Under the pieces are notes generated by a model that did not search any database, was not told the origin of the DNA, and worked only from the letters and a program-made list of their open reading frames with translations. Shown here piece by piece: positions 1-64,000 of a stretch of DNA of 64,000 nucleotides (the stretch's first letter is position 1; each line of letters begins with the position of its first letter). Origin of the DNA: Actinomadura hallensis (GTDB lineage Bacteria; Actinomycetota; Actinomycetes; Streptosporangiales; Streptosporangiaceae); the NCBI RefSeq assembly GCF_006716765.1, contig NZ_VFPO01000001.1, positions 2,852,001-2,916,000 of the forward strand, in the 5' to 3' direction. The translations under genes and the position numbers were made by a program.

Positions 1-1
1 C

Positions 2-784
2 CGGGTCGGCCGGGTGTTCCTCGCGGGCGACGCCGCGCACGTCCACTCCCCGGTGGGCGGGCAGGGCATGAACACCGGGATGCAGGACGCCGCGAACCTC
101 GGCTGGAAGCTGGCGGCGGAGCTGCGGGGCTGGGCCCCGTCCTGGCTGCTCGACAGCTACCACGAGGAGCGGCACCCCGTCGGCAGGCTCGTCGTGCGCG
201 GCAGCGGCGCCGCGCTGCGGCTCGTCCTCGCCGAGCCGCCGTGGCCGCGCCGGGCGCGGTCCGCCGCGGCGTGGCTGGCGACGCGGGTCCGGCCGGTCGC
301 GCGGAGGCTGGCGGGCGCCGTCTCCGGCATCGACATCGCCTACCCCGCGCCGCGCGGCTCCCACCGCCTCACGGGGCGGCGTGCGCCGGACGTCCCGCTG
401 GCGGGCGCCGGCCCCGGGCGGCTGTACGGGCTGCTGGGCGGCGGGCGGTTCGTGCTCGTGGTCGCGGCGAACGACCCCGCGGTGGCGTACCTGGCGTCGA
501 AGAGGTGGGCGGGACGCGTCCACTACGCCCCGGCGGGACGCGCGACCCGCACGACCGCGCTGGTGCGGCCGGACGGGTACATCGCGTGGGCGACCGACGA
601 GACCGCCCCCGACCGGCGCGCCGCGGCGATCCGCGACGCGCTCAACCACTGGTGCGGGCGGCCCGTCGACCGCCCGCACCACGAGCCCCGCCCCCTCCAC
701 GGCCCGGCGCCGTCGGCGACCCCCGGGCCCGCCGGCGGCTCACCTGGGGAGGACAGGCCACGAGGAACGGAGAACCTGACATGA
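2..784 (+). CDS. FAD-dependent aromatic monooxygenase (C-terminal part)
   Basis: The gene enters from the left edge, so the N-terminal Rossmann fold is missing. The visible part opens with the second FAD-binding motif of class A flavoprotein monooxygenases (GDAAH, then PVGGQGMNTGMQDAANLGWKLA-like, near the visible N-terminus), which contacts the flavin ribityl and phosphate. The last 100 or so residues look like the thioredoxin-like C-terminal domain of phenol/resorcinol hydroxylase relatives. These enzymes hydroxylate aromatic substrates with NAD(P)H and O2; the substrate cannot be read here. The stop overlaps the next gene's ATG (ATGA), so the two are translationally coupled. Confidence 0.85.
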   Translation, partial: RVGRVFLAGDAAHVHSPVGGQGMNTGMQDAANLGWKLAAELRGWAPSWLLDSYHEERHPVGRLVVRGSGAALRLVLAEPPWPRRARSAAAWLATRVRPVARRLAGAVSGIDIAYPAPRGSHRLTGRRAPDVPLAGAGPGRLYGLLGGGRFVLVVAANDPAVAYLASKRWAGRVHYAPAGRATRTTALVRPDGYIAWATDETAPDRRAAAIRDALNHWCGRPVDRPHHEPRPLHGPAPSATPGPAGGSPGEDRPRGTENLT

Positions 785-2751
785 CGGACCGGACGGGGGA
801 GGCGGGAGGCCGCGGCGTCGCCCGCAAACTGATCGAGTCGCACCTGGTGGGCGGTGAGGCGGTGCCCGGCCGCGAGATCGGCGTCCGCGTCGACCAGACC
901 CTCACCCAGGACGCGACCGGCACGCTGGTCATGCTGGAACTGGAGGCCCTCGACCTGGACCGGGTCCGCACCGACGTGTCCGTCCAGTACGTCGACCACA
1001 ACCTGCTCCAGACCGACGAGCGGAACATGGCCGACCACATCTTCCTGCGGTCGGCGTGCCGCCGGTACGGGCTCTGGTACTCCAAGGCGGGCAACGGCGT
1101 CTCGCACCCGACGCACATGCAGCGCTTCGGCGTGCCCGGCGCCACGATGGTCGGCGCGGACTCCCACACCTGCGCGGCCGGGTCGCTCGGCATGCTCGCG
1201 ATCGGCGTCGGCGGGCTGGAGGTCGCGATGGCGATGGCGGGCGAGCCGCTGCACGTCACGATGCCGGAGATCTGGGGCGTGCGGCTGACGGGGGAGCTGC
1301 CGCCGTGGCTGAGCGCCAAGGACGTGATCCTGGAGATGCTGCGGCGGCACGGGGTGCGCGGCGGCGTCAACCGGATCATCGAGTACCACGGGCCGGGTGT
1401 CGCGTCGCTGACCGCGATGGACCGGCACGTCATCGCCAACATGGGCGCGGAGCTGGGCGCGACGACGACGGTGTTCCCCTCCGACGAGCGGGTCCTTGAG
1501 TTCCTGCGGGCCGAGGGCCGCGAGGACGACTTCACCGAGATCGTCGCCGACCCCGGCACCGCCTACGACCTCGCCGACGAGATCGACCTGTCGGTGCTGG
1601 AGCCGCTGATCGCCCGGCCGGGCTCGCCCGGCGACGTGGTCCCGGTGCGGGAGGTCGCCGGCGAGGAGGTCCATCAGGTGGTCGTCGGCTCGTCGGCGAA
1701 CCCGGGGCTGCGCGACTTCGCGTCGGTCGCGGCGATCGTCAGGGGCCGCCAGGTGCCGCCGCAGGTGTCGCTGGACGTCAACCCGACGTCCCGGCAGATC
1801 CTCGTCGACCTCACCCGGATGGGCGCGACCACCGACCTCGTCCAGGCGGGCGCCCGCGTCCACCAGGCCGGCTGCCTCGGCTGCATCGGGATGGGGCAGG
1901 CCCCCGCGATCGGCCGCAACAGCCTGCGAACGTTCCCGCGCAACTTCCCCGGCCGGTCCGGCACCAAGGACGACCGGGTGTGGCTGTGCTCGCCGGAGAC
2001 GGCCGCGGCGGCCGCGCTCACCGGCCGGATCACCGACCCCCGCGACCTGGACATGGACCCGCCCGCCGTGCGGCTGCCGCGCAGATCCAGCGTGAACGCC
2101 GACATGCTCGAAGCGCCGCCGCCGGCGAACGGGGGACCCCGCCCCGAGCTGGAGAAGGCGCCGAGCATCGGCGTCCTGCCCGAGCTGGACCCGCTGCCGG
2201 ACGAACTGGAGATCCCCGTCGTCATCAAGGTCGGCGACGACGTGTCCACCGACGAGATCCTCCAGGCGGGTGCGCGGGCCCTGCCGTTCCGCAGCGACAT
2301 CGCCAGGCTGGCCGACTTCGCGTTCACCCGGCTCGACGAGGGGTACCCGGAGCGGGCGCGGGAGGCCGGGCCGCACGCCGTGGTCGGGGGACGCAACTAC
2401 GGTCAGGGCTCCTCGCGCGAGCACGCGGCGATCGCACCGCGCCACCTGGGGCTCCGCCTCGTCCTGGCCCGCGGGTACGCGCGGATCCACTGGCAGAACC
2501 TCGTCAACTTCGGGATCCTGCCGCTCGAGTTCGCCGACGGGGACGACTACGACCGCGTCGAGCAGGGCGACGTGCTGCGCGTCGCGGACGTCCGCGACGC
2601 GCTGCGGGACGGGAGCGACGTCGAGGTGCGCAACGTCACCAGGGGCGAGACGTACCGGGCGCGCCACCGCCTGTCGCCGCGGCAGCGCGACCTCGTCGCC
2701 GCCGGCGGCCAGATCCCGCTGCTCCGCGAGCGCGCCGCCGGAGGGCGGTGA
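781..2751 (+). CDS. Aconitase-family hydratase, Aquifex-type, lacking one cluster cysteine
   Basis: At 656 residues this matches the short single-chain aconitate hydratase family (Aquifex-type) rather than the ~900-residue AcnA. The aconitase core carries ADSHTCAAGS (residues 126-135) and GCLGCIGMG (C365, C368), and the C-terminal swivel domain carries YGQGSSREH (540-548) for substrate binding. The usual GSCTN motif that supplies the third [4Fe-4S] ligand reads GSSAN (303-307), so that cysteine is serine. The ATG at 781 is chosen over upstream in-frame codons because GGAGAAC precedes it and homologous sequence starts here. It is coupled to the upstream flavin monooxygenase. Aconitase activity is the family role; given the missing ligand, another (iso)citrate-like substrate or a structurally different cluster is possible. 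Confidence 0.8.
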   Translation: MTDRTGEAGGRGVARKLIESHLVGGEAVPGREIGVRVDQTLTQDATGTLVMLELEALDLDRVRTDVSVQYVDHNLLQTDERNMADHIFLRSACRRYGLWYSKAGNGVSHPTHMQRFGVPGATMVGADSHTCAAGSLGMLAIGVGGLEVAMAMAGEPLHVTMPEIWGVRLTGELPPWLSAKDVILEMLRRHGVRGGVNRIIEYHGPGVASLTAMDRHVIANMGAELGATTTVFPSDERVLEFLRAEGREDDFTEIVADPGTAYDLADEIDLSVLEPLIARPGSPGDVVPVREVAGEEVHQVVVGSSANPGLRDFASVAAIVRGRQVPPQVSLDVNPTSRQILVDLTRMGATTDLVQAGARVHQAGCLGCIGMGQAPAIGRNSLRTFPRNFPGRSGTKDDRVWLCSPETAAAAALTGRITDPRDLDMDPPAVRLPRRSSVNADMLEAPPPANGGPRPELEKAPSIGVLPELDPLPDELEIPVVIKVGDDVSTDEILQAGARALPFRSDIARLADFAFTRLDEGYPERAREAGPHAVVGGRNYGQGSSREHAAIAPRHLGLRLVLARGYARIHWQNLVNFGILPLEFADGDDYDRVEQGDVLRVADVRDALRDGSDVEVRNVTRGETYRARHRLSPRQRDLVAAGGQIPLLRERAAGGR

Positions 2752-2764
2752 GCCCGGCGGGCGC

Positions 2765-2786
2765 CCGGGCCGGTGGACCGGCCCGG
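2765..2786. terminator. Bidirectional hairpin terminator
   Basis: Perfect 9-bp arms CCGGGCCGG / CCGGCCCGG around a TGGA loop sit between the convergent aconitase-like and DUF2795 genes. There is no T-tract, which is common in actinomycetes. Confidence 0.6.
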
Positions 2787-2796
2787 CCGGGGAGGG

Positions 2797-3204
2797 TCAG
2801 TAGCGGCGCTCCTCGCGGCCGTAGCCGAGCTGCTCGGCCACGTCGGCGACGTTCTCGTACTCGCGCTTCGGGAGCGTGCGCAGCGCCTCGACCGTGTCGC
2901 CCGGGGCGTCGGCCTCGGCGGCGTGCCGGGTCAGCTCGTTCGGGCGGGCCGGGAACCGGACGCCGGTGAGCAGCCGGGCGAGGGCGCTGCGTCCCTCGAC
3001 GTCGTTCGCGCTCATCCCGGGCGGGGAGCCCTCCCTGGGCGCGCCCGCCGCCGCGGCCGGGTCGGCGGGGTGGTCGTCGGAGAACGGCTCGGTCTCCTTG
3101 AACTCCTCGGCATGCGTGGGGTGGCCGCCGCTGACCATCCCCTGCGTCTCGCGCTCGATCTGCTCGTCGAGCCTCGCGCCGTGTTTGTCGCTTTGCTCTG
3201 CCAT
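2797..3204 (-). CDS. DUF2795 domain protein
   Basis: A 135-residue hydrophilic protein. The C-terminal half (about residues 75-130: LARLLTGVRFPARPNEL, then TLPKREYENVADVAEQLG) matches DUF2795, a small actinobacterial domain of unknown function, often found as an isolated cytoplasmic protein. The N-terminal half is charged and probably disordered. The start at 3204 has GGGAGGACGA just upstream; an in-frame extension to 3267 lacks a ribosome site. It is monocistronic and convergent with the aconitase-like gene. The function is not known. Confidence 0.75.
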   Translation of the reverse strand: MAEQSDKHGARLDEQIERETQGMVSGGHPTHAEEFKETEPFSDDHPADPAAAAGAPREGSPPGMSANDVEGRSALARLLTGVRFPARPNELTRHAAEADAPGDTVEALRTLPKREYENVADVAEQLGYGREERRY

Positions 3205-3344
3205 TATCGGTTCGTCCTCCCTGCGCACCTTCGGTCGGTTCGTTCCCGGGCGGGCGTGCCCAAACACGGCGGCGATCTCCGCGGTGCGGCGGCGGCCGGG
3301 GCGCGGAACGGTCCGGGCGAGGGGTACGGGCGGGAGGCGGTACG

Positions 3345-3713
3345 GTGAGGCGCATGCTGCCGCGGGAGGGCGTCAACGCCGTGCGGGTCGTGGTCGGCCT
3401 GCTCGTCCGGGGCGACTACGAGGAGCTGGAGACGCTGACCGAGGGGCGCCGGTTCAGCGCGGCGGACATGGCGGACGCGATCGCGGGCCGCGGCCTCGAC
3501 CTGATCGATCCGCCGGAGGACGCCTACGACGCCGTCGACGCGGTGGAGGTGACCGGCACCGCGCCGGCCGCGGGCGGCCGGCGCGCGTTCGGTGTGACGT
3601 TCCCGCTGTGGACGGCGCAGGAGGGCCGTTCGGCCCTCGCCCTGCGCCTCACGCTGTCCGAGGTCATGGACGGCGTGTGGACGGTGGAGCTGGACGCGAT
3701 CGGCGCCGCCTGA
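3345..3713 (+). CDS. Small DUF7668-like protein
   Basis: 122 residues. An N-terminal helix (AVRVVVGLLVRGDYEELETL) is followed by an acidic linker with DPPEDAYDAVDAVEV and a beta-rich C-terminus ending VWTVELDAIG. This pattern resembles DUF7668 proteins, which look like cystatin/SnoaL-type small domains; the match is from memory and tentative. The GTG at 3345 is chosen because GGAGG (3333-3337) lies 7 nt upstream; an ATG at 3354 is the alternative. It is convergent with the P450 gene. No function is assigned. Confidence 0.65.
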   Translation: MRRMLPREGVNAVRVVVGLLVRGDYEELETLTEGRRFSAADMADAIAGRGLDLIDPPEDAYDAVDAVEVTGTAPAAGGRRAFGVTFPLWTAQEGRSALALRLTLSEVMDGVWTVELDAIGAA

Positions 3714-3728
3714 CTCCGGGCCGCGGCC

Positions 3729-3759
3729 GCCCGGCCCCGTCCGGCTGGGCGGGCCGGGC
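3729..3759. terminator. Hairpin between convergent genes
   Basis: Perfect 9-bp arms GCCCGGCCC (3729-3737) and GGGCCGGGC (3751-3759) between the small DUF gene and the P450 gene. Confidence 0.5.
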
Positions 3760-3780
3760 CGCGGGCAGGGGCCGCCCGGC

Positions 3781-5208
3781 TCAGGACTGCGCCAGCCGGA
3801 TCATCCGCAGGATGCGCCGCACCAGCGACCCCGGCTCGGGCGCCGCCGAGTCCGTCTCCGGCGTCGTCTCCGCGCCGGACCGGGACGCCGCCCCCGTGCC
3901 GCCGGACCGCTGCGGCGGGTCCTCGGCCAGCTCGTAGTTGACCGGGAGCGCCCGCAGGCCCCGCATCATGGGCGACGACCGCCACGGAAGCTGGTCGGCG
4001 GGCAGTGCGAGCCGGAGCCCGGAGAACCGGTCGAACAGCCGCTCCACCGCGATCGTGGTGATGGTCGTGGCGAGCTCGCGGCCGAGGCACGCGTGCGGTC
4101 CGGCGCCCCATGCCAGGTGCGCGCGGGAGCTGTAGATGGAGTCGGGGGCCATGCTGCCGGTGAAGGCGGGGTCCAGGTGCGCGGCGGCGGGCGACAGCAT
4201 CACCGGGTCCCCGGCGGCGATCAGGAACCGGCCGACGCGCACGTCCGTCTTCGGCCACCGGAACGTCAGGTTGGCCATCGGGGGGCTGGTGATCGCGGCG
4301 CGGTTGACCGCCTCGGACAGCATCCCGGCGGACACGCTGTCGCGCACCCCGGCCTCCCCGGCGATCACCTCGGCGATCGTGTTGCACACCAGCGTCCCGG
4401 TGTAGTCGCCGATCAGCCCGATCGACATGACCATCTCGCGGGTCAGCTCCTCGACCGTCAGGTCGGGCACCGCGGCGAGCATGTAGGAGGGGAGGTCCTC
4501 GCCGGGGGAGGTCGTCTTGGCGGCGCAGACGGCGGCGACCTCGGCGGTCACCCGCTGGGCCGCCTCGGCCGCGTCGGGCCCGGCGTCCAGCATCCGCCAG
4601 ATGTCCATGATCATCTCATCGCCGCGGCCGGGTTCGGCGCCCAGCAGGCGGCCCAGGATCATCAGCGGCAGCGGCCGGGCGTACTGGGCCGACAGGTCGG
4701 CCCACCCGGTGCGGCCGCCGCCCTCCGACAGCGCGGTGATCAGTTCGTCGGCGTAGCGCCGGACGGACCGCTCCAGCTCCTTGGCCTGCGGGCGGCTGCG
4801 GTCCTGGAAGGGGCGCAGGCCCTCGCTCCAGGCGCCGCGGAGCCGGGTCAGCTCGGCGCCGTCGCGGAACACCGAGCTCTCGACCTCGAAGGCCGGGAGC
4901 AGCGGCCAGTCGGCCGGGACGCGTCCCTCCCGGCGCGCCCGCCAGGAGTCGAGCCGCTTGCTCCAGACGCCCCGCGCGTCGCGCAGGATGTCGAGCGTCT
5001 GCGAGTAGCCGATCACGAGCCACGCCGGCACCCCGAGGACGTCCACGGGCGCGACGGGACCGTACTCGGCGCGGAGCCGCTCGTAGAAGAGCGCCGGACG
5101 GGACTCGTAGTCCCGGTTCACCAGCGGCTGGACGGCGAGCGACTCCAGGGGCGGATGCGCGGGGACGGACTCTGCGTGCGGGGTCTGAGGCTCCACGGAA
5201 CCGACCAT
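3781..5208 (-). CDS. Cytochrome P450 with non-canonical K-helix and I-helix motifs
   Basis: A 475-residue cytosolic P450. The heme-thiolate loop WGAGPHACLGRELA is intact (Cys374), and NLTFRW followed by LSPAAAHLDPAF fits bacterial P450s. Two other signatures are degenerate. The K-helix ExxR reads AVNR (residues 300-303, after E299), so the Glu is Ala. The I-helix oxygen-activation motif AGx(D/E)T reads IGDYT (266-270), with Tyr in place of the acid. Loss of ExxR is known in Streptomyces CYP157 enzymes. The protein also has an extended, low-complexity C-terminus of about 50 residues. The ATG at 5208 has no clear ribosome site. No ferredoxin gene is adjacent. The substrate is unknown. Confidence 0.9.
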   Translation of the reverse strand: MVGSVEPQTPHAESVPAHPPLESLAVQPLVNRDYESRPALFYERLRAEYGPVAPVDVLGVPAWLVIGYSQTLDILRDARGVWSKRLDSWRARREGRVPADWPLLPAFEVESSVFRDGAELTRLRGAWSEGLRPFQDRSRPQAKELERSVRRYADELITALSEGGGRTGWADLSAQYARPLPLMILGRLLGAEPGRGDEMIMDIWRMLDAGPDAAEAAQRVTAEVAAVCAAKTTSPGEDLPSYMLAAVPDLTVEELTREMVMSIGLIGDYTGTLVCNTIAEVIAGEAGVRDSVSAGMLSEAVNRAAITSPPMANLTFRWPKTDVRVGRFLIAAGDPVMLSPAAAHLDPAFTGSMAPDSIYSSRAHLAWGAGPHACLGRELATTITTIAVERLFDRFSGLRLALPADQLPWRSSPMMRGLRALPVNYELAEDPPQRSGGTGAASRSGAETTPETDSAAPEPGSLVRRILRMIRLAQS

Positions 5209-5325
5209 AGGAGAGATCGTCCGGCGCTGACCGGCCGATGATGAAATATCCCTGGCCGTTCCCTGCCGGTAGGGCGGGAAGACCGGCTCGCCGGCCCTGG
5301 CCCGCGGTGTCGGAGCTGAGCGGCC

Positions 5326-5964
5326 TCAGTCCTTGTACAGGTGTCTGGAGTAGGTCTCGTCGCTGTAGTACCGCTCCAGCTCCTCAAGGCTCGCGTCCGC
5401 GTACCTGAGGTCGGTGACGATCCGGGCGTGCGACGGCAGCGCGTCCGGGTTCCAGGTCTCGGGCTTCCACAGCTTCGAGCGCATGAGCGCCTTCGCGCAG
5501 TGGAAGAAGATCTGCTCGATCTCCAGGACCAGCGCGATCGCGGGGCGGTGCCCGTTGACGACCATCGCGTCGAAGAAGGGCGCGTCCCGCACCAGACGGG
5601 CGCGGCCGTTGACGCGCAGCGTCTCGCCGCGCCCGGGGACGAAGAAGATCAGGCCCGCGTGCGGGTTGCTGAGGATGTTCTGGAACCCGTCGGCGCGGCG
5701 GTTGCCGGGACGGTCCGGGATCGCGATCGTCGCGTCGTCGATGACGTGGACGAACCCGGGCGGGTCGCCCTTGGGGGAGACGTCGCAGTTGCCGTCGGCG
5801 TCGCTCGTGGCGATGAGGCAGAACGGGGACCGGGCGAGCCATTCGCGGTCCCGGGCGTGCAGCGTGACGCGCTCCTTGGCGACCGCCTTGGGCGTGGGGG
5901 CGCCGATCACCTCGCGGAGCTCCTCCGCGCTGGTGATCGTGGTGTACTCGTCGGCGAGCGTCAT
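5326..5964 (-). CDS. Pyridoxamine 5'-phosphate oxidase family, FMN-binding (MSMEG_1061-like)
   Basis: A 212-residue split-barrel flavoprotein. The run ARSPFCLIATSDADG, then VSPKGDPPGF, then IPDRPGNRRADGFQNI is typical of the PPOX subfamily named after MSMEG_1061. These proteins bind FMN or F420-like cofactors and reduce or oxidise small molecules; the substrate is unknown. The ATG at 5964 follows GGAAGGAGCGGC, an excellent ribosome site, so longer in-frame starts are rejected. It reads in the same direction as the P450, whose start lies 117 bp downstream, but the gap and lack of overlap do not prove an operon. Confidence 0.85.
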   Translation of the reverse strand: MTLADEYTTITSAEELREVIGAPTPKAVAKERVTLHARDREWLARSPFCLIATSDADGNCDVSPKGDPPGFVHVIDDATIAIPDRPGNRRADGFQNILSNPHAGLIFFVPGRGETLRVNGRARLVRDAPFFDAMVVNGHRPAIALVLEIEQIFFHCAKALMRSKLWKPETWNPDALPSHARIVTDLRYADASLEELERYYSDETYSRHLYKD

Positions 5965-5999
5965 GCCGCTCCTTCCGGGAGACGACCGGAAGGAGCAGC

Positions 6000-6241
6000 T
6001 TAACCAGTGGCTTCCCCGGCGGTGACGGCCGGACCTCGATGGCACGTTCCGTCGCGCAGGAAGCAGCTCGTGCCGGGCAGCCCATCGGGCGTTCGCCGCC
6101 GGGCGGCAGCGGCCGGTAGTTGTACTCCTCCGGCGCCACCGACCCGTCGATGGTGACGTGGTAGTCGTAGATGAAGTCGCTGCCGTGGGACGAGTACCAG
6201 GGGAAGACCCACCCCATCTCCGCCCGGAACGGCCCGATCAT
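6000..6241 (-). pseudogene. DUF899 (thioredoxin-like) gene remnant, truncated and frameshifted
   Basis: Reading leftwards from 6241, one frame gives MGWVFPWYSSHGSDF, IYDYHVTIDG and EEYNYRP, a clear match to the middle of DUF899 proteins. After about 6095 the similarity continues in a different frame as GLPGTSCFLRDGTCH, the expected next DUF899 segment, and then ends at a stop near 6000. The N-terminal thioredoxin-like half and the C-terminal tail are absent. So this 344-bp gap between the PPOX and MBL genes holds a decayed gene with at least one frameshift. Confidence 0.7.
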
Positions 6242-6263
6242 GGACTCCGGGGCAGACCGGCGG

Positions 6264-6296
6264 GGCCGCGGGAACTCATCGTTCCCGCGGCCTTTT
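6264..6296. terminator. Intrinsic terminator hairpin
   Basis: Perfect 12-bp arms GGCCGCGGGAAC (6264-6275) and GTTCCCGCGGCC (6281-6292) with a 5-nt loop, followed on the plus strand by TTTT. It lies just past the stop of the minus-strand MBL gene and can serve that gene. The T-run, however, faces the plus strand, where no intact gene now lies upstream. Confidence 0.7.
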
Positions 6297-6308
6297 CTCG
6301 CGGGACCG

Positions 6309-7382
6309 TCAGGCCCGCACGGCGTAGCTGCGGACGCCCGCCTCCTCGTGGCCGTCCAGGACGCCCTGGTCGACCAGGACGTCGAGGTGCGCCTCGGTCT
6401 CCAGGACGGCGAGCATCCGGCTGAAGGCGTCCAGGTCGCCGAGCGAGCGGTTGCGGCGCGTCCACGGCAGGGCGGCCGCGACCTCGAACGCCGTCGTGCG
6501 GCCCGCCCGGACCTGCGCGGCGGCGGCCTCCAGCCGCTCCCTGTGGTGCTCCAGCAGCTCGTCCACCCGGGTGTGCACGCTCGGCGTCACCGGTCCGTGC
6601 GCGGGCAGCAGCAGCGTGTCGGGCATGTCGCGGACGAGCCGCAGCGACTCCAGGTAGCTGCGCAGCGGCCTGGGCTCCGGCTCGGTCTCCAGCCCGATCG
6701 ACGGGGTGATGTGCGGCAGGATGTGGTCGCCCGCGAACAGCAGCCCGGCGCCGGCGTCCCGCAGGACGATGTGGCCGCGGGTGTGCCCCGGCGTGGCGAA
6801 CGCGTCCAGGCCCCGCTCGGCCAGGCCGATGCGCTCGCCGTCGTCGATCCAGGAGTCCGGCAGCGTGTGCGGGACGTCGCGCTCGGACTGGTCGATCGGC
6901 ATGTTCGCGATCTCGTCGGCGAGTTCGGGCGCGCCGCAGCGGCGCAGCATCTCCACCTGCCGGGGGTGCAGGCCGCGGCCGACGTCGAACGCCTCGATCG
7001 ACGGGCGCTCGCCGCGCCCGATCCGCACCCGCGTCCCGAACGCCTCGCGGAGCGCGAGGGCCTGCGAGTAGTGGTCCCAGTGCGCGTGCGTGACGAGGAA
7101 CACCGAGACGTCGTCGAGCCCGTACCCGAGGGTCTTCAGGGCGCGCTCCATGCTGGTGCGGGTGTCCGGCATGGCCCAGCCCGAGTCCACGACGACGAGG
7201 CCGGAGGGGTCCTCGATGACGTACATGTTGACGGCGTGGAGGGAGGCGATCGGCAGCGGCAGCGGGATCCTGTGCACGCCGGGCGCCACCCGGTGAGCGC
7301 CCGGTTCGGTCCAGTCTGTCGGCTGCTCCACGGCCGGTGCCGTCACCGCGCGCCCCCCGTCTCGTCCGGTGCTCGTACGCAC
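6309..7382 (-). CDS. MBL-fold metallo-hydrolase
   Basis: 357 residues with the metallo-beta-lactamase fold. It shows THAHWDHYSQ (the HxHxDH dinuclear metal site), TPGHTRGH for the third His and AGDHILPHI for the bridging Asp. The C-terminal part, after VDELLEHHRERL, is a winged-helix-like tail common in RNase Z/LACTB2-type hydrolases. These enzymes hydrolyse thioesters, lactones or other small esters; no specific substrate can be named. The GTG at 7382 is taken as start; a Met or Val further in is possible. It lies downstream of the coiled-coil gene with 68 bp between, containing an inverted repeat. Confidence 0.8.
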   Translation of the reverse strand: MRTSTGRDGGRAVTAPAVEQPTDWTEPGAHRVAPGVHRIPLPLPIASLHAVNMYVIEDPSGLVVVDSGWAMPDTRTSMERALKTLGYGLDDVSVFLVTHAHWDHYSQALALREAFGTRVRIGRGERPSIEAFDVGRGLHPRQVEMLRRCGAPELADEIANMPIDQSERDVPHTLPDSWIDDGERIGLAERGLDAFATPGHTRGHIVLRDAGAGLLFAGDHILPHITPSIGLETEPEPRPLRSYLESLRLVRDMPDTLLLPAHGPVTPSVHTRVDELLEHHRERLEAAAAQVRAGRTTAFEVAAALPWTRRNRSLGDLDAFSRMLAVLETEAHLDVLVDQGVLDGHEEAGVRSYAVRA

Positions 7383-7386
7383 ATTC

Positions 7387-7401
7387 TGGAATCTCGTTCC
7401 A
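7387..7401. promoter_or_regulatory. Inverted repeat upstream of the MBL gene
   Basis: TGGAA-TCTCG-TTCCA, a perfect 5-5-5 inverted repeat in unusually AT-rich DNA 5 bp before the MBL start. It could be an operator or part of the core promoter; no regulator gene is adjacent. Confidence 0.3.
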
Positions 7402-7450
7402 ATTGAACGTACTTCATCTCGCGGGCGAGTTCCTCCACCGGGGGCGGGCG

Positions 7451-8470
7451 TCAGGCGTGCCGTGCGTCACGGTCCGCTGCGCTGCCCGCCTCCCGCGCGG
7501 CCGTGCGGGCCTCCTCCGCCTCCGCCTCCGCCCGCGCGCGGTCGCGGTTCTGCTCGGCGCGCTCCGCCCGCCGCACCGCCGCGTCGCGCGCGGCGACCGC
7601 CCGTTCCAGCTCGCGCCGCAGCCGCCCGACCTCGGCGGACGCCGCGTCGGCCTGCTCCCGCGCCGCCGCGGCCCGCTCCTCGCGCTCGGCGAGCCTGCGC
7701 TCGGCGGCCTCGGCCCGCCTGCGCAGCGTCTCCGCCCGCCGCCGGGGGGCCGCGCTCGTCCGGGTGACGCCGGCCTTCGCCCGGCCGGGCGCCTTCTCCT
7801 CGCCGGCCGTCTCCTCCGGGACCGTTTTCTGCGGGGCTGTCTTCTGCGGGGCTGTCTTCTTCCGAGACGTCTTCTCGGGGCGCTTCTCCTCCGGCGGCTT
7901 CTCCTCGGCCTCCGCTTCCCCGTCCTCTGCTCGCTCGGTCTCTGCTTCCTGGGCCTCCGGTTCGGCGGGTTCCCTCTCGTCGCCGGGCGACATGGGGAAC
8001 CCCGCCGGGACGAAGCCGGTGTGGCTGCGCGGCTGGGAGAGCCTGCCCCGCCGCACCTCGGCGGCGACGTCGGCGTCCACGGTGGCGGCCTGGAGGGTGT
8101 CCTCCACCTCGCGGACGGCCTGCTCGCGCAGCGGATTGCCCGCGTCCGCGGCGAGCCCCCCGGCGGTGCGCACCAGCGCGTCCACGAGCCGGGCCCGGCG
8201 CTGCTCCAGGTCTCCGAGCCCGCCGCCCGAGCCCCAGGCCGAGCGGATCCCCTCGCCGACGTCGAGCAGCCGTCCCAGGTCGTCCCGGGCGTAGCGGGCG
8301 AGGAGGTTGACCGCCCACGCCGACAGCGTCGGGCGCCGCAGCCCCCCGATCCGCTTGGCGAGCGCCCGGTCGCCCGCGTCCCGCGCGGCCGCGGCCAGCC
8401 GCTTGCGGGCCGCCACGAACTCGGCGGGCCGGACGCCGTAGAGCTCGTCGGCCGCGCTGGAGAAGTCCAC
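7451..8470 (-). CDS. Actinobacterial coiled-coil protein of unknown function
   Basis: 339 residues. The N-terminal 140 or so residues form a helical domain (LYGVRPAEFVAARKRLA, AKRIGGLRRPTLSAWAVNLLA) seen in many uncharacterised actinobacterial proteins. The middle is acidic and Lys/Pro-rich with a KTAPQ tandem repeat. The last 110 residues are a long Arg/Ala/Glu coiled coil. There is no signal peptide. The GTG start at 8470 follows GGGGACC. A role as an assembly or nucleoid-associated factor is only a guess. Confidence 0.6.
   Translation of the reverse strand: MDFSSAADELYGVRPAEFVAARKRLAAAARDAGDRALAKRIGGLRRPTLSAWAVNLLARYARDDLGRLLDVGEGIRSAWGSGGGLGDLEQRRARLVDALVRTAGGLAADAGNPLREQAVREVEDTLQAATVDADVAAEVRRGRLSQPRSHTGFVPAGFPMSPGDEREPAEPEAQEAETERAEDGEAEAEEKPPEEKRPEKTSRKKTAPQKTAPQKTVPEETAGEEKAPGRAKAGVTRTSAAPRRRAETLRRRAEAAERRLAEREERAAAAREQADAASAEVGRLRRELERAVAARDAAVRRAERAEQNRDRARAEAEAEEARTAAREAGSAADRDARHA
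7827..7856. repeat. 15-bp tandem repeat inside the coiled-coil gene
   Basis: Two perfect copies of TTCTGCGGGGCTGTC back to back (7827-7841, 7842-7856). They encode a doubled KTAPQ motif in the linker, so the repeat stays in frame. Confidence 0.8.
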
Positions 8471-8501
8471 GACCGGTCCCCTACCCGCTGCGGCCCCCGC
8501 C

Positions 8502-9812
8502 TCAGCGGGTGTCGAGGAACCGGTCCAGCACCCGGGTCCCGAAGGCGAGGCCGTCGACCGGGACGCGCTCGTCCACGCCGTGGAACATGCCGAGGTAGTC
8601 CAGCCCCGGGCCGAGCCGCAGCGGCGCGAAGCCGAAGCTCCTGATGCCGATCCGGTGGAACGCCTTGGCGTCGGTGCCGCCCGCCATCACGTACGGGACG
8701 GGGCGGGCGGCCGGGTCCTCGGCGCGCAGGGCTCCGGCGAGCGCGGCGAACGTCGGCCCGGCGGGGTCGGCGGACGGCGCCTCCTCGTGGTTGATGAACT
8801 CGCGGGCGACCTTCGGGCCCAGCAGCCGGTCGACGGTGGCGAGGAACTCCTCGCCGGTCCCGGGCAGGTAACGCCCGTCGACCTGCGCGGACGCCGTGCC
8901 CGGCACCACGTTGACCTTGTAGCCGGCGTCGAGCCGGGTCGGGTTGGCGGAGTTGCGGACCGTCCCGGCGAACAGGCGGCCGACGTCCCCGAGGCGCACC
9001 GCCTCCGCGTCGAGGCGGTCGTGGTCGATCGTGGTGCCGAGCGCGTCGGCGAGCCCGTCCAGCAGCGCCCGCACGCCGGGGGTCAGCCGCACCGGCCACT
9101 CGTGGGACGCCAGCCGGGACACCGCGTGCGCGATCTCGGCGACGGCGTTGTCGGGCGCGGGCTTGGAACCGTGACCGGGGGTGCCGCGCGCCGTCAGCCG
9201 CATCCAGGCCGTGCCGCGCTCCCCGGTCGCGACGGGGTAGACGCGGACCCCGCCCGCCTCCACGCTGAAACCGCCGGACTCGCTGATCGCCTCGGCGCAC
9301 CCGTCGAAGAACGCGCGGTGCTCGCGCACGACGTACCGGGACCCGTGCTCGCCGGTGCACTCCTCGTCGGCGAGGAACGCCAGGACGAGGTCGCCGCGCG
9401 TCCGGCGCCCCTCGCGCAGCCGCCGCCGGACGACGGCGAGCGTCATGGCCAGGCTGCCCTTCATGTCGATGGCGCCGCGCCCCCACACGCACCCGTCGCG
9501 GATCTCGCCCGAGAACGGCGGGACGGTCCACTCGGAGGCGTCGGCGGGGACCACGTCCAGGTGCCCGTGGATCAGGAACGCGGGATGGCCGGGATCGGTG
9601 CCGGGGATGCGGGCCAGCACGCTGGCGCGTCCCGGCGCGGACTCGACGATCACCGGTTCGGCGCCCGCGCCGGCCAGCAGCGCGGCGACGTGCTCGGCGG
9701 CCGGCCGCTCCGGGCGTGCCGCGCCCTCGCCCCGGTTCGTGGTGTCGAACCGGATCAGGTCGGAGCAGATCGCCGCCGCGTCGTTCCCGGCCGGGTCGTC
9801 GCGCACCTTCAC
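8502..9812 (-). CDS. M20 family metallopeptidase
   Basis: A 436-residue di-zinc peptidase/deacylase. Metal and catalytic positions are visible in HGHLDVVPAD (His, Asp), GRGAIDMKG (bridging Asp) and ADEECTGEHGS (catalytic Glu-Glu pair). A lid domain begins near GERGTAWMRL, and the late His is in GMFHGVDERV. Members cleave dipeptides or N-acyl amino acids in the cytoplasm. It is divergent from an oligopeptide ABC importer operon 198 bp away, so it may trim the imported peptides; that link is inference. The GTG at 9812 has only a weak ribosome site; another GTG lies two codons in. Confidence 0.88.
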   Translation of the reverse strand: MKVRDDPAGNDAAAICSDLIRFDTTNRGEGAARPERPAAEHVAALLAGAGAEPVIVESAPGRASVLARIPGTDPGHPAFLIHGHLDVVPADASEWTVPPFSGEIRDGCVWGRGAIDMKGSLAMTLAVVRRRLREGRRTRGDLVLAFLADEECTGEHGSRYVVREHRAFFDGCAEAISESGGFSVEAGGVRVYPVATGERGTAWMRLTARGTPGHGSKPAPDNAVAEIAHAVSRLASHEWPVRLTPGVRALLDGLADALGTTIDHDRLDAEAVRLGDVGRLFAGTVRNSANPTRLDAGYKVNVVPGTASAQVDGRYLPGTGEEFLATVDRLLGPKVAREFINHEEAPSADPAGPTFAALAGALRAEDPAARPVPYVMAGGTDAKAFHRIGIRSFGFAPLRLGPGLDYLGMFHGVDERVPVDGLAFGTRVLDRFLDTR

Positions 9813-10010
9813 CCCCGAACGCCGTCCGTGTAACGGGAGTCCATTCTTTCCCCGGTTCCTTCCCCAGGGAGATGATCAAGTTGTCTCGATCCGGTCTCGA
9901 CTCCGTGAGCCCCGTATTCAAAGCATCACCGTGCGTACGACCCTGCGGGCAACCCAGGTGCGGCGGGTGGCCAAGCACCCGCGGCGCGACGCTCGACGGG
10001 CGGGAGGACG

Positions 10011-11642
10011 ATGCGAAGCCAGAGGGGTGCGGGAAGAGGTGTGCGAGGGAAGGCCGCGCGGGTCTCGGCGGGAGCCGCCGCGCTGGCGCTGGCGGCGTCG
10101 CTGGGCCTGTCGGCCTGCGGTGGCGGCGACGCCGGTGCGAGCGACGGCACGTTCACCGCGGGCCATTCCGAACCCGACCACCTGATGCCCGCCAACACGA
10201 CCAGCAGCTACTCCTTCGACGTCATCGGCGGGCTGTTCGACACCCCGATGACGCTCGACCGGGACGGCAGGGCCGTCCCGCTGGCGGCCGAGTCGGTCGA
10301 GTCCGACGACCAGAAGGTCTGGACGGTCAAGGTGAGGCCGGGCCAGAAGTTCCACAACGACGAGCCGGTGACCGCGCAGAGCTTCGCCGACGCGTGGAAC
10401 CACGCCGCCTACGGGCCGAACGGCATGGCCGCCAACGACTACTTCTCCCACATCGAGGGGTACGCGGCGATGAACCCCGAGGACGAGAACGCCGAGCCGG
10501 AGGCCGACACGCTGTCCGGCGTCGAGGTCGTCGACGCGAGCACGCTGCGGGTCACGCTCGACGATCCGTTCAGCCAGTTCCCGCTGCTGCTCACCTACCC
10601 GGCGTACGCGCCGATGCCGAAGGCGGGGCTCCAGGATCCGAAGGCGTTCGACGAGCGCCCGATCGGCAACGGCCCGTACATGATGGACGGGAAGTGGGAG
10701 CGCAACAAGCAGATCAAGCTCGTCGCCTTCCCCGGCTACACCGGGCCGCGCAAGCCCAAGAACAAGGGCGTGACCTGGAAGAGCTACTCCAGCGCCGACA
10801 CCGCCTACACCGACCTGCGGGCGGGGCGCATCGACGTCCTGCAGACCATCCCCTCCGGCAAGGTGCCCGAGGCCAAGAAGGTGCTGGGCGACCGGTTCAT
10901 CACCGGTGAGACGACCACGATCGACTACCTGGGCTTCCCGGTGTTCGACGAGCGGTTCGCCGATCCGGACCTGCGCCGCGCCATCTCCATGGTCATCGAC
11001 CGGGAGGGCATCAACAAGGCGGTCTACAACGGCGACTACTTCCCGGCCGACTCGCTGATCCCGTCCGTCATCCCGGGCCACCGCGACAACGCCTGCGGCG
11101 AGGCGTGCACCTACGACCCGGCGAAGGCCAAGGAGCTGTTCGACAAGGCGGGCGGGTTCGAGGGCACGATGGAGCTGTACTTCTCCAACGCGCAGCCGAC
11201 CTACGCCCAGTGGATGCGGATCGTCGCGAACTCCCTGCGCGACAACCTCGGCATCCAGAAGATCGAGTTCCGGCAGGTGCCCGCGTCCGACTACTTCTCC
11301 ATGCTGCGGGCCCGCGAGGAGAGGGGCCCGTACCGGCAGAACTGGGAGGCCGACTACCCGAGCCCGCAGAACTACCTGGAGAACCTGTGGGGCTCGGACG
11401 GCAACCGCATGGGGTGGAAGAACGAGGAGTTCGACGACCTCATCGCCCAGGCGAACCGGACGGCCGACGAGCGGAAGGCCATCGAGCTCTACAACCGGGC
11501 GGAGGACGTCGCCGTCCGCGAGATGCCGATGATCCCGCTGTGGACGTGGGCGCGCCAGGGCGGGCACTCCGAGAAGGTCGGCAACGTCACCGTCACGCCG
11601 TACGCGACGGGCCTGCTCGCCACCGAAGTGACGGTGAAGTAG
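10011..11642 (+). CDS. ABC transporter oligopeptide-binding lipoprotein (SBP family 5)
   Basis: A 543-residue extracytoplasmic solute-binding protein. A basic N-terminus and hydrophobic stretch end in the lipobox LSAC, with lipid-anchored Cys36. The body has the SBP5 hallmarks WTVKVRPGQKFHNDEPVTA and NGPYMMDGKW. The ATG at 10011 is preceded by GGGAGGACG. It is the first gene of a five-gene importer operon, 6 bp before the first permease. Peptide uptake is the usual role of the family; nickel or other ligands are alternatives. Confidence 0.92.
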   Translation: MRSQRGAGRGVRGKAARVSAGAAALALAASLGLSACGGGDAGASDGTFTAGHSEPDHLMPANTTSSYSFDVIGGLFDTPMTLDRDGRAVPLAAESVESDDQKVWTVKVRPGQKFHNDEPVTAQSFADAWNHAAYGPNGMAANDYFSHIEGYAAMNPEDENAEPEADTLSGVEVVDASTLRVTLDDPFSQFPLLLTYPAYAPMPKAGLQDPKAFDERPIGNGPYMMDGKWERNKQIKLVAFPGYTGPRKPKNKGVTWKSYSSADTAYTDLRAGRIDVLQTIPSGKVPEAKKVLGDRFITGETTTIDYLGFPVFDERFADPDLRRAISMVIDREGINKAVYNGDYFPADSLIPSVIPGHRDNACGEACTYDPAKAKELFDKAGGFEGTMELYFSNAQPTYAQWMRIVANSLRDNLGIQKIEFRQVPASDYFSMLRAREERGPYRQNWEADYPSPQNYLENLWGSDGNRMGWKNEEFDDLIAQANRTADERKAIELYNRAEDVAVREMPMIPLWTWARQGGHSEKVGNVTVTPYATGLLATEVTVK

Positions 11643-11648
11643 CCGGCG

Positions 11649-12575
11649 ATGTGGCGGTACGCCGTCCGGCGGCTCCTGCAGGCGGTCCCGGTCTTCTTCG
11701 GCACCACGCTGCTCATCTACGCGATGGTGTTCGCGCTGCCGGGCGACCCGATCCAGGCGCTGGCCGGGGACAAACCGGTCCCGGACAGCGTCCTGCGGAC
11801 GCTCCGGGACCGGTACAACCTCGACGACCCGCTGCTGGTGCAGTACGCGAAGTACATGTGGGGTCTCCTCCAGGGCGACCTGGGCGAGAACTACACCGGC
11901 CAGAGCGTGTCGGAGATGCTCGGCGGGCGCTGGGCGGTGACCGCGCGGCTCGCGCTCACCGCCTGGCTCTTCGAGCTGGCGGCCGGGATCGCGCTGGGGG
12001 TGTGGGCGGGACTGCGGCGCGGCAGGCTCGCCGACACCCTCGTCCTCGGCGGGACGACGCTGGTGATCGCGGTGCCGGTGTTCGTCCTCGGCTACATCGC
12101 GCAGCTCGTGTTCGGCCTGCACTGGCAGATCTTCCCGACGGCCGGGACCGAGGACGGGTGGCCGATGAGCTACCTGCTGCCGGGCATCGTTCTGGGGTCG
12201 CTCGGCCTGTCGTACGTGGCGCGGCTGACCCGCACGAGCCTGGCGGAGAACCTGCGGGCCGACTACGTCCGCACGGCCAGGGCCAAGGGGCTGTCGAAGG
12301 CGCGGGTCATCGGGCGGCACACGCTGCGCAACTCGCTGATCCCCGTCGTGACCTACCTCGGCGTCGACTTCGGGAACCTGATGGGCGGCGCCATCGTCAC
12401 CGAGGGGATCTTCAACCTGCCGGGCGTCGGGCAGCAGGTCTTCCAGTCGATCCAACTCAAGGAGGGCCCGGTCGTGGTCGGCGCGGTCACCGTCCTGGTC
12501 CTGATCTTCCTGCTGGCCAACCTCGTCGTGGACCTGCTGTACGGCGTGCTGGACCCGCGCATCAGGTACGGGTAG
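11649..12575 (+). CDS. ABC transporter permease, DppB/OppB type
   Basis: 308 residues and six predicted membrane segments starting MWRYAVRRLLQAVPVFFG, the standard DppB N-terminus. The cytoplasmic EAA loop RTARAKGLSKARVIGRHTLRN contacts the ATPases, and EGIFNLPGVGQ is the conserved segment after it. It sits second in the importer operon and is followed 13 bp later by the second permease. Confidence 0.93.
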   Translation: MWRYAVRRLLQAVPVFFGTTLLIYAMVFALPGDPIQALAGDKPVPDSVLRTLRDRYNLDDPLLVQYAKYMWGLLQGDLGENYTGQSVSEMLGGRWAVTARLALTAWLFELAAGIALGVWAGLRRGRLADTLVLGGTTLVIAVPVFVLGYIAQLVFGLHWQIFPTAGTEDGWPMSYLLPGIVLGSLGLSYVARLTRTSLAENLRADYVRTARAKGLSKARVIGRHTLRNSLIPVVTYLGVDFGNLMGGAIVTEGIFNLPGVGQQVFQSIQLKEGPVVVGAVTVLVLIFLLANLVVDLLYGVLDPRIRYG

Positions 12576-12588
12576 GAGGCCGGAGACG

Positions 12589-13491
12589 ATGACGACCGAG
12601 GAGGTGCGGGCCGAGGCCGCCGCGGCGGCGGGCGGCGGGGCCGGCGGGGCGTCGCTGTGGGACGACGCGTGGCGCGACCTGCGCCGCCGCTGGATCTTCT
12701 GGGGCTCGGCGGCGATCCTCGCCGTGGTCGCGGCGATGGCCGCCGTCCCGGGCCTGTTCACCGGCACGGCGGCCAACGAGGGCTGCGACCCGAACCTGGC
12801 CGGGCTCGGCCCGTCGCGCGAGCACTGGTTCGGCACCGACCCCGCCGGCTGCGACTACTACGCGCACGTCGTGCACGGCGCCCGCCCCACGCTGCTGATC
12901 GGCGTCGCGGTGACGCTGTTCGCGCTGCTGATCGCCCTGGTCCTCGGGATGCTGTCGGGCTACTACCGCGGCGTCCTCGACGCGCTGATCTCACGGCTGA
13001 CCGACGTGTTCTTCGGGCTGCCGTTCGTGCTGGGCGGCACGGTGATCCTCGTCGCCTTCCCCGGGCACGGCGTCGGCGCGATGACGCTGGTGCTGGTGCT
13101 GCTCGGCTGGACGACGATGGTCCGCATCATGCGGGGGCAGGTCATCGCCGTCCGCGACGCCGACTACGTGCAGGCCGCGCGGCTGCTCGGCGCGTCCGAC
13201 CGAAGGATCATGGCCCGGCACGTCCTGCCGAACGCGATCGCCCCGGTGATCGTGGTCGCCACCCTCAACGTCGGCAACGTCATCGTGGGGGAGGCGACGC
13301 TGGACTTCCTCGGCGTCGGCCTGCAGTACCCGCAGGTCTCCTGGGGGCTCCAGCTCGGCCAGGCCAAGGACGCCTTCATGGTCCACCCGCATCTGCTGAT
13401 CTTCCCGGCGGCGTTCCTGTCGGCCACGGTGCTGAGCTTCCTGCTGCTCGGCGACGCGGTCCGCGACGCCCTCGACCCGAAACTGCGGTGA
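12589..13491 (+). CDS. ABC transporter permease, DppC/OppC type
   Basis: 300 residues with an N-terminal cytoplasmic stretch, then six membrane segments. GTDPAGCDYYAHVVHGAR near the N-terminus and the EAA loop VQAARLLGASDRRIMARHVLPN are typical of OppC. GEATLDFLGVGLQ follows, as expected. It pairs with the DppB-type permease upstream to form the channel. The next ATG is 3 bp past its stop. Confidence 0.93.
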   Translation: MTTEEVRAEAAAAAGGGAGGASLWDDAWRDLRRRWIFWGSAAILAVVAAMAAVPGLFTGTAANEGCDPNLAGLGPSREHWFGTDPAGCDYYAHVVHGARPTLLIGVAVTLFALLIALVLGMLSGYYRGVLDALISRLTDVFFGLPFVLGGTVILVAFPGHGVGAMTLVLVLLGWTTMVRIMRGQVIAVRDADYVQAARLLGASDRRIMARHVLPNAIAPVIVVATLNVGNVIVGEATLDFLGVGLQYPQVSWGLQLGQAKDAFMVHPHLLIFPAAFLSATVLSFLLLGDAVRDALDPKLR

Positions 13492-13494
13492 GCG

Positions 13495-14547
13495 ATGACC
13501 GGAGAACACGACACGGCCGCCGGCCGCGGGGACGGGACGGTACCCGCGCCGCGCCCGGCGGAGCCGCTGCTGGCCGTCGAGGACCTGCACGTCCGGTTCC
13601 GGGTGCGGGGCCGGGACGTGCACGCCGTGAACGGGCTGTCCTACACGGTCTCCGAGGGGGAGACGGTCGCGATCCTCGGCGAGTCCGGGTCGGGCAAGAG
13701 CGTCGCGGCGCAGGCCGTCATGGGCATCCTCGACGTCCCGCCCGCCCGGATCGAGCGGGGGTCGGTGCGGCTGCGCGGCGAGGAGCTGCTGGGCCTGCCC
13801 GAGCGGCGCCGCCGCGAGTACCGCGGCGAGCGCATCTCGATGATCTTCCAGGACGCGCTGACCGCGCTGAACCCGGTGTTCACCGTCGGCGACCAGATCC
13901 GCGAGATGTACCGGGTGCACCGCGGGCTCGGCCGCCGCGAGGCCCGGGAGCGGGCCGTCGAGCTGATGGAGCGGGTCCGCATCCCGTCGGCGGCGCGGCG
14001 GTTCGGCGACCACCCTCACCAGTTCTCCGGCGGCATGCGGCAGCGCGCCATGATCGCGATGGCGCTGGCGCTGGAACCGGACGTGCTGATCGCCGACGAG
14101 CCGACCACCGCCCTGGACGTGACCGTCCAGGCGCAGATCATGCGCCTGCTCGCCTCGCTCCAGGACGAGCTGGGCATGGGCATGGTGCTGATCACCCACG
14201 ATCTCGGCGTCGTCGCGGGCGTCGCCGACCGGATCGTCGTCATGTACGCCGGGTCGGTCGCCGAGCGGGCGCCCGCCCGGGCGCTGTACGCGCGGCCCGC
14301 CCACCCCTACACGCGGGGGCTGCTGGCGTCGGTGCCGCGCCTGGACCGGCGCGGCTCCCCGCTCGTCCCCATCCGGGGGACCCCGCCCGACCCCGCCGCG
14401 CTGCCGTCCGGCTGCCCGTTCCGGCCGCGCTGCCCCCGCGCCGAGGCCGTCTGCGCGGAGCGGGAGCCGCCGCAGGTCACCGTCGCGCCCGGCCACGCCG
14501 CCGCCTGCCACTTCGCGGAGGAGGTCCACGGTGCCGGACCCGGATGA
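13495..14547 (+). CDS. ABC transporter ATP-binding protein, DppD/OppD type
   Basis: 350 residues. Walker A GESGSGKS is at about residues 62-69, the Q-loop is in [12 protein letters not shown], the signature is FSGGMRQR, and Walker B with D-loop reads [14 protein letters not shown]. The C-terminal oligopeptide-transporter extension has the Cys-rich [15 protein letters not shown], which binds an Fe-S cluster in some homologues. It heterodimerises with the next gene's product to power uptake. Its end overlaps the next start by 17 bp. Confidence 0.93.
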
Positions 14548-15550
14548 GGCCCCGATCCTGCGGGTGGAGGGGCTCGTCAAGCACTACCCGGTGACCCGCG
14601 GGATCGTGCTGAAGCGCACGGTGGGGCGGGTCAAGGCCGTGGACGGCGTCGACCTCGAGCTGCGCCGGGGCGAGACCCTCGGCGTCGTCGGCGAGTCCGG
14701 CTGCGGCAAGTCGACGCTGGCGCGGCTGCTGCTGGCCGCGGAGCGTCCCACCGCCGGGACGGTCCGCTTCGAGGGACGCGACGTGTTCGCGCTGCCGAAG
14801 GCCGAGCTGCGCGCGCTGCGCCGCCGCATCCAGATCGTCCTCCAGGACCCCTACTCCTCGCTCAACCCCCGCATGACCGTCGGGGACATCGTGGGCGAGC
14901 CGTTCGAGATCCACCCGGAGGCGGCGCCGAAGGGCGAGCGGCGCGCGCGGGTGCGGGAACTGCTGGAGCTCGTCGGCCTCGACCCCGGGCACGCCGACCG
15001 GTACCCGCACCAGTTCTCCGGAGGGCAGCGCCAGCGCGTGGGGATCGCCCGCGCCCTCGCGCTGCGCCCCGACGTCCTCGTGTGCGACGAGCCGGTGTCG
15101 GCGCTCGACGTCTCCGTGCAGGCCCAGGTGATGAACCTGCTCGCCCGGCTGCAGCGGGAGTTGGGCCTTGCGCAGGTGTTCATCGCGCACGACCTGGCCG
15201 CCGTCCGGCACATCTCCGACCGCGTCGCCGTCATGTACCTGGGCAAGGTCGTCGAGACCGGCGACGCGACCCGGATCTACGAGCATCCGACCCACCCGTA
15301 CACGCAGGCGCTGCTGTCGGCGGTCCCGGTGCCCGACCCCGACGCGCCCGGATGGAAGGGCCAGATCCGCCTGGAGGGGGAACCGCCGTCGCCGCTGGAC
15401 CCGCCGTCCGGCTGCCGGTTCCGGACGCGCTGCTGGAAGGCCCGCGACGTGTGCGCCGAGCGGGAGCCCCTCCTGGAGCGCCGGGACGGCTCCGCGCACC
15501 CCAGCGCCTGCCATTTCGCCGCAGAGGACGCCGTCACCGAGCAAACGTGA
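14531..15550 (+). CDS. ABC transporter ATP-binding protein, DppF/OppF type
   Basis: 339 residues. Walker [10 protein letters not shown], signature FSGGQRQR, Walker [15 protein letters not shown] and the C-terminal [15 protein letters not shown] are all present. It is the second ATPase of the importer. The GTG at 14531 lies inside the end of the preceding gene, giving a 17-bp overlap and translational coupling. It is the last gene of the operon; no clear hairpin follows before the next gene's promoter at 15581. Confidence 0.93.
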
Positions 15551-15580
15551 CGTTCCGCCCGTCGAGCGCCGAGGTTTCCG

Positions 15581-15592
15581 TAGGGTTGGGGC
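15581..15592 (+). promoter_or_regulatory. Leaderless promoter (-10 element)
   Basis: TAGGGT (15581-15586) followed by 6 nt and the ATG of the next gene, with no ribosome site. This geometry places the transcript start at or near the A of the ATG. Confidence 0.45.
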
Positions 15593-16453
15593 ATGGCGCG
15601 TAAGGGCAGGCGCGGACCCCGGCCGGACGTCTACCGGGTCGACGGCGGAGAGGCGGAGCTGCTGCGCGACGCCGACCGCGACGGCGGCTGGATGCTCCTC
15701 GTCGGCGGCGTGCCCCAGTCGTACGTGAACCTCAATGACCCCACCTACCTCGACTTCGAGTACATGCGCCTGATGGGCGACGTGGTCGACTGCCTCGGGG
15801 CGGAGGGCGAGGCGTTCGACGCCGTCCACATCGGCGGCGCCGGGTGCACGCTGCCGCGCTACATCGCCGCGACCCGGCCGGGGTCCCGGCAGCTCGTCCT
15901 GGAGCCGGACGCGGAGCTGGTGCGGCTCGTCCGGGAGCAGCTGCCGGTCAAGGGCGTCCCCGGCCTGCGGATCCGGATCACCGACGGCCGCACCGGCGTC
16001 GCCGCGCTGCCCGACGCGTCCGACGACCTCGTCGTGATGGACGCCTTCGCCGAGGCGTCCATGCCAGCGGAGCTGGCGACCCGCGAGTTCGTGCTGGACG
16101 CGGCGCGGGTGCTGCGCCCCCAGGGCGTGTACATGGCCAACGTCGCCGACGGCTTCCGGCTGCCGTTCGCCCGCAGGGTCGTCGCCACCGTGCGGTCGGT
16201 GTTCCGCCACACGCTGCTCATGGGCGACCCCGGCGTGCTGCGCGGGCGGCGGTTCGGGAACCTGATCGTGGCCGGATCCCGCGGGCCGCTGCCGGTGGCC
16301 GAGCTGACCCGCCGCGCCGCGGGGGGCATCGTCCGGGCACGGCTGATGGAGGGCGGCGACCTCGCCGCGTTCTCCGCGGGCGCCGCTCCGCTGCGCGACG
16401 GAGAGGAGATCGTGCCGCCCGTCCCGCCTCCGCAGGTCTTCGGAGGTTCGTGA
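15593..16453 (+). CDS. Spermidine synthase-like methyltransferase-fold protein
   Basis: 286 residues. The Rossmann motif HIGGAGCTLPRYIA (near residue 83), the acidic VLEPDAELV and the catalytic-region VVMDAFAEASMP match actinobacterial spermidine-synthase-like proteins. LNDPTYLDFEYM before the fold is also typical of them. In true enzymes the acidic pair binds putrescine; here the motif is loose, so aminopropyl transfer is uncertain and a different SAM-dependent role is possible. It appears to be expressed from its own leaderless promoter rather than as part of the importer operon. Confidence 0.75.
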   Translation: MARKGRRGPRPDVYRVDGGEAELLRDADRDGGWMLLVGGVPQSYVNLNDPTYLDFEYMRLMGDVVDCLGAEGEAFDAVHIGGAGCTLPRYIAATRPGSRQLVLEPDAELVRLVREQLPVKGVPGLRIRITDGRTGVAALPDASDDLVVMDAFAEASMPAELATREFVLDAARVLRPQGVYMANVADGFRLPFARRVVATVRSVFRHTLLMGDPGVLRGRRFGNLIVAGSRGPLPVAELTRRAAGGIVRARLMEGGDLAAFSAGAAPLRDGEEIVPPVPPPQVFGGS

Positions 16454-16480
16454 CGGGCCCGATCCGGCAAGGAGGAGACC

Positions 16481-17254
16481 ATGATTCTCGTGACCGGGGC
16501 GAGCGGCACGCTGGGCCGCCCCCTCAGCAGGCTGCTGGCCGAGCGAGGCGCGGACGTGCACGGGCTGAGCCGCCGCGCCCGGGAGCCGGAGGAGGGGATC
16601 ACCTGGCGCAAGGGCGACCTGTTCACCGGTGAGGGCGTCGACGCCGCCGCCGAGGGCGCCGAGACGATCGTGCACTGCGCGAGCGACCCGTTCCGCTCGA
16701 AAAGGGACGTCCCCGCGGCGGAGCGGCTCATCGACGCCGCGCGCCGGCAGGGCGCGCCGCATCTGATCTATATCTCGATCGTGGGCGTGGACAAGATCCC
16801 CTACGGCTACTATCAGAGAAAGCTCGCCGTGGAGAGGCTCATCGAGGCGTCCGGGCTGCCGTGCACGATTCTGCGGACGACGCAGTTCCATACGCTTCCG
16901 GACATGGCGCTGAACGTCCTCACGAAGGTCCCCGGCGTGGCCGCGCTTCCGCGGGGCCTGCGCGTCCAGCCGATCGACGTCGGCGAGGTCGCGGAGCGGC
17001 TCGCGGACCTCGCGCTCGCCGGCGGGCCCGCGGGAAGGGTCGACGACATGGGAGGACCGGAGGTGCTCACGGTCGAGGAGATGGCCCGCGCCTACCTGGA
17101 GGCCCGGGGCCTGCGGCGCCCCGTCCGGATCCCCCTGCCGCTTCCCGGGGCCACGGGCCGCGGGTTCCGGGAGGGACACCACCTCGCGCCCGGCCATGCC
17201 GTCGGCAAGCGCACGTGGCAGCAATTTCTGAACGACCGCTACCCGCGAACGTGA
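16481..17254 (+). CDS. NAD(P)-binding SDR, NmrA/atypical type
   Basis: 257 residues. The dinucleotide motif VTGASGTLGRPL is at the N-terminus, then IVHCASDPF and LIYISIVGVDKIPYGYYQRK, which carries the Y-x3-K-like pair in the atypical SDR position. TILRTTQFH and the C-terminal segment match NAD(P)H-binding NmrA-like oxidoreductases. The substrate is unknown; some relatives are redox sensors. AAGGAGGAG precedes the ATG. It lies 27 bp after the spermidine-synthase-like gene, so they may be cotranscribed. Confidence 0.82.
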   Translation: MILVTGASGTLGRPLSRLLAERGADVHGLSRRAREPEEGITWRKGDLFTGEGVDAAAEGAETIVHCASDPFRSKRDVPAAERLIDAARRQGAPHLIYISIVGVDKIPYGYYQRKLAVERLIEASGLPCTILRTTQFHTLPDMALNVLTKVPGVAALPRGLRVQPIDVGEVAERLADLALAGGPAGRVDDMGGPEVLTVEEMARAYLEARGLRRPVRIPLPLPGATGRGFREGHHLAPGHAVGKRTWQQFLNDRYPRT

Positions 17255-17315
17255 GGGACGGAATTCGGTGCCGGTTTCCCCCGCCGTATCGGCCGCACGC
17301 GAGCCCGTGATGTCC

Positions 17316-17327
17316 CATAATCGAGCG
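17316..17327 (+). promoter_or_regulatory. Leaderless promoter (-10 element) for the SpoIIE phosphatase
   Basis: CATAAT (17316-17321) followed by CGAGCG and then ATG at 17328. The spacing suits a leaderless transcript and supports this start over the GTG at 17268. Confidence 0.45.
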
Positions 17328-19325
17328 ATGGAGTCGTCCACCCGAATTCTTATTCTCGGCATGGATTCGTCGGGGAGAATACTCCAGTTCGACCGGAACG
17401 CCGCCGCGGTTCTGGCGCCGGGCGGCGACGACCTGCACGGGGCCGACCTCGACGAGCTGATCCCCGGCGCGCGGGAGCCGCTGCTCGAGGCGATCAAAGC
17501 CGGGCGGGAGCGCACCGCGATGCTCGCGGTGGACAACCCCGAGGGCGGCATGCTCGACGCGGTCGTCACCGTCCACCCGATGAGCGGCGGCGCGCCCGAC
17601 GTCGTCGCGCTCGCCGTCGTCCGGGTGCCGGTGCCGCTCGCCGACCGGTTCGTCGACCCCGCGGTCATCCGCCGCGCCCTGCTGGACGACGCGCTCCCGC
17701 GGATAGGCTCCACCCTCGACCTCGAGATGCTGGCGCGCGGCCTGATGGACGTGCTCGTCCCGCACTTCTGCAACTCCGGGGCGCTGCTGCTGCTGGAGCG
17801 GCACATCGACGCCGACGAGCCGCCCGACGGGCCCGACGGCCCGCAGATGCGCCGCATGGCGATCGGGTTCGACGACGACGACCCCATCTGGGACGCGACG
17901 TTCCCCACCGGCGAGTCCGTCGTCTACCCGGAGGGCACCCCGCACGCGCTCTGCATGGGATCGGGCGAGCCGGTGCTGCGCTCCCTCGGCGGGGAGGAGG
18001 CCGCCGCGCTCGCCGCGGCCTGGCGCCGGCCCCCGGTCGCCGACCTGCTCAAGGGCGCCTCGATGCTGCTGCTGCCGATCACGTCGGCGGCGGGCGTCCT
18101 CGGCTTCTTCGTCTGCACCCGCAACGCCGCGCACCGCCCGTTCGACGCCTACGACGTCGAGATCGGGATGGAGTTCGCCAACCGGGCGTCCATCTTCGTG
18201 GAGAGCGCCCGGCAGTACTCGCGGGAGCGCGCCACCGCCCTCACCCTGCAGCGCAGCCTCCTGCCGACCGGGCTGTCGGCGCCGTCCCCGGTGGACGTGC
18301 ACCACCGCTACCTGCCGGGCAGCCGCCTCATCGAGGTCGGCGGCGACTGGTACGAGTCGATCGCGCTGCCCGGCGCGCGGGTCGCGCTGGTCGTCGGGGA
18401 CGTCGCCGGGCACGGCGTCAAGGCCGCCGTCACCATGGGGCGGCTCCGCACCGCCATCCACACCCTCGCCGACCTGGAACTGCCGCCCGCCGAGGCCCTG
18501 GAGCGGCTCGACTCGCTGATGCGGACGCTCGGCGAGCGGGAGCCGCACTTCGCCACCTGCGCCTACGTCGTCTACGACGCGGTCAGCGGCCGGTGCGAGG
18601 TCGCCAGCGCCGGGCATCTGCCGCCGCTGCTCGTCCCGCCCGGCGCCGGCTCGGAGTACCTGCCGGTGCCGCCCGCCCCGCCGCTCGGCGTCGGCGGCGA
18701 CGGCCCCATCGTCAGCCGCGAGTTCGACGTCGAGGACGGCACGCTGCTGTTCCTCTACACCGACGGGCTCGTGGAGAACCGGGCCCGCGACATCGACGAC
18801 GGCCTCGCCCGGCTGCGGCGCACGTTCGGGCCGGGCGCCGCGGCCCGCCCGCTGGAGGACCTGTGCCAGACGGCGCTCGACGGCGTCTACGACGACCAGC
18901 ACCGCGACGACATCGCGATGCTGGTGGCGCGGCTGGCGCGCATCCCCGCCGACCACCACGCCACCTGGGAGCTGCCCGCCGAGCCCGCCGCCGTCCGCCG
19001 CGCCCGCGGCCTCGTGCGCGACCGGCTCGCCCGCTGGGACCTCGACCACATGGCCCACCCCACGATGCTGCTGGTGTCGGAGCTGGTCACCAACGCGATC
19101 CGGCACGCGGGCGGCCGGCTCACCCTGCGGCTGATCCGCGAGGGCGGCCTGGTCTGCGAGGTCTTCGACTCCTCCGACGGCCGTCCCCGCGTCCGCCACC
19201 GCGACGACGGCGACGACATGGCCGAGTCGGGCCGCGGCCTGCAGGTGGTGGGGCGGCTGGCGCGTCGCTGGGGCGTGCGCCGCACCGCCGGCGGCAAGGT
19301 CGTCTGGTGCGAGCAGGAGCTGTGA
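17328..19325 (+). CDS. SpoIIE-family PP2C phosphatase with PAS, GAF and HATPase domains
   Basis: 665 residues from the chosen ATG. In order: a PAS-like domain (GMDSSGRILQFDRNAAAVL, residues ~5-110), a GAF domain (~135-300), a PP2C/SpoIIE phosphatase core (GGDWYESIALPGARVALVVGDVAGHG, then DDIAMLVARL) and a C-terminal histidine-kinase-like ATPase with the N-box ELVTNAIRHAGG. Such proteins dephosphorylate anti-sigma-factor antagonists, while the RsbW-like ATPase can phosphorylate them, so one chain may do both. It is cytosolic, with no membrane segment. No sigma factor or antagonist is adjacent. A longer GTG start at 17268 is possible. Confidence 0.9.
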   Translation: MESSTRILILGMDSSGRILQFDRNAAAVLAPGGDDLHGADLDELIPGAREPLLEAIKAGRERTAMLAVDNPEGGMLDAVVTVHPMSGGAPDVVALAVVRVPVPLADRFVDPAVIRRALLDDALPRIGSTLDLEMLARGLMDVLVPHFCNSGALLLLERHIDADEPPDGPDGPQMRRMAIGFDDDDPIWDATFPTGESVVYPEGTPHALCMGSGEPVLRSLGGEEAAALAAAWRRPPVADLLKGASMLLLPITSAAGVLGFFVCTRNAAHRPFDAYDVEIGMEFANRASIFVESARQYSRERATALTLQRSLLPTGLSAPSPVDVHHRYLPGSRLIEVGGDWYESIALPGARVALVVGDVAGHGVKAAVTMGRLRTAIHTLADLELPPAEALERLDSLMRTLGEREPHFATCAYVVYDAVSGRCEVASAGHLPPLLVPPGAGSEYLPVPPAPPLGVGGDGPIVSREFDVEDGTLLFLYTDGLVENRARDIDDGLARLRRTFGPGAAARPLEDLCQTALDGVYDDQHRDDIAMLVARLARIPADHHATWELPAEPAAVRRARGLVRDRLARWDLDHMAHPTMLLVSELVTNAIRHAGGRLTLRLIREGGLVCEVFDSSDGRPRVRHRDDGDDMAESGRGLQVVGRLARRWGVRRTAGGKVVWCEQEL

Positions 19326-19444
19326 ACTCGGGGCGGGCCCCGGACGTCGGCCGTGGACCGGGCGGGCGGCCCGGACGGCCGGCCGCCGGTCGGCGGCGTC
19401 GCCGATGCGGGTGAAGGCCTTGGAGCCCTCAGAGCGGCGGAGGG

Positions 19445-19460
19445 TCTTATTCAAAGTGTG
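19445..19460. repeat. Candidate left boundary repeat of the recombinase cassette
   Basis: The segment TCTTATTCAAAGTGTG resembles CTTCTTCAAGTGCG at 22879-22892 on the other side of the cassette (13 of 15 positions with one gap). Both are less GC-rich than their surroundings. A perfect inverted repeat TAGGAC-ggcgg-GTCCTA follows at 19468-19484. These may be element ends or recombinase sites; chance similarity cannot be excluded. Confidence 0.2.
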
Positions 19461-19467
19461 GGAATTC

Positions 19468-19484
19468 TAGGACGGCGGGTCCTA
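19468..19484. terminator. Small inverted repeat after the zinc-ribbon gene
   Basis: Arms TAGGAC and GTCCTA flank GGCGG, 14 bp beyond the stop of the minus-strand zinc-ribbon gene. It could end the cassette transcript or be a recombinase-binding site. Confidence 0.3.
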
Positions 19485-19497
19485 TGCGGCGGGCAGG

Positions 19498-21291
19498 TCA
19501 GCGGTTGCGGGTGGGTGAAGGCGGGGTGTAGCGGGCCCATTTGCCGCCGGTGATGGTGGCCCAGCGGTCGACGGTTCCGGGTGCGAGGCCGAGGAGGCGC
19601 CCGATGACGGGTGGAGGGAGTTGCCGGGCGTAGTCCAGGAGGGCGGTGTTGCGGTCGGGGCGGGCGTTGATGCCGAGGGCGGTGAGGCGGCGGGCGAGGC
19701 TGGTGGGGTGGAGGGGCTTGCCGGGGTGGCGGCCGGGGAATAGCCAGGCGTCGTCGTGGAGGTGGTGGGCGGTGCCGTCGGCGCGTGGGGTGGGGAGCTG
19801 GTTGATCAGGTCGGCGAGGGGTTCGGGCAGGACGAGGTTGGTGGGGCCGAGGGCGAGTTCAGTGGTGCCGGCGGGGGTGTGGTGGAGGTCGCTTGTGGTC
19901 AGGCGGGTGATGCGCGATAGGTGTTGGGCGAACAGCAGGACGAGGAGGGCGGCGACTCGGTCGGCGGTGGGGATGGCGGCGTTGTGGAGCATGCGGCGGG
20001 CGAGCGCCCACCGGTCGTCATCGGGGGTGAACTGGGACGGCTCCGAGCTGGTCTTGGTGGGAATGTCGAGCGGCGGCAGGTGCCGGGTTCTGGTGGCCCA
20101 GGACCAGAAGGCGCGCGTGTTGTCTGCGCGGCGGACGTCGACGAGCCAGGCGTCGATGTCCATCTGGCGGCAGGTGGCCGGGGTGCGGCCGCGGTCGCGT
20201 AGGTGAGTGAGGAAGCGGCTGGTGGCGGCGAGTTCGGCGCGGGCCCGGTAGGCGGCCCCGGGTTGCAGGGACGCGCCGTCGAGACGGCGGCGGAGGCGGC
20301 GGAGCAGGTGGGTGCGGGTGAACAGCGCGATGAGCGTTTGGTCGCCGGGGTGAGCGGCGGCGGTGAGGGTTCGAGCGAAGGTCTCCAGGCGGAACAGGTG
20401 CTCGTCGCGGGCGGGCAGCGCTCCGGAGGCGACGAGGAGAGCACGCAGGTAGTCGATGGAGCGGCTGGTGCCGCGGCTGTCGAGGGCGTCATGGGTCACC
20501 GGCAGGCGACCGGCGGCCAGATCGGCTAGGACGTGGCGGGCGCGCCTGCTGCTGCGATGGAGGTTGGACAGGGCGGCCTGCGGGTTGCCGGTGGCCAGGA
20601 TGGCTTCGCGTAGTGGCAGCAGCGCGGGCGGGATCCGGCCGTCCGGGCCCGTGAGCATGACGGTGACGTGGTCGGCGAGGATGCAGGCGAAGCAGGCGGG
20701 TCCACCGCCGATGCCGGTGCGCCGTCCGCGGGTGAGGTGTCCGCAGACCCGGCAGGTGACCGTGGCGGCCTGATTGCAGGTGAGGCACAGGTCCGGGTGA
20801 TCGGTGGTGGCCTTGGCCGAGACCCGCCGGGTGCGGCCGCAGACTCCACAGGGCCGCTTGGGGTGCTCATAGCAGCGGGCGCAGAGCACCTGGGTGGTGG
20901 CGGTCCGGCCGCCCGGGACCACGGCCGGTGGCGCCGGCCGCCCGCATCCATCGCAGGAGACCGGGGTCTGGTGGCGGACGTAGCAGGTCGAGCAGAGCGA
21001 GAGCCCCTCGCGCCCGGCCCGCCCGGAGTTGATCTTCCGGAGCCGCCGGCAGCCGTCGCAGCGGCGCTTGGGCTGCTCGGCCCGGTAGCAGCGGGAACAC
21101 AACGTGCGGGCGCTGCCCGAGCGGCCGCCCGCCCTGACCGCCGGGAAGCGGAGTTCGCCGCACTCCTGGCAGCGGGTCTTGGGACGGTAGGCGCGGTAGC
21201 AGGCCCCGCAGACCCCGGCGCCGTCCGGGCGGGAGCCGGAGATCGCCAAGCCGTCCCGGGCGCAGTCGGCGCACCGGCCCCGCCGGGTCAT
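19498..21291 (-). CDS. Six-zinc-ribbon protein with degenerate tyrosine-recombinase-like C-terminus
   Basis: 597 residues. The first 215 or so hold twelve CxxC knuckles forming six zinc ribbons: CADC/CGAC, CQEC/CSRC, CDGC/CSTC, CDGC/CARC, CGVC/CLTC and CRVC/CFAC. A helical middle follows. The C-terminal ~200 residues resemble the fold order of a phage integrase (LLVLLFAQHLSRITRLTTSDL, LHPTSLARRLTALGI, VIGRLLGLAPGTVDRWATITGGKWARYT). The HxxR box is replaced (about ARPDR), so catalysis is doubtful although a late Tyr exists. The ATG overlaps the XRE gene's stop (ATGA). It is third in a recombinase operon; a DNA-binding accessory or targeting role is inferred. Confidence 0.75.
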   Translation of the reverse strand: MTRRGRCADCARDGLAISGSRPDGAGVCGACYRAYRPKTRCQECGELRFPAVRAGGRSGSARTLCSRCYRAEQPKRRCDGCRRLRKINSGRAGREGLSLCSTCYVRHQTPVSCDGCGRPAPPAVVPGGRTATTQVLCARCYEHPKRPCGVCGRTRRVSAKATTDHPDLCLTCNQAATVTCRVCGHLTRGRRTGIGGGPACFACILADHVTVMLTGPDGRIPPALLPLREAILATGNPQAALSNLHRSSRRARHVLADLAAGRLPVTHDALDSRGTSRSIDYLRALLVASGALPARDEHLFRLETFARTLTAAAHPGDQTLIALFTRTHLLRRLRRRLDGASLQPGAAYRARAELAATSRFLTHLRDRGRTPATCRQMDIDAWLVDVRRADNTRAFWSWATRTRHLPPLDIPTKTSSEPSQFTPDDDRWALARRMLHNAAIPTADRVAALLVLLFAQHLSRITRLTTSDLHHTPAGTTELALGPTNLVLPEPLADLINQLPTPRADGTAHHLHDDAWLFPGRHPGKPLHPTSLARRLTALGINARPDRNTALLDYARQLPPPVIGRLLGLAPGTVDRWATITGGKWARYTPPSPTRNR

Positions 21292-21629
21292 GGCTCGTCG
21301 GGGACGATCCGAGCCCGGCGCGGCCGCCGTGCCTCACCCGGCGGGGCGGCAGGCAGCGGGCCGGTCTCCTCGGCGGTCTTGCGGCGGGTCGAGGTGATGA
21401 CGACCGGTTCGAACAGCTCGGCGGGGCCGGCGTCCAGGATGTCGCAGAGCGCGGCGAACACCTGCAGGTTGAGCCGCTCCGGGATGCCGGTGACCAGCCG
21501 GTGGACCTGCGAGGCCGACATCTGGATGCCGCGTTCGGCCAGCAGCGGCGCCAGGTCGGTGGTGTTGAACATGCCGCGGCGGGCCATCAGCTCCCGCAGA
21601 TGCCACCGGTAACCAACCGTCCGCATCAC
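21288..21629 (-). CDS. Cro/C1-type (XRE) helix-turn-helix protein
   Basis: 113 residues. The HTH covers roughly residues 10-75 (WHLRELMARRGMFNTTDLAPLLAERGI, SASQVHRLVTGIPERLNLQVFAALCDIL), with the longer helix spacing of the HTH_26 subgroup. A basic Pro-rich tail follows. The GTG at 21629 overlaps the recombinase stop, and its own stop overlaps the next ATG, so all three genes are translationally coupled. It probably represses the cassette promoter through the repeats at 22739-22778. Function in recombination directionality is an alternative. Confidence 0.8.
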   Translation of the reverse strand: MMRTVGYRWHLRELMARRGMFNTTDLAPLLAERGIQMSASQVHRLVTGIPERLNLQVFAALCDILDAGPAELFEPVVITSTRRKTAEETGPLPAAPPGEARRPRRARIVPDEP

Positions 21630-22723
21630 TGACCTCCCAGCCCTGTGTCCAGGACCTCTCGCAGGGCATTGTTCATGAAGTCCGACCCGGCATGGGTGTA
21701 GATGGCGGTCGTCGACCCCCAGGCGTGGCCGACCTGCCGCTGGACGAAGAACGGATCAGCGCCGTCCTCGATCAGATGAGTGATGTAGGAGTGCCGCAGG
21801 CAGTGCGGATGCAGCACCTCCTCCAGCCCGAGCGTGTCCCGGTACTCGGCGAACCGTCGGGTGATGTGCCGTCCTGTGATCCGCCCCCCGCGCTCTGAGG
21901 GCCACAGCAGCTGCCGCTTCCCGACCCCGAACAGCGGCCGGACCTCTTCCACGTACTCGGCGACGGCCTCGACCGACCAGTCCCAGACCGTCAACACCGT
22001 CCGCCTCCGCGGCGACGACCCCTTCACCGCCTTCCCGAACCTCACATAACACGCACCGTAACGCCCGAACTCCGGCGCCTTCGGATTCCGGGAGAAGTCC
22101 GCGAGATCGAGGTTCCCGGCCTCGCGCCGCCGCAGCCCCCACCCGTAGATCACCTTGAACAAGGTGGCGTCCCGGAACGCCGGCAACCAACCCTTCCGAC
22201 CCGAAGCACGCGCCCGAAGCACCTGCTCGTCGGCGTAGTCGAAGAAGTCCTGCAACTCCCGGCGAGTCAGCGCCCGCACCTCCGGCCGACCCTCATAGGG
22301 CGAGGAGTGCGACGGCATGTTGTCCTCGTGGCAGATCTGGGACGGATGCGTCCCGAAGTACTCCACGCACTGCTCCGCCCAGCCGTAGCGGGCGTCGGTC
22401 AGGTAGTCGCAGAACATCGCGATCTGGTTGAGGTAGGTCCGGACCGTCGAGCGTGCCAGCGGCCCCGGCGACGACAACAAGTCGGTCGCCCAGTCCTCCA
22501 CGTCCCCGGGCAGCCACTCCCACGGCGGCGTGCCCGTGAACGCCGCGAACCGGCGCACCAGATCCACCCGCGCCTTGATCGTCGAGGCCGCCAAGAGCCG
22601 GGCGCGCTGCTGCCGCTCCCACCCCGTCAGCATCGCGGTGAACACCGCCTCCTGCGGGTGCAGCGGCACCACGCCGTCGGCGAGCACCAGATGTGCGGCA
22701 CCCTCCACCAAGACCCGTTTCAC
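21626..22723 (-). CDS. Tyrosine site-specific recombinase/integrase
   Basis: About 365 residues. An N-terminal SAM-like DNA-binding domain (LAASTIKARVDLVRRFAAFTG, ARSTVRTYLNQIAMFCDYL) precedes a catalytic domain with all expected residues: Arg in YGWGLRRREAGNLDL, HPHCLRHSY (HxLRH), VGHAWGSTT for the late His, and the nucleophile Tyr in AIYTHAGSDF. It should therefore be active. The GTG at 22723 is chosen because GAGGTGG (22733-22739) sits 9 nt upstream; a TTG at 22729 is also in frame. It is the first gene of the three-gene cassette and lies next to strong repeats. No tRNA target is visible. Confidence 0.9.
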   Translation of the reverse strand: MKRVLVEGAAHLVLADGVVPLHPQEAVFTAMLTGWERQQRARLLAASTIKARVDLVRRFAAFTGTPPWEWLPGDVEDWATDLLSSPGPLARSTVRTYLNQIAMFCDYLTDARYGWAEQCVEYFGTHPSQICHEDNMPSHSSPYEGRPEVRALTRRELQDFFDYADEQVLRARASGRKGWLPAFRDATLFKVIYGWGLRRREAGNLDLADFSRNPKAPEFGRYGACYVRFGKAVKGSSPRRRTVLTVWDWSVEAVAEYVEEVRPLFGVGKRQLLWPSERGGRITGRHITRRFAEYRDTLGLEEVLHPHCLRHSYITHLIEDGADPFFVQRQVGHAWGSTTAIYTHAGSDFMNNALREVLDTGLGGQ

Positions 22724-22738
22724 CCACAAACACCACCT

Positions 22739-22778
22739 CGCGTCAGATGCGACATGCTCGCATCAGACGCGAGATGCT
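22739..22778. promoter_or_regulatory. Overlapping inverted and direct repeats at the cassette promoter
   Basis: CGCGTCAGATGCG (22739-22751) and CGCATCAGACGCG (22759-22771) are inverted arms with one mismatch and a 7-bp spacer. The same DNA also holds a direct repeat with a 20-bp period: TCAGATGCGACATGCT (22743) and TCAGACGCGAGATGCT (22763), 14 of 16 identical. It abuts the recombinase ribosome site, so it fits an operator for the XRE protein or a recombinase arm-type site. Confidence 0.6.
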
Positions 22779-22878
22779 GTCCGGCGAACCCAGGAAACAG
22801 CAGGTAGACAGCCACCGCGGCCGCATACAACGAACTCGGCGTACGACGCCCCTAAAGGTGAATGACCAGCTCAAATGC

Positions 22879-22892
22879 CTTCTTCAAGTGCG
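22879..22892. repeat. Candidate right boundary repeat of the recombinase cassette
   Basis: CTTCTTCAAGTGCG, similar to the segment at 19446-19460; see that entry. Confidence 0.2.
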
Positions 22893-22917
22893 CGAATAGC
22901 CCATCAGATGCTATTCG
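22893..22917 (-). terminator. Hairpin after the ARB_07466-like gene
   Basis: Perfect 8-bp arms CGAATAGC (22893-22900) and GCTATTCG (22910-22917) with loop CCATCAGAT, 5 bp beyond the stop of the minus-strand gene at 22923. It is GC-poor for this genome and contains TCAGATGC, also found in the repeat at 22743. It may be a terminator or part of the cassette's end. Confidence 0.45.
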
Positions 22918-22922
22918 TCCCC

Positions 22923-24077
22923 TTAGCGCAGGACTGAGATGTGCACGTGGTCGTAGTGGTTCTGGGTGAGGCTCCCGCGGTCCGGCATGGGGCGCCACCC
23001 TCCGCCCCGCACGTTCCAGATGTGCTGCCGCCAGATGACGTAGGAGATCCCGAGCCGTCTCGCGTTCTGGACGGCGTAGCGGGCGACCTGGTCGCCGTGC
23101 CGCATCGCGCCGGGGCTCGGCATCCGCCCGCCGGTGCTCTGCATGAAGTCGCAGGCCCGGCCGCGGGCGTGGTCCTGCGCGTCGGCGCCGGACCGGTAGC
23201 AGCCGATCACCGGGAACGGGCCGAACAGCCGGGCGATCTCCAGCACGACGGCGCGCATGGTCGGCGTCATCCGGTTGCCGGTGATCGGGGTCGTGGCGCC
23301 CGTCGCGCCGTCGGGCCGCCCGGGCAGCCGCACCCGGCCCTCCCGCCGGGAGGGCCGGTCCGCCTGCCGGGCGGGTGAGAGCTCCGCGACCTTCACGCCC
23401 TCCGGCAGGATCCGCTTCAGCCGCGCCGCCAGCTCGCGGGTGTCGGCCTTGGGCGCGCTGATCACCAGGGCGTTGCCCTCGGGCAGGCCGAGCCGCCTGG
23501 CCTGCTCGCGGGACACGACAGCGCCGACGTCGCCGATGCCCATCGAGGCGTAGGCGCCGACGCGGACGCGGCCGGAGCGCTCGCTGCTGCCCGCGGGGAC
23601 GACCGCGCCGAGCGGCAGCGCCCCGTCACGGCTCTGCTCGAACGACACCGCCAGGCCGCCGGCCGCGATCGTCTCCCACAGCTGGTCGGACTTCGCGGTC
23701 GCCTCCGGCGCGAACGCCCGGAAGTCCGACGGGTCCACCCCGAGCAGCCCCATGCGGCGCTCGCCGACCTTGGCGTTGGCGGCGTCCACGACCGCGACCC
23801 CGGCGACGCCCTTCATCTTCTTGGCGCGCTCGACGGCGCGGGGCGGCAGCGCGGACGTCCCGGCGACCAGCAGGTGCGGCTGGTGGCGGCGGGTCAGCGG
23901 CGCGACCGCCGGGGCCGGAGCCGCCGCCCCCTGGTCCACCGACACCAGGTCCTCGGATTTCGGGGACTCCTCGTCCAGATGCCCCGAGACGAGGACGGTC
24001 ACGTTCCCGGCGAGCGTGAGCACGGCGGCGGCCGCGATGACCGCGGGCAGGGCCCTTCCTCGTCTGCTGATCCCCAT
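22923..24077 (-). CDS. Membrane-anchored protein with M15-like (ARB_07466) C-terminal domain
   Basis: 384 residues. One N-terminal membrane segment (about residues 10-32) suggests an extracytoplasmic body. The C-terminal ~120 residues match the ARB_07466-type domain: VIGCYRSGADAQDHARGRACDFM and NHYDHVHIS, with His/Asp and HxH metal ligands in the arrangement of M15 D,D-peptidases. The middle (LLGVDPSDFRAFAPEA, GGLAVSFEQSR, VVSREQARRLGLPEGNALVIS) resembles the extracellular domain of FtsX/MacB ABC permeases but without their membrane helices. A role in cell-wall turnover is inferred. It starts 3 bp after the DUF4253 gene's stop, so the two form an operon. Confidence 0.75.
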   Translation of the reverse strand: MGISRRGRALPAVIAAAAVLTLAGNVTVLVSGHLDEESPKSEDLVSVDQGAAAPAPAVAPLTRRHQPHLLVAGTSALPPRAVERAKKMKGVAGVAVVDAANAKVGERRMGLLGVDPSDFRAFAPEATAKSDQLWETIAAGGLAVSFEQSRDGALPLGAVVPAGSSERSGRVRVGAYASMGIGDVGAVVSREQARRLGLPEGNALVISAPKADTRELAARLKRILPEGVKVAELSPARQADRPSRREGRVRLPGRPDGATGATTPITGNRMTPTMRAVVLEIARLFGPFPVIGCYRSGADAQDHARGRACDFMQSTGGRMPSPGAMRHGDQVARYAVQNARRLGISYVIWRQHIWNVRGGGWRPMPDRGSLTQNHYDHVHISVLR

Positions 24078-24080
24078 CCG

Positions 24081-24920
24081 TCAGTCCCACCAGAAAGACC
24101 AGCTGGTCTTGCCGCGGATCTCCTCGGCGTACCCCGTGAGGGTGCCGGGGCCCTGGAACAGGACGTCCGGGCAGAACGCCCAGTGCTCGGCCGCGACGTG
24201 GACGGCGTGCCGGGTCGTGATGGGCGGCGCGGCGACGCTCAGCTCCAGCGTGTTGAAGCCGAGCCCCACGACGCGGACGCCGAACCGGTCCTCCCAGCTG
24301 CGCAGCACGGCGGCGAGCGGCGCCGTCCACTCGTTGTGGTTGAGGGCGCCCTGCCAGCCCGCGACGGCGGGGGCGTCGGCGCCGCGGTCCACCGCGACCA
24401 GGCCCAGCGGCAGCCCCCGCGCGGCGAGTTCGCGGGCGTGCCGGTCGGCCATGGCGTCGGGATCGTCGAGCGGCACGCCGGGCGGGGCGAGCCCCGGGCA
24501 GTGGCGGCCGAAGGGGGCGAGTTCGTCGTGGTCGTCCTCGTCGGCCTGCGCCGCCCAGTCGGCCCACACCTCGGACATGAACGCCTCGGGATGGTAGTTG
24601 CCGATCTCCGACGCCGGCTCGGGCGCGATCTGGCCGGACGCCCAGGGCTGGTCGGTCTCGTCCATCAGCAGCGGCCACAGGCCGGACCTGGGGTGCTCGG
24701 CGCGGAGGCGGCACCACAGCTCGCCGTGCACGGGCTCGTCGCTCAACCAGAACGCGGGACGCAGGAGCGGCCGCCGCTGCGGGTAGCCGGGGTCGGGCCA
24801 GATCAGGTCCCCCTCGGGCAGCGGCACCGACAGCGTCCGCTCGACGGCATCGAGGCCGATGCCGTCGTCGAACAGCTGCGGCAGGTCGCCCGGCAGCCGC
24901 CGGACCTCCACATCATCCAT
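24081..24920 (-). CDS. DUF4253 domain protein
   Basis: 279 residues, cytosolic and acidic. The C-terminal ~110 residues (PLGLVAVDRGADAPAVAGWQGALNHNEW, LRSWEDRFGVRVVGLGFNTLELSVA, HWAFCPDVLFQG) are characteristic of DUF4253, a domain seen in actinobacteria and possibly linked to immunity or toxin systems. The ATG at 24920 has GGAACGG upstream; upstream in-frame sequence is not similar to the family. It is first in an operon with the ARB_07466-like gene. The function is not established. Confidence 0.8.
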   Translation of the reverse strand: MDDVEVRRLPGDLPQLFDDGIGLDAVERTLSVPLPEGDLIWPDPGYPQRRPLLRPAFWLSDEPVHGELWCRLRAEHPRSGLWPLLMDETDQPWASGQIAPEPASEIGNYHPEAFMSEVWADWAAQADEDDHDELAPFGRHCPGLAPPGVPLDDPDAMADRHARELAARGLPLGLVAVDRGADAPAVAGWQGALNHNEWTAPLAAVLRSWEDRFGVRVVGLGFNTLELSVAAPPITTRHAVHVAAEHWAFCPDVLFQGPGTLTGYAEEIRGKTSWSFWWD

Positions 24921-24943
24921 TTCACGCCGTTCCGGTACAGAGC

Positions 24944-24964
24944 ATGCCAACAGGATCTTGGCAT
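24944..24964. promoter_or_regulatory. Inverted repeat upstream of the DUF4253 gene
   Basis: Perfect arms ATGCCAA and TTGGCAT with a 7-bp spacer, 24 bp before the start codon, in locally AT-rich DNA. It is a candidate operator; the regulator is unknown. Confidence 0.35.
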
Positions 24965-25194
24965 TGGTGATGGTAACCGCGTACGGCCCGCACGGGGGAC
25001 GACCCGTACGGTTCGGCCGTCTCCGGGCGGGCCCGTAGGACTTGCCGACCGCCGGGCCGTCCGGCCGGCGCGGGCGCGGTCCGGTGCGGTGACGTCCGGG
25101 TGCCGGACGGGTCACGGTCCGCCGCGAAAGCGCGAGACCGGCGATCACGGTGCGCGATGATGGCGTGGCCCGCACTCATGAGGGGACCGAACCC

Positions 25195-25650
25195 GTGAAC
25201 GAGACCCCCCGCCTGCGGCGCGCCGTCCGGGCCCTGCTGCTGGACGGCGACGCGCTCGTGCTGATCCGGCGGACGCGGCCGGGCCGTCCCGTCTACTGGA
25301 CGACGCCCGGCGGCAGGATCGAGCCGGGCGACGCGTCGCCCGAGGCCGCGCTGCGGCGGGAGCTGGACGAGGAGCTGGGCGCCGTCGCAGGGCCGGTCCG
25401 GCAGGTGTTCGCGTGCGGTGAGCAGAGCCCCGGCCTGCACCGGCTGAACACCTTCTACGTGTGCCGCCTGGTGTCGATGGACCTGTCGCGCCGGCACGGC
25501 CCCGAGTTCGACGACCCGTCCAAGGGGCGCTACGACGTCGACCTCGTGCCCTGCACGCCGGACGAGCTGGCCTCGATCGACCTCATCCCCGAGACGCTCG
25601 CCGCCTACCTCGGGGACCACGCCGCCGACCTCCCCGGCCTGGTCCCCTGA
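25195..25650 (+). CDS. NUDIX hydrolase
   Basis: 151 residues. The Nudix box reads GGRIEPGDASPEAALRREL followed by DEELG, with the catalytic REL-x-EE-x-G pattern intact. The first acidic position is Asp rather than Glu and the loop is one residue longer than the strict consensus. Members hydrolyse nucleoside diphosphates linked to other groups; the substrate is unknown. The GTG at 25195 is chosen over 25150 because GAGGGG lies about 9 nt upstream. It is divergent from the DUF4253 operon. Confidence 0.85.
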   Translation: MNETPRLRRAVRALLLDGDALVLIRRTRPGRPVYWTTPGGRIEPGDASPEAALRRELDEELGAVAGPVRQVFACGEQSPGLHRLNTFYVCRLVSMDLSRRHGPEFDDPSKGRYDVDLVPCTPDELASIDLIPETLAAYLGDHAADLPGLVP

Positions 25651-25687
25651 ATTGCGGGTCTACTGAGAGGGGAAGGCCATTCCGGGT

Positions 25688-25954
25688 GTGCTCGACGTCG
25701 TCGGCGCGGGCCTTCTCGGTCGCATCACCGACGACGCCGTCCGCGCCCTGAAGCGGACCCACGGCCAGCCCTGGGTCAGCACGATCGCCGCCGACTCGCG
25801 CGACTCCCTCTGCGCGAAGATTGCCAAGGCCTCGGGCCCGGAGGTCGTCGAGCTCGACGGCGCCCGTCCCCCGGCGGACCCGGTCACCGGGGGCCGCCGG
25901 GGGCACCGGCCTCAGTTGCCCGCGCCCAGGTTCGCCATGAACGCCTGGGGGTAG
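25688..25954 (+). other. Unrecognised short open frame
   Basis: Up to 88 codons, of which the first ~58 (VLDVVGAGLLGRITDDAVRA ... SGPEVVELDG) look protein-like and sit after GAGAGGGGAAGG. The last part runs antisense into the aldo/keto reductase end, so a full gene is unlikely. I do not recognise the product. It may be the head of a truncated gene or chance. Confidence 0.2.
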
Positions 25955-26910
25955 CGGTCGCCGCGCGCCGCGCCCGGCGGCACCGCCTTCTCGATCTCGG
26001 CCAGGTCGTCGGCGGTGAGTGTCACGTCGATCGCGGGCAGCGCCTCGTCCAGCCGCCGGCGTGTGCGGGCGCCGACCAGCGGCACGATGTCCTCTCCCTG
26101 CGCGGCCACCCATGCGATCGCCAGCTGCGCGACGGTGCAGCCCTTCGCCTCGGCGACGCGGCGGAGCGCGTCCACCAGGGACAGGTTGTGCTCCACGTTC
26201 CCCTCCGCGAACCGCGGCATCATGGCGGACCGGCTGTCGCCGGGCGCGCCGCCGCGGCCGGCGGACCAGTGCCCGGAGATGAGCCCCCGGCTCAGCACCC
26301 CGTACGCGGTCATGCCGATGCCGAGCTCCCGCAGCGTGGGCAGGACCTCGTCCTCCACCCCGCGGGAGATCAGCGAGTACTCGATCTGCAGGTCGGCGAC
26401 CGGATGCACGGCGTGCGCCCGGCGGATCGCCGCCGCGCCGACCTCGGAGAGGCCGAGGTGCCGCACGTGTCCGGCGTCGATCATCTCCTTGATCGCGCCG
26501 ACCGTCTCCTCGATCGGCACGGCGGGGTCCAGCCGCGCCGGGCGGTAGACGTCGACGTAGTCGGTGCCCAGCCGGGTCAGCGAGTAGGCCAGGAAGTTCT
26601 TGACCGCCTCCGGACGCCCGTCGTGCCCGCCGAACCCGGGACCCGGCCCCCGCAGCATGCCGAACTTGACGCTCAGCCGGTAACTGTCCCGCCTGCGGCC
26701 CCGCAGCGCCTGGGCGAGCAGCAGCTCGTTGTGGCCCATCCCGTAGAAGTCGCCGGTGTCGATCAGGGTGACGCCGGCGTCCAGCGCGGCGTGCACGGTG
26801 GCGATGCTCTCCGCCCGGTCGGTGGGCCCGTAGGCGTCGGACATGCCCATCGCGCCCAGCCCCAGCGCGGAGACCTCCGGCCCGGTCCGGCCCAGGGTTC
26901 GTGTCCGCAT
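25912..26910 (-). CDS. Aldo/keto reductase
   Basis: 332 residues with the TIM-barrel AKR fold. The N-terminus MRTRTLGRTGPEVSALGLGAMGMS, the catalytic DTGDFYGMGHNE (Asp, Tyr), Lys in RLSVKFG and the late GARTRRRLDEAL cofactor loop are all typical. It reduces aldehydes or ketones with NADPH in the cytosol. In many AKRs the catalytic His follows DVYRPAR-like sequence; here the motif reads YVDVYRPARLDP, with Arg/Pro where LHR-type His is usual, as in some members of this subgroup. GGGAGAACGAG precedes the ATG. It is divergent from an XRE regulator that probably controls it. Confidence 0.9.
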   Translation of the reverse strand: MRTRTLGRTGPEVSALGLGAMGMSDAYGPTDRAESIATVHAALDAGVTLIDTGDFYGMGHNELLLAQALRGRRRDSYRLSVKFGMLRGPGPGFGGHDGRPEAVKNFLAYSLTRLGTDYVDVYRPARLDPAVPIEETVGAIKEMIDAGHVRHLGLSEVGAAAIRRAHAVHPVADLQIEYSLISRGVEDEVLPTLRELGIGMTAYGVLSRGLISGHWSAGRGGAPGDSRSAMMPRFAEGNVEHNLSLVDALRRVAEAKGCTVAQLAIAWVAAQGEDIVPLVGARTRRRLDEALPAIDVTLTADDLAEIEKAVPPGAARGDRYPQAFMANLGAGN

Positions 26911-26971
26911 CTCGTTCTCCCTCGTTCGGTGTCGTCTCCGACCCTGCGTCCCGGCCCGCGATCCCGAAAGC

Positions 26972-27000
26972 GGAGCGTTCATCGTGGGAGCGCCGCTCCC
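26972..27000. promoter_or_regulatory. Candidate operator between the AKR and XRE genes
   Basis: GGGAGCG-C-CGCTCCC (26986-27000) is a perfect 15-bp palindrome, with an extra direct GGAGCG at 26972-26977. It lies in the 126-bp divergent region, a natural site for the XRE regulator. Confidence 0.4.
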
Positions 27001-27036
27001 TGGATGACCCGGCCCGCCGCGAGGTTCCATGGAGCC

Positions 27037-27897
27037 ATGCAACGCGAGGAGCTCGCCGACTTCCTTCGCCGCCGCCGCGAGGCGATCGGTCCCGCCGACG
27101 TCGGTCTCGCCGAGGGCCCGCGCCGCCGCACCGCGGGACTGCGCCGGGAGGAGGTCGCGCTGCTCGCCGGCATGTCGGTGGACTACGTGGTGCGCCTGGA
27201 GCAGGGCCGCAGCAGCCGGCCGTCGACGCAGCTGCTCGGCGCGCTGGCCCGGGCGCTGCGCCTGTCCGACGACGAGCGCGACCACCTGTTCCATCTCGCG
27301 GGCCACCGGCCCCCGCCCGCCGAGGGGACGGCCCGCCTGGCCCGCGCCGGCCTGATCCGCATGCTCGACCTGCTGGTCGGCGTACCGGCCCTGGTGATGT
27401 CCGACCTCGGCGAGGTGCTCGCGCAGAACCGGATGTCCGTCCTGCTGGGGGGCGACCACACGGGCCTCACTGGCGACCGCCGCTACCTGCCCTACCGCTG
27501 GTTCACCGAACCGGAGGTCCGCGCGCTCCACTCGCCCGAGGAACAGGAGCACCACGCCCGCCAGCTCGTGGCCGACCTGCGCGCGGTCGCGGGCCGCCGG
27601 CCGGACGACCCCGCGGTCGGCGGGCTCGTCGGCCGCCTGCGGGCCGAGAGCGCCGAGTTCCGCCGCCTGTGGGCCGAGCACGAGGTCGCGGTGCGGCGCG
27701 CCGACCGCAAGACCATGGTCCACCCGAGAGTGGGCCGCATGCTGATGGACTGCGAAACCCTCGTCACCCTCGACCAGAGGCAGATGCTGGTCGTCCTCAC
27801 CCCGGCGAACACCGAGGCCCGCGAACGCCTGGACCTCCTCCACGTCCTCGGCACGCAGGACTTCCCCACCGCGAACTCGGAGGACCCCGCCCGGTAG
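27037..27897 (+). CDS. XRE-family regulator with MmyB-like ligand domain
   Basis: 286 residues. The N-terminal HTH (GLRREEVALLAGMSVDYVVRLEQGRSSRPS, residues ~35-65) and the C-terminal MmyB-type PAS-like domain (VPALVMSDLGEVLAQNRM, RYLPYRWFTEPEVR, VHPRVGRMLMDCETLV) are standard for this large actinobacterial family. Members often repress a divergent oxidoreductase gene, and here an aldo/keto reductase lies divergently 126 bp away. The ATG at 27037 starts at the family's usual MxReELADFLRRRR. Confidence 0.9.
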   Translation: MQREELADFLRRRREAIGPADVGLAEGPRRRTAGLRREEVALLAGMSVDYVVRLEQGRSSRPSTQLLGALARALRLSDDERDHLFHLAGHRPPPAEGTARLARAGLIRMLDLLVGVPALVMSDLGEVLAQNRMSVLLGGDHTGLTGDRRYLPYRWFTEPEVRALHSPEEQEHHARQLVADLRAVAGRRPDDPAVGGLVGRLRAESAEFRRLWAEHEVAVRRADRKTMVHPRVGRMLMDCETLVTLDQRQMLVVLTPANTEARERLDLLHVLGTQDFPTANSEDPAR

Positions 27898-28264
27898 CCG
27901 CCCGAACCGCGTCGCGCCCGGCCCTGCGTGTGGCCGACTCCGCGTGTGGACGGGTCAGCGGATCACGAGCCAGCCGACCATGTTCCGGCCGGGCCCGCAG
28001 GCGCCCGTTCCCACCTGCTCCACGACTTCGGGGTCGCAACCCGGATGGGTGATCTCGGCCTGGAATTAGACGAGGTTCCAGGCGTTTCGCTTTCGGCTTG
28101 CAGGGTGCCCAGCACGACCGGATCACGAACTGCGGGCAATGCAGCACGATGAGCGGCAGACGCCGGGGCGTGCCGGACGTCGGCGGTCTTGCCGGTGGGG
28201 CGGGGATCGGTGTCTGATCGGCGCTGGTGCGAAGGAGAAGACTCTTCGGGAGGGTGGTGCTCGC
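27898..28264. other. Intergenic region, 367 bp
   Basis: No complete gene is recognised. On the minus strand an open stretch from about 28065 to a stop at 27955 encodes a protein-like segment (HPGCDPEVVEQVGTGACGPG, then RNMVGWLVIR), limited upstream by an in-frame TAA. It may be the tail of a decayed gene. The plus strand carries the leader of the downstream hydrolase, with GGGAGGGTGG just before its GTG. Confidence 0.35.
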
Positions 28265-29122
28265 GTGGGGGAGTGGCTTGGGAGCGGGTTGAGCGACGAG
28301 GAGCTCGACGCCGCCTACAACGTGCGGCGGAAGGCCGGGGAGGAGCTGTTCGCGCGGCACATGGAGCGGTACCGGGCCGAGTCGGAGCGGGCCGTGGACG
28401 GGCTTCCCGGCCGGCCCGGGATCGTCTATGACGAGGCGAGCGGGGAGCGGCTGGACGTCTGGGGGACCGGGGAGGGGCTCCGGCCCGTGTTCGTCTACCT
28501 GCACGGGGGCTACTGGATGGCGCTCTCGCGAAACGTGTCGTCGTTCATGGCGCGAGGGCTCTGGGAGCAGGGCGTCGCGACGGTCGTGCCCGACTACACG
28601 CTGGCGCCGAAGGCGTCGCTGGAGGAGATCGTCCGGCAGGTGCGGGCGTGCGTCGCGTGGGTCCACCGGCACGGGCGCGACCACGGGCTCGATCCCGAGC
28701 GGATCGTGGTCGGCGGAAGCTCGGCGGGCGGGCATCTCACCGGGATGGTGATGGCCGGCGGGTGGCAGGAGGCGTTCGGGCTTCCGCGCGACGTGGTCAA
28801 GGGCGCGATGCCGATCAGCGGGCTGTTCGACATCCGCCCCATCACGCGCGTGTACGTGAACGACGTCGTGGGGCTGGACCTCGAGCGGGCGGCGGCGCTG
28901 AGCCCGGCGCTGCTGCCGGTGGAGCACCGCTGCCCGGCGGTGTTCGTGGTCGCGGAGGACGACGGCGAGGGGTTCCTGGAGCAGTCCCGGTGGTTCCAGC
29001 CGCGGTGGGGCGCCGGCGAGCTGATCGTCGCGCCCGGACGCGACCACTTCGACGTCGTCTTCGACCTGGCGGATCCGGAGTCCCGGGTCGGCGCCGCGCT
29101 GCTCGGCCTGGTCAGGCGGTGA
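28265..29122 (+). CDS. Alpha/beta hydrolase, probable kynurenine formamidase
   Basis: 285 residues. VYLHGGYWMALS is the HGGxW oxyanion-hole motif of arylformamidases and related esterases. VGGSSAGGHL holds the nucleophile Ser, and GRDHFDVVFDL supplies the late His. The GTG at 28265 follows GGGAGGGTGG. N-formylkynurenine hydrolysis to kynurenine is inferred from the HGGYW motif and from the neighbouring kynurenine operon; the family also contains general carboxylesterases. It is convergent with the LysR gene, overlapping it by 11 bp. Confidence 0.75.
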   Translation: MGEWLGSGLSDEELDAAYNVRRKAGEELFARHMERYRAESERAVDGLPGRPGIVYDEASGERLDVWGTGEGLRPVFVYLHGGYWMALSRNVSSFMARGLWEQGVATVVPDYTLAPKASLEEIVRQVRACVAWVHRHGRDHGLDPERIVVGGSSAGGHLTGMVMAGGWQEAFGLPRDVVKGAMPISGLFDIRPITRVYVNDVVGLDLERAAALSPALLPVEHRCPAVFVVAEDDGEGFLEQSRWFQPRWGAGELIVAPGRDHFDVVFDLADPESRVGAALLGLVRR

Positions 29123-30038
29123 GCTCGGCCGCCTCGCGGCGGAGGTGGTCGAGCATGATCCGGGCGGACGGCGTCGGCGCCCGGTGCGCGGGGAGGGTCA
29201 CGCCCACCTGGCGGCGGACGGTCTCCAGCGGGACGGGCAGCGGCGCGATGCCGGCGTCGGTGCGCGCCACCAGCTCGGGCAGCGCGGCGATCATGTCGGT
29301 GTCGCGGACCAGCGTGCGGACGGTCAGCACGGACGTGCACTCCACCAGGTCGCCCGGCAGGGCGAGGCCCTCCGCGCGGAACACCTGCTCCAGTTCCGTC
29401 CGCAGCGCCGTCTGCTCCAGCGGCAGGACCCACGGATAGCCGAGGAGGTCGGCCAGGCGGAGCCCGGGCCGGGAGCGGGCCGGGTGGTCGCGGCGGGCGA
29501 CCAGCCGCACCGGTTCGCCGTAGAGGGTGATCTGGCGCAGGCCGCGCAGGTCGTCGATGGGGTTGAGGCGGCCGAGGATCAGGTCGATCTCGCCGTCCAG
29601 CAGGCGGGGGACCTGCGCGTCGAACGTGGCCTCCTGGACGATCACCCTGATGCCCGGCCGGTCCCTCTTCAGCGCGGCGATCGCGCGGGGGAGCAGAACG
29701 TTGGAGCCGGCGAGGAGCGTGCCGATGGTGACGGTCCCCACCTCGCCGTCGGCGAGGCCGGCGATGCGCTCGCCCGCGCGGCGCAGCTCGGCGAGGACGG
29801 CGCGGGCGTGCTCGACGAACGCGTCCCCGAACAGGGTGGGCGTCACGCCGCGGGGGCCGCGGGTGAACAGCTCGACGCCCAGGACGCCCTCGACCTCGCG
29901 GAGGCTGCGCGTGACGGCGGGCTGCGCCAGGTGCAGGTGCTCGGCGGCCCGCAGGACGCTGCCCTGGTCGGCGATGGCGACGACGAGGACGAGGTGCCGG
30001 AGCTTCAGCCGTCCGTTCAGCAGATCGAGCGGTCGCAT
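29112..30038 (-). CDS. LysR-family transcriptional regulator
   Basis: 308 residues. An N-terminal winged HTH (GSVLRAAEHLHLAQPAVTRSLREVEGVLGVELFTRG, residues ~25-62) is followed by a two-lobed effector domain. It is divergent from the aldehyde dehydrogenase that opens the aminomuconate operon, with a perfect inverted repeat between, so it very likely senses a pathway intermediate and activates that operon. The operator lies 9 bp from its own start, consistent with autorepression. Confidence 0.92.
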   Translation of the reverse strand: MRPLDLLNGRLKLRHLVLVVAIADQGSVLRAAEHLHLAQPAVTRSLREVEGVLGVELFTRGPRGVTPTLFGDAFVEHARAVLAELRRAGERIAGLADGEVGTVTIGTLLAGSNVLLPRAIAALKRDRPGIRVIVQEATFDAQVPRLLDGEIDLILGRLNPIDDLRGLRQITLYGEPVRLVARRDHPARSRPGLRLADLLGYPWVLPLEQTALRTELEQVFRAEGLALPGDLVECTSVLTVRTLVRDTDMIAALPELVARTDAGIAPLPVPLETVRRQVGVTLPAHRAPTPSARIMLDHLRREAAELTA

Positions 30039-30046
30039 GCGCCCTT

Positions 30047-30068
30047 GCTATCACAGGTTCGTGATAGC
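30047..30068. promoter_or_regulatory. LysR operator, perfect inverted repeat
   Basis: GCTATCAC-AGGTTC-GTGATAGC, 8-bp perfect arms, in the 103-bp divergent region between the LysR gene and the kynurenine operon. A related half-like ATAGCTC recurs at about 30095-30102, as expected for an activation site. Confidence 0.7.
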
Positions 30069-30141
30069 TCCATGGCCGATTGGTATTTGCCAGGCATAGC
30101 TCGCGGGCGGAGGATCGGGATGTCGAGCGATGGAGGGGCGT

Positions 30142-31578
30142 ATGAAGGCCGAGCACTACGTCGGCGGCGTGTTCCGCGCGGACGGGGAGCCCTTCCCGCT
30201 CGTCGCGCCCGTGGACGGTTCCGAGCTGGGCACCGTGCCCGAGGCCGCCCCCGAGGTCGTCGACGCGGCGGTGAACGCGGCGAGGACCGCCCTGCAGGGG
30301 CCCTGGGCGGCCATGGGCGTCGACGAACGGGCCGCCGCGCTGCGCGCCGTCGCCGACGGGATCCAGGCGCGCTTCGAGGAGTTCGTCGAGGCCGAGGTCG
30401 CCGACACCGGCCGCCCCCGCGACTTCGCGGCCACCGTGGACGTCCCGAGGGCCGTCGGCAACTTCCGCGCCTACGCCGACCTGATCTACGGGCGCCCCGA
30501 ACGCGCCTACACGACCCGCGTGCCCGGGTGGAGCTCCGGCGCGGGAGAGGCGCTCAACTACACCGTGCGGCGGCCGCTGGGCGTGGTGGCGGTCATCTCG
30601 CCGTGGAACCTGCCGCTGCTCCTGTCGACCTGGAAGGTCGCGCCCGCGCTGGCGTGCGGGAACGCCGTCGTGCTCAAGCCGTCCGAGGAGACGCCGTCCA
30701 CCGCGACGCTGCTCGCCCGCGTGATCCACGACGCCGGGCTCCCGGAAGGGGTGTTCAACGTCGTGCACGGGCACGGCGCGGGCGCGGCGGGGGAGTTCCT
30801 CACCGGCCATCCGGGCGTGGACGCGATCGCGTTCACCGGCGAGTCCGCCACCGGCGCCGCGATCATGCGCAACGCCGCCGACCACGTCACGCCCCTGTCG
30901 TTCGAGCTGGGCGGCAAGAACCCGGCGCTCGTCTTCGCCGACGCCGACCTCGGCGCCGCCGTGGACGGGACGGTCCGCTCGACGTTCACCCACTCCGGGC
31001 AGATCTGCCTGTGCACCGAGCGCGTCTACGTCGAGCGGCCCGTCTTCGAGGAGTTCACCGCGAGGCTGGCCGAGCGCGCACGGGCGCTCGACGGGTACGG
31101 GCCGATGATCTCCGCGGACCACCGCGACAAGGTCCTGTCGTACTACCGGCTCGCCCGCGAGGAGGGCGCCGAGGTCGTCGCAGGCGGGGGAGTCCCGGAG
31201 TTCGGCGACGAGCGCGACAGGGGCTTCCACGTGCAGCCGACCGTCCTCACCGGGCTGCCGGAGGCGGCCCGCACCGTCCGGGAGGAGATCTTCGGGCCCG
31301 TCTGCCACGTCGCGCCGTTCGACACCGAGGACGAGGCCCTGGCGCTCGCCAACGACAGCCCCTACGGCCTCGCCTCGACGGTGTGGACGCGGGACCTGTC
31401 CAGGGCGCACCGGGTGGCGCCGCGCATCGAGACGGGGATCGTCTGGGTGAACTGCTGGAATCTGCGCGACCTCCGCACGCCGTTCGGAGGCGTGAAAGCC
31501 TCCGGTATCGGGCGGGAAGGAGGAGAGTACTCCCTGGACTTCTTCTCCGAGCCCGTGAACGTGTGCATCCAGATCTGA
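30142..31578 (+). CDS. 2-aminomuconate 6-semialdehyde dehydrogenase (ALDH family)
   Basis: 478 residues. The ALDH signatures are complete: [29 protein letters not shown] with Glu255, SGQICLCTE with catalytic Cys289, and EEIFGPV. In this operon it should oxidise 2-aminomuconate 6-semialdehyde (from ACMSD) to 2-aminomuconate using NAD+; the close relative HMSDH acts on 2-hydroxymuconic semialdehyde. The ATG at 30142 is chosen for GGAGG (30132-30136) 5 nt upstream; an ATG at 30130 is in frame. First gene of a seven-gene catabolic operon. Confidence 0.9.
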
Positions 31579-31588
31579 GAGCGAGCCC

Positions 31589-32374
31589 GTGACCGCGAAC
31601 ATCGACGCCGCCGCCGAGCGGCTCCTCGGCGCCTACGCCTCCGGCGCCCCCTGCGAACCCGTCCGCGACCTGATCACCACGCTGGACGACGCCTACGCCG
31701 TCCAGGACCGGCTGACCGAGCGGTGGCTCGCCGACGGCCGCCGCCTCGCCGGACGCAAGATCGGCCTGACGTCCCGGGCCGTGCAGGCGCAGATCGGCGT
31801 GGACAGCCCCGACTTCGGGATGCTGTTCGCCGACATGGCCGTCCCGGACGGGGAGGAGATCCCCGCCGGCGCGGTGCTGCAGCCGCGCGCCGAGGCGGAG
31901 GTCGCGCTCGTCCTGGAACGCGACCTCACCCACGAGCGGCACACCGCCGCCGACCTGATCCGCGCGACCGCGTTCGCGCTGCCGGCGATCGAGGTCGTCG
32001 GCAGCCGGGTCCGGGACTGGGACATCACGCTCGCCGACACCGTCGCCGACAACGCCTCCTCCGGCATGTACGCGCTCGGCAACCGCCCCGTCCCGCTCTC
32101 GGACGTCGACCTGCGCCTGTGCGGGATGGTGATGGAGCGGCGCGGCGAGCAGGTCTCCACCGGCAACGGCGCCGCCTGCCTGGGGCACCCGCTGAACGCG
32201 GCGCTGTGGCTGGCCGACACCCTCGTCCGCGTCGGGCGGCCGCTCCGCGCGGGCGACACCGTCCTGACCGGCGCGCTCGGCCCGGTCGTCCCCGCCGCGC
32301 CCGGCGACGTGTTCGAGGCCCGCATCGACGGCCTCGGCGACGTCCGGGTCGCGTTCGGCAAGGAGGAGTCCTGA
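31589..32374 (+). CDS. 2-oxopent-4-enoate (2-keto-4-pentenoate) hydratase
   Basis: 261 residues, fumarylacetoacetase-like fold. [26 protein letters not shown] and [15 protein letters not shown] (metal-binding Glu pair) are typical of hydratases such as MhpD/XylJ. It hydrates 2-oxopent-4-enoate to 4-hydroxy-2-oxovalerate in meta-cleavage pathways. The start is a GTG 10 bp after the dehydrogenase stop, and its own stop overlaps the next ATG (TGATG). The aldolase and acylating aldehyde dehydrogenase for the next steps are not in the window. Confidence 0.88.
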
Positions 32375-33113
32375 TGGTGGACGTGAACGCGCTCGCGGCG
32401 ACCCTCGACGACGCCGCCCGGGACGTGCGCGCGATCCCGAAGCTGACCGACGCCGCGCCGCTGGACGTGACCGCCGCCTACGCGGTGCAGCGCGCGGGGA
32501 TCGAGCGGCGCCGCAGCAGGGGCGAACGGCTCGCCGGGGTGAAGATGGGCTTCACCAGCAGGGCCAAGATGGTGCAGATGGGCGTCGACGACGTCATCTG
32601 GGGGCTGCTCACCGACCGGATGCTCGCCGAGTCGTCGGTGGACGTCTCCCGCCTCATCCACCCCCGGATCGAACCCGAGATCGCGTACCTGATCGGCCGG
32701 GAGGTCCGCTCGGCCGCGGAGGCCGAGACCGCCGTCGCCGGCGTCGCGGTCGGATTCGAGGTGCTCGACTCCCGGTACGCCGGCTTCGACTTCACGCTCC
32801 CCGACGTCATCGCCGACAACGCGTCCGCCGCGCGGTTCGGGATCGGGGCCTGGCACCCGCCCCGCGACGTGTCGAACGTCGGCCTGCTCGTGGAGATCGA
32901 CGGGCGCCCGGTGCAGACCGGGTCGTCCGCCGCGATCCTCGGCGACCCGGCGCGGTCGCTGCGGGCGGCGGCGCGGCTCGCGCTCGACGCCGGGATGACG
33001 CTGGAGCCCGGCTGGATCGTCCTGGCGGGCGCCGCGACGGCCGCGGTCCCGCTGCCGAAGGACGCCCACGTCCGCGTCACGGGCGCCGGGCTGGGATCCG
33101 TGGAGGTGACGAC

Positions 33114-33117
<4 letters not shown>
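32374..33117 (+). CDS. 4-oxalocrotonate decarboxylase
   Basis: 247 residues, same fold as the preceding hydratase. [27 protein letters not shown] and [16 protein letters not shown] carry the metal ligands; [21 protein letters not shown] is typical of the decarboxylase subgroup (XylI/NahK). It converts 4-oxalocrotonate to 2-oxopent-4-enoate, usually in a complex with the hydratase, in keeping with their adjacency. The ATG overlaps the hydratase stop by one base, with AAGGAGGAG upstream. Confidence 0.88.
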
Positions 33118-34129
<1,012 letters not shown>

Positions 34130-34148
34130 GAAGCCCTGGATCGGTGAG

Positions 34149-35192
34149 ATGACCGTCATCGACGTCCACACCCATGTCTTCCCGCGCCTCTCCCGCGACG
34201 AGGGCCGCGTGCTCGCCGACCGGGGGGAGCCGTGGCTGCGCGTCGGCCGCGGCGGCACCGGGACGATGATGTGCGGCGACGAGGAGTTCCGGCCGGTCGG
34301 GGAGGCCCTGTGGGATCCCGCCCGGCGGCTGGCCGACATGGACGCCGCGGGCGTGGACGTCCAGGCGGTCTCCTCCACCCCGCTGATGTTCGGGTACGCG
34401 GCCGAGCCGTCCCGCGCCGCCGACTGGTGCGACCTGGTGAACGAGCGCATCCTCGCGTTCTGCGCGGGCGCGCCGGACCGGCTGCTGCCGCTGTGCCAGG
34501 TCCCGCTGCAGGACCCGGCGCTGGCCTGCGAGGTCGCGACCCGGGCGGCGGCGGCCGGGCACCGCGGCGTGCACATCGGCAACCACGTCGGCGACCGCAA
34601 CCTCGACGACGAGGGGATCACCGCGTTCCTCGCGCACTGCGCGCGGATCGGCCTGCCGGTGCTGGTCCACCCGTGGGACATGCTCGGCGCGGACCGGATG
34701 CGCGGCCACATGCTGCCGTGGCTGGTGGGGATGCCCGCCGAGACGCAGCTGAGCATCCTCGGGCTGATGCTGTCGGGCGCGTTCGAGCGGCTCCCGCGGT
34801 CGCTGCGGCTGTGCTTCTGCCACGGCGGCGGGAGCTTCGCGTTCCTGCTCGGCCGGGCCGACAACGCCTGGCGCCGGCGCGACCTCGTCCGCGCCTCCTC
34901 GCCGCGGCCGCCGTCGGAGTACGTCGACCGGTTCCACGTCGACTCCGCGGTGTTCGACCCGCGCGCGCTCCGGCTGCTCGTCGACGTGATGGGCGTGGAA
35001 CGGGTGATGCTCGGCACCGACTACCCGTTCCCGCTGGGGGAGGAGGAGCCCGGAGCGGCGATCCGGGCCTGCCCCGGCCTCGGCGACGCCGACCGGGCGC
35101 GGCTGCTCGGCGGCAACGCGGAGGCGTTCTTCGCGCGGCCTGCACCGGTTCCGGCCGGAGCCGGCGCGGCCGTCGCGGGGACGGCGCCGTGA
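34149..35192 (+). CDS. 2-amino-3-carboxymuconate 6-semialdehyde decarboxylase (ACMSD)
   Basis: 347 residues, amidohydrolase-2 family. MTVIDVHTHVFPRLS gives the first zinc ligands (His7, His9); VSSTPLMFGYA, GVHIGNHVGDRNLDD and VLVHPWDM (His) follow, then FCHGGGSF and GTDYPFPLG with the last Asp. It decarboxylates the dioxygenase product and diverts it from spontaneous quinolinate formation toward catabolism. It sits directly after the dioxygenase gene, as in known bacterial clusters. Confidence 0.93.
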   Translation: MTVIDVHTHVFPRLSRDEGRVLADRGEPWLRVGRGGTGTMMCGDEEFRPVGEALWDPARRLADMDAAGVDVQAVSSTPLMFGYAAEPSRAADWCDLVNERILAFCAGAPDRLLPLCQVPLQDPALACEVATRAAAAGHRGVHIGNHVGDRNLDDEGITAFLAHCARIGLPVLVHPWDMLGADRMRGHMLPWLVGMPAETQLSILGLMLSGAFERLPRSLRLCFCHGGGSFAFLLGRADNAWRRRDLVRASSPRPPSEYVDRFHVDSAVFDPRALRLLVDVMGVERVMLGTDYPFPLGEEEPGAAIRACPGLGDADRARLLGGNAEAFFARPAPVPAGAGAAVAGTAP

Positions 35193-35244
35193 ACGGCGGG
35201 GCGGAGACCCGGAGGAGACACGGAGAGAGAAGAGGAGAACGCAG

Positions 35245-36495
35245 GTGACGGCCGAAGAAGAGGCGCGGCGGCTCGACGCGGAGGACCCGCTGCCCACCCT
35301 GCGCGGCGAGTTCCTCGTCCCGCCCGCGCCCGGCGGCCGGTACGCGGAGGCCGCCTACCTCGCCGGCAACTCCCTCGGGCTCCAGCCGAGGTCCGTGGCG
35401 GGGCGGCTCCGCGAGGAACTGGACGACTGGGCGCGGCTCGCCGTGGAGGCGCACACCCGGGGCCGCCGGCCCTGGGTGGACTACCACGAGCTGCTGCGCG
35501 AGCCCGCGGCGCGCCTCGTCGGCGCGCTGCCGCACGAGGTCGTCGCCATGAACTCGCTGACCGTCAACCTGCACCTGATGATGGCGAGCTTCTACCGGCC
35601 CGCGGGGGAGCGCACCCGCATCGTCATCGAGGACTCGGCGTTCCCGTCCGACTCCTACGCCGTGGCGAGCCAGGCGGTCCACCACGGGCTCGACCCGGCC
35701 GAGACCGTGGTGCGGCTGAAGCCCCGGCCCGGCGAGGACAACCTGCGCACCGAGGACGTCGTGGCGTTCCTCGAACGCGAGGGCGGCACGGTCGCGCTCG
35801 TCATGCTCGGCGGGGTGAACTATCTGACCGGCCAGCTCATGGACATGCCCGCGATCACCAAGGCGGGCCGCGCCGCCGGAGCCGTCGTCGGCTGGGACCT
35901 CGCGCACGCCGCCGGGAACGTTCCGCTGCGCCTGCACGACTGGGACGTCGACTTCGCCGCCTGGTGCACCTACAAGTACCTCAACGGCGGGCCCGGCGCG
36001 GTGGCGGGGTGCTTCGTCCACGAGCGGCACGTCCGGGACGCCTCCGTGCCGAAGCTGGCGGGCTGGTGGGGCACCGACCCCGCCGTCCGGTTCCGGATGG
36101 ACCCCGACATCGCGCCGCCCGCCTCCGCCGACGCCTGGCAGCTGTCCAACCCGCCGATCCTGGCGCTCGCCCCGGTGCTGGCGTCCCTGGAGATCTTCGA
36201 CCGGGTCGGGATGGACGCGCTGCGGGCCAAGAGCGAGCGGCTCACCGGCTATCTCGCGTCCCGGCTCGCCGGGATCGGCGCCCGGGTCCTCACCCCGCCC
36301 GACCCGGCGGCGCGCGGGGCCCAGCTGTCGGTCCGGGTGGAGGACGCGGGCGGCGCGGTCCGGCGGCTCGCCGAGGAGCACGGCGTGATCGCCGACGCCC
36401 GCGAACCCGACGTCGTGCGGTTCGCTCCCGCCCCGCTGTACTGCACGTTCCACGACTGCCACCGCGTCGCCGAGGCCCTGGCCGCCCTCGGATAG
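35245..36495 (+). CDS. kynU: Kynureninase
   Basis: 416 residues, PLP-dependent aspartate-aminotransferase fold. AYLAGNSLGLQP near the N-terminus, DLAHAAGN and WCTYKYLNGGPGA with the Schiff-base Lys244 are diagnostic. It cleaves kynurenine or 3-hydroxykynurenine to (hydroxy)anthranilate and alanine. The GTG at 35245 follows GAGGAG. Last gene of the operon, 52 bp after ACMSD. A 3-monooxygenase for kynurenine is not in the window, so it may be elsewhere or supply may come as 3-hydroxykynurenine. Confidence 0.93.
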   Translation: MTAEEEARRLDAEDPLPTLRGEFLVPPAPGGRYAEAAYLAGNSLGLQPRSVAGRLREELDDWARLAVEAHTRGRRPWVDYHELLREPAARLVGALPHEVVAMNSLTVNLHLMMASFYRPAGERTRIVIEDSAFPSDSYAVASQAVHHGLDPAETVVRLKPRPGEDNLRTEDVVAFLEREGGTVALVMLGGVNYLTGQLMDMPAITKAGRAAGAVVGWDLAHAAGNVPLRLHDWDVDFAAWCTYKYLNGGPGAVAGCFVHERHVRDASVPKLAGWWGTDPAVRFRMDPDIAPPASADAWQLSNPPILALAPVLASLEIFDRVGMDALRAKSERLTGYLASRLAGIGARVLTPPDPAARGAQLSVRVEDAGGAVRRLAEEHGVIADAREPDVVRFAPAPLYCTFHDCHRVAEALAALG

Positions 36496-36517
36496 GTCCG
36501 CTTCCGGCCAAAGGCGC

Positions 36518-36533
36518 CCTTCCCGGCGGAAGG
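36518..36533 (+). terminator. Weak hairpin after kynureninase
   Basis: CCTTCC-CGGC-GGAAGG, 22 bp past the kynureninase stop, with GC-rich flanks; it could end the operon. Confidence 0.35.
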
Positions 36534-36767
36534 CCCCGGCAAGGAGCGGGTCACGGGCAGGTCGGATCTTGTTTACGCGTGCCGGTGCGTGAGCGGGCCC
36601 GGCATCGGGTAGGTTCGAGAGCGTTGCACGACGGTGCACGGCCCGGCCGGCCGCGCGCCAGGCAGTATCGAACGTTTTCCCCGGGTGACCGGCGGACGTG
36701 AGATGAGTCCGCTTGCAGCCCGGTCCGCCGCCCGGCGGGCCGGTACGTACCACCCAAAGGGGAAAAA

Positions 36768-36971
36768 ATGGCCGAAGGCACCGTGAAGTGGTTCAACGCC
36801 GAGAAGGGCTTCGGATTCATCGCGCCCGACGGCGGCGGCCCGGACGTGTTCGTCCACTACTCGGCGATCGCCACCAGCGGCTACCGCAGCCTCGACGAGA
36901 ACCAGCGCGTCTCCTTCGAGATCACGCAGGGCCAGAAGGGCCCGCAGGCCGAGGGCGTCTCGCCGCTCTAA
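36768..36971 (+). CDS. Cold shock protein, CspA family
   Basis: 67 residues. The RNA-binding motifs [12 protein letters not shown] (RNP1) and DVFVHYSAI (RNP2) are intact, and the length is canonical. It acts as a single-strand nucleic acid chaperone. A GGGG ribosome site precedes the ATG. The 272-bp upstream gap holds a possible long 5' leader with -10-like TAGGTT near 36610, as is usual for csp genes, though I cannot fix the start of transcription. Confidence 0.97.
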
Positions 36972-36990
36972 GCCCCCGTTACGGCGCATG

Positions 36991-37021
36991 AAGGCCGGGG
37001 ACGCTCGCCGTCCCCGGCCTT
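36991..37021. terminator. Terminator between the csp and TetR genes
   Basis: Perfect 13-bp arms AAGGCCGGGGACG and CGTCCCCGGCCTT with a 5-nt loop, followed by T. It lies 19 bp past the csp stop and in the convergent gap. Confidence 0.85.
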
Positions 37022-37058
37022 TCGCGCGCCCGGCCTCCCGGGCGCCGCCGCGCAGCGG

Positions 37059-37727
37059 TCACTCCCTGGGGAGCCGCTCGCCGGTGCGCAGGCGGTCGAG
37101 GCCGAGCCAGATGAACTCCAGGGCCATGTGCTCGGCGCGTTCGCGCGGGGTGTCGGGATGCTCCAGCCACCACGACACCATCGACAGCATCGACCCGTAC
37201 ATCAGGGGGACGAGCAGCCGGGCCCTCCGCTCGTTCGCCTCCAGCTCCGCCGGAGTCAGCTTCGGGTCGGCCCGGCGGCGGCGCAGCAGCAGGTCGGCGA
37301 ACGCGGTGCCGAGGCGGTCGCGCAGCTCCCGAAGCTCCACGCCCACGTCGTCGGGCTTGTCGAGGTGGCGCACCACCAGCGCCCACGCGTCCGGCTCCTC
37401 GGTGGCGTAGTCGAACAGGACGCGGATCATCGCGCGGATGCCGTGCGGCGAGGCGCGCTCGGCGAGCACCGCCTCGTTCAGCCGGGCCGTCAGCTCGGTG
37501 ACGATCGCCTCGGTGACCTCGGCGAACAGCTCCTCCTTCGAGGTGAAGTGCTGGTACAGCAGCGCCTTGGACACCTGCGCCGCCGCGGCCACGTGCTCCA
37601 TCTGCGTCAGGTGGTAGCCGCGGCGGCCGAACTCCTCCAGCGCCACCCGGAGCAGCTGCTCGCGCCGCCGGGCGTACGGCATCCGCCGCCGCGCGCCCGG
37701 CGCGCTCTCCCCCGTGCCGTCGGTCAT
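37059..37727 (-). CDS. TetR-family transcriptional regulator
   Basis: 222 residues. The N-terminal HTH ([50 protein letters not shown], here given in parts: [25 protein letters not shown]) is typical, followed by a helical ligand domain. Its ATG overlaps the acyl-CoA dehydrogenase stop by 4 bp, so it is cotranscribed with it and probably binds the palindrome at 39001-39022, repressing both divergent units until an acyl-CoA or similar ligand appears. Confidence 0.92.
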
Positions 37728-38992
37728 GCGTCGAGGTACTTGCCCAGCTCGGCGCGGGCGACGGAGCGGACGTGGACCTCGTCCGGGCCGTCGGCGAGCC
37801 GCAGGGTCCGCAGGCCCGCCCACATCGCGGCGAGCGGGGTGTCGGCGCTGACGCCGGCGCCCCCGTGCACCTGGATGGCCCGGTCGACGACGTCCAGCGC
37901 CACCCGGGGCGCGATCACCTTGATCGCCGCAACCTCGGACCGGGCGGCCTGCACGCCGTGCTTGTCGATCAGCCAGGCGGTCTTGAGGGTCAGCAGCCGG
38001 GCCTGCTCGATCGCCATCCGCGACTCGGCGATCTGCTCGCGGACCACGCCCTGCTTGGCGAGCGGCCCGCCGAACGCCTCGCGGGACAGCGCCCGCCTGC
38101 ACATCAGCTCCAGCGCCCGCTCGGCCGCGCCGATCGCGCGCATGCAGTGGTGGATGCGGCCGGGCCCGAGGCGCGCCTGGGCGATGGCGAAGCCGCCGCC
38201 CTCCTCGCCGACGAGGTTCTCCACCGGGACCCGGACGTCGGTGAACGTGATCTCGCAGTGGCCGTGCTGGTCCTCGTACCCGAACACGGGCAGCGGCCGG
38301 ACGATCTCCACGCCGGGCGTGTCGACCGGGACCAGCACCATCGACTGCTGCCGGTAGGGGTGCCCGTCCGGGTCGGTCTTGCCCATCACGATCATGATCT
38401 TGCAGCGCGGGTCGGCGGTGCCGGTGATCCACCACTTGCGGCCGTTGATGACGTAGTGGTCGCCGTCGCGCTCGATGCGGGTGGAGATGTTCCTGGCGTC
38501 GGAGCTGGCCACGTCCGGCTCCGTCATGGCGAACGCGCTGCGGATCTCGCCGTTCAGCAGCGGCTTGAGCCAGCGCTCCTTCTGCTCGGGCGTGCCGAAC
38601 AGGTGCAGCACCTCCATGTTGCCCGTGTCGGGCGCCGCGCAGTTGGTGGCCTCGGGCGCGAGTGCGAGGGACCGGCCTGTCACCTCGGCGAGGGTCGCGT
38701 AGTCGGTGACGGTGAGGCCGTGGTCGGGGGTCTCCTCCGGGCACACCGGGGGATGCAGGGGAGCCATCCCTCCCGGGTGGTTCGCGGGCAGGAAGAGGTT
38801 CCAGAGGCCGCGTTTGCGGGCCTCGACCTTGAGGTCCTCCACGATCTGGGGGACGTGGTGCTCGCGCCCGGCGGCGCGCAGCTCCGCCCGCTGGGCTTCG
38901 TAGACCGGCTCCGCCGGGTAGACGTGGCTGTCCATGAATTCCTGGAGGCGGCCGAGGTACTCCTGGGCGCGCTCGCTCAAACCGAAGTCCAT
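37724..38992 (-). CDS. Acyl-CoA dehydrogenase
   Basis: 422 residues. [16 protein letters not shown] and [11 protein letters not shown] (FAD/substrate loops), [22 protein letters not shown] and [15 protein letters not shown] at the C-terminus match the ACAD10/11-like bacterial FadE group. It oxidises acyl-CoA to enoyl-CoA with electron transfer flavoprotein. The N-terminal extension before [17 protein letters not shown] is typical of this group. It overlaps the TetR gene and is divergent from an SDR gene. Confidence 0.93.
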
Positions 38993-39000
38993 TCCGCTAG

Positions 39001-39022
39001 AGTAACTGACGAGTCAGTTACT
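39001..39022. promoter_or_regulatory. TetR operator, perfect palindrome
   Basis: AGTAACTGAC-GA-GTCAGTTACT, 10-bp perfect arms with a 2-bp centre, filling most of the 45-bp gap between the divergent acyl-CoA dehydrogenase and SDR starts. Such geometry fits a TetR dimer controlling both promoters. Confidence 0.8.
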
Positions 39023-39037
39023 TCGGGAGGGAGTCCC

Positions 39038-39793
39038 ATGTCAGCCACCGGCGGGTTCGACGGCAACGGCAAGGTCGCGTTGATCACGGGCGGATCCAAC
39101 GGAATCGGGGCCGCGGTGGCCCGCCGGCTGGTCCGGGAGGGCGCCCGCGTCGTCCTCGCCGACGTCGACGTCGACGCGGGCACGAAGCTGGCCGAGGAGC
39201 TCGACGGGGCCTTCGTCCGCTGCGACGTGCGCGAGCCGGCCGACAGCGAGGCCGCCGTCGCGACCGCCGTGGAGCGCTTCGGCGGGCTGGACATCGCGTT
39301 CCTCAACGCCGGCATCGCCGGCGGGGGCGGGGTGGGGGACGACTTCGACCTCGCCGCCTACCGGCGGGCCATGGGCGTCAACCTCGACGGCGTCTTCTTC
39401 GGGGTCCACGCGGCGCTGCCCGCGCTCCGCGCCCGCGGCGGCGGGAACATCATCGCCACCGCCAGCATGGCCGCGCTCACCGCGACGCCGTTCGACCCCG
39501 TCTACGGGGCCAACAAGGCGGCCGTGGTCGGGCTGGTCCGCGCGCTCGGCCCGACGCTCGGGGAGGAGGGCATCCGCGTGAACGCGCTGTGCCCGTCGTT
39601 CGCCGACACCGACATCATCGCCTCGATGAAGGGGCACCTCCAGGAGACCGGCTTCCCCATCCTCGACGTGGCCGACGTCGTGGAGGCGTTCATGCGCGTC
39701 CTCGCCGCCGACGGGACGGGCGAGGCGTGGTACGTGGTGCCCGGCCGCCCGTCCGAGCCGTTCAAGTTCCGCGGCGTCCCCGGTCCCCGCTGA
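39038..39793 (+). CDS. Short-chain dehydrogenase/reductase
   Basis: 251 residues, classical SDR. ITGGSNGIGAAVA (cofactor), LNAGIAGG, TASMAALTATPFDPVYGANKAAV (Ser, Tyr, Lys catalytic triad) and the late SFADTDI segment are visible. It likely oxidises a hydroxyacyl or alcohol intermediate alongside the divergent acyl-CoA dehydrogenase. GGGAGGGAGTCCC precedes the ATG. The gene is followed 36 bp later by a quinone oxidoreductase. Confidence 0.92.
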   Translation: MSATGGFDGNGKVALITGGSNGIGAAVARRLVREGARVVLADVDVDAGTKLAEELDGAFVRCDVREPADSEAAVATAVERFGGLDIAFLNAGIAGGGGVGDDFDLAAYRRAMGVNLDGVFFGVHAALPALRARGGGNIIATASMAALTATPFDPVYGANKAAVVGLVRALGPTLGEEGIRVNALCPSFADTDIIASMKGHLQETGFPILDVADVVEAFMRVLAADGTGEAWYVVPGRPSEPFKFRGVPGPR

Positions 39794-39829
39794 CCCGCCC
39801 GCCGGGAAACGACCCCAGACAGGAGAGTC

Positions 39830-40786
39830 ATGCGCGCGATCCAGATCACCGAGTTCGGCGGCCCCGAGGTGCTGAACGTCGCCGAGCTGCCCGACCCGCA
39901 GGCGGGGCCGGGGCAGCTGCTCATCGACGTCTCGCGGGCCGGGATCAACTACGCCGACACCCACCAGGCCGAGAACAGCTACCTGTCGGCGTCGACGCTG
40001 CCGATGGTCCCGGGCGGCGAGGTCGTCGGCACCACCGCGGACGGCCGGCGCGTCGTCGCGCTGGTCGGCACCGGCGGCTACGCCGAGAAGGCCGTCGCCT
40101 CCGAGGGGCTCGCGTGGGACGTCCCGGACGGCATCGACGACGTCACCGCCCTCGGCATGATCGTCCAGGGCGCGTCGGCGTGGGTGCTCCTGCGCCGCAG
40201 CGTCCACCTGGCGCCGGGGGAGTCCGTCGTCGTGCACGCCGCCGCGGGCGGCGTCGGCAGCCTCGCCGTGCAGCTCGCCAAGGCGTGGGGCGCCGGGCGG
40301 GTCATCGCCACCGCCTCCTCCCAGGACAAGCGGGACCTTGCCCTCGAACTCGGCGCGGACGCCGCGGTCGACCCGAACGAGCCCGACCTGCGGGACGCGC
40401 TGATCGAGGCGAACGGCGGCCGGGGCGTGGACGCGGTCCTGGAGATGACCGGCGGGACCGTCACCGACCAGAGCCTGCGCGCCCTCGCCCCGTTCGGGCG
40501 GCTCGCCTTCTACGGCATGGCGTCGCGCAAGGAGCCCTCGCCCGTCCGCCCCGCCAACCTGATGCGGCACTCCACCACGATCTCCGGCATGTGGCTGGCG
40601 CACGTCTTCCAGCTCCCCGGGGACGTCATGCGCACCGCCCTGGACGAGCTGTTCGGCCTCGTCGCCGAAGGGCGGCTCCGCGTGATCAGCGGCGGCGAGT
40701 ACGGGCTCAGCGAGGTCCGGCGGGCCCACGAGGACCTGCGCGCCCGCCGCACCACCGGCAAGCTCGTCCTCGACCCGTCGCGCTGA
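39830..40786 (+). CDS. NADPH:quinone oxidoreductase, zinc-free MDR family
   Basis: 318 residues. AGINYADTHQAENSY, VVVHAAAGGVGSLAVQLAKAWGAG (NADPH-binding) and ALAPFGRLAFYGMASRK are typical of QOR-type medium-chain reductases, and no zinc-binding Cys cluster is present. It reduces quinones or enones with NADPH in the cytosol. It is in the same direction as the SDR and may be cotranscribed, so it could belong to the same TetR regulon. Confidence 0.9.
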   Translation: MRAIQITEFGGPEVLNVAELPDPQAGPGQLLIDVSRAGINYADTHQAENSYLSASTLPMVPGGEVVGTTADGRRVVALVGTGGYAEKAVASEGLAWDVPDGIDDVTALGMIVQGASAWVLLRRSVHLAPGESVVVHAAAGGVGSLAVQLAKAWGAGRVIATASSQDKRDLALELGADAAVDPNEPDLRDALIEANGGRGVDAVLEMTGGTVTDQSLRALAPFGRLAFYGMASRKEPSPVRPANLMRHSTTISGMWLAHVFQLPGDVMRTALDELFGLVAEGRLRVISGGEYGLSEVRRAHEDLRARRTTGKLVLDPSR

Positions 40787-40798
40787 CGGCCCGCCCTG

Positions 40799-40840
40799 CC
40801 CGCCCGCTCCGGCGCGTCCGCCCAGTCCGGCGCGGGCGGG
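40799..40840. terminator. Possible terminator between convergent genes
   Basis: Arms CCCGCCCGC (40799-40807) and GCGGGCGGG (40832-40840), 24-nt loop, between the quinone oxidoreductase and the response regulator. Confidence 0.35.
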
Positions 40841-40845
40841 GCGGA

Positions 40846-41520
40846 TCAGCCCACCAGGCCGTTCTCGTAGGCGAACACCACGGCCTGCGTGCGGTCCCGC
40901 AGCGAGAGCTTGGTCAGCACGTGGCCGACGTGCGTCTTGACGGTCTGCTCGGCGAGCACCAGCTCGGCGGCGATCTCGGCGTTGGACATGCCCCGCGCCA
41001 TGAGCCGCAGCACGTCCAGCTCGCGCGGCGTCAGGTTCGCGGTCGCCTGCGGGCTGGGCCGCTGGTGGCGGCGCCGGCGCGCGAAGTCGCCGATCAGCCG
41101 CCGGGTGATCGACGGGGCGAGCAGCGCGTCCCCCGCCGCGACGATCCGCACCCCGTTCACCAGGTCCGCGGCGGAGGCGTCCTTGAGCAGGAACCCGCTG
41201 GCCCCCGCGCCGAGCGCCTCGTAGACGTACTCGTCGAGGTCGAACGTGGTGAGGACGAGCACCTTGGGCCGCAGCTCCGCCGGGTCGGCCCCGGGGTCCC
41301 GGCCGCCGGTCAGCTCGGCGGTGGCGGCGAGCCCGTCCATCTCCGGCATCCGGATGTCCATCACGACCACGTCCGGGTCGAGCTCGCGGGCCATCTCCAC
41401 CGCCTCGCGGCCGTTGCCCGCCTGCCCCACCACCTCGATCCCCGCGTCGGAGGACAGCAGCGCCGCGAGCCCGTCGCGGATCATGATCTGGTCGTCGGCG
41501 ATCAGCACCCGAATCGTCAC
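40846..41520 (-). CDS. NarL/LuxR-type response regulator
   Basis: 224 residues. A receiver domain with VLIADDQIMIRDG, the phosphoacceptor Asp in DVVVMDIRMPEMDG and Lys in FLLKDASAADLV is followed by a LuxR HTH (LTPRELDVLRLMARGMSNAEIAAEL, VKTHVGHVLTKL). It is the partner of the adjacent histidine kinase. The GTG at 41520 is favoured because TAGGGT (41527-41532, minus strand) lies exactly 6 nt upstream, a leaderless arrangement; a GTG at 41526 is in frame. Confidence 0.93.
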   Translation of the reverse strand: MTIRVLIADDQIMIRDGLAALLSSDAGIEVVGQAGNGREAVEMARELDPDVVVMDIRMPEMDGLAATAELTGGRDPGADPAELRPKVLVLTTFDLDEYVYEALGAGASGFLLKDASAADLVNGVRIVAAGDALLAPSITRRLIGDFARRRRHQRPSPQATANLTPRELDVLRLMARGMSNAEIAAELVLAEQTVKTHVGHVLTKLSLRDRTQAVVFAYENGLVG

Positions 41521-41526
41521 GGGCAC

Positions 41527-41532
41527 ACCCTA
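41527..41532 (-). promoter_or_regulatory. Leaderless promoter (-10) of the response regulator
   Basis: TAGGGT on the minus strand, 6 nt before the GTG at 41520, inside the gap after the kinase gene; it lets the regulator be made separately from the kinase. Confidence 0.45.
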
Positions 41533-41560
41533 CGACGCCCGTGATCGGCCCGCCCGGTGA

Positions 41561-42814
41561 TCAGTCGGGGTCGCCGTAGGGCAGCTCGGCGGCGACCGCC
41601 CAGCCGCCCTCCTCGCGCGGGCCTGCGGTCAGTGAGCCGCCCAGCATCGTCACGCGCTCGCGCATCCCCACGAGCCCGTGCCCGCCGCCCTGCGGCTCCT
41701 CCAGGGCGCCGCGGGCGCCGTCGTCGGCGACCGACACCGTCAGCGTCCGGGGGCCGTACCTGATCTCGACGCGGACGCTCGACCCCGGCGCGTGCCGGGA
41801 CGCGTTGCTCAGCGACTCCTGGACGATCCGGTACGCCGACAGGTCGACCCCCGCGTTCAGCGGGCGCGGCACCCCCGCGACGACGAGCTCGACCGACAGG
41901 CCGGAGCGCCGCGCCGCCGCGACGAGGTCGTCCAGCCGGTCGAGGCCGGGCTGCGGGGCGCGCTCGGCGTCCTCGTCGTCGGCGCGCAGCAGCCCCACGA
42001 CGCGCCGGGTCTCGGTGAGGGCCTCGCGCGCCGCGTCGCGCACCGTCCCGAACGTCTGCCGCGCCGCGTCCGGCAGGTCCGGGATCCTGTAGGGCGCGGC
42101 CTCCGCCTGCATCGCGATCACCGACATGTGGTGCGCGACCACGTCGTGCAGCTCGCGGGCGATGCGGGCGCGCTCCTCCAGCACCGCCTGCCGGGCGAGG
42201 TCCTGCCGGTGCTGCTCCTCGCGCCTGCGCAGCTCCTCGACCGCCGAGTGGCGCCCGCCGACCGCGTCGCCGAAGGCCAGCGCCACCGCCGCGAGCCCGG
42301 CGAGGATCGTGCCGAACCAGCCGGGCATGCCGAACAGCACGGCGGGCGTCAGCACCCCGGCGATCGTCACGGCGCCGATGCCGAGGGTGGTCTGCCGGTC
42401 GGCGCCGACCCCGGCGAAGAACAAGATGACGATCATGGACAGGATCGCGGTGACCGGCCAGGGCATGAAGCCCTCCCCGTGCCGGACGAAGACCATGAGC
42501 AGCATGCCCGCGGAGGAGACCCGCCAGGCGGCCAGCGGCCAGCGCGCCGCGAACAGCAGCGGCGCCGACTGCAGCACGCCGAGCGGCCAGGCGAGCCGGG
42601 AGTCGACGCCGTCGTCGACGATGGGCTCAGCGATGGACCCGCCCGTCCAGCCGATCGTCAGGCCGAGCAGCAGCACCAGGAGCGGGATCCGCAGCGCCTT
42701 GCGCTCGGGGAGCAGGGTGACGGCCGGCTCGTCCCCGCCGGGCAGGAGCGCCGACCGGACTCCGGCGAGCAGCCGGGGGCGGTTGCCCGGCGCGAGGCGA
42801 TCTGGTGCGTTCAT
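41561..42814 (-). CDS. Sensor histidine kinase, HisKA_3 type
   Basis: 417 residues. Four or five membrane segments lie in residues ~40-190 without a large extracellular loop, so it may sense membrane or intramembrane signals. The dimerisation and phosphorylation box RARIARELHDVVAHHMSVI contains the His, and the ATPase domain has LSNASRHAPGSSV (N-box) and GGGHGLVGMRERV (G-box). It phosphorylates the NarL-type regulator encoded just downstream. TAGGCT at 42824-42829 on the minus strand, 9 nt before the ATG, may be its -10 element. Confidence 0.93.
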   Translation of the reverse strand: MNAPDRLAPGNRPRLLAGVRSALLPGGDEPAVTLLPERKALRIPLLVLLLGLTIGWTGGSIAEPIVDDGVDSRLAWPLGVLQSAPLLFAARWPLAAWRVSSAGMLLMVFVRHGEGFMPWPVTAILSMIVILFFAGVGADRQTTLGIGAVTIAGVLTPAVLFGMPGWFGTILAGLAAVALAFGDAVGGRHSAVEELRRREEQHRQDLARQAVLEERARIARELHDVVAHHMSVIAMQAEAAPYRIPDLPDAARQTFGTVRDAAREALTETRRVVGLLRADDEDAERAPQPGLDRLDDLVAAARRSGLSVELVVAGVPRPLNAGVDLSAYRIVQESLSNASRHAPGSSVRVEIRYGPRTLTVSVADDGARGALEEPQGGGHGLVGMRERVTMLGGSLTAGPREEGGWAVAAELPYGDPD

Positions 42815-42852
42815 CGACTCCGGAGCCTAGGTCGCGGTCTCGGGGGGGATCG

Positions 42853-42885
42853 GCCGGCGCGGATGCGCCGGCTTCGGAACGAAGC
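42853..42885. promoter_or_regulatory. Two adjacent palindromes upstream of the kinase gene
   Basis: GCCGGCGC-ggat-GCGCCGGC (42853-42872) runs into GCTTCG-gaa-CGAAGC (42871-42885). They lie between two minus-strand TAGGCT elements (42824-42829 and 42883-42888). They may be operator sites or a transcript-end structure. Confidence 0.3.
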
Positions 42886-43057
42886 CTAGAGCGCGCGCCG
42901 CCGGGGCGTCCTGACCCGGACGGGGGAGATCCGGCCCGGTCCCCGGGTATCAGCGCCCGGCGGGGAGGGGAGACGGGACGACGGGCTCCCGGCGTCGGGA
43001 CACGCGGTCGCGGCTCGCGATCTTGCGATGACCGGCGGGTCGGCGGACACTGCGGTG

Positions 43058-43687
43058 ATGACCGACCTGAGCCATCCGATCTTCGCCCGGCTCTATCCGC
43101 GGCTGGACGCCGCCTCCGCCAGGGCGGGCGGGGACGCGCTCCGCGCCGAGCTGCTGGCCGGGACGTCCGGCCGCGTACTGGAGGTGGGCGCCGGGTACGG
43201 GGCCAACTTCGCGCACTACCCGCCGGAGGTCACCGAGGTCGTCGCGGTCGAGCCGGAGCCGCGGCTGCGCGCGAAGGCCGAGGGCATGGCCGCCCGCGCC
43301 CCCGTCCCCGTCACCGTGCGGCCGGGCCTCGCCGAGGAACTCGACCTGGACGACGGGTCCTTCGACGTGGCGGTGGCCTCGCTCGTGCTCTGCTCGGTGC
43401 GGGACCCGGTCCGGGTGCTGGCCGAGCTGAGACGGGTGCTGAAGCCCGGCGGGGAGCTGCGGTACTACGAGCACATCAAGGGAAGCACGCCGGGGAAGGT
43501 GCGGTTCCAGCGCTGGGCCGACGCGGTGTGGCCGCTGCTCGCCGCCGGATGCCACGTCTCCCGGCCGACGGACCGGTGGATCGCCGCATCGGGGTTCACC
43601 GTCCGCGCCGAGCGCCGCTTCGAGTTCCCGGCCTCGGGACTGAACCCCGCCTCACCGCACGTCATCGGGGTCGCCGTGCGCGACTGA
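43058..43687 (+). CDS. Class I SAM-dependent methyltransferase
   Basis: 209 residues from the chosen ATG. VLEVGAGYGANFAHYP is SAM motif I, VEPEPRLRAKA follows the strand-2 acid, and FDVAVASLVLCSVRDP then RVLKPGGELRYYEHI are motifs post-I and III of the Methyltransf_11 group. Substrate unknown; small methyltransferases like this often act on arsenic, lipid or quinone acceptors. The ATG at 43058 is chosen since homologous sequence begins at HPIFARLYPRL; an ATG at 43028 is in frame. Confidence 0.85.
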   Translation: MTDLSHPIFARLYPRLDAASARAGGDALRAELLAGTSGRVLEVGAGYGANFAHYPPEVTEVVAVEPEPRLRAKAEGMAARAPVPVTVRPGLAEELDLDDGSFDVAVASLVLCSVRDPVRVLAELRRVLKPGGELRYYEHIKGSTPGKVRFQRWADAVWPLLAAGCHVSRPTDRWIAASGFTVRAERRFEFPASGLNPASPHVIGVAVRD

Positions 43688-43742
43688 TCCACCCGCCGGG
43701 CAAAGGCTGCATAACCAGCCGTCTGACGGGAAGCCAGGCGGC

Positions 43743-45206
43743 ATGACGGCATCCGGTGGGATCGCGCGACCGCAGGGGTCCCCAGAGGGGGAGGGGCCGG
43801 CGCGACCCGGGGCCGTCGCCCTGCTCCTCGCGTCCGCGGCCGCCGTCGGCGGCTTCCTGTTCGGCTTCGACTCCTCGGTGATCAACGGGGCGGTCGAGGC
43901 GGTCGAGGGCCAGTTCGACCTCACCCCCTTCGTCGTCGGGTTCGTCGTCTCGTCGGCGCTGCTCGGCTGCGCCCTCGGCGCCTGGGTCGCGGGGCCGCTC
44001 GGCGACCGCGTCGGCCGCGTCCGGGTCATGCTGATCACCGCCCTGCTCTTCGTGATCAGCGCGCTCGGCTCCGCGCTCGCCGTCGGCCCCGCCGACCTGA
44101 TCGTCTGGCGGATCACCGGCGGCCTGGCCATCGGCGCCGCGTCCGTGATCGCCCCCGCCTACATCGCCGAGGTCGCCCCCGCCCGGCTGCGCGGCCGCCT
44201 CGGCTCGCTCCAGCAGCTGGCGATCGTCCTCGGCATCTTCACGGCCCTCGTCGCCGACTACGTCATCGCCCGCGTGTCCGACGGCGGCGCGTCCGGGAGG
44301 TTCCCCCTGGGCGGCACTGCGTGGCGGTGGATGTTCGCCAGCGAGCTCGTCCCCGCCGTCCTGTACGGGGTGATCGCGCTGACCATCCCCGAGTCGCCCC
44401 GCTACCTGGTGAAGAAGCGCCGGACGGACGAGGCCCGGGACGTGCTGAGGCGCGTCATGCGCCGCTCCGAGGTGGACGCCAAGGTCGAGGAGATCTCCCG
44501 GTCGCTCGCCGAGGCCCGGCCGGTCCGCCTGAGCGACCTGCGCGGCCCCCGCCTCGGGCTGCTGCCGATCGTCTGGGTCGGCGTCCTGCTGTCGGTGTTC
44601 CAGCAGTTCGTCGGCATCAACGTGATCTTCTACTACTCGACCTCGCTGTGGCAGTCGGTGGGGTTCTCCGAGGGCGACGCCCTGTTCACCTCCGTGATCA
44701 ACTCGCTGGTGAACGTGGTGTTCACGCTCGTCGCGATCGCGCTCATCGACCGGATCGGACGGCGCCCGCTGCTGCTCGGCGGCGCCGCCGGCATGGCGGT
44801 CTCGCTCGGCGTCCTCGCCGTCTGCTTCGCCACCGCGCCCGTCGTGGACGGCGAGCCGGTCCTCGGGGACGTCGCCGGGCCGGTCGCGCTGGTGGCCGCC
44901 AACACGTTCGTCGCCTCGTTCGCCGCCACCTGGGGCCCGGTGGTCTGGGTGATGCTCGGCGAGATGTTCAGCAACTTCATCCGCGCCTCCGCCCTCGCCG
45001 TCGCCGCCGCCGCGCAGTGGATCGCCAACTTCCTGATCACCACGACGTTCCCGGCGATCTCGGGGGTCTCCCTCGGCCTCGCCTACGGCCTCTACACGGC
45101 GTTCTCCGTCTCGGCGCTCCTGTTCGTCCTCCGCGCCGTCCCCGAGACCAAGGGGCGCGAGCTGGAGGAGATGGACGCGCTCACATCGCCGAGGGCACGC
45201 GCGTAA
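43743..45206 (+). CDS. Sugar porter MFS transporter
   Basis: 487 residues and twelve predicted membrane segments. The sugar-porter signatures are complete: GFLFGFDSSVINGAV, DRVGRVRVM, GGLAIGAASVIAPAYIAEVAPARLRGRLGS (in parts PAYIAEVAPARLRGR), PESPRYL, QQFVGINVIFYYS and PETKGRELEEMD. It is a proton-sugar symporter of the XylE/GalP type; the exact sugar is unknown. It stands alone between a methyltransferase and the thrS leader. Confidence 0.92.
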   Translation: MTASGGIARPQGSPEGEGPARPGAVALLLASAAAVGGFLFGFDSSVINGAVEAVEGQFDLTPFVVGFVVSSALLGCALGAWVAGPLGDRVGRVRVMLITALLFVISALGSALAVGPADLIVWRITGGLAIGAASVIAPAYIAEVAPARLRGRLGSLQQLAIVLGIFTALVADYVIARVSDGGASGRFPLGGTAWRWMFASELVPAVLYGVIALTIPESPRYLVKKRRTDEARDVLRRVMRRSEVDAKVEEISRSLAEARPVRLSDLRGPRLGLLPIVWVGVLLSVFQQFVGINVIFYYSTSLWQSVGFSEGDALFTSVINSLVNVVFTLVAIALIDRIGRRPLLLGGAAGMAVSLGVLAVCFATAPVVDGEPVLGDVAGPVALVAANTFVASFAATWGPVVWVMLGEMFSNFIRASALAVAAAAQWIANFLITTTFPAISGVSLGLAYGLYTAFSVSALLFVLRAVPETKGRELEEMDALTSPRARA

Positions 45207-45233
45207 ACGCGTGCGGCGCCCGCGGCCGTCGCA

Positions 45234-45246
45234 TACAGTGGGGACC
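45234..45246 (+). promoter_or_regulatory. Leaderless promoter of the thrS leader
   Basis: TACAGT (45234-45239) with 7 nt to the ATG of the leader peptide, and no ribosome site between, so transcription probably starts at the ATG. Confidence 0.5.
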
Positions 45247-45309
45247 ATGCCGCACGTCATCGAGACGACGACGCCGGGTCACTCCCGGCGCGCACGCGGC
45301 ATGTCCTGA
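45247..45309 (+). CDS. Threonine-rich leader peptide of thrS
   Basis: A 20-codon frame, [12 protein letters not shown] followed by SRRARGMS and TGA, with three consecutive ACG threonine codons at 45265-45273. It lies between a leaderless promoter and a strong hairpin upstream of threonyl-tRNA synthetase. A hairpin CGCCGGG (45272-45278) / CCCGGCG (45284-45290) begins right after the Thr codons. This is the layout of a peptide-type attenuator: a ribosome slowed by scarce charged tRNA-Thr would cover the first arm. Existence of the peptide is inferred, not shown. Confidence 0.7.
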
Positions 45310-45316
45310 ACATCGC

Positions 45317-45359
45317 AAGCGGCAGGGCCCCGGGAGCCGATCCCGGGGCCCTGCCGCTT
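45317..45359 (+). terminator. Attenuator hairpin upstream of thrS
   Basis: Perfect 19-bp arms, AAGCGGCAGGGCCCCGGGA (45317-45335) and its complement at 45341-45359, with a 5-nt loop, followed by TT. It starts 8 bp past the leader stop. CTCCCGG (45282-45288) in the leader can pair with CCGGGAG (45330-45336) in the left arm, giving an alternative antiterminator fold when the early hairpin is opened. There is no long U-tract, usual for actinomycetes. Confidence 0.8.
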
Positions 45360-45515
45360 TGCGGGGCGGTTCCCCGGGAACCGGCGCCGGGCCCTCCGGA
45401 CCGAGAGGAGCGGCCGATGGCGCCGGATGCGTCCGGCGGGCACCCCGAGTCGATAGCATCGGGAACCGCCGAACCGAACCTTCCACGTCCTGACCGAAAA
45501 CTGCGAGGAGTACCC

Positions 45516-47498
45516 GTGTCCACCGTGTCGGAGCTGCGCATCACCCTCGACGGGAGCGAGCGGGCGGTGCCGGTGGGCGCCACCGCGGGTCAGGCCCTCG
45601 GCGCCGACGGCCGCACCGTGATCGCCGCCCGGGTGAACGGCGAGCTGCGCGACCTCGAGACCGAGCTGCGCGACGGCGACGTCGTCGAGCCGGTGGAGAT
45701 CGGCTCCGACGACGGCCGGGCGATCATGCGGCACTCCGCCGCGCACGTGATGGCGCAGGCCGTCCAGGAGCTGTTCCCCGAGGCCAAGCTCGGCATCGGC
45801 CCGCCGGTGGAGAACGGCTTCTACTACGACTTCGACGTCCCCGAGCCGTTCACCCCCGAGGACCTCAAGCGCATCGAGAAGCGGATGCGGGAGATCATCA
45901 AGCAGGGGCAGCGGTTCTCCCGCCGGGCCGTGTCCGACGACGAGGCCCGCGCGGAGCTGGCCGACGAGCCCTACAAGCTGGAGCTGATCGGCCTCAAGGG
46001 CGGCTCCGCCGAGGAGGCGGCCGAGGGCGCCGGCGTCGAGGTCGGCGACGGCGAGCTGACCATCTACGACAACCTCGACGCCAAGACCGGCGAGCTGCGC
46101 TGGAAGGACCTGTGCCGCGGCCCGCACCTGCCGTCCACCCGCGTCATCCCCGCGTTCAAGCTGATGCGCACCGGCGGCGCGTACTGGCGCGGCAGCGAGA
46201 AGAACCCGCAGCTCCAGCGGATCTACGGCACCGCCTGGGAGTCCCGCGAGAAGCAGGACGAGTACCTGCGGTTCCTGGAGGAGGCCGAGAAGCGCGACCA
46301 CCGCCGGCTCGGCGCCGAACTGGACCTGTTCTCGTTCCCCAGCGAGATCGGCAGCGGCCTGGCCGTCTTCCACCCCAAGGGCGGCGTCGTCCGCCGCGTG
46401 ATGGAGGACTACTCCCGCAGGCGCCACGAGGAGGGCGGGTACCAGTTCGTCAACACCCCGCACATCACCAAGGGCGACCTGTTCGAGGTCTCCGGGCACC
46501 TCGGCTGGTACCGGGACGACATGTTCCCGCCGATGGAGGTCGACGGCGGCGACTACTACCTCAAGCCGATGAACTGCCCGATGCACAACCTGATCTTCGG
46601 GGCGCGCGGGCGGTCCTACCGCGAGCTGCCGCTGCGGCTGTTCGAGTTCGGCTCGGTGTACCGGTTCGAGAAGTCGGGCGTGGTGCACGGCCTCACCCGC
46701 GTCCGCGGCATGACCCAGGACGACGCGCACATCTACTGCACCAAGGAGCAGATGGGCGACGAGCTGAAGAACCTGCTCGCCTTCGTCCTCGACCTGCTGC
46801 GCGACTACGGGCTCAGCGAGTTCTACCTGGAGCTGTCGACCCGCGACGACTCGCCGAAGTTCATCGGCGACGCGGCCGACTGGGAGGAGGCGACCGAGGC
46901 GCTGCGCCGCGCGGCGGAGGAGTCCGGCCTCGACCTCGTCGACGACCCGGGCGGCGCCGCGTTCTACGGCCCGAAGATCTCCGTGCAGGCCAGGGACGCC
47001 ATCGGCCGGAACTGGCAGCTGTCCACCATCCAGGTCGACTTCAACCAGCCCAAGCGCTTCGAGCTGGAGTACCAGGCCGCCGACGGGAGCCGGCAGCGGC
47101 CCGTCATGATCCACCGGGCGCTGTTCGGGTCGATCGAGCGGTTCTTCGGCGTGCTGCTGGAGCACTACGCGGGCGCGATGCCGCCGTGGCTGGCGCCGGT
47201 CCAGGCCGTCGGCATCCCCATCGCCGACGCCCACGTCCCGCACCTGGAGAAGGTCGCCGCCAGGCTCCGCGAACGCGGCATCCGCGTGGAGGTCGACGCC
47301 TCCGCCGACCGGATGCAGAAGAAGATCCGCAACGCGCAGAAGCAGAAGGTCCCGTACATGCTGCTCGCGGGGGACGACGACGTCGCCAAGGACGCGGTGT
47401 CGTTCCGGTACCGCAGCGGCGAGCAGAAGAACGGCGTCCCGATCGCCGAGGCGGTCGACGAGATCGTCAAGGCGGTCGAGGCCCGGATCCAGATCTGA
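45516..47498 (+). CDS. thrS: Threonine--tRNA ligase
   Basis: 660 residues. In order: TGS domain ([20 protein letters not shown]), the editing domain with HSAAH (His73-His77), the class II core with MNCPMHN (zinc ligand Cys354) and [10 protein letters not shown] in the anticodon-binding domain. It attaches threonine to tRNA-Thr. The GTG at 45516 is chosen for GAGGAG 5 nt upstream; an in-frame ATG at 45417 would extend it without similarity. Expression is probably set by the upstream leader. It opens the conserved thrS-HIT-pgsA-acyltransferase-pimA order known from mycobacteria. Confidence 0.97.
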
Positions 47499-47511
47499 CC
47501 GGGCGGCGGAG

Positions 47512-48132
47512 ATGCGGTTCAGGAGACGGACGCGCGGGCGGGGATCGGTCCTGGCCTGGGTCGCCGGTTACACCGGCACCACGGTGCTGGTGGCGGCGGC
47601 CGTCGTGGTCCTGCTCCTGCCGCTGATCGACGACGGGAGGGCCGGGGGGACCGCCGGCGCCCGCGGCTCCCCGAGCCCGGCCGGGACCGCACCGGGCGCG
47701 CCCGCGGGCGTTCCGGGCGACCCCGTCCTCCCGGGAGCCCCGACCGGCCCGGCCCCGCAGCCGCCGGACGGCGGGGAGCCGGCGGGCGGCGACCCGTCCG
47801 GCGGCCAGGGCCCCGCCGGACGGGGCGGCGGGCCGCCGATCCCCACCCGCGGCGGCGGGGGCGGCGGCGACTGGTGCCCGGAGGGCACGGCCTTCTACCG
47901 CGCGGCGGACCGCGGCGTGGACGTCGTCATCGTCGCCGCCTCCAGCGGGGCGATCCGGGCGGAGCTGATCCTGCGGGGCGGAGAGCCGAAGTCGCAGCAG
48001 ACCACCGTCCCGGGCGGGCGCCCGCACACGTTCCACTTCGCCGGCGTCTCACCGCAGATGATCGAGCGCGTGAAGGTCACCACGGTCACCGTCGGGGTGT
48101 CGATGCAGACCTGCTACGCCCGCGCCGCGTGA
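47512..48132 (+). CDS. Membrane-anchored protein of unknown function
   Basis: 206 residues. One N-terminal membrane helix (about residues 13-37) is followed by a Pro/Gly/Ala-rich extracytoplasmic linker of about 80 residues and a compact C-terminal domain with two Cys (DWCPEGTAFYRAADRGVDVV ... MQTCYARA) that could form a disulfide. It lies 13 bp after thrS, so it may be cotranscribed. I do not recognise the domain. Confidence 0.65.
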   Translation: MRFRRRTRGRGSVLAWVAGYTGTTVLVAAAVVVLLLPLIDDGRAGGTAGARGSPSPAGTAPGAPAGVPGDPVLPGAPTGPAPQPPDGGEPAGGDPSGGQGPAGRGGGPPIPTRGGGGGGDWCPEGTAFYRAADRGVDVVIVAASSGAIRAELILRGGEPKSQQTTVPGGRPHTFHFAGVSPQMIERVKVTTVTVGVSMQTCYARAA

Positions 48133-48164
48133 CGCGGAGCGCCCGCCCCGGCGACGGCGCTCGG

Positions 48165-48209
48165 CGTGCGGTTCGGCCCCGTGCGGTTCGGCGCCGTGCG
48201 GCTCAGCGC
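48165..48209. repeat. 15-bp tandem repeat, three copies
   Basis: CGTGCGGTTCGGCCC, CGTGCGGTTCGGCGC and CGTGCGGCTCAGCGC in a row between two convergent genes; the third runs into the end of the Asp23 gene. Confidence 0.75.
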
Positions 48210-48859
48210 TGTGCGCGGGCGGGCCTGCGGACGTCGCCCACGTGCACGTTGACCGCGGCGACCCGCGTCCCGAGCATCACGCCCGCGACCCTGGCGACAT
48301 TGGCCTTCACCGCTTCGGCCACGTCCCGGACGACGCAGCCGTACTCCACCGCGATGGCGAGGTCGATCGTCACCTCGTCCCCGGAGTCGTCCCCGTCCCG
48401 GGCGCGGTCCTCGCGCGGGACGACCCGGACGTCCCCGCCCGGCCGCCCGCCGGCCCGTCCCGGCGCGGCCTGCCCGGCGGGTCCGGCGGCCGGCGGGCCC
48501 GGGCGGTCGAGCAGGGCGGCGACCCCGGCGACCTCCAGCGCGGCCAGCGCGGCGATCTTCTCCATCACCTCGTCCTCGATCGTGACGCGCCCCTCCACCC
48601 CGGTGGTGATGTCGGCCGCCGCTCCCCGCAGCGTCGCCGGCACGGCGCCGGCCGCGGGCGGCGCGGGGAGCGGGGTCCCGGCCGGGCGAGGAGCGGGCGG
48701 CGGCGTCTCCCGGGGACCGGCCGCGGGACCCGCCGGCCGGCCCGGCTGTTCGCCCGCGTGCGCGGCCCTGCGGCCGCCCGGCCCGGGGAAGAACGGCATC
48801 GCGCCGGCCTCCTGCCCCGGCTCGCCGTTCCCGCTGCGGCCTTCGTCGAGCCCGGTCAT
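48203..48859 (-). CDS. Asp23/Gls24 family envelope stress protein
   Basis: 218 residues. An N-terminal disordered Pro/Ala-rich part is followed by the Asp23/Gls24 domain (TTGVEGRVTIEDEVMEKIAALAALEVAGVAAL, then VTIDLAIAVEYGCVVRDVAEAVKANVARVAGV). A low-complexity insert interrupts the domain between its two halves, which is common in actinomycetes. The family is linked to cell-envelope stress, often at the membrane through a partner. The ATG at 48859 has GGGAGC 5 nt upstream; 48871 is an alternative. Confidence 0.85.
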   Translation of the reverse strand: MTGLDEGRSGNGEPGQEAGAMPFFPGPGGRRAAHAGEQPGRPAGPAAGPRETPPPAPRPAGTPLPAPPAAGAVPATLRGAAADITTGVEGRVTIEDEVMEKIAALAALEVAGVAALLDRPGPPAAGPAGQAAPGRAGGRPGGDVRVVPREDRARDGDDSGDEVTIDLAIAVEYGCVVRDVAEAVKANVARVAGVMLGTRVAAVNVHVGDVRRPARAQR

Positions 48860-49007
48860 GATCGCTCCCATGGTCTCGGTTCGGGGACCATGGTGTCGGA
48901 GAGACCGTGATCCGTCACGCCCGGGATGCCCCCGGAGACGCTCCGGAGACGCGCCCGCGCGTCCCGCGAGGAGGGATCCCGGCTGCGGGACTCCGGGAAA
49001 GTCTCTC

Positions 49008-49013
49008 TATGCT
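49008..49013 (+). promoter_or_regulatory. Putative -10 element of the HIT gene
   Basis: TATGCT, followed about 20 nt later by AAGGAG (49034-49039) and the TTG start at 49049. Confidence 0.4.
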
Positions 49014-49048
49014 GCTGGTCAGGCCGTGAACAAAAGGAGACCGCCGCG

Positions 49049-49669
49049 TTGAGCGCAGAGCCGGAGGAATCCGTGGGGCAGCAGGGACGCGAGGGAGCGT
49101 CCGGCGCCGGGGACGAGCCCGTGCCCCGGCTTGAGGAGGAGCGGGGCGGCGCCGGCACGCCCGACAACTTCCAGCGGCTGTGGACCCCGCACCGGATGGC
49201 CTACATCAAGGGCGAGGGCCGGCCCACCGGGGCGGGCGAGGGCGACGGCTGCCCGTTCTGCGAGATCCCGGCCATGTCCGACGAGGAGGGCCTCATCGTG
49301 GCCCGCGGGACGTCGGTGTTCGCGGTGCTGAACCTCTACCCGTACAACTCCGGTCACCTGATGGTCGTCCCGTACCGGCACGTCGCCGACTACGCGGATC
49401 TGGACGAGGCCGAGTACACGGAGCTGGCGACCTTCACCCAGCGCTCCCTCACGGCGCTGCGCAAGTGCAGCGGCGCGCAGGGCTTCAACGTCGGGATGAA
49501 CCTCGGGCTCGTCGCCGGCGCGGGGATCGCGGCGCACCTGCACCAGCACGTCGTCCCCCGCTGGGGCGGCGACACCAACTTCATGCCGGTCGTCGGGCAC
49601 ACCAAGGTGCTGCCGCAGCTGCTGCGCGACACCCGCCGGATGCTCGCCGACGCCTGGCCCGCCCAGTGA
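49049..49669 (+). CDS. HIT-family protein, Ap4A phosphorylase-like
   Basis: 206 residues. CPFCEIP begins the HIT domain, and HLHQHVVPRW is the catalytic His triad. An N-terminal extension of about 45 residues and NFQRLWTPHRMAYI match the mycobacterial Rv2613c group, which phosphorolyses diadenosine tetraphosphate. The start is TTG at 49049, supported by AAGGAG 9 nt upstream and the family's N-terminus. It keeps the mycobacterial position between thrS and pgsA, though other genes are inserted here. Confidence 0.9.
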   Translation: MSAEPEESVGQQGREGASGAGDEPVPRLEEERGGAGTPDNFQRLWTPHRMAYIKGEGRPTGAGEGDGCPFCEIPAMSDEEGLIVARGTSVFAVLNLYPYNSGHLMVVPYRHVADYADLDEAEYTELATFTQRSLTALRKCSGAQGFNVGMNLGLVAGAGIAAHLHQHVVPRWGGDTNFMPVVGHTKVLPQLLRDTRRMLADAWPAQ

Positions 49670-49682
49670 GGCGGCCGGAACG

Positions 49683-50096
49683 GTGACGCGCGGCGCGGCG
49701 GCGCGGGAACGCCCGGTCCTGGTCTACGACGGCGACTGCGGCTTCTGCACGTCCTCGGCGCGGTTCATCGAGCGGCACGTGCCCGTCCGGGCCGCGTTCG
49801 TCCCGTACCAGCACGCCGACCTGGACGCGCTCGGCGTCACGGCCGAGCGGGCCCGGCACGAGGTGCTGTGGATCGACCGCGCCGGCCGGGTCGGCGGCGG
49901 CGCGGAGGCCGTGGGACGGCTGCTCACCTGCGCCGGCGGCCCCTGGCGGGCGCTCGGGACGGTCATCCGCGTCGCACCCGTCAGCTGGGCCGCCTGGGCC
50001 GTGTACCGGCTCGTCGCGATCAACCGGCACCGGATGCCGGGCGGCACGGCGGCGTGCGCGCTCCCCGCCGACCGGCGTCCCGGCGCCCGCGGCTGA
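49683..50096 (+). CDS. DCC-family thiol-disulfide oxidoreductase (DUF393)
   Basis: 137 residues. VLVYDGDCGFCTSSARFIER is the DGDC-x-x-C signature of the DCC family, thioredoxin-like proteins of unclear substrate. The rest is a short helical domain with a hydrophobic patch (LGTVIRVAPVSWAAWAVYRL). It starts 13 bp after the HIT gene, so they are probably cotranscribed. Confidence 0.85.
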   Translation: MTRGAAARERPVLVYDGDCGFCTSSARFIERHVPVRAAFVPYQHADLDALGVTAERARHEVLWIDRAGRVGGGAEAVGRLLTCAGGPWRALGTVIRVAPVSWAAWAVYRLVAINRHRMPGGTAACALPADRRPGARG

Positions 50097-50147
50097 ACGG
50101 GCCCCGCCCGTCCGGCGGACGAGCGGGGGTCCGCTCACGCGCGGGGG

Positions 50148-52313
50148 TCAGGAGTCCTTCGGCCCGGCCGCGACCTTCTCCGCCAGATGCGTCGGGAGCG
50201 GCTCGTACCGCAGGAACCTGCGGCTGAACGTGCCGGTGCCCTGCGACATGGAGCGCAGGTCGATCGCGTAGCGGGTGATCTCCAGCTGCGGCACCTCCGC
50301 CTTGATCATGGTGCGGCCGCCGGGCACCGCCTGCGAGCCCTGCACGCGGCCGCGCCGCGACGTCAGGTCGGACATGATCGGCCCCACGTACTCGTCGGCG
50401 ACGAGCACCTCCATCTCGTCGACGGGCTCCAGCAGCAGGATCGGGACCTTGCTCGCGGCGTCCTTGAGCGCGAGCGCGCCGGCCGCCTGGAACGCCATGT
50501 CGGACGAGTCGACCGAGTGGGCCTTGCCGTCGTACAGGGTGACCTTGATGTCGACCATCGGGTACCCGGCGGACACGCCGCGCTCCATCTGCTGCCGGAC
50601 GCCCTTCTCGACCGACGGGATGAACTGCCGCGGGATGACCCCGCCGACGATCTTGTCGACGAACTCGAAGCCCTCGCCGGACGGCAGCGGCTCGACCTCG
50701 ATGTGGCAGATGCCGTACTGGCCGTGCCCGCCGCTCTGCTTGACGTGCCGCCCGAGGCCGTCGGCCTTCCCGCCGAACGTCTCCCGCAGCGGGACGCGCA
50801 GGTCGGTCCGCTCGACCTCGACGCCGTACCGCGACCTGAGCCGGTCGATCAGCACGTCGGCGTGGGCCTCGCCCATGGACCACAGCACCAGCTGCCGCGT
50901 CTCGGAGTTGTTCTCCAGCCGCAGGGTCGGGTCCTCGGCGACGAGCCGGCTGAGCGCCTGGCCGAGCTTGTCCTCGTCCGCCTTGGACTTCGCGCGGATC
51001 GCCACCGGCAGGAGCGGATCCGGCATCGTCCACGGCGTCATGACCACCGGCGAGGCGGGGTCGGACAGGGTGTCGCCGGTCTCGGCGCGGGTCAGCTTCG
51101 CCACCGCGCAGATGTCGCCCGCGATGCACGACGACGCGGTGCGCTGGGTCTTGCCCAGCGGGGAGGTCAGCGCGCCGACCCGCTCGACGACGTCGTGGTC
51201 CTCGTGCCCGCGGTCCTCCATGCCGTGCCCGGAGATGTGCACCTGCGTGTCGGGGCGCAGCGTCCCGGAGAACACCCGGACCAGCGAGATGCGCCCGACG
51301 TACGGGTCGGACGTGGTCTTGATCACTTCGGCGACCAGCGGTCCCTCGGGGTCGCAGGCGACCTCCCGCGGCGGGCCGCCCTTCACGGGCGTCACGGGCG
51401 GGATGCCGTGCTCGAGCGGGGACGGGAACGCCTGGCTGATGACCTCCAGCAGCTCCAGCATGCCGATGACCGGGCCGGGGTGGTCCCCGTGCGGCACCGA
51501 CGTCGCGAGGACGGGGTAGAAGCTGCCCCGCGCCACCGCGGTCTCGAGATCCCCTATGAGCGACTTGACGTTGAGCTCCTCACCGGACAGGTACCTGTCC
51601 ATGAGGGACTCGTCCTCGCTCTCCTGGATGATGCCTTCGATCAGCGACGCGCGCTGCTCGGCCATCTGCTCCGCGTACTGCGGGTCGGGCTCGCACTCGA
51701 CGCGCGCCCCGGTGGAGTAGTCGAAGCAGCGCTGGGTCAGCAGCCCGATGAGGCCCTTGAGCCCGCCCTCGCCGCCCACCGGGAAGTACAGCGGCGCCAC
51801 GCCCTCACCGAAGACGTCCTGGCAGGTCAGGACGACGTCGTCGAAGTCGCCGCGCTGCTGGTCGATCTTGGTGATGACGATCGCGCGGGGCATGTTCACC
51901 GCGGCGCACTCGTCCCAGAGCATCCTGGTCAGGCCGTCGATGCCGTCCACCGCCGAGATGACGAACAGCGCCGCGTCGGCGGCGCGCAGCCCGGCCCGCA
52001 GGTCGCCGACGAAGTCGGCGTAGCCCGGTGTGTCGATGAGGTTGATCTTCACGCCGTCGTAGGAGAAGGGGGCGAGGGCGAGGTTGACCGAGCGCCGCTG
52101 GCGCACCTCCACCTCGTCGAAGTCGCTGACGGTCGTGCCGTCCTCGACGCGTCCCGCCCGCTGCAGCGTGCCGGTGGCGGTCAGCAGCGCCTCCACCAGC
52201 GTCGTCTTTCCGGCTCCGGAATGGCCGACCAGCGCGACGTTGCGTATCCTGTCGCACCCGCCGGCCTCCGGTGCCCTGCCCTGGCCTCCCGGGTGGCCTC
52301 CCTTGTCCGCCAT
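50148..52313 (-). CDS. Elongation factor G-like protein (EF-G2)
   Basis: 721 residues. GHSGAGKTTL is the P-loop, DTPGYADF the switch II region and TKID the base-specificity motif (Thr instead of Asn). Domains II-V follow, with RLRSRYGVEVERTDL and FRRFLRYEPLP-like tail segments. It is the EF-G paralogue of actinobacteria that keeps GTP binding but is not the main translocase. GAGGAGGTAGGC precedes the ATG at 52313. It is divergent from pgsA, 345 bp away, and convergent with the DCC gene. Confidence 0.93.
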   Translation of the reverse strand: MADKGGHPGGQGRAPEAGGCDRIRNVALVGHSGAGKTTLVEALLTATGTLQRAGRVEDGTTVSDFDEVEVRQRRSVNLALAPFSYDGVKINLIDTPGYADFVGDLRAGLRAADAALFVISAVDGIDGLTRMLWDECAAVNMPRAIVITKIDQQRGDFDDVVLTCQDVFGEGVAPLYFPVGGEGGLKGLIGLLTQRCFDYSTGARVECEPDPQYAEQMAEQRASLIEGIIQESEDESLMDRYLSGEELNVKSLIGDLETAVARGSFYPVLATSVPHGDHPGPVIGMLELLEVISQAFPSPLEHGIPPVTPVKGGPPREVACDPEGPLVAEVIKTTSDPYVGRISLVRVFSGTLRPDTQVHISGHGMEDRGHEDHDVVERVGALTSPLGKTQRTASSCIAGDICAVAKLTRAETGDTLSDPASPVVMTPWTMPDPLLPVAIRAKSKADEDKLGQALSRLVAEDPTLRLENNSETRQLVLWSMGEAHADVLIDRLRSRYGVEVERTDLRVPLRETFGGKADGLGRHVKQSGGHGQYGICHIEVEPLPSGEGFEFVDKIVGGVIPRQFIPSVEKGVRQQMERGVSAGYPMVDIKVTLYDGKAHSVDSSDMAFQAAGALALKDAASKVPILLLEPVDEMEVLVADEYVGPIMSDLTSRRGRVQGSQAVPGGRTMIKAEVPQLEITRYAIDLRSMSQGTGTFSRRFLRYEPLPTHLAEKVAAGPKDS

Positions 52314-52658
52314 GCCTACCTCCTCGGACGGGTCTCCGCGCGGAGGCCCGCGTGCGGTTGGAGCCCGGCCCGCCGTAGCGGCCGGGCCCGACGTCCGAGT
52401 GCGGCGTCCGGCCTCGTCCAACGTGCGTGACCGACGTCACACCCGTACCACCACCATTTCCCGGAAGACGCGGGATCACAAGGGGTGGGGGACGACCAAC
52501 CGCGATCCTTCCCCGGCGCGGGGTCCCCGTCCGAGGTCCCGCCGGGCCGCGGGCCCTCGGCGGGGGCGCGTCCGCACTACGATGGGCGCGCCGCGGAGGC
52601 GGCCCGCGAGAGCCCTCCCCGCACATCCCTCTCCCCTGGAAATCGAGAACGGACGGCG
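52314..52658. promoter_or_regulatory. Divergent regulatory region between EF-G2 and pgsA
   Basis: 345 bp without a gene. TACGAT (52578-52583) is a likely -10 for the pgsA operon, giving a leader of about 70 nt. GTGAC-CGAC-GTCAC (52427-52440) is a perfect short palindrome and a candidate operator. The rest is GC-rich sequence with no clear structure. Confidence 0.4.
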
Positions 52659-53300
52659 ATGCTCAACAGAATCAGGCCCGTGCTGGGGCGCGTCCTCACG
52701 CCCGTCGGACAGGTGGTCGCGCGCACCCGGGTCTCGCCCAACGCGATCACCGTCATCGGGACGCTGGGCGTGGCCGGCGGCGCGCTCGCGCTGTTCCCGC
52801 GCGGCGAGTTCTTCTGGGGCACGCTGGTCATCACCGCGTTCGTGCTGTTCGACATGCTGGACGGCGCGGTCGCCCGCGTCACCGGGAAGATCTCCAAGTT
52901 CGGCGCGTTCCTGGACTCCACGATGGACCGGGTCGCCGACGCCGCGATCTTCTCCGGGCTGATGATCGGGCTGTACCGCGACGGGCAGGAGCCGCTCGCC
53001 GGCGTCGCCCTGTACTGCCTGGTCGCCGGGGTCGTGGTGTCCTACGCCAAGGCCCGCGCCGAGGGGCTCGGCTACACCTGCGACGTGGGCATCGCCGAAC
53101 GCGCCGAACGACTGATCGTCGCCCTGGTGGCCGCCGGGTTCCACGGCCTCGGCGTCCCCTACGTCCTCGCGGTCGCGCTGTGGGTCCTCGCCGTCCTCAG
53201 CACGGTCACGGTCGCGCAGCGGTTCGCCGCCGTCTACGCCCAGGCCAAGGACGGCGCGGACAGGGACGGCGCGAAGACCGCGCCGGAGCCGGCCCCATGA
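52659..53300 (+). CDS. pgsA: Phosphatidylinositol phosphate synthase
   Basis: 213 residues and six membrane segments. The CDP-alcohol phosphotransferase motif is complete: DMLDGAVARVTG, then FGAFLDSTMDRVAD. It joins CDP-diacylglycerol to inositol 3-phosphate, the first step of PI and PIM lipid synthesis at the inner membrane. GAGAACGGAC precedes the ATG. It is first in a three-gene operon with overlapping starts (pgsA, acyltransferase, pimA). Confidence 0.93.
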   Translation: MLNRIRPVLGRVLTPVGQVVARTRVSPNAITVIGTLGVAGGALALFPRGEFFWGTLVITAFVLFDMLDGAVARVTGKISKFGAFLDSTMDRVADAAIFSGLMIGLYRDGQEPLAGVALYCLVAGVVVSYAKARAEGLGYTCDVGIAERAERLIVALVAAGFHGLGVPYVLAVALWVLAVLSTVTVAQRFAAVYAQAKDGADRDGAKTAPEPAP

Positions 53301-54259
53301 GCGACCCCGGCCCGCCCGAGCGCCGCGGGGGCGGCCGGGCCCGGCGCGCCGCCGCCCGCGTGCCGCTGCGGGACGAGGTGATGGACGCCGCCTACGCGGC
53401 GGGCTGGACGATCGTCCGCAAGATGCCCGAGCCCGCCGCCCGGCTGGCCTTCGCCGCGCTGGCCGACCGCACCTGGCACCGCTACGGCGCCGGGGTGCGG
53501 CAGCTGGAGAAGAACCTGTGCCGCGTCCTCGGCAAGCACGAGGTCGACGACGAGGTCCGCATCCTCAGCAAGAAGGTCCTGCGCTCCTACTTCCGCTACT
53601 GGCTCGAGGTGTTCCGGCTTCCGGAGTACAGCCGCGAGCGCATCCTCGGCCGGATGCGGGTCACCGGAGAGAAGAAGATCTTCAGCAATCTGGAGGCCGG
53701 GCGCGGCGTCATCCTGGCCCTGCCGCACATGGGGAACTACGAGCACGCCGGCGCATGGCTCGTGCACCGCGGGTACCCGTTCACCACCGTCGCCGAGCGG
53801 CTCAGGCCCGAGTCGCTGTTCGACCGGTTCGTCGCCTTCCGGGAAGGGCTCGGCATGGAGGTGCTCCCCCACAAGGGCGCCTCCGCGTACGGGCGGATGG
53901 CGCAGCGCCTCCGCGCGGGCCGGCCGGTGTGCCTCGTCGTCGACCGCGACCTGACCGACAGCGGGGTCGACGTCCAGTTCTTCGGCGCCACCGCCCGGAT
54001 GCCCGCCGTGACGGCCGCACTGGCGATCCAGACGGGGGCCGCGCTGATCCCCGTGACACTCTGGTACGAGGGGGAGTACTGGGCGGCGCGCGTCCACGAC
54101 GAGATACCGGTGCCCGCCGAAGGCGGCAGACAGGAGAAGATCCGGGCCATGACCCAGGAGCTCGCGCGCGTGTTCGAGGAGGGCATCGCGGCCCACCCCG
54201 AGGACTGGCACATGCTGCAGAAGGTCTGGGTGGAGGACATGACGGACGGAGACCGATGA
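53297..54259 (+). CDS. patA: Phosphatidylinositol mannoside acyltransferase
   Basis: 320 residues. The LpxL/HtrB-like acyltransferase fold has ALPHMGNYEHAGAW, where His and the following Glu form the catalytic HxxxxE, and the helical N-terminus YRYWLEVFRLPEYSRE-like sequence contacts membrane. It acylates the mannose of PIM1/PIM2 as Rv2611c does. The ATG overlaps the pgsA stop by 4 bp and its own stop overlaps pimA, so the three are translationally coupled. Confidence 0.9.
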   Translation: MSDPGPPERRGGGRARRAAARVPLRDEVMDAAYAAGWTIVRKMPEPAARLAFAALADRTWHRYGAGVRQLEKNLCRVLGKHEVDDEVRILSKKVLRSYFRYWLEVFRLPEYSRERILGRMRVTGEKKIFSNLEAGRGVILALPHMGNYEHAGAWLVHRGYPFTTVAERLRPESLFDRFVAFREGLGMEVLPHKGASAYGRMAQRLRAGRPVCLVVDRDLTDSGVDVQFFGATARMPAVTAALAIQTGAALIPVTLWYEGEYWAARVHDEIPVPAEGGRQEKIRAMTQELARVFEEGIAAHPEDWHMLQKVWVEDMTDGDR

Positions 54260-55419
54260 GGATCGGCATCGTCTGCCCCTACACCTGGGACGTCCCCGGC
54301 GGCGTCCAGCAGCACATCGGCGACCTCGCCGAGGCGCTGATCGCCCTCGGCCACCACGTGTCGGTCATCACGCCCGCGGACGACGAGGCGGAACTGCCGC
54401 CGTACGCGGTGTCCGCCGGGCGCGCCGTGCCCGTCCCCTACAACGGGTCGGTGGCGCGGCTGGCGTTCGGCTTCCTGTCGGCGGCCCGCGTCCGGCGATG
54501 GATCAACGAGGGCGGCTTCGACGTCCTGCACGTCCACGAGCCCGCCGCGCCGTCGCTCGGGCTGCTGGCCTGCTGGGCCGCCGACGGGCCCATCGTCGGC
54601 ACCTTCCACGCCTCCCACGTCCGGTCGCGGGCGATGACGGTCACCGCGCCGATCCTGCAGAGCGCGCTGGAGAAGATCACCGGGCGGATCGCGGTGTCGG
54701 AGGCCGCGCGCACCACGCTCGTCGAGCACCTCGGCGGCGACGCCGTCCTGATCCCCAACGGCGTCGCGACCGAACGGTACGCGATGGCCGACCCGCTGCC
54801 CGGCTGGCCCGGGCGCACCGACCTGCCGCACGGACCCGGCGAGGGGGGAGCGCTCGGCTTCCTCGGCCGGATGGACGAGCCGCGCAAGGGCCTGGACGTG
54901 CTGCTGCGCGCGTTCGAGATCCTCGGGCGGCGGCGGCCGGGCCTGCGGCTGCTGCTGGCCGGGCCGGGCGACGCCGACGACGTGATGGCGCGGGTCTCCC
55001 CGGAGCTGCGCGACCGGGTCGTCGTCCTCGGCATGGTCAGCGAGGAGGACAAGGTCCGCGCCTACCACTCGGTGGACGTGTTCGTCGCGCCGAACCTCGG
55101 CGGCGAGAGCTTCGGCATCGTCCTCGCCGAGGCGATGTCGGCGGGCGCCCCCATCCTGGCCAGCGACATCGAGGCGTTCGAGCGGGTGCTGCGCGGCGGC
55201 CGCGCCGGCGTGCTGTTCCCCGTCGGCGACCACGAGGCCCTCGCGGAGGCGGCGGAGGAGCTGCTGGACGACCCGGCGCGCCGCAAGCAGCTGTCGGCCG
55301 AGGCCCGCGACGCCGTCCGCGCCTACGACTGGTCGTCGGTGGCCCGCGACGTGCTGCGCGTGTACGAGACGGTCGCGTTCGACAGCGCCGGGGTCGTCGA
55401 GTCCGGCCGGGGCGTCTAG
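54256..55419 (+). CDS. pimA: Phosphatidyl-myo-inositol mannosyltransferase
   Basis: 387 residues, GT4 GT-B fold. CPYTWDVPGGVQQHIGDLAEAL (the acceptor-loop Gly-Gly), HVHEPAAPSLGLLA, GTFHASHVRS, FLGRMDEPRKGLDVL and GESFGIVLAEAMSAGAPI (donor-binding Glu) are diagnostic. It transfers the first mannose from GDP-mannose to PI. The ATG overlaps the acyltransferase stop by 4 bp. The order pgsA-patA-pimA is exactly that of mycobacteria. Confidence 0.96.
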   Translation: MRIGIVCPYTWDVPGGVQQHIGDLAEALIALGHHVSVITPADDEAELPPYAVSAGRAVPVPYNGSVARLAFGFLSAARVRRWINEGGFDVLHVHEPAAPSLGLLACWAADGPIVGTFHASHVRSRAMTVTAPILQSALEKITGRIAVSEAARTTLVEHLGGDAVLIPNGVATERYAMADPLPGWPGRTDLPHGPGEGGALGFLGRMDEPRKGLDVLLRAFEILGRRRPGLRLLLAGPGDADDVMARVSPELRDRVVVLGMVSEEDKVRAYHSVDVFVAPNLGGESFGIVLAEAMSAGAPILASDIEAFERVLRGGRAGVLFPVGDHEALAEAAEELLDDPARRKQLSAEARDAVRAYDWSSVARDVLRVYETVAFDSAGVVESGRGV

Positions 55420-55436
55420 GGACGGGGAGCCGCCGG

Positions 55437-56057
55437 ATGTACGACTGGATCATCGACGTCCTGTTCTGGGTCGCCGTCGTCTTCCTCGTCGGCGTGTACG
55501 TGTCGTGGCGCGCCACCAGGCTCGACCGGCTCCACGTGCGGGTCGAGACCGCCCGCGCGGCGCTGGACGCGGCGCTGGTCCGCCGGGCCGCGGCGACGCT
55601 GGAGCTGGCCGCCTCCCGGCTGCTGGACCCGGCCACGAGCCTCGTGCTCGCCACCGCCGCCCACGAGGCCCGCATCGCCGACGCCGACAACCGCGAGATC
55701 GCCGAGAGCGACCTGTCCCGGGCGCTGCGCGCGGCCGTCGACCAGCCCGACTTCGCGGCCGCGCTCGCCGACAGCGGCGCGGCCGAGGGGGTGCTGGAGG
55801 AGCTGTCGTCCGCCGCGGCGAAGGTCGCCTACGCCCGCCGCTTCTACAACGACGCCGTCTCCCAGGCCAGGATCGCCCGCCGCAAGCTGCTCATCCGCGT
55901 GCTGCCGCTCGCGGGACGCGCCCCGCTCCCGGACTTCTTCGAGATCGACGACGACCCGCCCAGCATCGACCTCCCCGAGCCCGCCGCCCCCGCGGCGGAC
56001 CGCCCGGAGACCGGCCGTCCCGGAACGGGCCGCGCCGATCCCGCCGCCCGGGATTGA
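55437..56057 (+). CDS. Membrane-anchored LemA-like protein
   Basis: 206 residues. One N-terminal membrane helix (WIIDVLFWVAVVFLVGVYV) precedes a helical bundle ending in ARRFYNDAVSQARIARRKLL and ADPLPDFFEID-like sequence, reminiscent of LemA domains, then a Pro-rich tail. GGGGAGC precedes the ATG. It starts 18 bp after pimA, in the position occupied in mycobacteria by a NUDIX/membrane protein (Rv2609c), so a link to the PIM pathway is suggested by context only. Confidence 0.75.
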   Translation: MYDWIIDVLFWVAVVFLVGVYVSWRATRLDRLHVRVETARAALDAALVRRAAATLELAASRLLDPATSLVLATAAHEARIADADNREIAESDLSRALRAAVDQPDFAAALADSGAAEGVLEELSSAAAKVAYARRFYNDAVSQARIARRKLLIRVLPLAGRAPLPDFFEIDDDPPSIDLPEPAAPAADRPETGRPGTGRADPAARD

Positions 56058-56109
56058 CCCGTCCGGGGCTCGCGGACGTACCGCTGTACGGGCGGGCGCA
56101 CCCGGAGGC

Positions 56110-56151
56110 GTTCGCTACCCTCGGGCAGAGCGGTCAAGGGAGGGTTCACAC
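56110..56151 (+). promoter_or_regulatory. Promoter and ribosome site of the DUF3048 lipoprotein
   Basis: TACCCT at about 56115-56120 is a -10 candidate, and GGGAGGG lies about 9 nt before the GTG at 56152, deciding that start. Confidence 0.35.
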
Positions 56152-57189
56152 GTGCGATCCGCCTCGGACATCACCGTCCGGAGTCGCGCGGCCGCGGTGC
56201 TGGGGGCCCTCGTCCTCGGCGCCGGGCTCGCGGCCTGCTCGGACTCGGAGGAGCCGGAGACGGCTCCGCCCCCCCGCACCACGCACGGGCCCACCGGGAG
56301 CGCGACGCCGGCGCCGCCCCCGACGCATCCCTTCACCGGCGAGCGGAAGGGGCTGAACAACCCCGTCCTCGCCGTGAAGATCGAGAACACCCGCCCGGCG
56401 CTGCCGCAGAGCGGGGTGAAGGCCGCCGACATCGTCTACGTCGAGCAGGTCGAGGGCGGCGAGACGCGCCTGATGGCGGTCTACTCGTCCGAGCTGCCCC
56501 GGCGGGTCGGGCCGGTCCGCAGCGCCCGCATCTCCGACCTGCACATCCTGCCGCAGTTCGGCCGGCCCGCCTTCGCGTTCTCCGGCGTGCAGAGCAAGAT
56601 GAAGAAGCACGTCCGCAACGCGCCGGTGTACGACATCTCGCAGGAGAACGCCGGCGGCGCCTACTTCCGGTCCGGCTCCAAGCCGATCCCGTACAACCTC
56701 TACGCCGACCCCAGGGACCTGCTCAAGCGGGCGCCGAAGGCCGCCAAGCCGCGCGACATCGGGTTCCGCTTCGGCGAGCCGCCGCCCGGCGGCAAGCCCA
56801 CCAGGTCCTTCACCGCGCGGTGGCCGTCGGCGACCATGGGGTTCACCTGGTCGAAGAAGCAGAAGCGCTGGCTGGCCAGCTTCGACGGGCTGCCCGACCG
56901 CGCCGCGGAGGGCGGGCGGCTGGGCGGCGAGACGGTCGTCGTCCAGTACGCCAGGACGACGCGCTCGAAGTTCCGCGACTTCCTCGGCAGCTACACGCCG
57001 CTGATCCACACCACCGGGACCGGCCGCGCCCTCGTCCTGCGCGACGGGAAGGCCTACCGGGCCAAGTGGTCCCGGCCGGCGGAGAAGGAGGGGACGACGT
57101 TCACCACGCCCGACGGCGAGCCGATGACGTTCGCGCCGGGACAGGTCTGGGTGGTGCTCGTCAACGACGGCAAGCCCTACATCCCCTAG
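56152..57189 (+). CDS. DUF3048 lipoprotein (YerB-like)
   Basis: 345 residues. A signal peptide ends in LAAC with lipidated Cys29, followed by a Pro/Thr-rich linker and the DUF3048 domains: VLAVKIENTRPALPQSGVKAADIVYVEQVEGG, GPVRSARISDLHILPQF, AFSGVQ, and a late YTPLIHTTGTGRALVLRDGK. It is an extracellular lipoprotein; the function is unproven, although YerB relatives have a putative peptidoglycan link. The GTG start follows GGGAGGG. Confidence 0.9.
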   Translation: MRSASDITVRSRAAAVLGALVLGAGLAACSDSEEPETAPPPRTTHGPTGSATPAPPPTHPFTGERKGLNNPVLAVKIENTRPALPQSGVKAADIVYVEQVEGGETRLMAVYSSELPRRVGPVRSARISDLHILPQFGRPAFAFSGVQSKMKKHVRNAPVYDISQENAGGAYFRSGSKPIPYNLYADPRDLLKRAPKAAKPRDIGFRFGEPPPGGKPTRSFTARWPSATMGFTWSKKQKRWLASFDGLPDRAAEGGRLGGETVVVQYARTTRSKFRDFLGSYTPLIHTTGTGRALVLRDGKAYRAKWSRPAEKEGTTFTTPDGEPMTFAPGQVWVVLVNDGKPYIP

Positions 57190-57285
57190 TGCCCGCGCGG
57201 GATCGCGGGTGACGCCCGCCACTCTGTAAGCACGGGCCGCCGGGCGCTGACACAGTGGCGGGTGAGCCGCCCCCCGAGCAGGCAA

Positions 57286-57317
57286 TAACATGGAAAGGAC
57301 TTGTCGTACTTCCATGT
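57286..57317 (+). promoter_or_regulatory. pdxS promoter and inverted repeat
   Basis: TAACAT (57286-57291) is a plausible -10 element. Overlapping it, ACATGGAA (57288-57295) and TTCCATGT (57310-57317) form perfect 8-bp arms with a 14-nt spacer covering the expected transcription start, a good site for repression or for an RNA stem near the 5' end. Confidence 0.5.
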
Positions 57318-57328
57318 GAGGAAAACCC

Positions 57329-58246
<918 letters not shown>

Positions 58247-58348
58247 CGGAACCCGGCAGGGTTTACGCTGGCGGCGCGGCCGGTGCGGGGCCCGCTCCCG
58301 GAGGCGGGGAGGGGCCCCTGGGCGGTGCCGGCCGCGGGAGGGGAGAGC

Positions 58349-58963
58349 ATGGCTTGGTCGGTCGCGCTGGCGTGCGCGAGCGCGGGTGAACCCACCGAGG
58401 TGTTCCGGCCGGGCCTGGTGCCCGATCCGGACGCCGCCGCGGCGCTCGCGCGCGGCCTCTACCCGGCCGACACCCTGACCGAGACCGGCGAGACGGTCCT
58501 CGACTTCGCGCTGTGGCCCTACGAGGACGAGCTGTTCGTCGGGGCGTTCGAGCGGGCGCTGCTGCTGTGCGACCGGCGGCTGTTCCGCCTCGACGACGAC
58601 GCCCGCCGGATCGCCGACACCGCCGCGGCCGCGCTGCCGGGGTCGCACTGCGGCGTCCTCGTGCTGCACACCGTCATCCGCGGCTGCTGGTTCCGCTGGT
58701 ACGAGTCGGGGCGGCTGCTGCGGGAGGTGTTCGTCACCGCCGAGGACGGCGTCGTCGTCGACCTCGGCGAGCGGCTCCCCGCGGAGCGGCCGTTCTGGCG
58801 CGCCATCGACGCGGGCGCGCCCGACGTCCCGCTGCCGTTCGACCCGGAGGAGTTCGGCCTCGCGCTCGCCGAGGCGCACATGTTCGGGCGCGGCATCGCC
58901 GACCGCGGCAAGGACGGGTTCCTGCCGCTGGAGCTTCCCCTGCGCCGCTTCAAGCACGCCTGA
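58349..58963 (+). CDS. DUF6928 family protein
   Basis: 204 residues, cytosolic. WSVALACASAGEPTEVFRPG and the repeated LFVGAFERALLLCDRRLF, then FGLALAEAHMFGRG are typical of DUF6928, a family of unknown function common in Streptomyces and relatives. GGGGAGAGC precedes the ATG. It sits between pdxS and pdxT; nothing links it to vitamin B6 metabolism. Confidence 0.75.
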   Translation: MAWSVALACASAGEPTEVFRPGLVPDPDAAAALARGLYPADTLTETGETVLDFALWPYEDELFVGAFERALLLCDRRLFRLDDDARRIADTAAAALPGSHCGVLVLHTVIRGCWFRWYESGRLLREVFVTAEDGVVVDLGERLPAERPFWRAIDAGAPDVPLPFDPEEFGLALAEAHMFGRGIADRGKDGFLPLELPLRRFKHA

Positions 58964-59088
58964 GGCGCGCGCCCGCCGGGCTCCGGCCCGGGCGTCCCCG
59001 CCGCGGCCGGGGGAAGATCCGCCGTGACGAGGGGCGTTGAAGTAAGCGTCTAGGCTTGGACAGTCCCCCCGTCCCGGAAGGTTCTCAC

Positions 59089-59709
59089 GTGACCGCTGTG
59101 CCGACGATCGGCGTCCTCGCGCTGCAGGGCGACGTGCGCGAGCACGCCCGCGCCTTGGAGGCCGCCGGGGCGCGCACCCTGGGCGTGCGCCGCCCCGAGG
59201 AGCTGGAGCGCGTCGACGGCCTCGTGCTGCCCGGCGGCGAGTCCACCGCCATGTGGCGGCTGGCGCGCGCGTTCGAGCTGCTGGAGCCGCTGCGCAAGCG
59301 GATCGAGGCGGGCATGCCCGCCTACGGCTCCTGCGCCGGCATGATCATGCTGGCGGACCGCATCGTGGACGGCGCCGAGGGCCAGGAGACGATCGGCGGG
59401 ATCGACATGACCGTCCGGCGCAACGCCTTCGGCCGGCAGGTCGACTCCTTCGAGACCGGCGTCCGGCTGACCGGCATGGGGGACACGCCGTACCACGCCG
59501 TTTTCATCCGCGCACCCTGGGTGGAGGCCGTCGGGAGCGGCGTCGAGGTCCTCGGACGCGCGGGCGGCGGCCCGAACGCCGGTAGGATCGTCGCCGTCCG
59601 TCAGGGGCGCCTCATGGCGACCGCGTTCCATCCGGAGTTGACAGGCGATTTCCGCGTGCACCACTACTTCGCCGACCTGGTGCGCCGAGCTGCAGAGGAG
59701 GCAGGATAG
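59089..59709 (+). CDS. pdxT: Pyridoxal 5'-phosphate synthase glutaminase subunit PdxT
   Basis: 206 residues, class I glutamine amidotransferase. [38 protein letters not shown] with the nucleophile Cys, and TAFHPELT with the His-Glu pair are intact. It makes ammonia for PdxS. The GTG at 59089 has GGAAGG upstream. The next gene's ATG follows its stop directly, suggesting cotranscription. Confidence 0.95.
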
Positions 59710-60459
59710 ATGGCCGGCCATTCCAAGTGGGCGACGACCAAGCACAAGAAGGCCGCCCTCGACGCCAAGCGGGGCAAGCTCTTCGCCAAGCTGGTCAAGA
59801 ACATCGAGGTCGCGGCACGCTCCGGCGGAGGGGACCCCGACGCCAACCCCACCCTCTACGACGCCATCTACAAGGCGAAGAAGAACTCCGTCCCCAACGA
59901 CAACATCGAGCGCGCCCGCAAGCGGGGCGCCGGTGAAGAGGCGGGCGGCTCCGACTGGGAGACCATCACCTACGAGGGCTACGCGCCCGGCGGGGTGGCC
60001 GTGCTGATCGAGTGCCTCACCGACAACCGCAACCGGGCCGCGTCCGAGGTCCGCGTCGCGCTCACCCGCAACGGCGGCTCCCTCGCCGACCCGGGCTCGG
60101 TGTCCTACATGTTCAACCGCAAGGGCGTCGTGACCGTCCCCAAGGAGGGCACCACCGAGGAGGACGTGATGCTCGCCGTGCTGGACGCCGGCGCCGAGGA
60201 GGTCAACGACCTCGGCGACACGTTCGAGGTCGTCAGCGAGGCGAGCGACCTGGTCGCGGTCCGCACCGCGCTGGTGGACGCCGGGATCGACTACGAGTCG
60301 GCCGAGAGCAAGTTCCTGCCGACCGTCACCGTCCCCCTCGACGAGGAGACCGCCAAGAAGGTGTTCCGCCTCCTGGACGCCCTGGAGGACTCGGACGACG
60401 TCCAGGACGTCTACGCCAACTTCGACGTCTCCGACGAGGTCCTGGCCACCCTGGACTGA
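59710..60459 (+). CDS. yebC: YebC/TACO1 family protein
   Basis: 249 residues. [25 protein letters not shown] is the diagnostic start; [13 protein letters not shown] and [15 protein letters not shown] follow. Members aid translation of polyproline stretches and some are described as transcriptional regulators. It starts right after pdxT, keeping the pdxT-yebC-ruv order seen in mycobacteria. Confidence 0.95.
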
Positions 60460-60487
60460 CTTCCTCGCACCGCGCGCGGTCATCGCC

Positions 60488-60500
60488 TAACGTCTGGATC
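60488..60500 (+). promoter_or_regulatory. Leaderless promoter (-10) of the GNAT gene
   Basis: TAACGT (60488-60493) and 7 nt to the ATG at 60501, no ribosome site. Confidence 0.5.
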
Positions 60501-61670
60501 ATGGAGATCCGGCCGCTCGGCGCTGCCGACAGGGACGCCGTCCGCGACATCGGGGCACGCGCCTTCGGGCCGGTGCCCGACGAGGAATGGGAGCGGCGCG
60601 GCGAGACCGCCCGCCCGACCTGGGAGGCCGGGCGCTGGTTCGGCGGGTTCGACGGCGGCCGGATCGTCGCCGCCGGGGCGCTGCACGACATCACGCAGTG
60701 GTGGCACGGCCGCGGCGTGTCCGCGGCCGGCGTCGGCGGCGTCGCCGTCGCCCCGGAGGAGCGGGGCCGCGGCCTCGGCCGCCGGCTGACGGCCGACCTG
60801 CTGCGGCGCTGCGCCGAGTTCGGCCACCCCCTGGCCGTGCTCTATCCGGCGACCACGCCGCTGTACCGCTCCCTCGGCTGGGAGCACGCGGGCGCCCAGC
60901 ACCACGTCGAGCTGCGGACCGAGGCGCTGCGCACGATCGCCGCCGAGCCGGCGCCCGTGCGCCGGGCCGGGCCGGGGGACGCCGCGGAGGCGGCCGCCGT
61001 CGTCGGCGCCGTCCACGCCGCGGCGCGCGACAGCGGGCCCGTCGGCTGGGAACCGGCGCGATGGCGCGGCATGCTCGGAGGGCGCGACGACTACGCCTAC
61101 CTCGCCGAGGACGGGTTCCTGTCCTACCGCTGGGCGGAGGACGGCTCCCGCCTCGAGGTGACCCGGCTGGTCGCGTCCTCCGAGCGGACGCTCCGGGCGC
61201 TGTGGTCCCTCGTCGGGTCCGGCTCGTCCACGGCCGAGACGGTGCGCGCGTGCGTGTCACCGCTGGACCCGGTGCTGTGGCTGACGCGCGAGCGCGGACC
61301 GTACGCGCTTCACCGGACCCCGTGGATGCTCCGGGTGGTGGACGCCCCGGCGGCGATCGCCGCGCGCGGTTACCCCGCCGGGGCGGCCGCCGAGGCGGAG
61401 CTGTCGATCGACGACCCGCAACTCCCCGCGAACTCGGGCCACTGGCGGCTGACGGTCCGGAACGGCGAGGGACGGCTGGAGCCGTCCCGCGAGAGTGCGC
61501 GCGCCCTGCGGCTCGGGCCGCGCGGGATCGCCGCCCTGTACGCGGGCGTGCCGGCCGCCACGCTGTACCGCTCCGGCCTGCTCCACGGCGCGGACCCGGA
61601 GGCGCTGCGCGACGCGGAGGCGCTGTCCGCCGCGTTCGCGGCCACGCCGTTCTCCCTCGACTACTTCTGA
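60501..61670 (+). CDS. Eis-like GNAT N-acetyltransferase
   Basis: 389 residues. An N-terminal GNAT domain with [25 protein letters not shown] (acetyl-CoA loop), a second GNAT-like domain in the middle, and a C-terminal SCP2-like domain ([14 protein letters not shown] ... [20 protein letters not shown]) give the three-domain plan of the Eis family. Eis enzymes acetylate aminoglycosides and protein lysines; whether this one does is unknown. It interrupts the yebC-ruvC neighbourhood and has its own leaderless promoter. Confidence 0.88.
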
Positions 61671-61766
61671 GACCCCGACGCCTCCATGGCCCGGACGCCT
61701 CCGAGAACCCGGGCCGCTTCGGGAACACGCCCGCCGTGCCCCTCCACGACCCGGCGGCCGGGTTGG

Positions 61767-61772
61767 TAGCGT
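61767..61772 (+). promoter_or_regulatory. Putative -10 element of ruvC
   Basis: TAGCGT, about 26 nt upstream leader before AAGGAG and the GTG at 61805. Confidence 0.4.
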
Positions 61773-61804
61773 TGGCGGCCGAACAAGTGATCGAAGGAGT
61801 GGCC

Positions 61805-62380
61805 GTGCGGGTGATGGGGGTGGACCCCGGGCTCACCCGGTGCGGGGTGGGAGTCGTCGAGGGCGCCCCGGGCAGGCGGCTCCACCTGGTGCACGTGTCG
61901 GTCGTGCGCACCGACCCGGACGACGACGTCGCGCTGCGCCTGCTGGGGATCGAGACCGGCATCGAGGCGCTGGTGGACGAGCTCCGCCCCGACGCCGTCG
62001 CCGTCGAGCGCGTGTTCTCGCAGCACAACGTCCGCACCGTGATGGGGACCGCGCAGGCCGCCGGCGTCGCGATGCTGGTCGCCGCGCGCCGCGGGCTGCC
62101 CGTCGCGCTGCACACCCCGAGCGAGGCCAAGGCCGCCGTCACCGGCAGCGGCCGGGCCGACAAGGCGCAGGTGACCAGGATGGTGACCCGGCTGCTGTCC
62201 CTCGACGAGGCCCCCCGGCCCGCGGACGCGGCCGACGCCCTCGCGCTCGCCATCTGCCACGTGTGGCGCGGCGGGGCGCGGCAGCGGCTCGCCGCGGCGC
62301 AGCGGTCGCGGATCGAGGAGGCGGCCAGGGTCGAACGCGCACGGCTCGCCGCCCGGAGCAGAGGAGGAACCGTCAAGTGA
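61805..62380 (+). CDS. ruvC: Holliday junction resolvase RuvC
   Basis: 191 residues. The catalytic acids lie in [10 protein letters not shown] (first Asp), [13 protein letters not shown] (Glu) and [15 protein letters not shown] (last Asp pair). It cuts Holliday junctions bound by RuvAB. The GTG at 61805 is chosen because AAGGAG (ending 61798) is 5 to 7 nt upstream; GTG 61799 and ATG 61814 are also in frame. Its stop overlaps ruvA's GTG by 4 bp. Confidence 0.96.
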
Positions 62381-62985
62381 TCGCCTTCGTCAGCGGCCGG
62401 GTGGCCGCCGCCGGGCCCGACGGCGCGGTGATCGACGTCCACGGCGTCGGCCTCGCGGTGCGGTGCACGCCCGCCACCCTGGCCGGGCTGCGGGTCGGCG
62501 AGGAGGCGACGGTGCCGACCTCGCTCGTCGTCCGCGAGGACTCGCTCACCCTGTTCGGGTTCGCCGACGACGACGAGCGCACGGTCTTCGAGCTGCTGCA
62601 GACGGCGAGCGGCGTCGGGCCGCGGCTCGCGCTGGCGATGCTCGCCGTCCACACGCCGGACGCGCTGCGGCGCGCCGTGGCGAGCGAGGACGTGGCCGCG
62701 CTCACCAAGGTGCCCGGCATCGGCAAGAAGGGCGCGCAGCGCATCGTCCTGGAGCTCAAGGACCGCCTCGGCGCCCCGGTCGGGGACGGCGCGGCCGGCG
62801 TCCGGGCGCCCGCCCGCGCCGAGCCGTGGCGCGAGCAGGTCCAGATGGGTCTGATCAATCTCGGCTGGTCCGCCAAGGACGCCGACGCCGCGGTGGACGC
62901 GGTCGCCGCCGACCTCGACGGAGCCGAGACCCCGCCGGTGGCGACGCTGCTGAAGTCCGCGCTGAAGAAGCTGAGCAAGCATTGA
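62377..62985 (+). CDS. ruvA: Holliday junction branch migration protein RuvA
   Basis: 202 residues. The OB-fold N-terminus ([21 protein letters not shown]), two HhH motifs ([36 protein letters not shown]) and the C-terminal helical domain that contacts RuvB ([20 protein letters not shown]) are complete. It binds four-way junctions and loads RuvB. GTG start with GAGGAGGA upstream. Confidence 0.96.
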
Positions 62986-63082
62986 TGAGCGGCAGCGAAC
63001 CGGGGGGCGTGGGGGGTCGTCCCCCCACCGGGGGAGCGATGAGCGGCAGCGAACCGGGGGGCGTGGGGGGTCGTCCCCCCAC
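62984..63082. repeat. Perfect 45-bp direct repeat with internal hairpins, ruvA-ruvB gap
   Basis: Two identical 45-bp copies (62984-63028 and 63038-63082) separated by 9 bp, so the period is 54. Each copy contains GTGGGGGG-TCGT-CCCCCCAC, a perfect 8-bp stem. Since 54 is a multiple of three, a frame from an ATG overlapping the ruvA stop (62985) stays open through both copies to 63104, spelling [18 protein letters not shown] and then a second copy, ending past the ruvB start. It may be a short translated frame linking ruvA and ruvB, or a repeated extragenic palindrome. Confidence 0.9.
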
Positions 63083-63096
63083 AGGGAGCGAGCGCA

Positions 63097-64000
63097 ATGA
63101 GTGAGCACGAGAGGATCGTTTCGGCGGACGCGGACGGGGCCGAGGAGCAGCGGATCGAGGCGGCGCTGCGGCCCCGGAAGCTCGACGACTTCATCGGGCA
63201 GGAGCGGGTGCGCGAGCAGCTGTCGCTGGTGCTGCAGAGCGCGCTGCGGCGCGGCCGGACGCCGGACCACGTGCTGCTGTCGGGCGGGCCGGGGCTCGGC
63301 AAGACCACCCTCGCCATGATCATCGCTGCGGAGCTGGGGCAGCCGCTGCGGATCTCCTCCGGGCCGGCCATCGAGCGGGCGGGAGACCTGGCGGCCGTGC
63401 TGTCCACGCTCTCCGAGGGCGAGGTGCTGTTCCTCGACGAGATCCACCGGCTGGCGCGGCCCGCCGAGGAGATGCTCTACATGGCGATGGAGGACTTCCG
63501 CGTCGACGTCGTGGTCGGCAAGGGGCCGGGCGCCACCGCGATCCCCCTGGACATCGCGCCGTTCACGCTGGTCGGCGCGACCACCCGCGCGGGGATGCTG
63601 CCGGGGCCGCTGCGCGACCGGTTCGGGTTCGTCGCGCACATGGACTTCTACGACCCGTCCGAGCTGGAGATCATCGTCCGGCGGTCGGCGAGGCTGCTGG
63701 ACGTGGAGATCGGCGACGACGCCGCCGCCGAGATCGCCGGGCGGTCCCGGGGCACGCCCCGCATCGCCAACCGGCTGCTGCGCCGCGTCCGCGACTACGC
63801 CGAGGTGCGCGGCGACGGGACCATCACCCGGGAATCGGCGCGGGCGGCCCTCGCGTTGTACGAGGTGGACGAACGGGGCCTGGACCGGCTCGACCGGGCG
63901 GTCCTGGAATCGCTGATGCGCAAGTTCGGCGGCGGTCCCGTGGGGCTGTCGACGCTGGCCGTGTCGGTGGGGGAGGAGCCGGAGACCGTGGAGGTCGTGG
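63097..64000 (+). CDS. ruvB: Holliday junction ATPase RuvB (cut by window edge)
   Basis: The first 301 codons are visible. [18 protein letters not shown] starts the AAA+ domain; Walker [10 protein letters not shown] (residues ~63-71), Walker B FLDEIHRL (~112-119), sensor GATTRAG and the arginine-finger region GPLRDRFG follow, then the winged-helix start [18 protein letters not shown]. It pumps DNA through RuvA-bound junctions. The ATG at 63097 lies a short way after GGGAGCGAG. The C-terminal end lies outside. Confidence 0.96.

Follow-up and report, generated by a model that had tools for sequence, protein, structure and literature searches.

A threonine-codon leader peptide and mutually exclusive RNA hairpins upstream of thrS in Actinomadura: a probable ribosome-mediated attenuator with relatives across the Actinomycetes

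In Actinomadura hallensis, the gene for the canonical threonyl-tRNA synthetase (ThrRS), thrS, is separated from a sugar-transporter gene on the same strand (43743-45206) by a spacer at 45207-45515. All positions are those of the window, the whole 64-kb stretch of DNA that was analyzed. A sequence-only reading had described in this spacer a leaderless 20-codon frame with three adjacent Thr codons, a perfect 19-bp hairpin before thrS and a 7-bp alternative pairing with one arm of that hairpin, and all three were found at the positions listed in Table 1. It had also placed an early hairpin exactly after the Thr codons; the hairpin is present, but its 5' edge falls inside the third Thr codon.

Table 1. 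Features of the thrS upstream region (window coordinates)
Feature	Position	Strand	Remarks
-10 box TACAGT of distal promoter (P1)	45234-45239	+	Read from sequence; promoter activity inferred
Leaderless leader ORF, 20 codons	45247-45309	+	Read from sequence; translation predicted
Possible outer helix, AUGCCGC (45247-45253) with GCGGCAU (45296-45302)	45247-45302	+	Minimum free energy (MFE) structure
Three tandem Thr codons, ACG ACG ACG	45265-45273	+	Read from sequence
Hairpin 1 (regions 1:2), CGCCGGG (45272-45278)-UCACU-CCCGGCG (45284-45290)	45272-45290	+	7 bp
Antiterminator region 2, CUCCCGG	45282-45288	+	Pairs with 45330-45336
Terminator-like hairpin (regions 3:4), 45317-45335 with 45341-45359, loop GCCGA	45317-45359	+	Perfect 19 bp
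Antiterminator region 3, CCGGGAG	45330-45336	+	Pairs with 45282-45288
Shine-Dalgarno GAGAGGAG and in-frame ATG (45417)	45403-45419	+	Possible 33-residue N-terminal extension of ThrRS
-10 box TAGCAT of proximal promoter (P2), within conserved CGATAGCATCG	45454-45459	+	Probable, promoter-like
thrS, canonical threonyl-tRNA synthetase, GTG start (45516), Shine-Dalgarno 45505-45510	45516-47498	+	Reading frame

The -10 boxes of S. lividans have the form TAnnnT and lie 4-9 nt upstream of the transcription start (PMC8079986); the TACAGT box is separated from the leader ATG by 7 nt. When both strands of the window were searched for leaderless short ORFs (TANNNT, 4-9 nt spacing, ATG or GTG start, 8-40 codons), the leader was the only one found. 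Thr is encoded in the window genes by ACC (60%) and ACG (37%). The RNA from 45247 to 45370 folds at -86.6 kcal/mol with a z of -7.1, and none of 200 shuffles was as good. The elements of the window leader are far from chance.

Next, we examined the leader in related genomes. Close homologues of thrS are present in 60 of 60 Actinomadura genomes, and a leaderless Thr uORF precedes the canonical thrS in all 60 sampled species, together with its frame, its stop position, both hairpins and the alternative pairing. The Thr run is intact in 57 of them, as ETTTPG, TTTPG or a close variant such as TTTPD, and carries one substitution in the other three (L011 TTA, L017 TAT, L131 TET). In L111 and L112 the uORF starts further upstream and is likewise preceded by a TAGCAT box. 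Among the aligned leaders, the spacing from TANNNT to the start codon is 6 nt in 45 species, 7 nt in 17 and 9 nt in one, and the start is ATG in 58 and GTG in 5. The stop codon exchanges between TGA (58) and TAG (7) in 65 leaders, 61 of which keep a distance of 15 codons from Thr to stop. ACG fills the first and third Thr codons of all 65 leaders; at the second codon, 53 leaders have ACG and 8 have ACC. The third is always ACG because it is part of hairpin 1; the invariance of the first is not explained by pairing, and it may point to the ACG-reading tRNA as the one that is sensed.

The hairpins are conserved as well, with compensatory changes. Both comparative checks proposed in the sequence-only reading, for kept Thr codons and for compensation in the hairpins, speak for the attenuator. 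In 61 aligned leaders the whole structure had more cells paired than every slid version and every shuffle. The lower stem of the terminator-like hairpin covaries (UA/AU/CG, GC/AU, AU/GC) and its upper stem is invariant. Hairpin 1 hardly changes: 99% of its cells are paired in the 61 sequences, and two of these carry one double change, from a G-C to an A-U pair. For the antiterminator pairing 90% of cells are paired vs 29-73% for slid versions; taken alone it has no significant covariation in the aligned leaders since it hardly varies. Invariant segments that each have two partners, next to a lower stem that covaries freely, are what a three-way switch would predict. In most species of the genus, a CAU close to the 3' end of the leader ORF offers a further pairing partner for its start codon. 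In the window this outer helix could possibly hide the start codon in untranslated RNA, as judged from the folding model. The longest within-species stem averages 5.44 bp vs 4.67 bp when partners are shuffled among species (0 of 5000 shuffles as good, kinship ignored), and one half of the helix is weakly conserved in the aligned genus leaders. With relatedness uncontrolled, the outer helix is suggestive only.

The CUCCCGG/CCGGGAG pairing is an alternative to hairpin 1. Computed structures indicate that the protector (1:2), antiterminator (2:3) and terminator (3:4) pairings are mutually exclusive, and that region 1 would lie under a stalled ribosome. We calculated pairing probabilities on transcripts ending just past region 3, with 28 nt masked as the ribosome, for 63 thrS leaders and 38 leaders of the paralogue thrS2 described below. 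Placing the A site on Thr codon 1 or 2 gives a median antiterminator probability of 0.99 and 0.95, respectively, for the thrS leaders and of 1.00 for the thrS2 leaders. It drops to 0.29 (thrS) and 0.00 (thrS2) without a ribosome and to 0.37 and 0.00 with the ribosome at the stop codon. The window leader gives 0.95 when the ribosome sits on either of the first two Thr codons and 0.01 otherwise. The effect is smaller for a ribosome on Thr codon 3, where region 2 is partly covered. All of these values describe truncated RNAs at equilibrium, and they are silent on whether the antiterminator outlasts the arrival of the terminator 3' arm.

The arrangement of these parts makes ribosome-mediated transcription attenuation of thrS likely, and we favor this reading with good confidence. 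Transcription from P1 would start at the leader AUG and a ribosome would initiate on the leaderless message. When Thr-tRNA is plentiful, the ribosome would pass the three ACG codons and hairpin 1 would form behind it, leaving region 3 free, so that the 19-bp hairpin could form and transcription would stop before thrS. When Thr-tRNA is scarce, the ribosome would stall on the first or second ACG and cover the 5' arm of hairpin 1; the freed 3' arm would then bind the upper part of the terminator 5' arm and delay the terminator, and RNA polymerase would enter thrS. The sequence and the comparison among genomes show the component parts, how well they are kept and how they can pair in alternative ways; stalling, termination and induction are what we infer from them.

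Several points count against this model. The sequence-only reading had all parts of a classical attenuator in place; the ORF, the hairpins and the alternative pairing are there, and the terminator-like hairpin lacks a proper U-tract. The near-missing U-tract was absent from that description: the 19-bp stem is followed only by UUU-GCGGGG in the window, and the aligned leaders have a mean of 2.5 T in 9 nt over the stem end. Intrinsic termination is therefore uncertain. Furthermore, the antiterminator blocks only the top of the 19-bp stem; the 12-13 bp below could pair all the same and push the antiterminator aside. The computed terminator always wins at equilibrium, and thus the attenuation model depends on kinetics. 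The missing U-tract would favor a different step, in which the leader responds to threonine through Rho access, mRNA processing or stability, or translation of an extended ThrRS. In mycobacteria, leaderless sORFs with Cys runs are named as translation attenuators (Canestrari 2020, in the passage of PMC13236596 that cites it), and leader processing is described as important for B. subtilis thrS induction (Condon 1996, as cited in a passage of PMC10126417). On the other hand, the hairpin is under strong structural selection with its region 3 matched to region 2, and at 20-180 nt from the thrS start it is a poor fit for sequestration of the Shine-Dalgarno sequence. We consider such a non-intrinsic step unlikely.

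How much of thrS transcription the attenuator would govern is a separate question. A promoter-like box, also absent from the earlier description, lies between the hairpin and thrS (P2, Table 1); species of the genus that have the space for it keep it, and it is also conserved, as GGTAGCATCG, in related genera without the leader. The box is absent in some species whose hairpin is close to thrS (L007, L008, L014, L015, L018 and L135 among others), which seem to rely on the leader promoter alone. In the window, P2 is probably a basal, unattenuated promoter of thrS, and part of the transcription probably escapes the attenuator through it. Such a bypass would count against full control, so that the claim that the attenuator controls thrS, which the comparison among genomes supports, probably applies to only part of the transcription. 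The conservation of the P2-like box in genus and class could mean that thrS is transcribed mainly from P2, with the P1 leader minor or condition-specific and its effect on ThrRS levels small. We regard this as possible, although rather doubtful: in L007, L008, L018 and L135 among others, the interval from hairpin to thrS is too short for P2 and the leader is kept. This explanation would make the effect smaller and leave the attenuation mechanism in place.

The two promoters may also differ in their product. The ATG at 45417 lies 99 nt upstream of the thrS GTG in the same frame, and a Shine-Dalgarno sequence with such an ATG is in frame with thrS in 43 of the 44 species that have one, at nine different distances. 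This suggests that readthrough from the distal promoter, and from that promoter only, would yield a longer ThrRS.

To see how far the leader extends beyond the genus, we ran a covariance model built from 45 Actinomadura leaders on 396 genomes of the class. Weak matches (below about 40 bits) were discounted as generic GC-rich hairpins. Strong matches outside the genus directly precede a second, shorter ThrRS gene (thrS2), whose product shares about 42% identity with the window ThrRS over the catalytic half of the latter. ThrRS genes of many families carry the leader. The thrS2 leader peptide reads M[KQ]RA..TTTPE.VPAR-stop, with the same ACGACGACGCCGG hairpin and a CCCCGGGG hairpin. Hairpin 1 is kept before thrS2 as CGCCGG...CCGGCG. 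The 5-bp core of the antiterminator pairs in 103 of 103 leaders from both ThrRS families (all 7 bp in 62); in most cases the outer pair is C-G in thrS leaders and G-C in thrS2 leaders. The RNA of the hairpin 1 3' arm is conserved and is read in different frames, ..VPAR-stop before thrS2 and ..SRRDGRMS-stop before thrS, which indicates selection on the Thr codons and on RNA folding, not on the remaining peptide.

In the family sample (61 genomes from 60 genera), thrS2 occurs in 20 genomes and is preceded by the leader in 19 of them, including G080. The leader stands before the canonical thrS in nine genomes, none of which has thrS2; thrS2 is thus present in 0/9 vs 20/52 (Fisher p = 0.024, relatedness uncorrected). 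The leader is found on one gene or the other among the 61 genomes, never on both. A search of the window genome, where the leader precedes the canonical thrS, found no thrS2; a single copy was seen in 36 sampled members of the genus, and it is broken. No leader was found before the canonical thrS of the Streptomyces genomes examined. Several side observations were made in the course of this survey. Many Actinomycetes have a thrS2 that carries a Thr leader of its own (L246-L271, L290-L303). The thrS2 frame appears broken in G026 (L276) and G117 (L297), the latter with its leader still intact. In L289, near 1480-1640, a Thr leader (MAYGHASTTTPGVPRRDAA-stop) with an imperfect hairpin has no ThrRS gene downstream in the sequence examined, and is possibly an orphan leader.

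The survey also bears on other explanations of the 19-bp hairpin. Because the transporter gene lies on the same strand with its end at 45206, and is found upstream of thrS in most of the genus, the hairpin could be its ordinary 3' terminator and the short ORF incidental. Leader and hairpin persist in species where no adjacent transporter homologue was found (L009, L010, L022, L118, L136, L137, L143, L147, L148 and L157), and they recur before thrS2 in unrelated surroundings. Nor can a transporter terminator account for the conserved Thr codons, -10 spacing, stop codon and hairpin 1. We rejected this very improbable reading on the basis of synteny and of the leader in front of thrS2. Control of thrS by a T-box, as in Firmicutes, or by a ThrRS-binding operator, as in E. 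coli, is well established, and either might have occupied this spacer in place of a peptide leader. The conserved thing is a Thr ORF predicted to be translated, and the T-box covariance model (RF00230) gave no match in the genome, which ruled out a T-box leader. An Rfam scan of the leader found no family at the gathering score and only chance-level matches below it. The chance that a T-box or an operator acts here is close to negligible, and the peptide attenuator stands as the preferred reading.

We concluded that the comparative evidence gives good support to a Thr peptide attenuator before the housekeeping thrS, akin to the leader of thrS2 in S. lividans. A broader proposal, which we put forward only tentatively, is that a single mobile or ancestral Thr attenuator serves the inducible ThrRS gene of Actinomycetes, namely the spare thrS2 if there is one and the housekeeping thrS in genomes lacking it, and that the attenuated distal and constitutive proximal promoters of Actinomadura would also give two ThrRS isoforms, the longer one only under Thr stress. 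These results would broaden the record of peptide attenuation in actinobacteria, in which one S. lividans case was listed, to a Thr-sensing element that spans the class and has no Rfam family. They offer a clean comparative case of one regulatory leader on either of two paralogous synthetases, not both, and the two-promoter layout, together with the species that lack the second promoter, leads to testable predictions. ThrRS is the target of the natural product borrelidin, which makes an inducible form of the enzyme in antibiotic-producing soil bacteria interesting with regard to self-protection.

Among known systems, the E. coli thr operon leader (RF00506) senses Thr-tRNA by ribosome stalling on Thr codons, and also senses Ile. 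The stalling on Thr codons is the same as proposed here, but the E. coli leader controls biosynthesis genes, and its family was not matched by the present leader. In B. subtilis, T-box leaders control thrS and thrZ, two ThrRS genes induced by threonine starvation, one of which is an inducible second copy. The apparent role of thrS2 resembles that of this second copy; unlike a peptide leader, a T-box RNA senses uncharged tRNA directly, without translation. Attenuators have been described for trpS and leuS of Streptomyces, and no conserved structure for actinobacterial threonine operons (Seliverstov et al., 2005, PMC1262725). Like them, the region studied here combines a peptide leader and a putative terminator before an aminoacyl-tRNA synthetase gene, for a different amino acid.

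The closest relative is in S. lividans TK24, where a leaderless thrL (MKRVRPFLETTPGFVPAR) is listed before thrS, with one hairpin, no U-rich stretch and a termination mechanism that could not be assigned (Droste et al., 2021, PMC8079986). The view that a thrS attenuator was undescribed in this group thus needs qualification, since thrL was listed in 2021; our literature search, with most subscription papers outside its scope, found no report for a canonical thrS or for Actinomadura. In two Streptomyces genomes the gene that follows the thrL peptide shows 76% identity to thrS2 and 43% to the window ThrRS, which identifies the described S. lividans case as the thrS2 form. The thrL-type features are found here too, namely a leaderless Thr ORF, an ACGACG(ACG)CCGG hairpin and a GC hairpin before a ThrRS gene. 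S. lividans thrL and the window share the leaderless Thr peptide, ACGACGCCGG followed by a hairpin, a GC-rich hairpin without a U-tract and a ThrRS gene downstream. They differ in that the window leader precedes the canonical thrS rather than the paralogue thrS2, its peptide extends beyond hairpin 1, in another frame, and the space between the leader and thrS holds a second promoter-like box.
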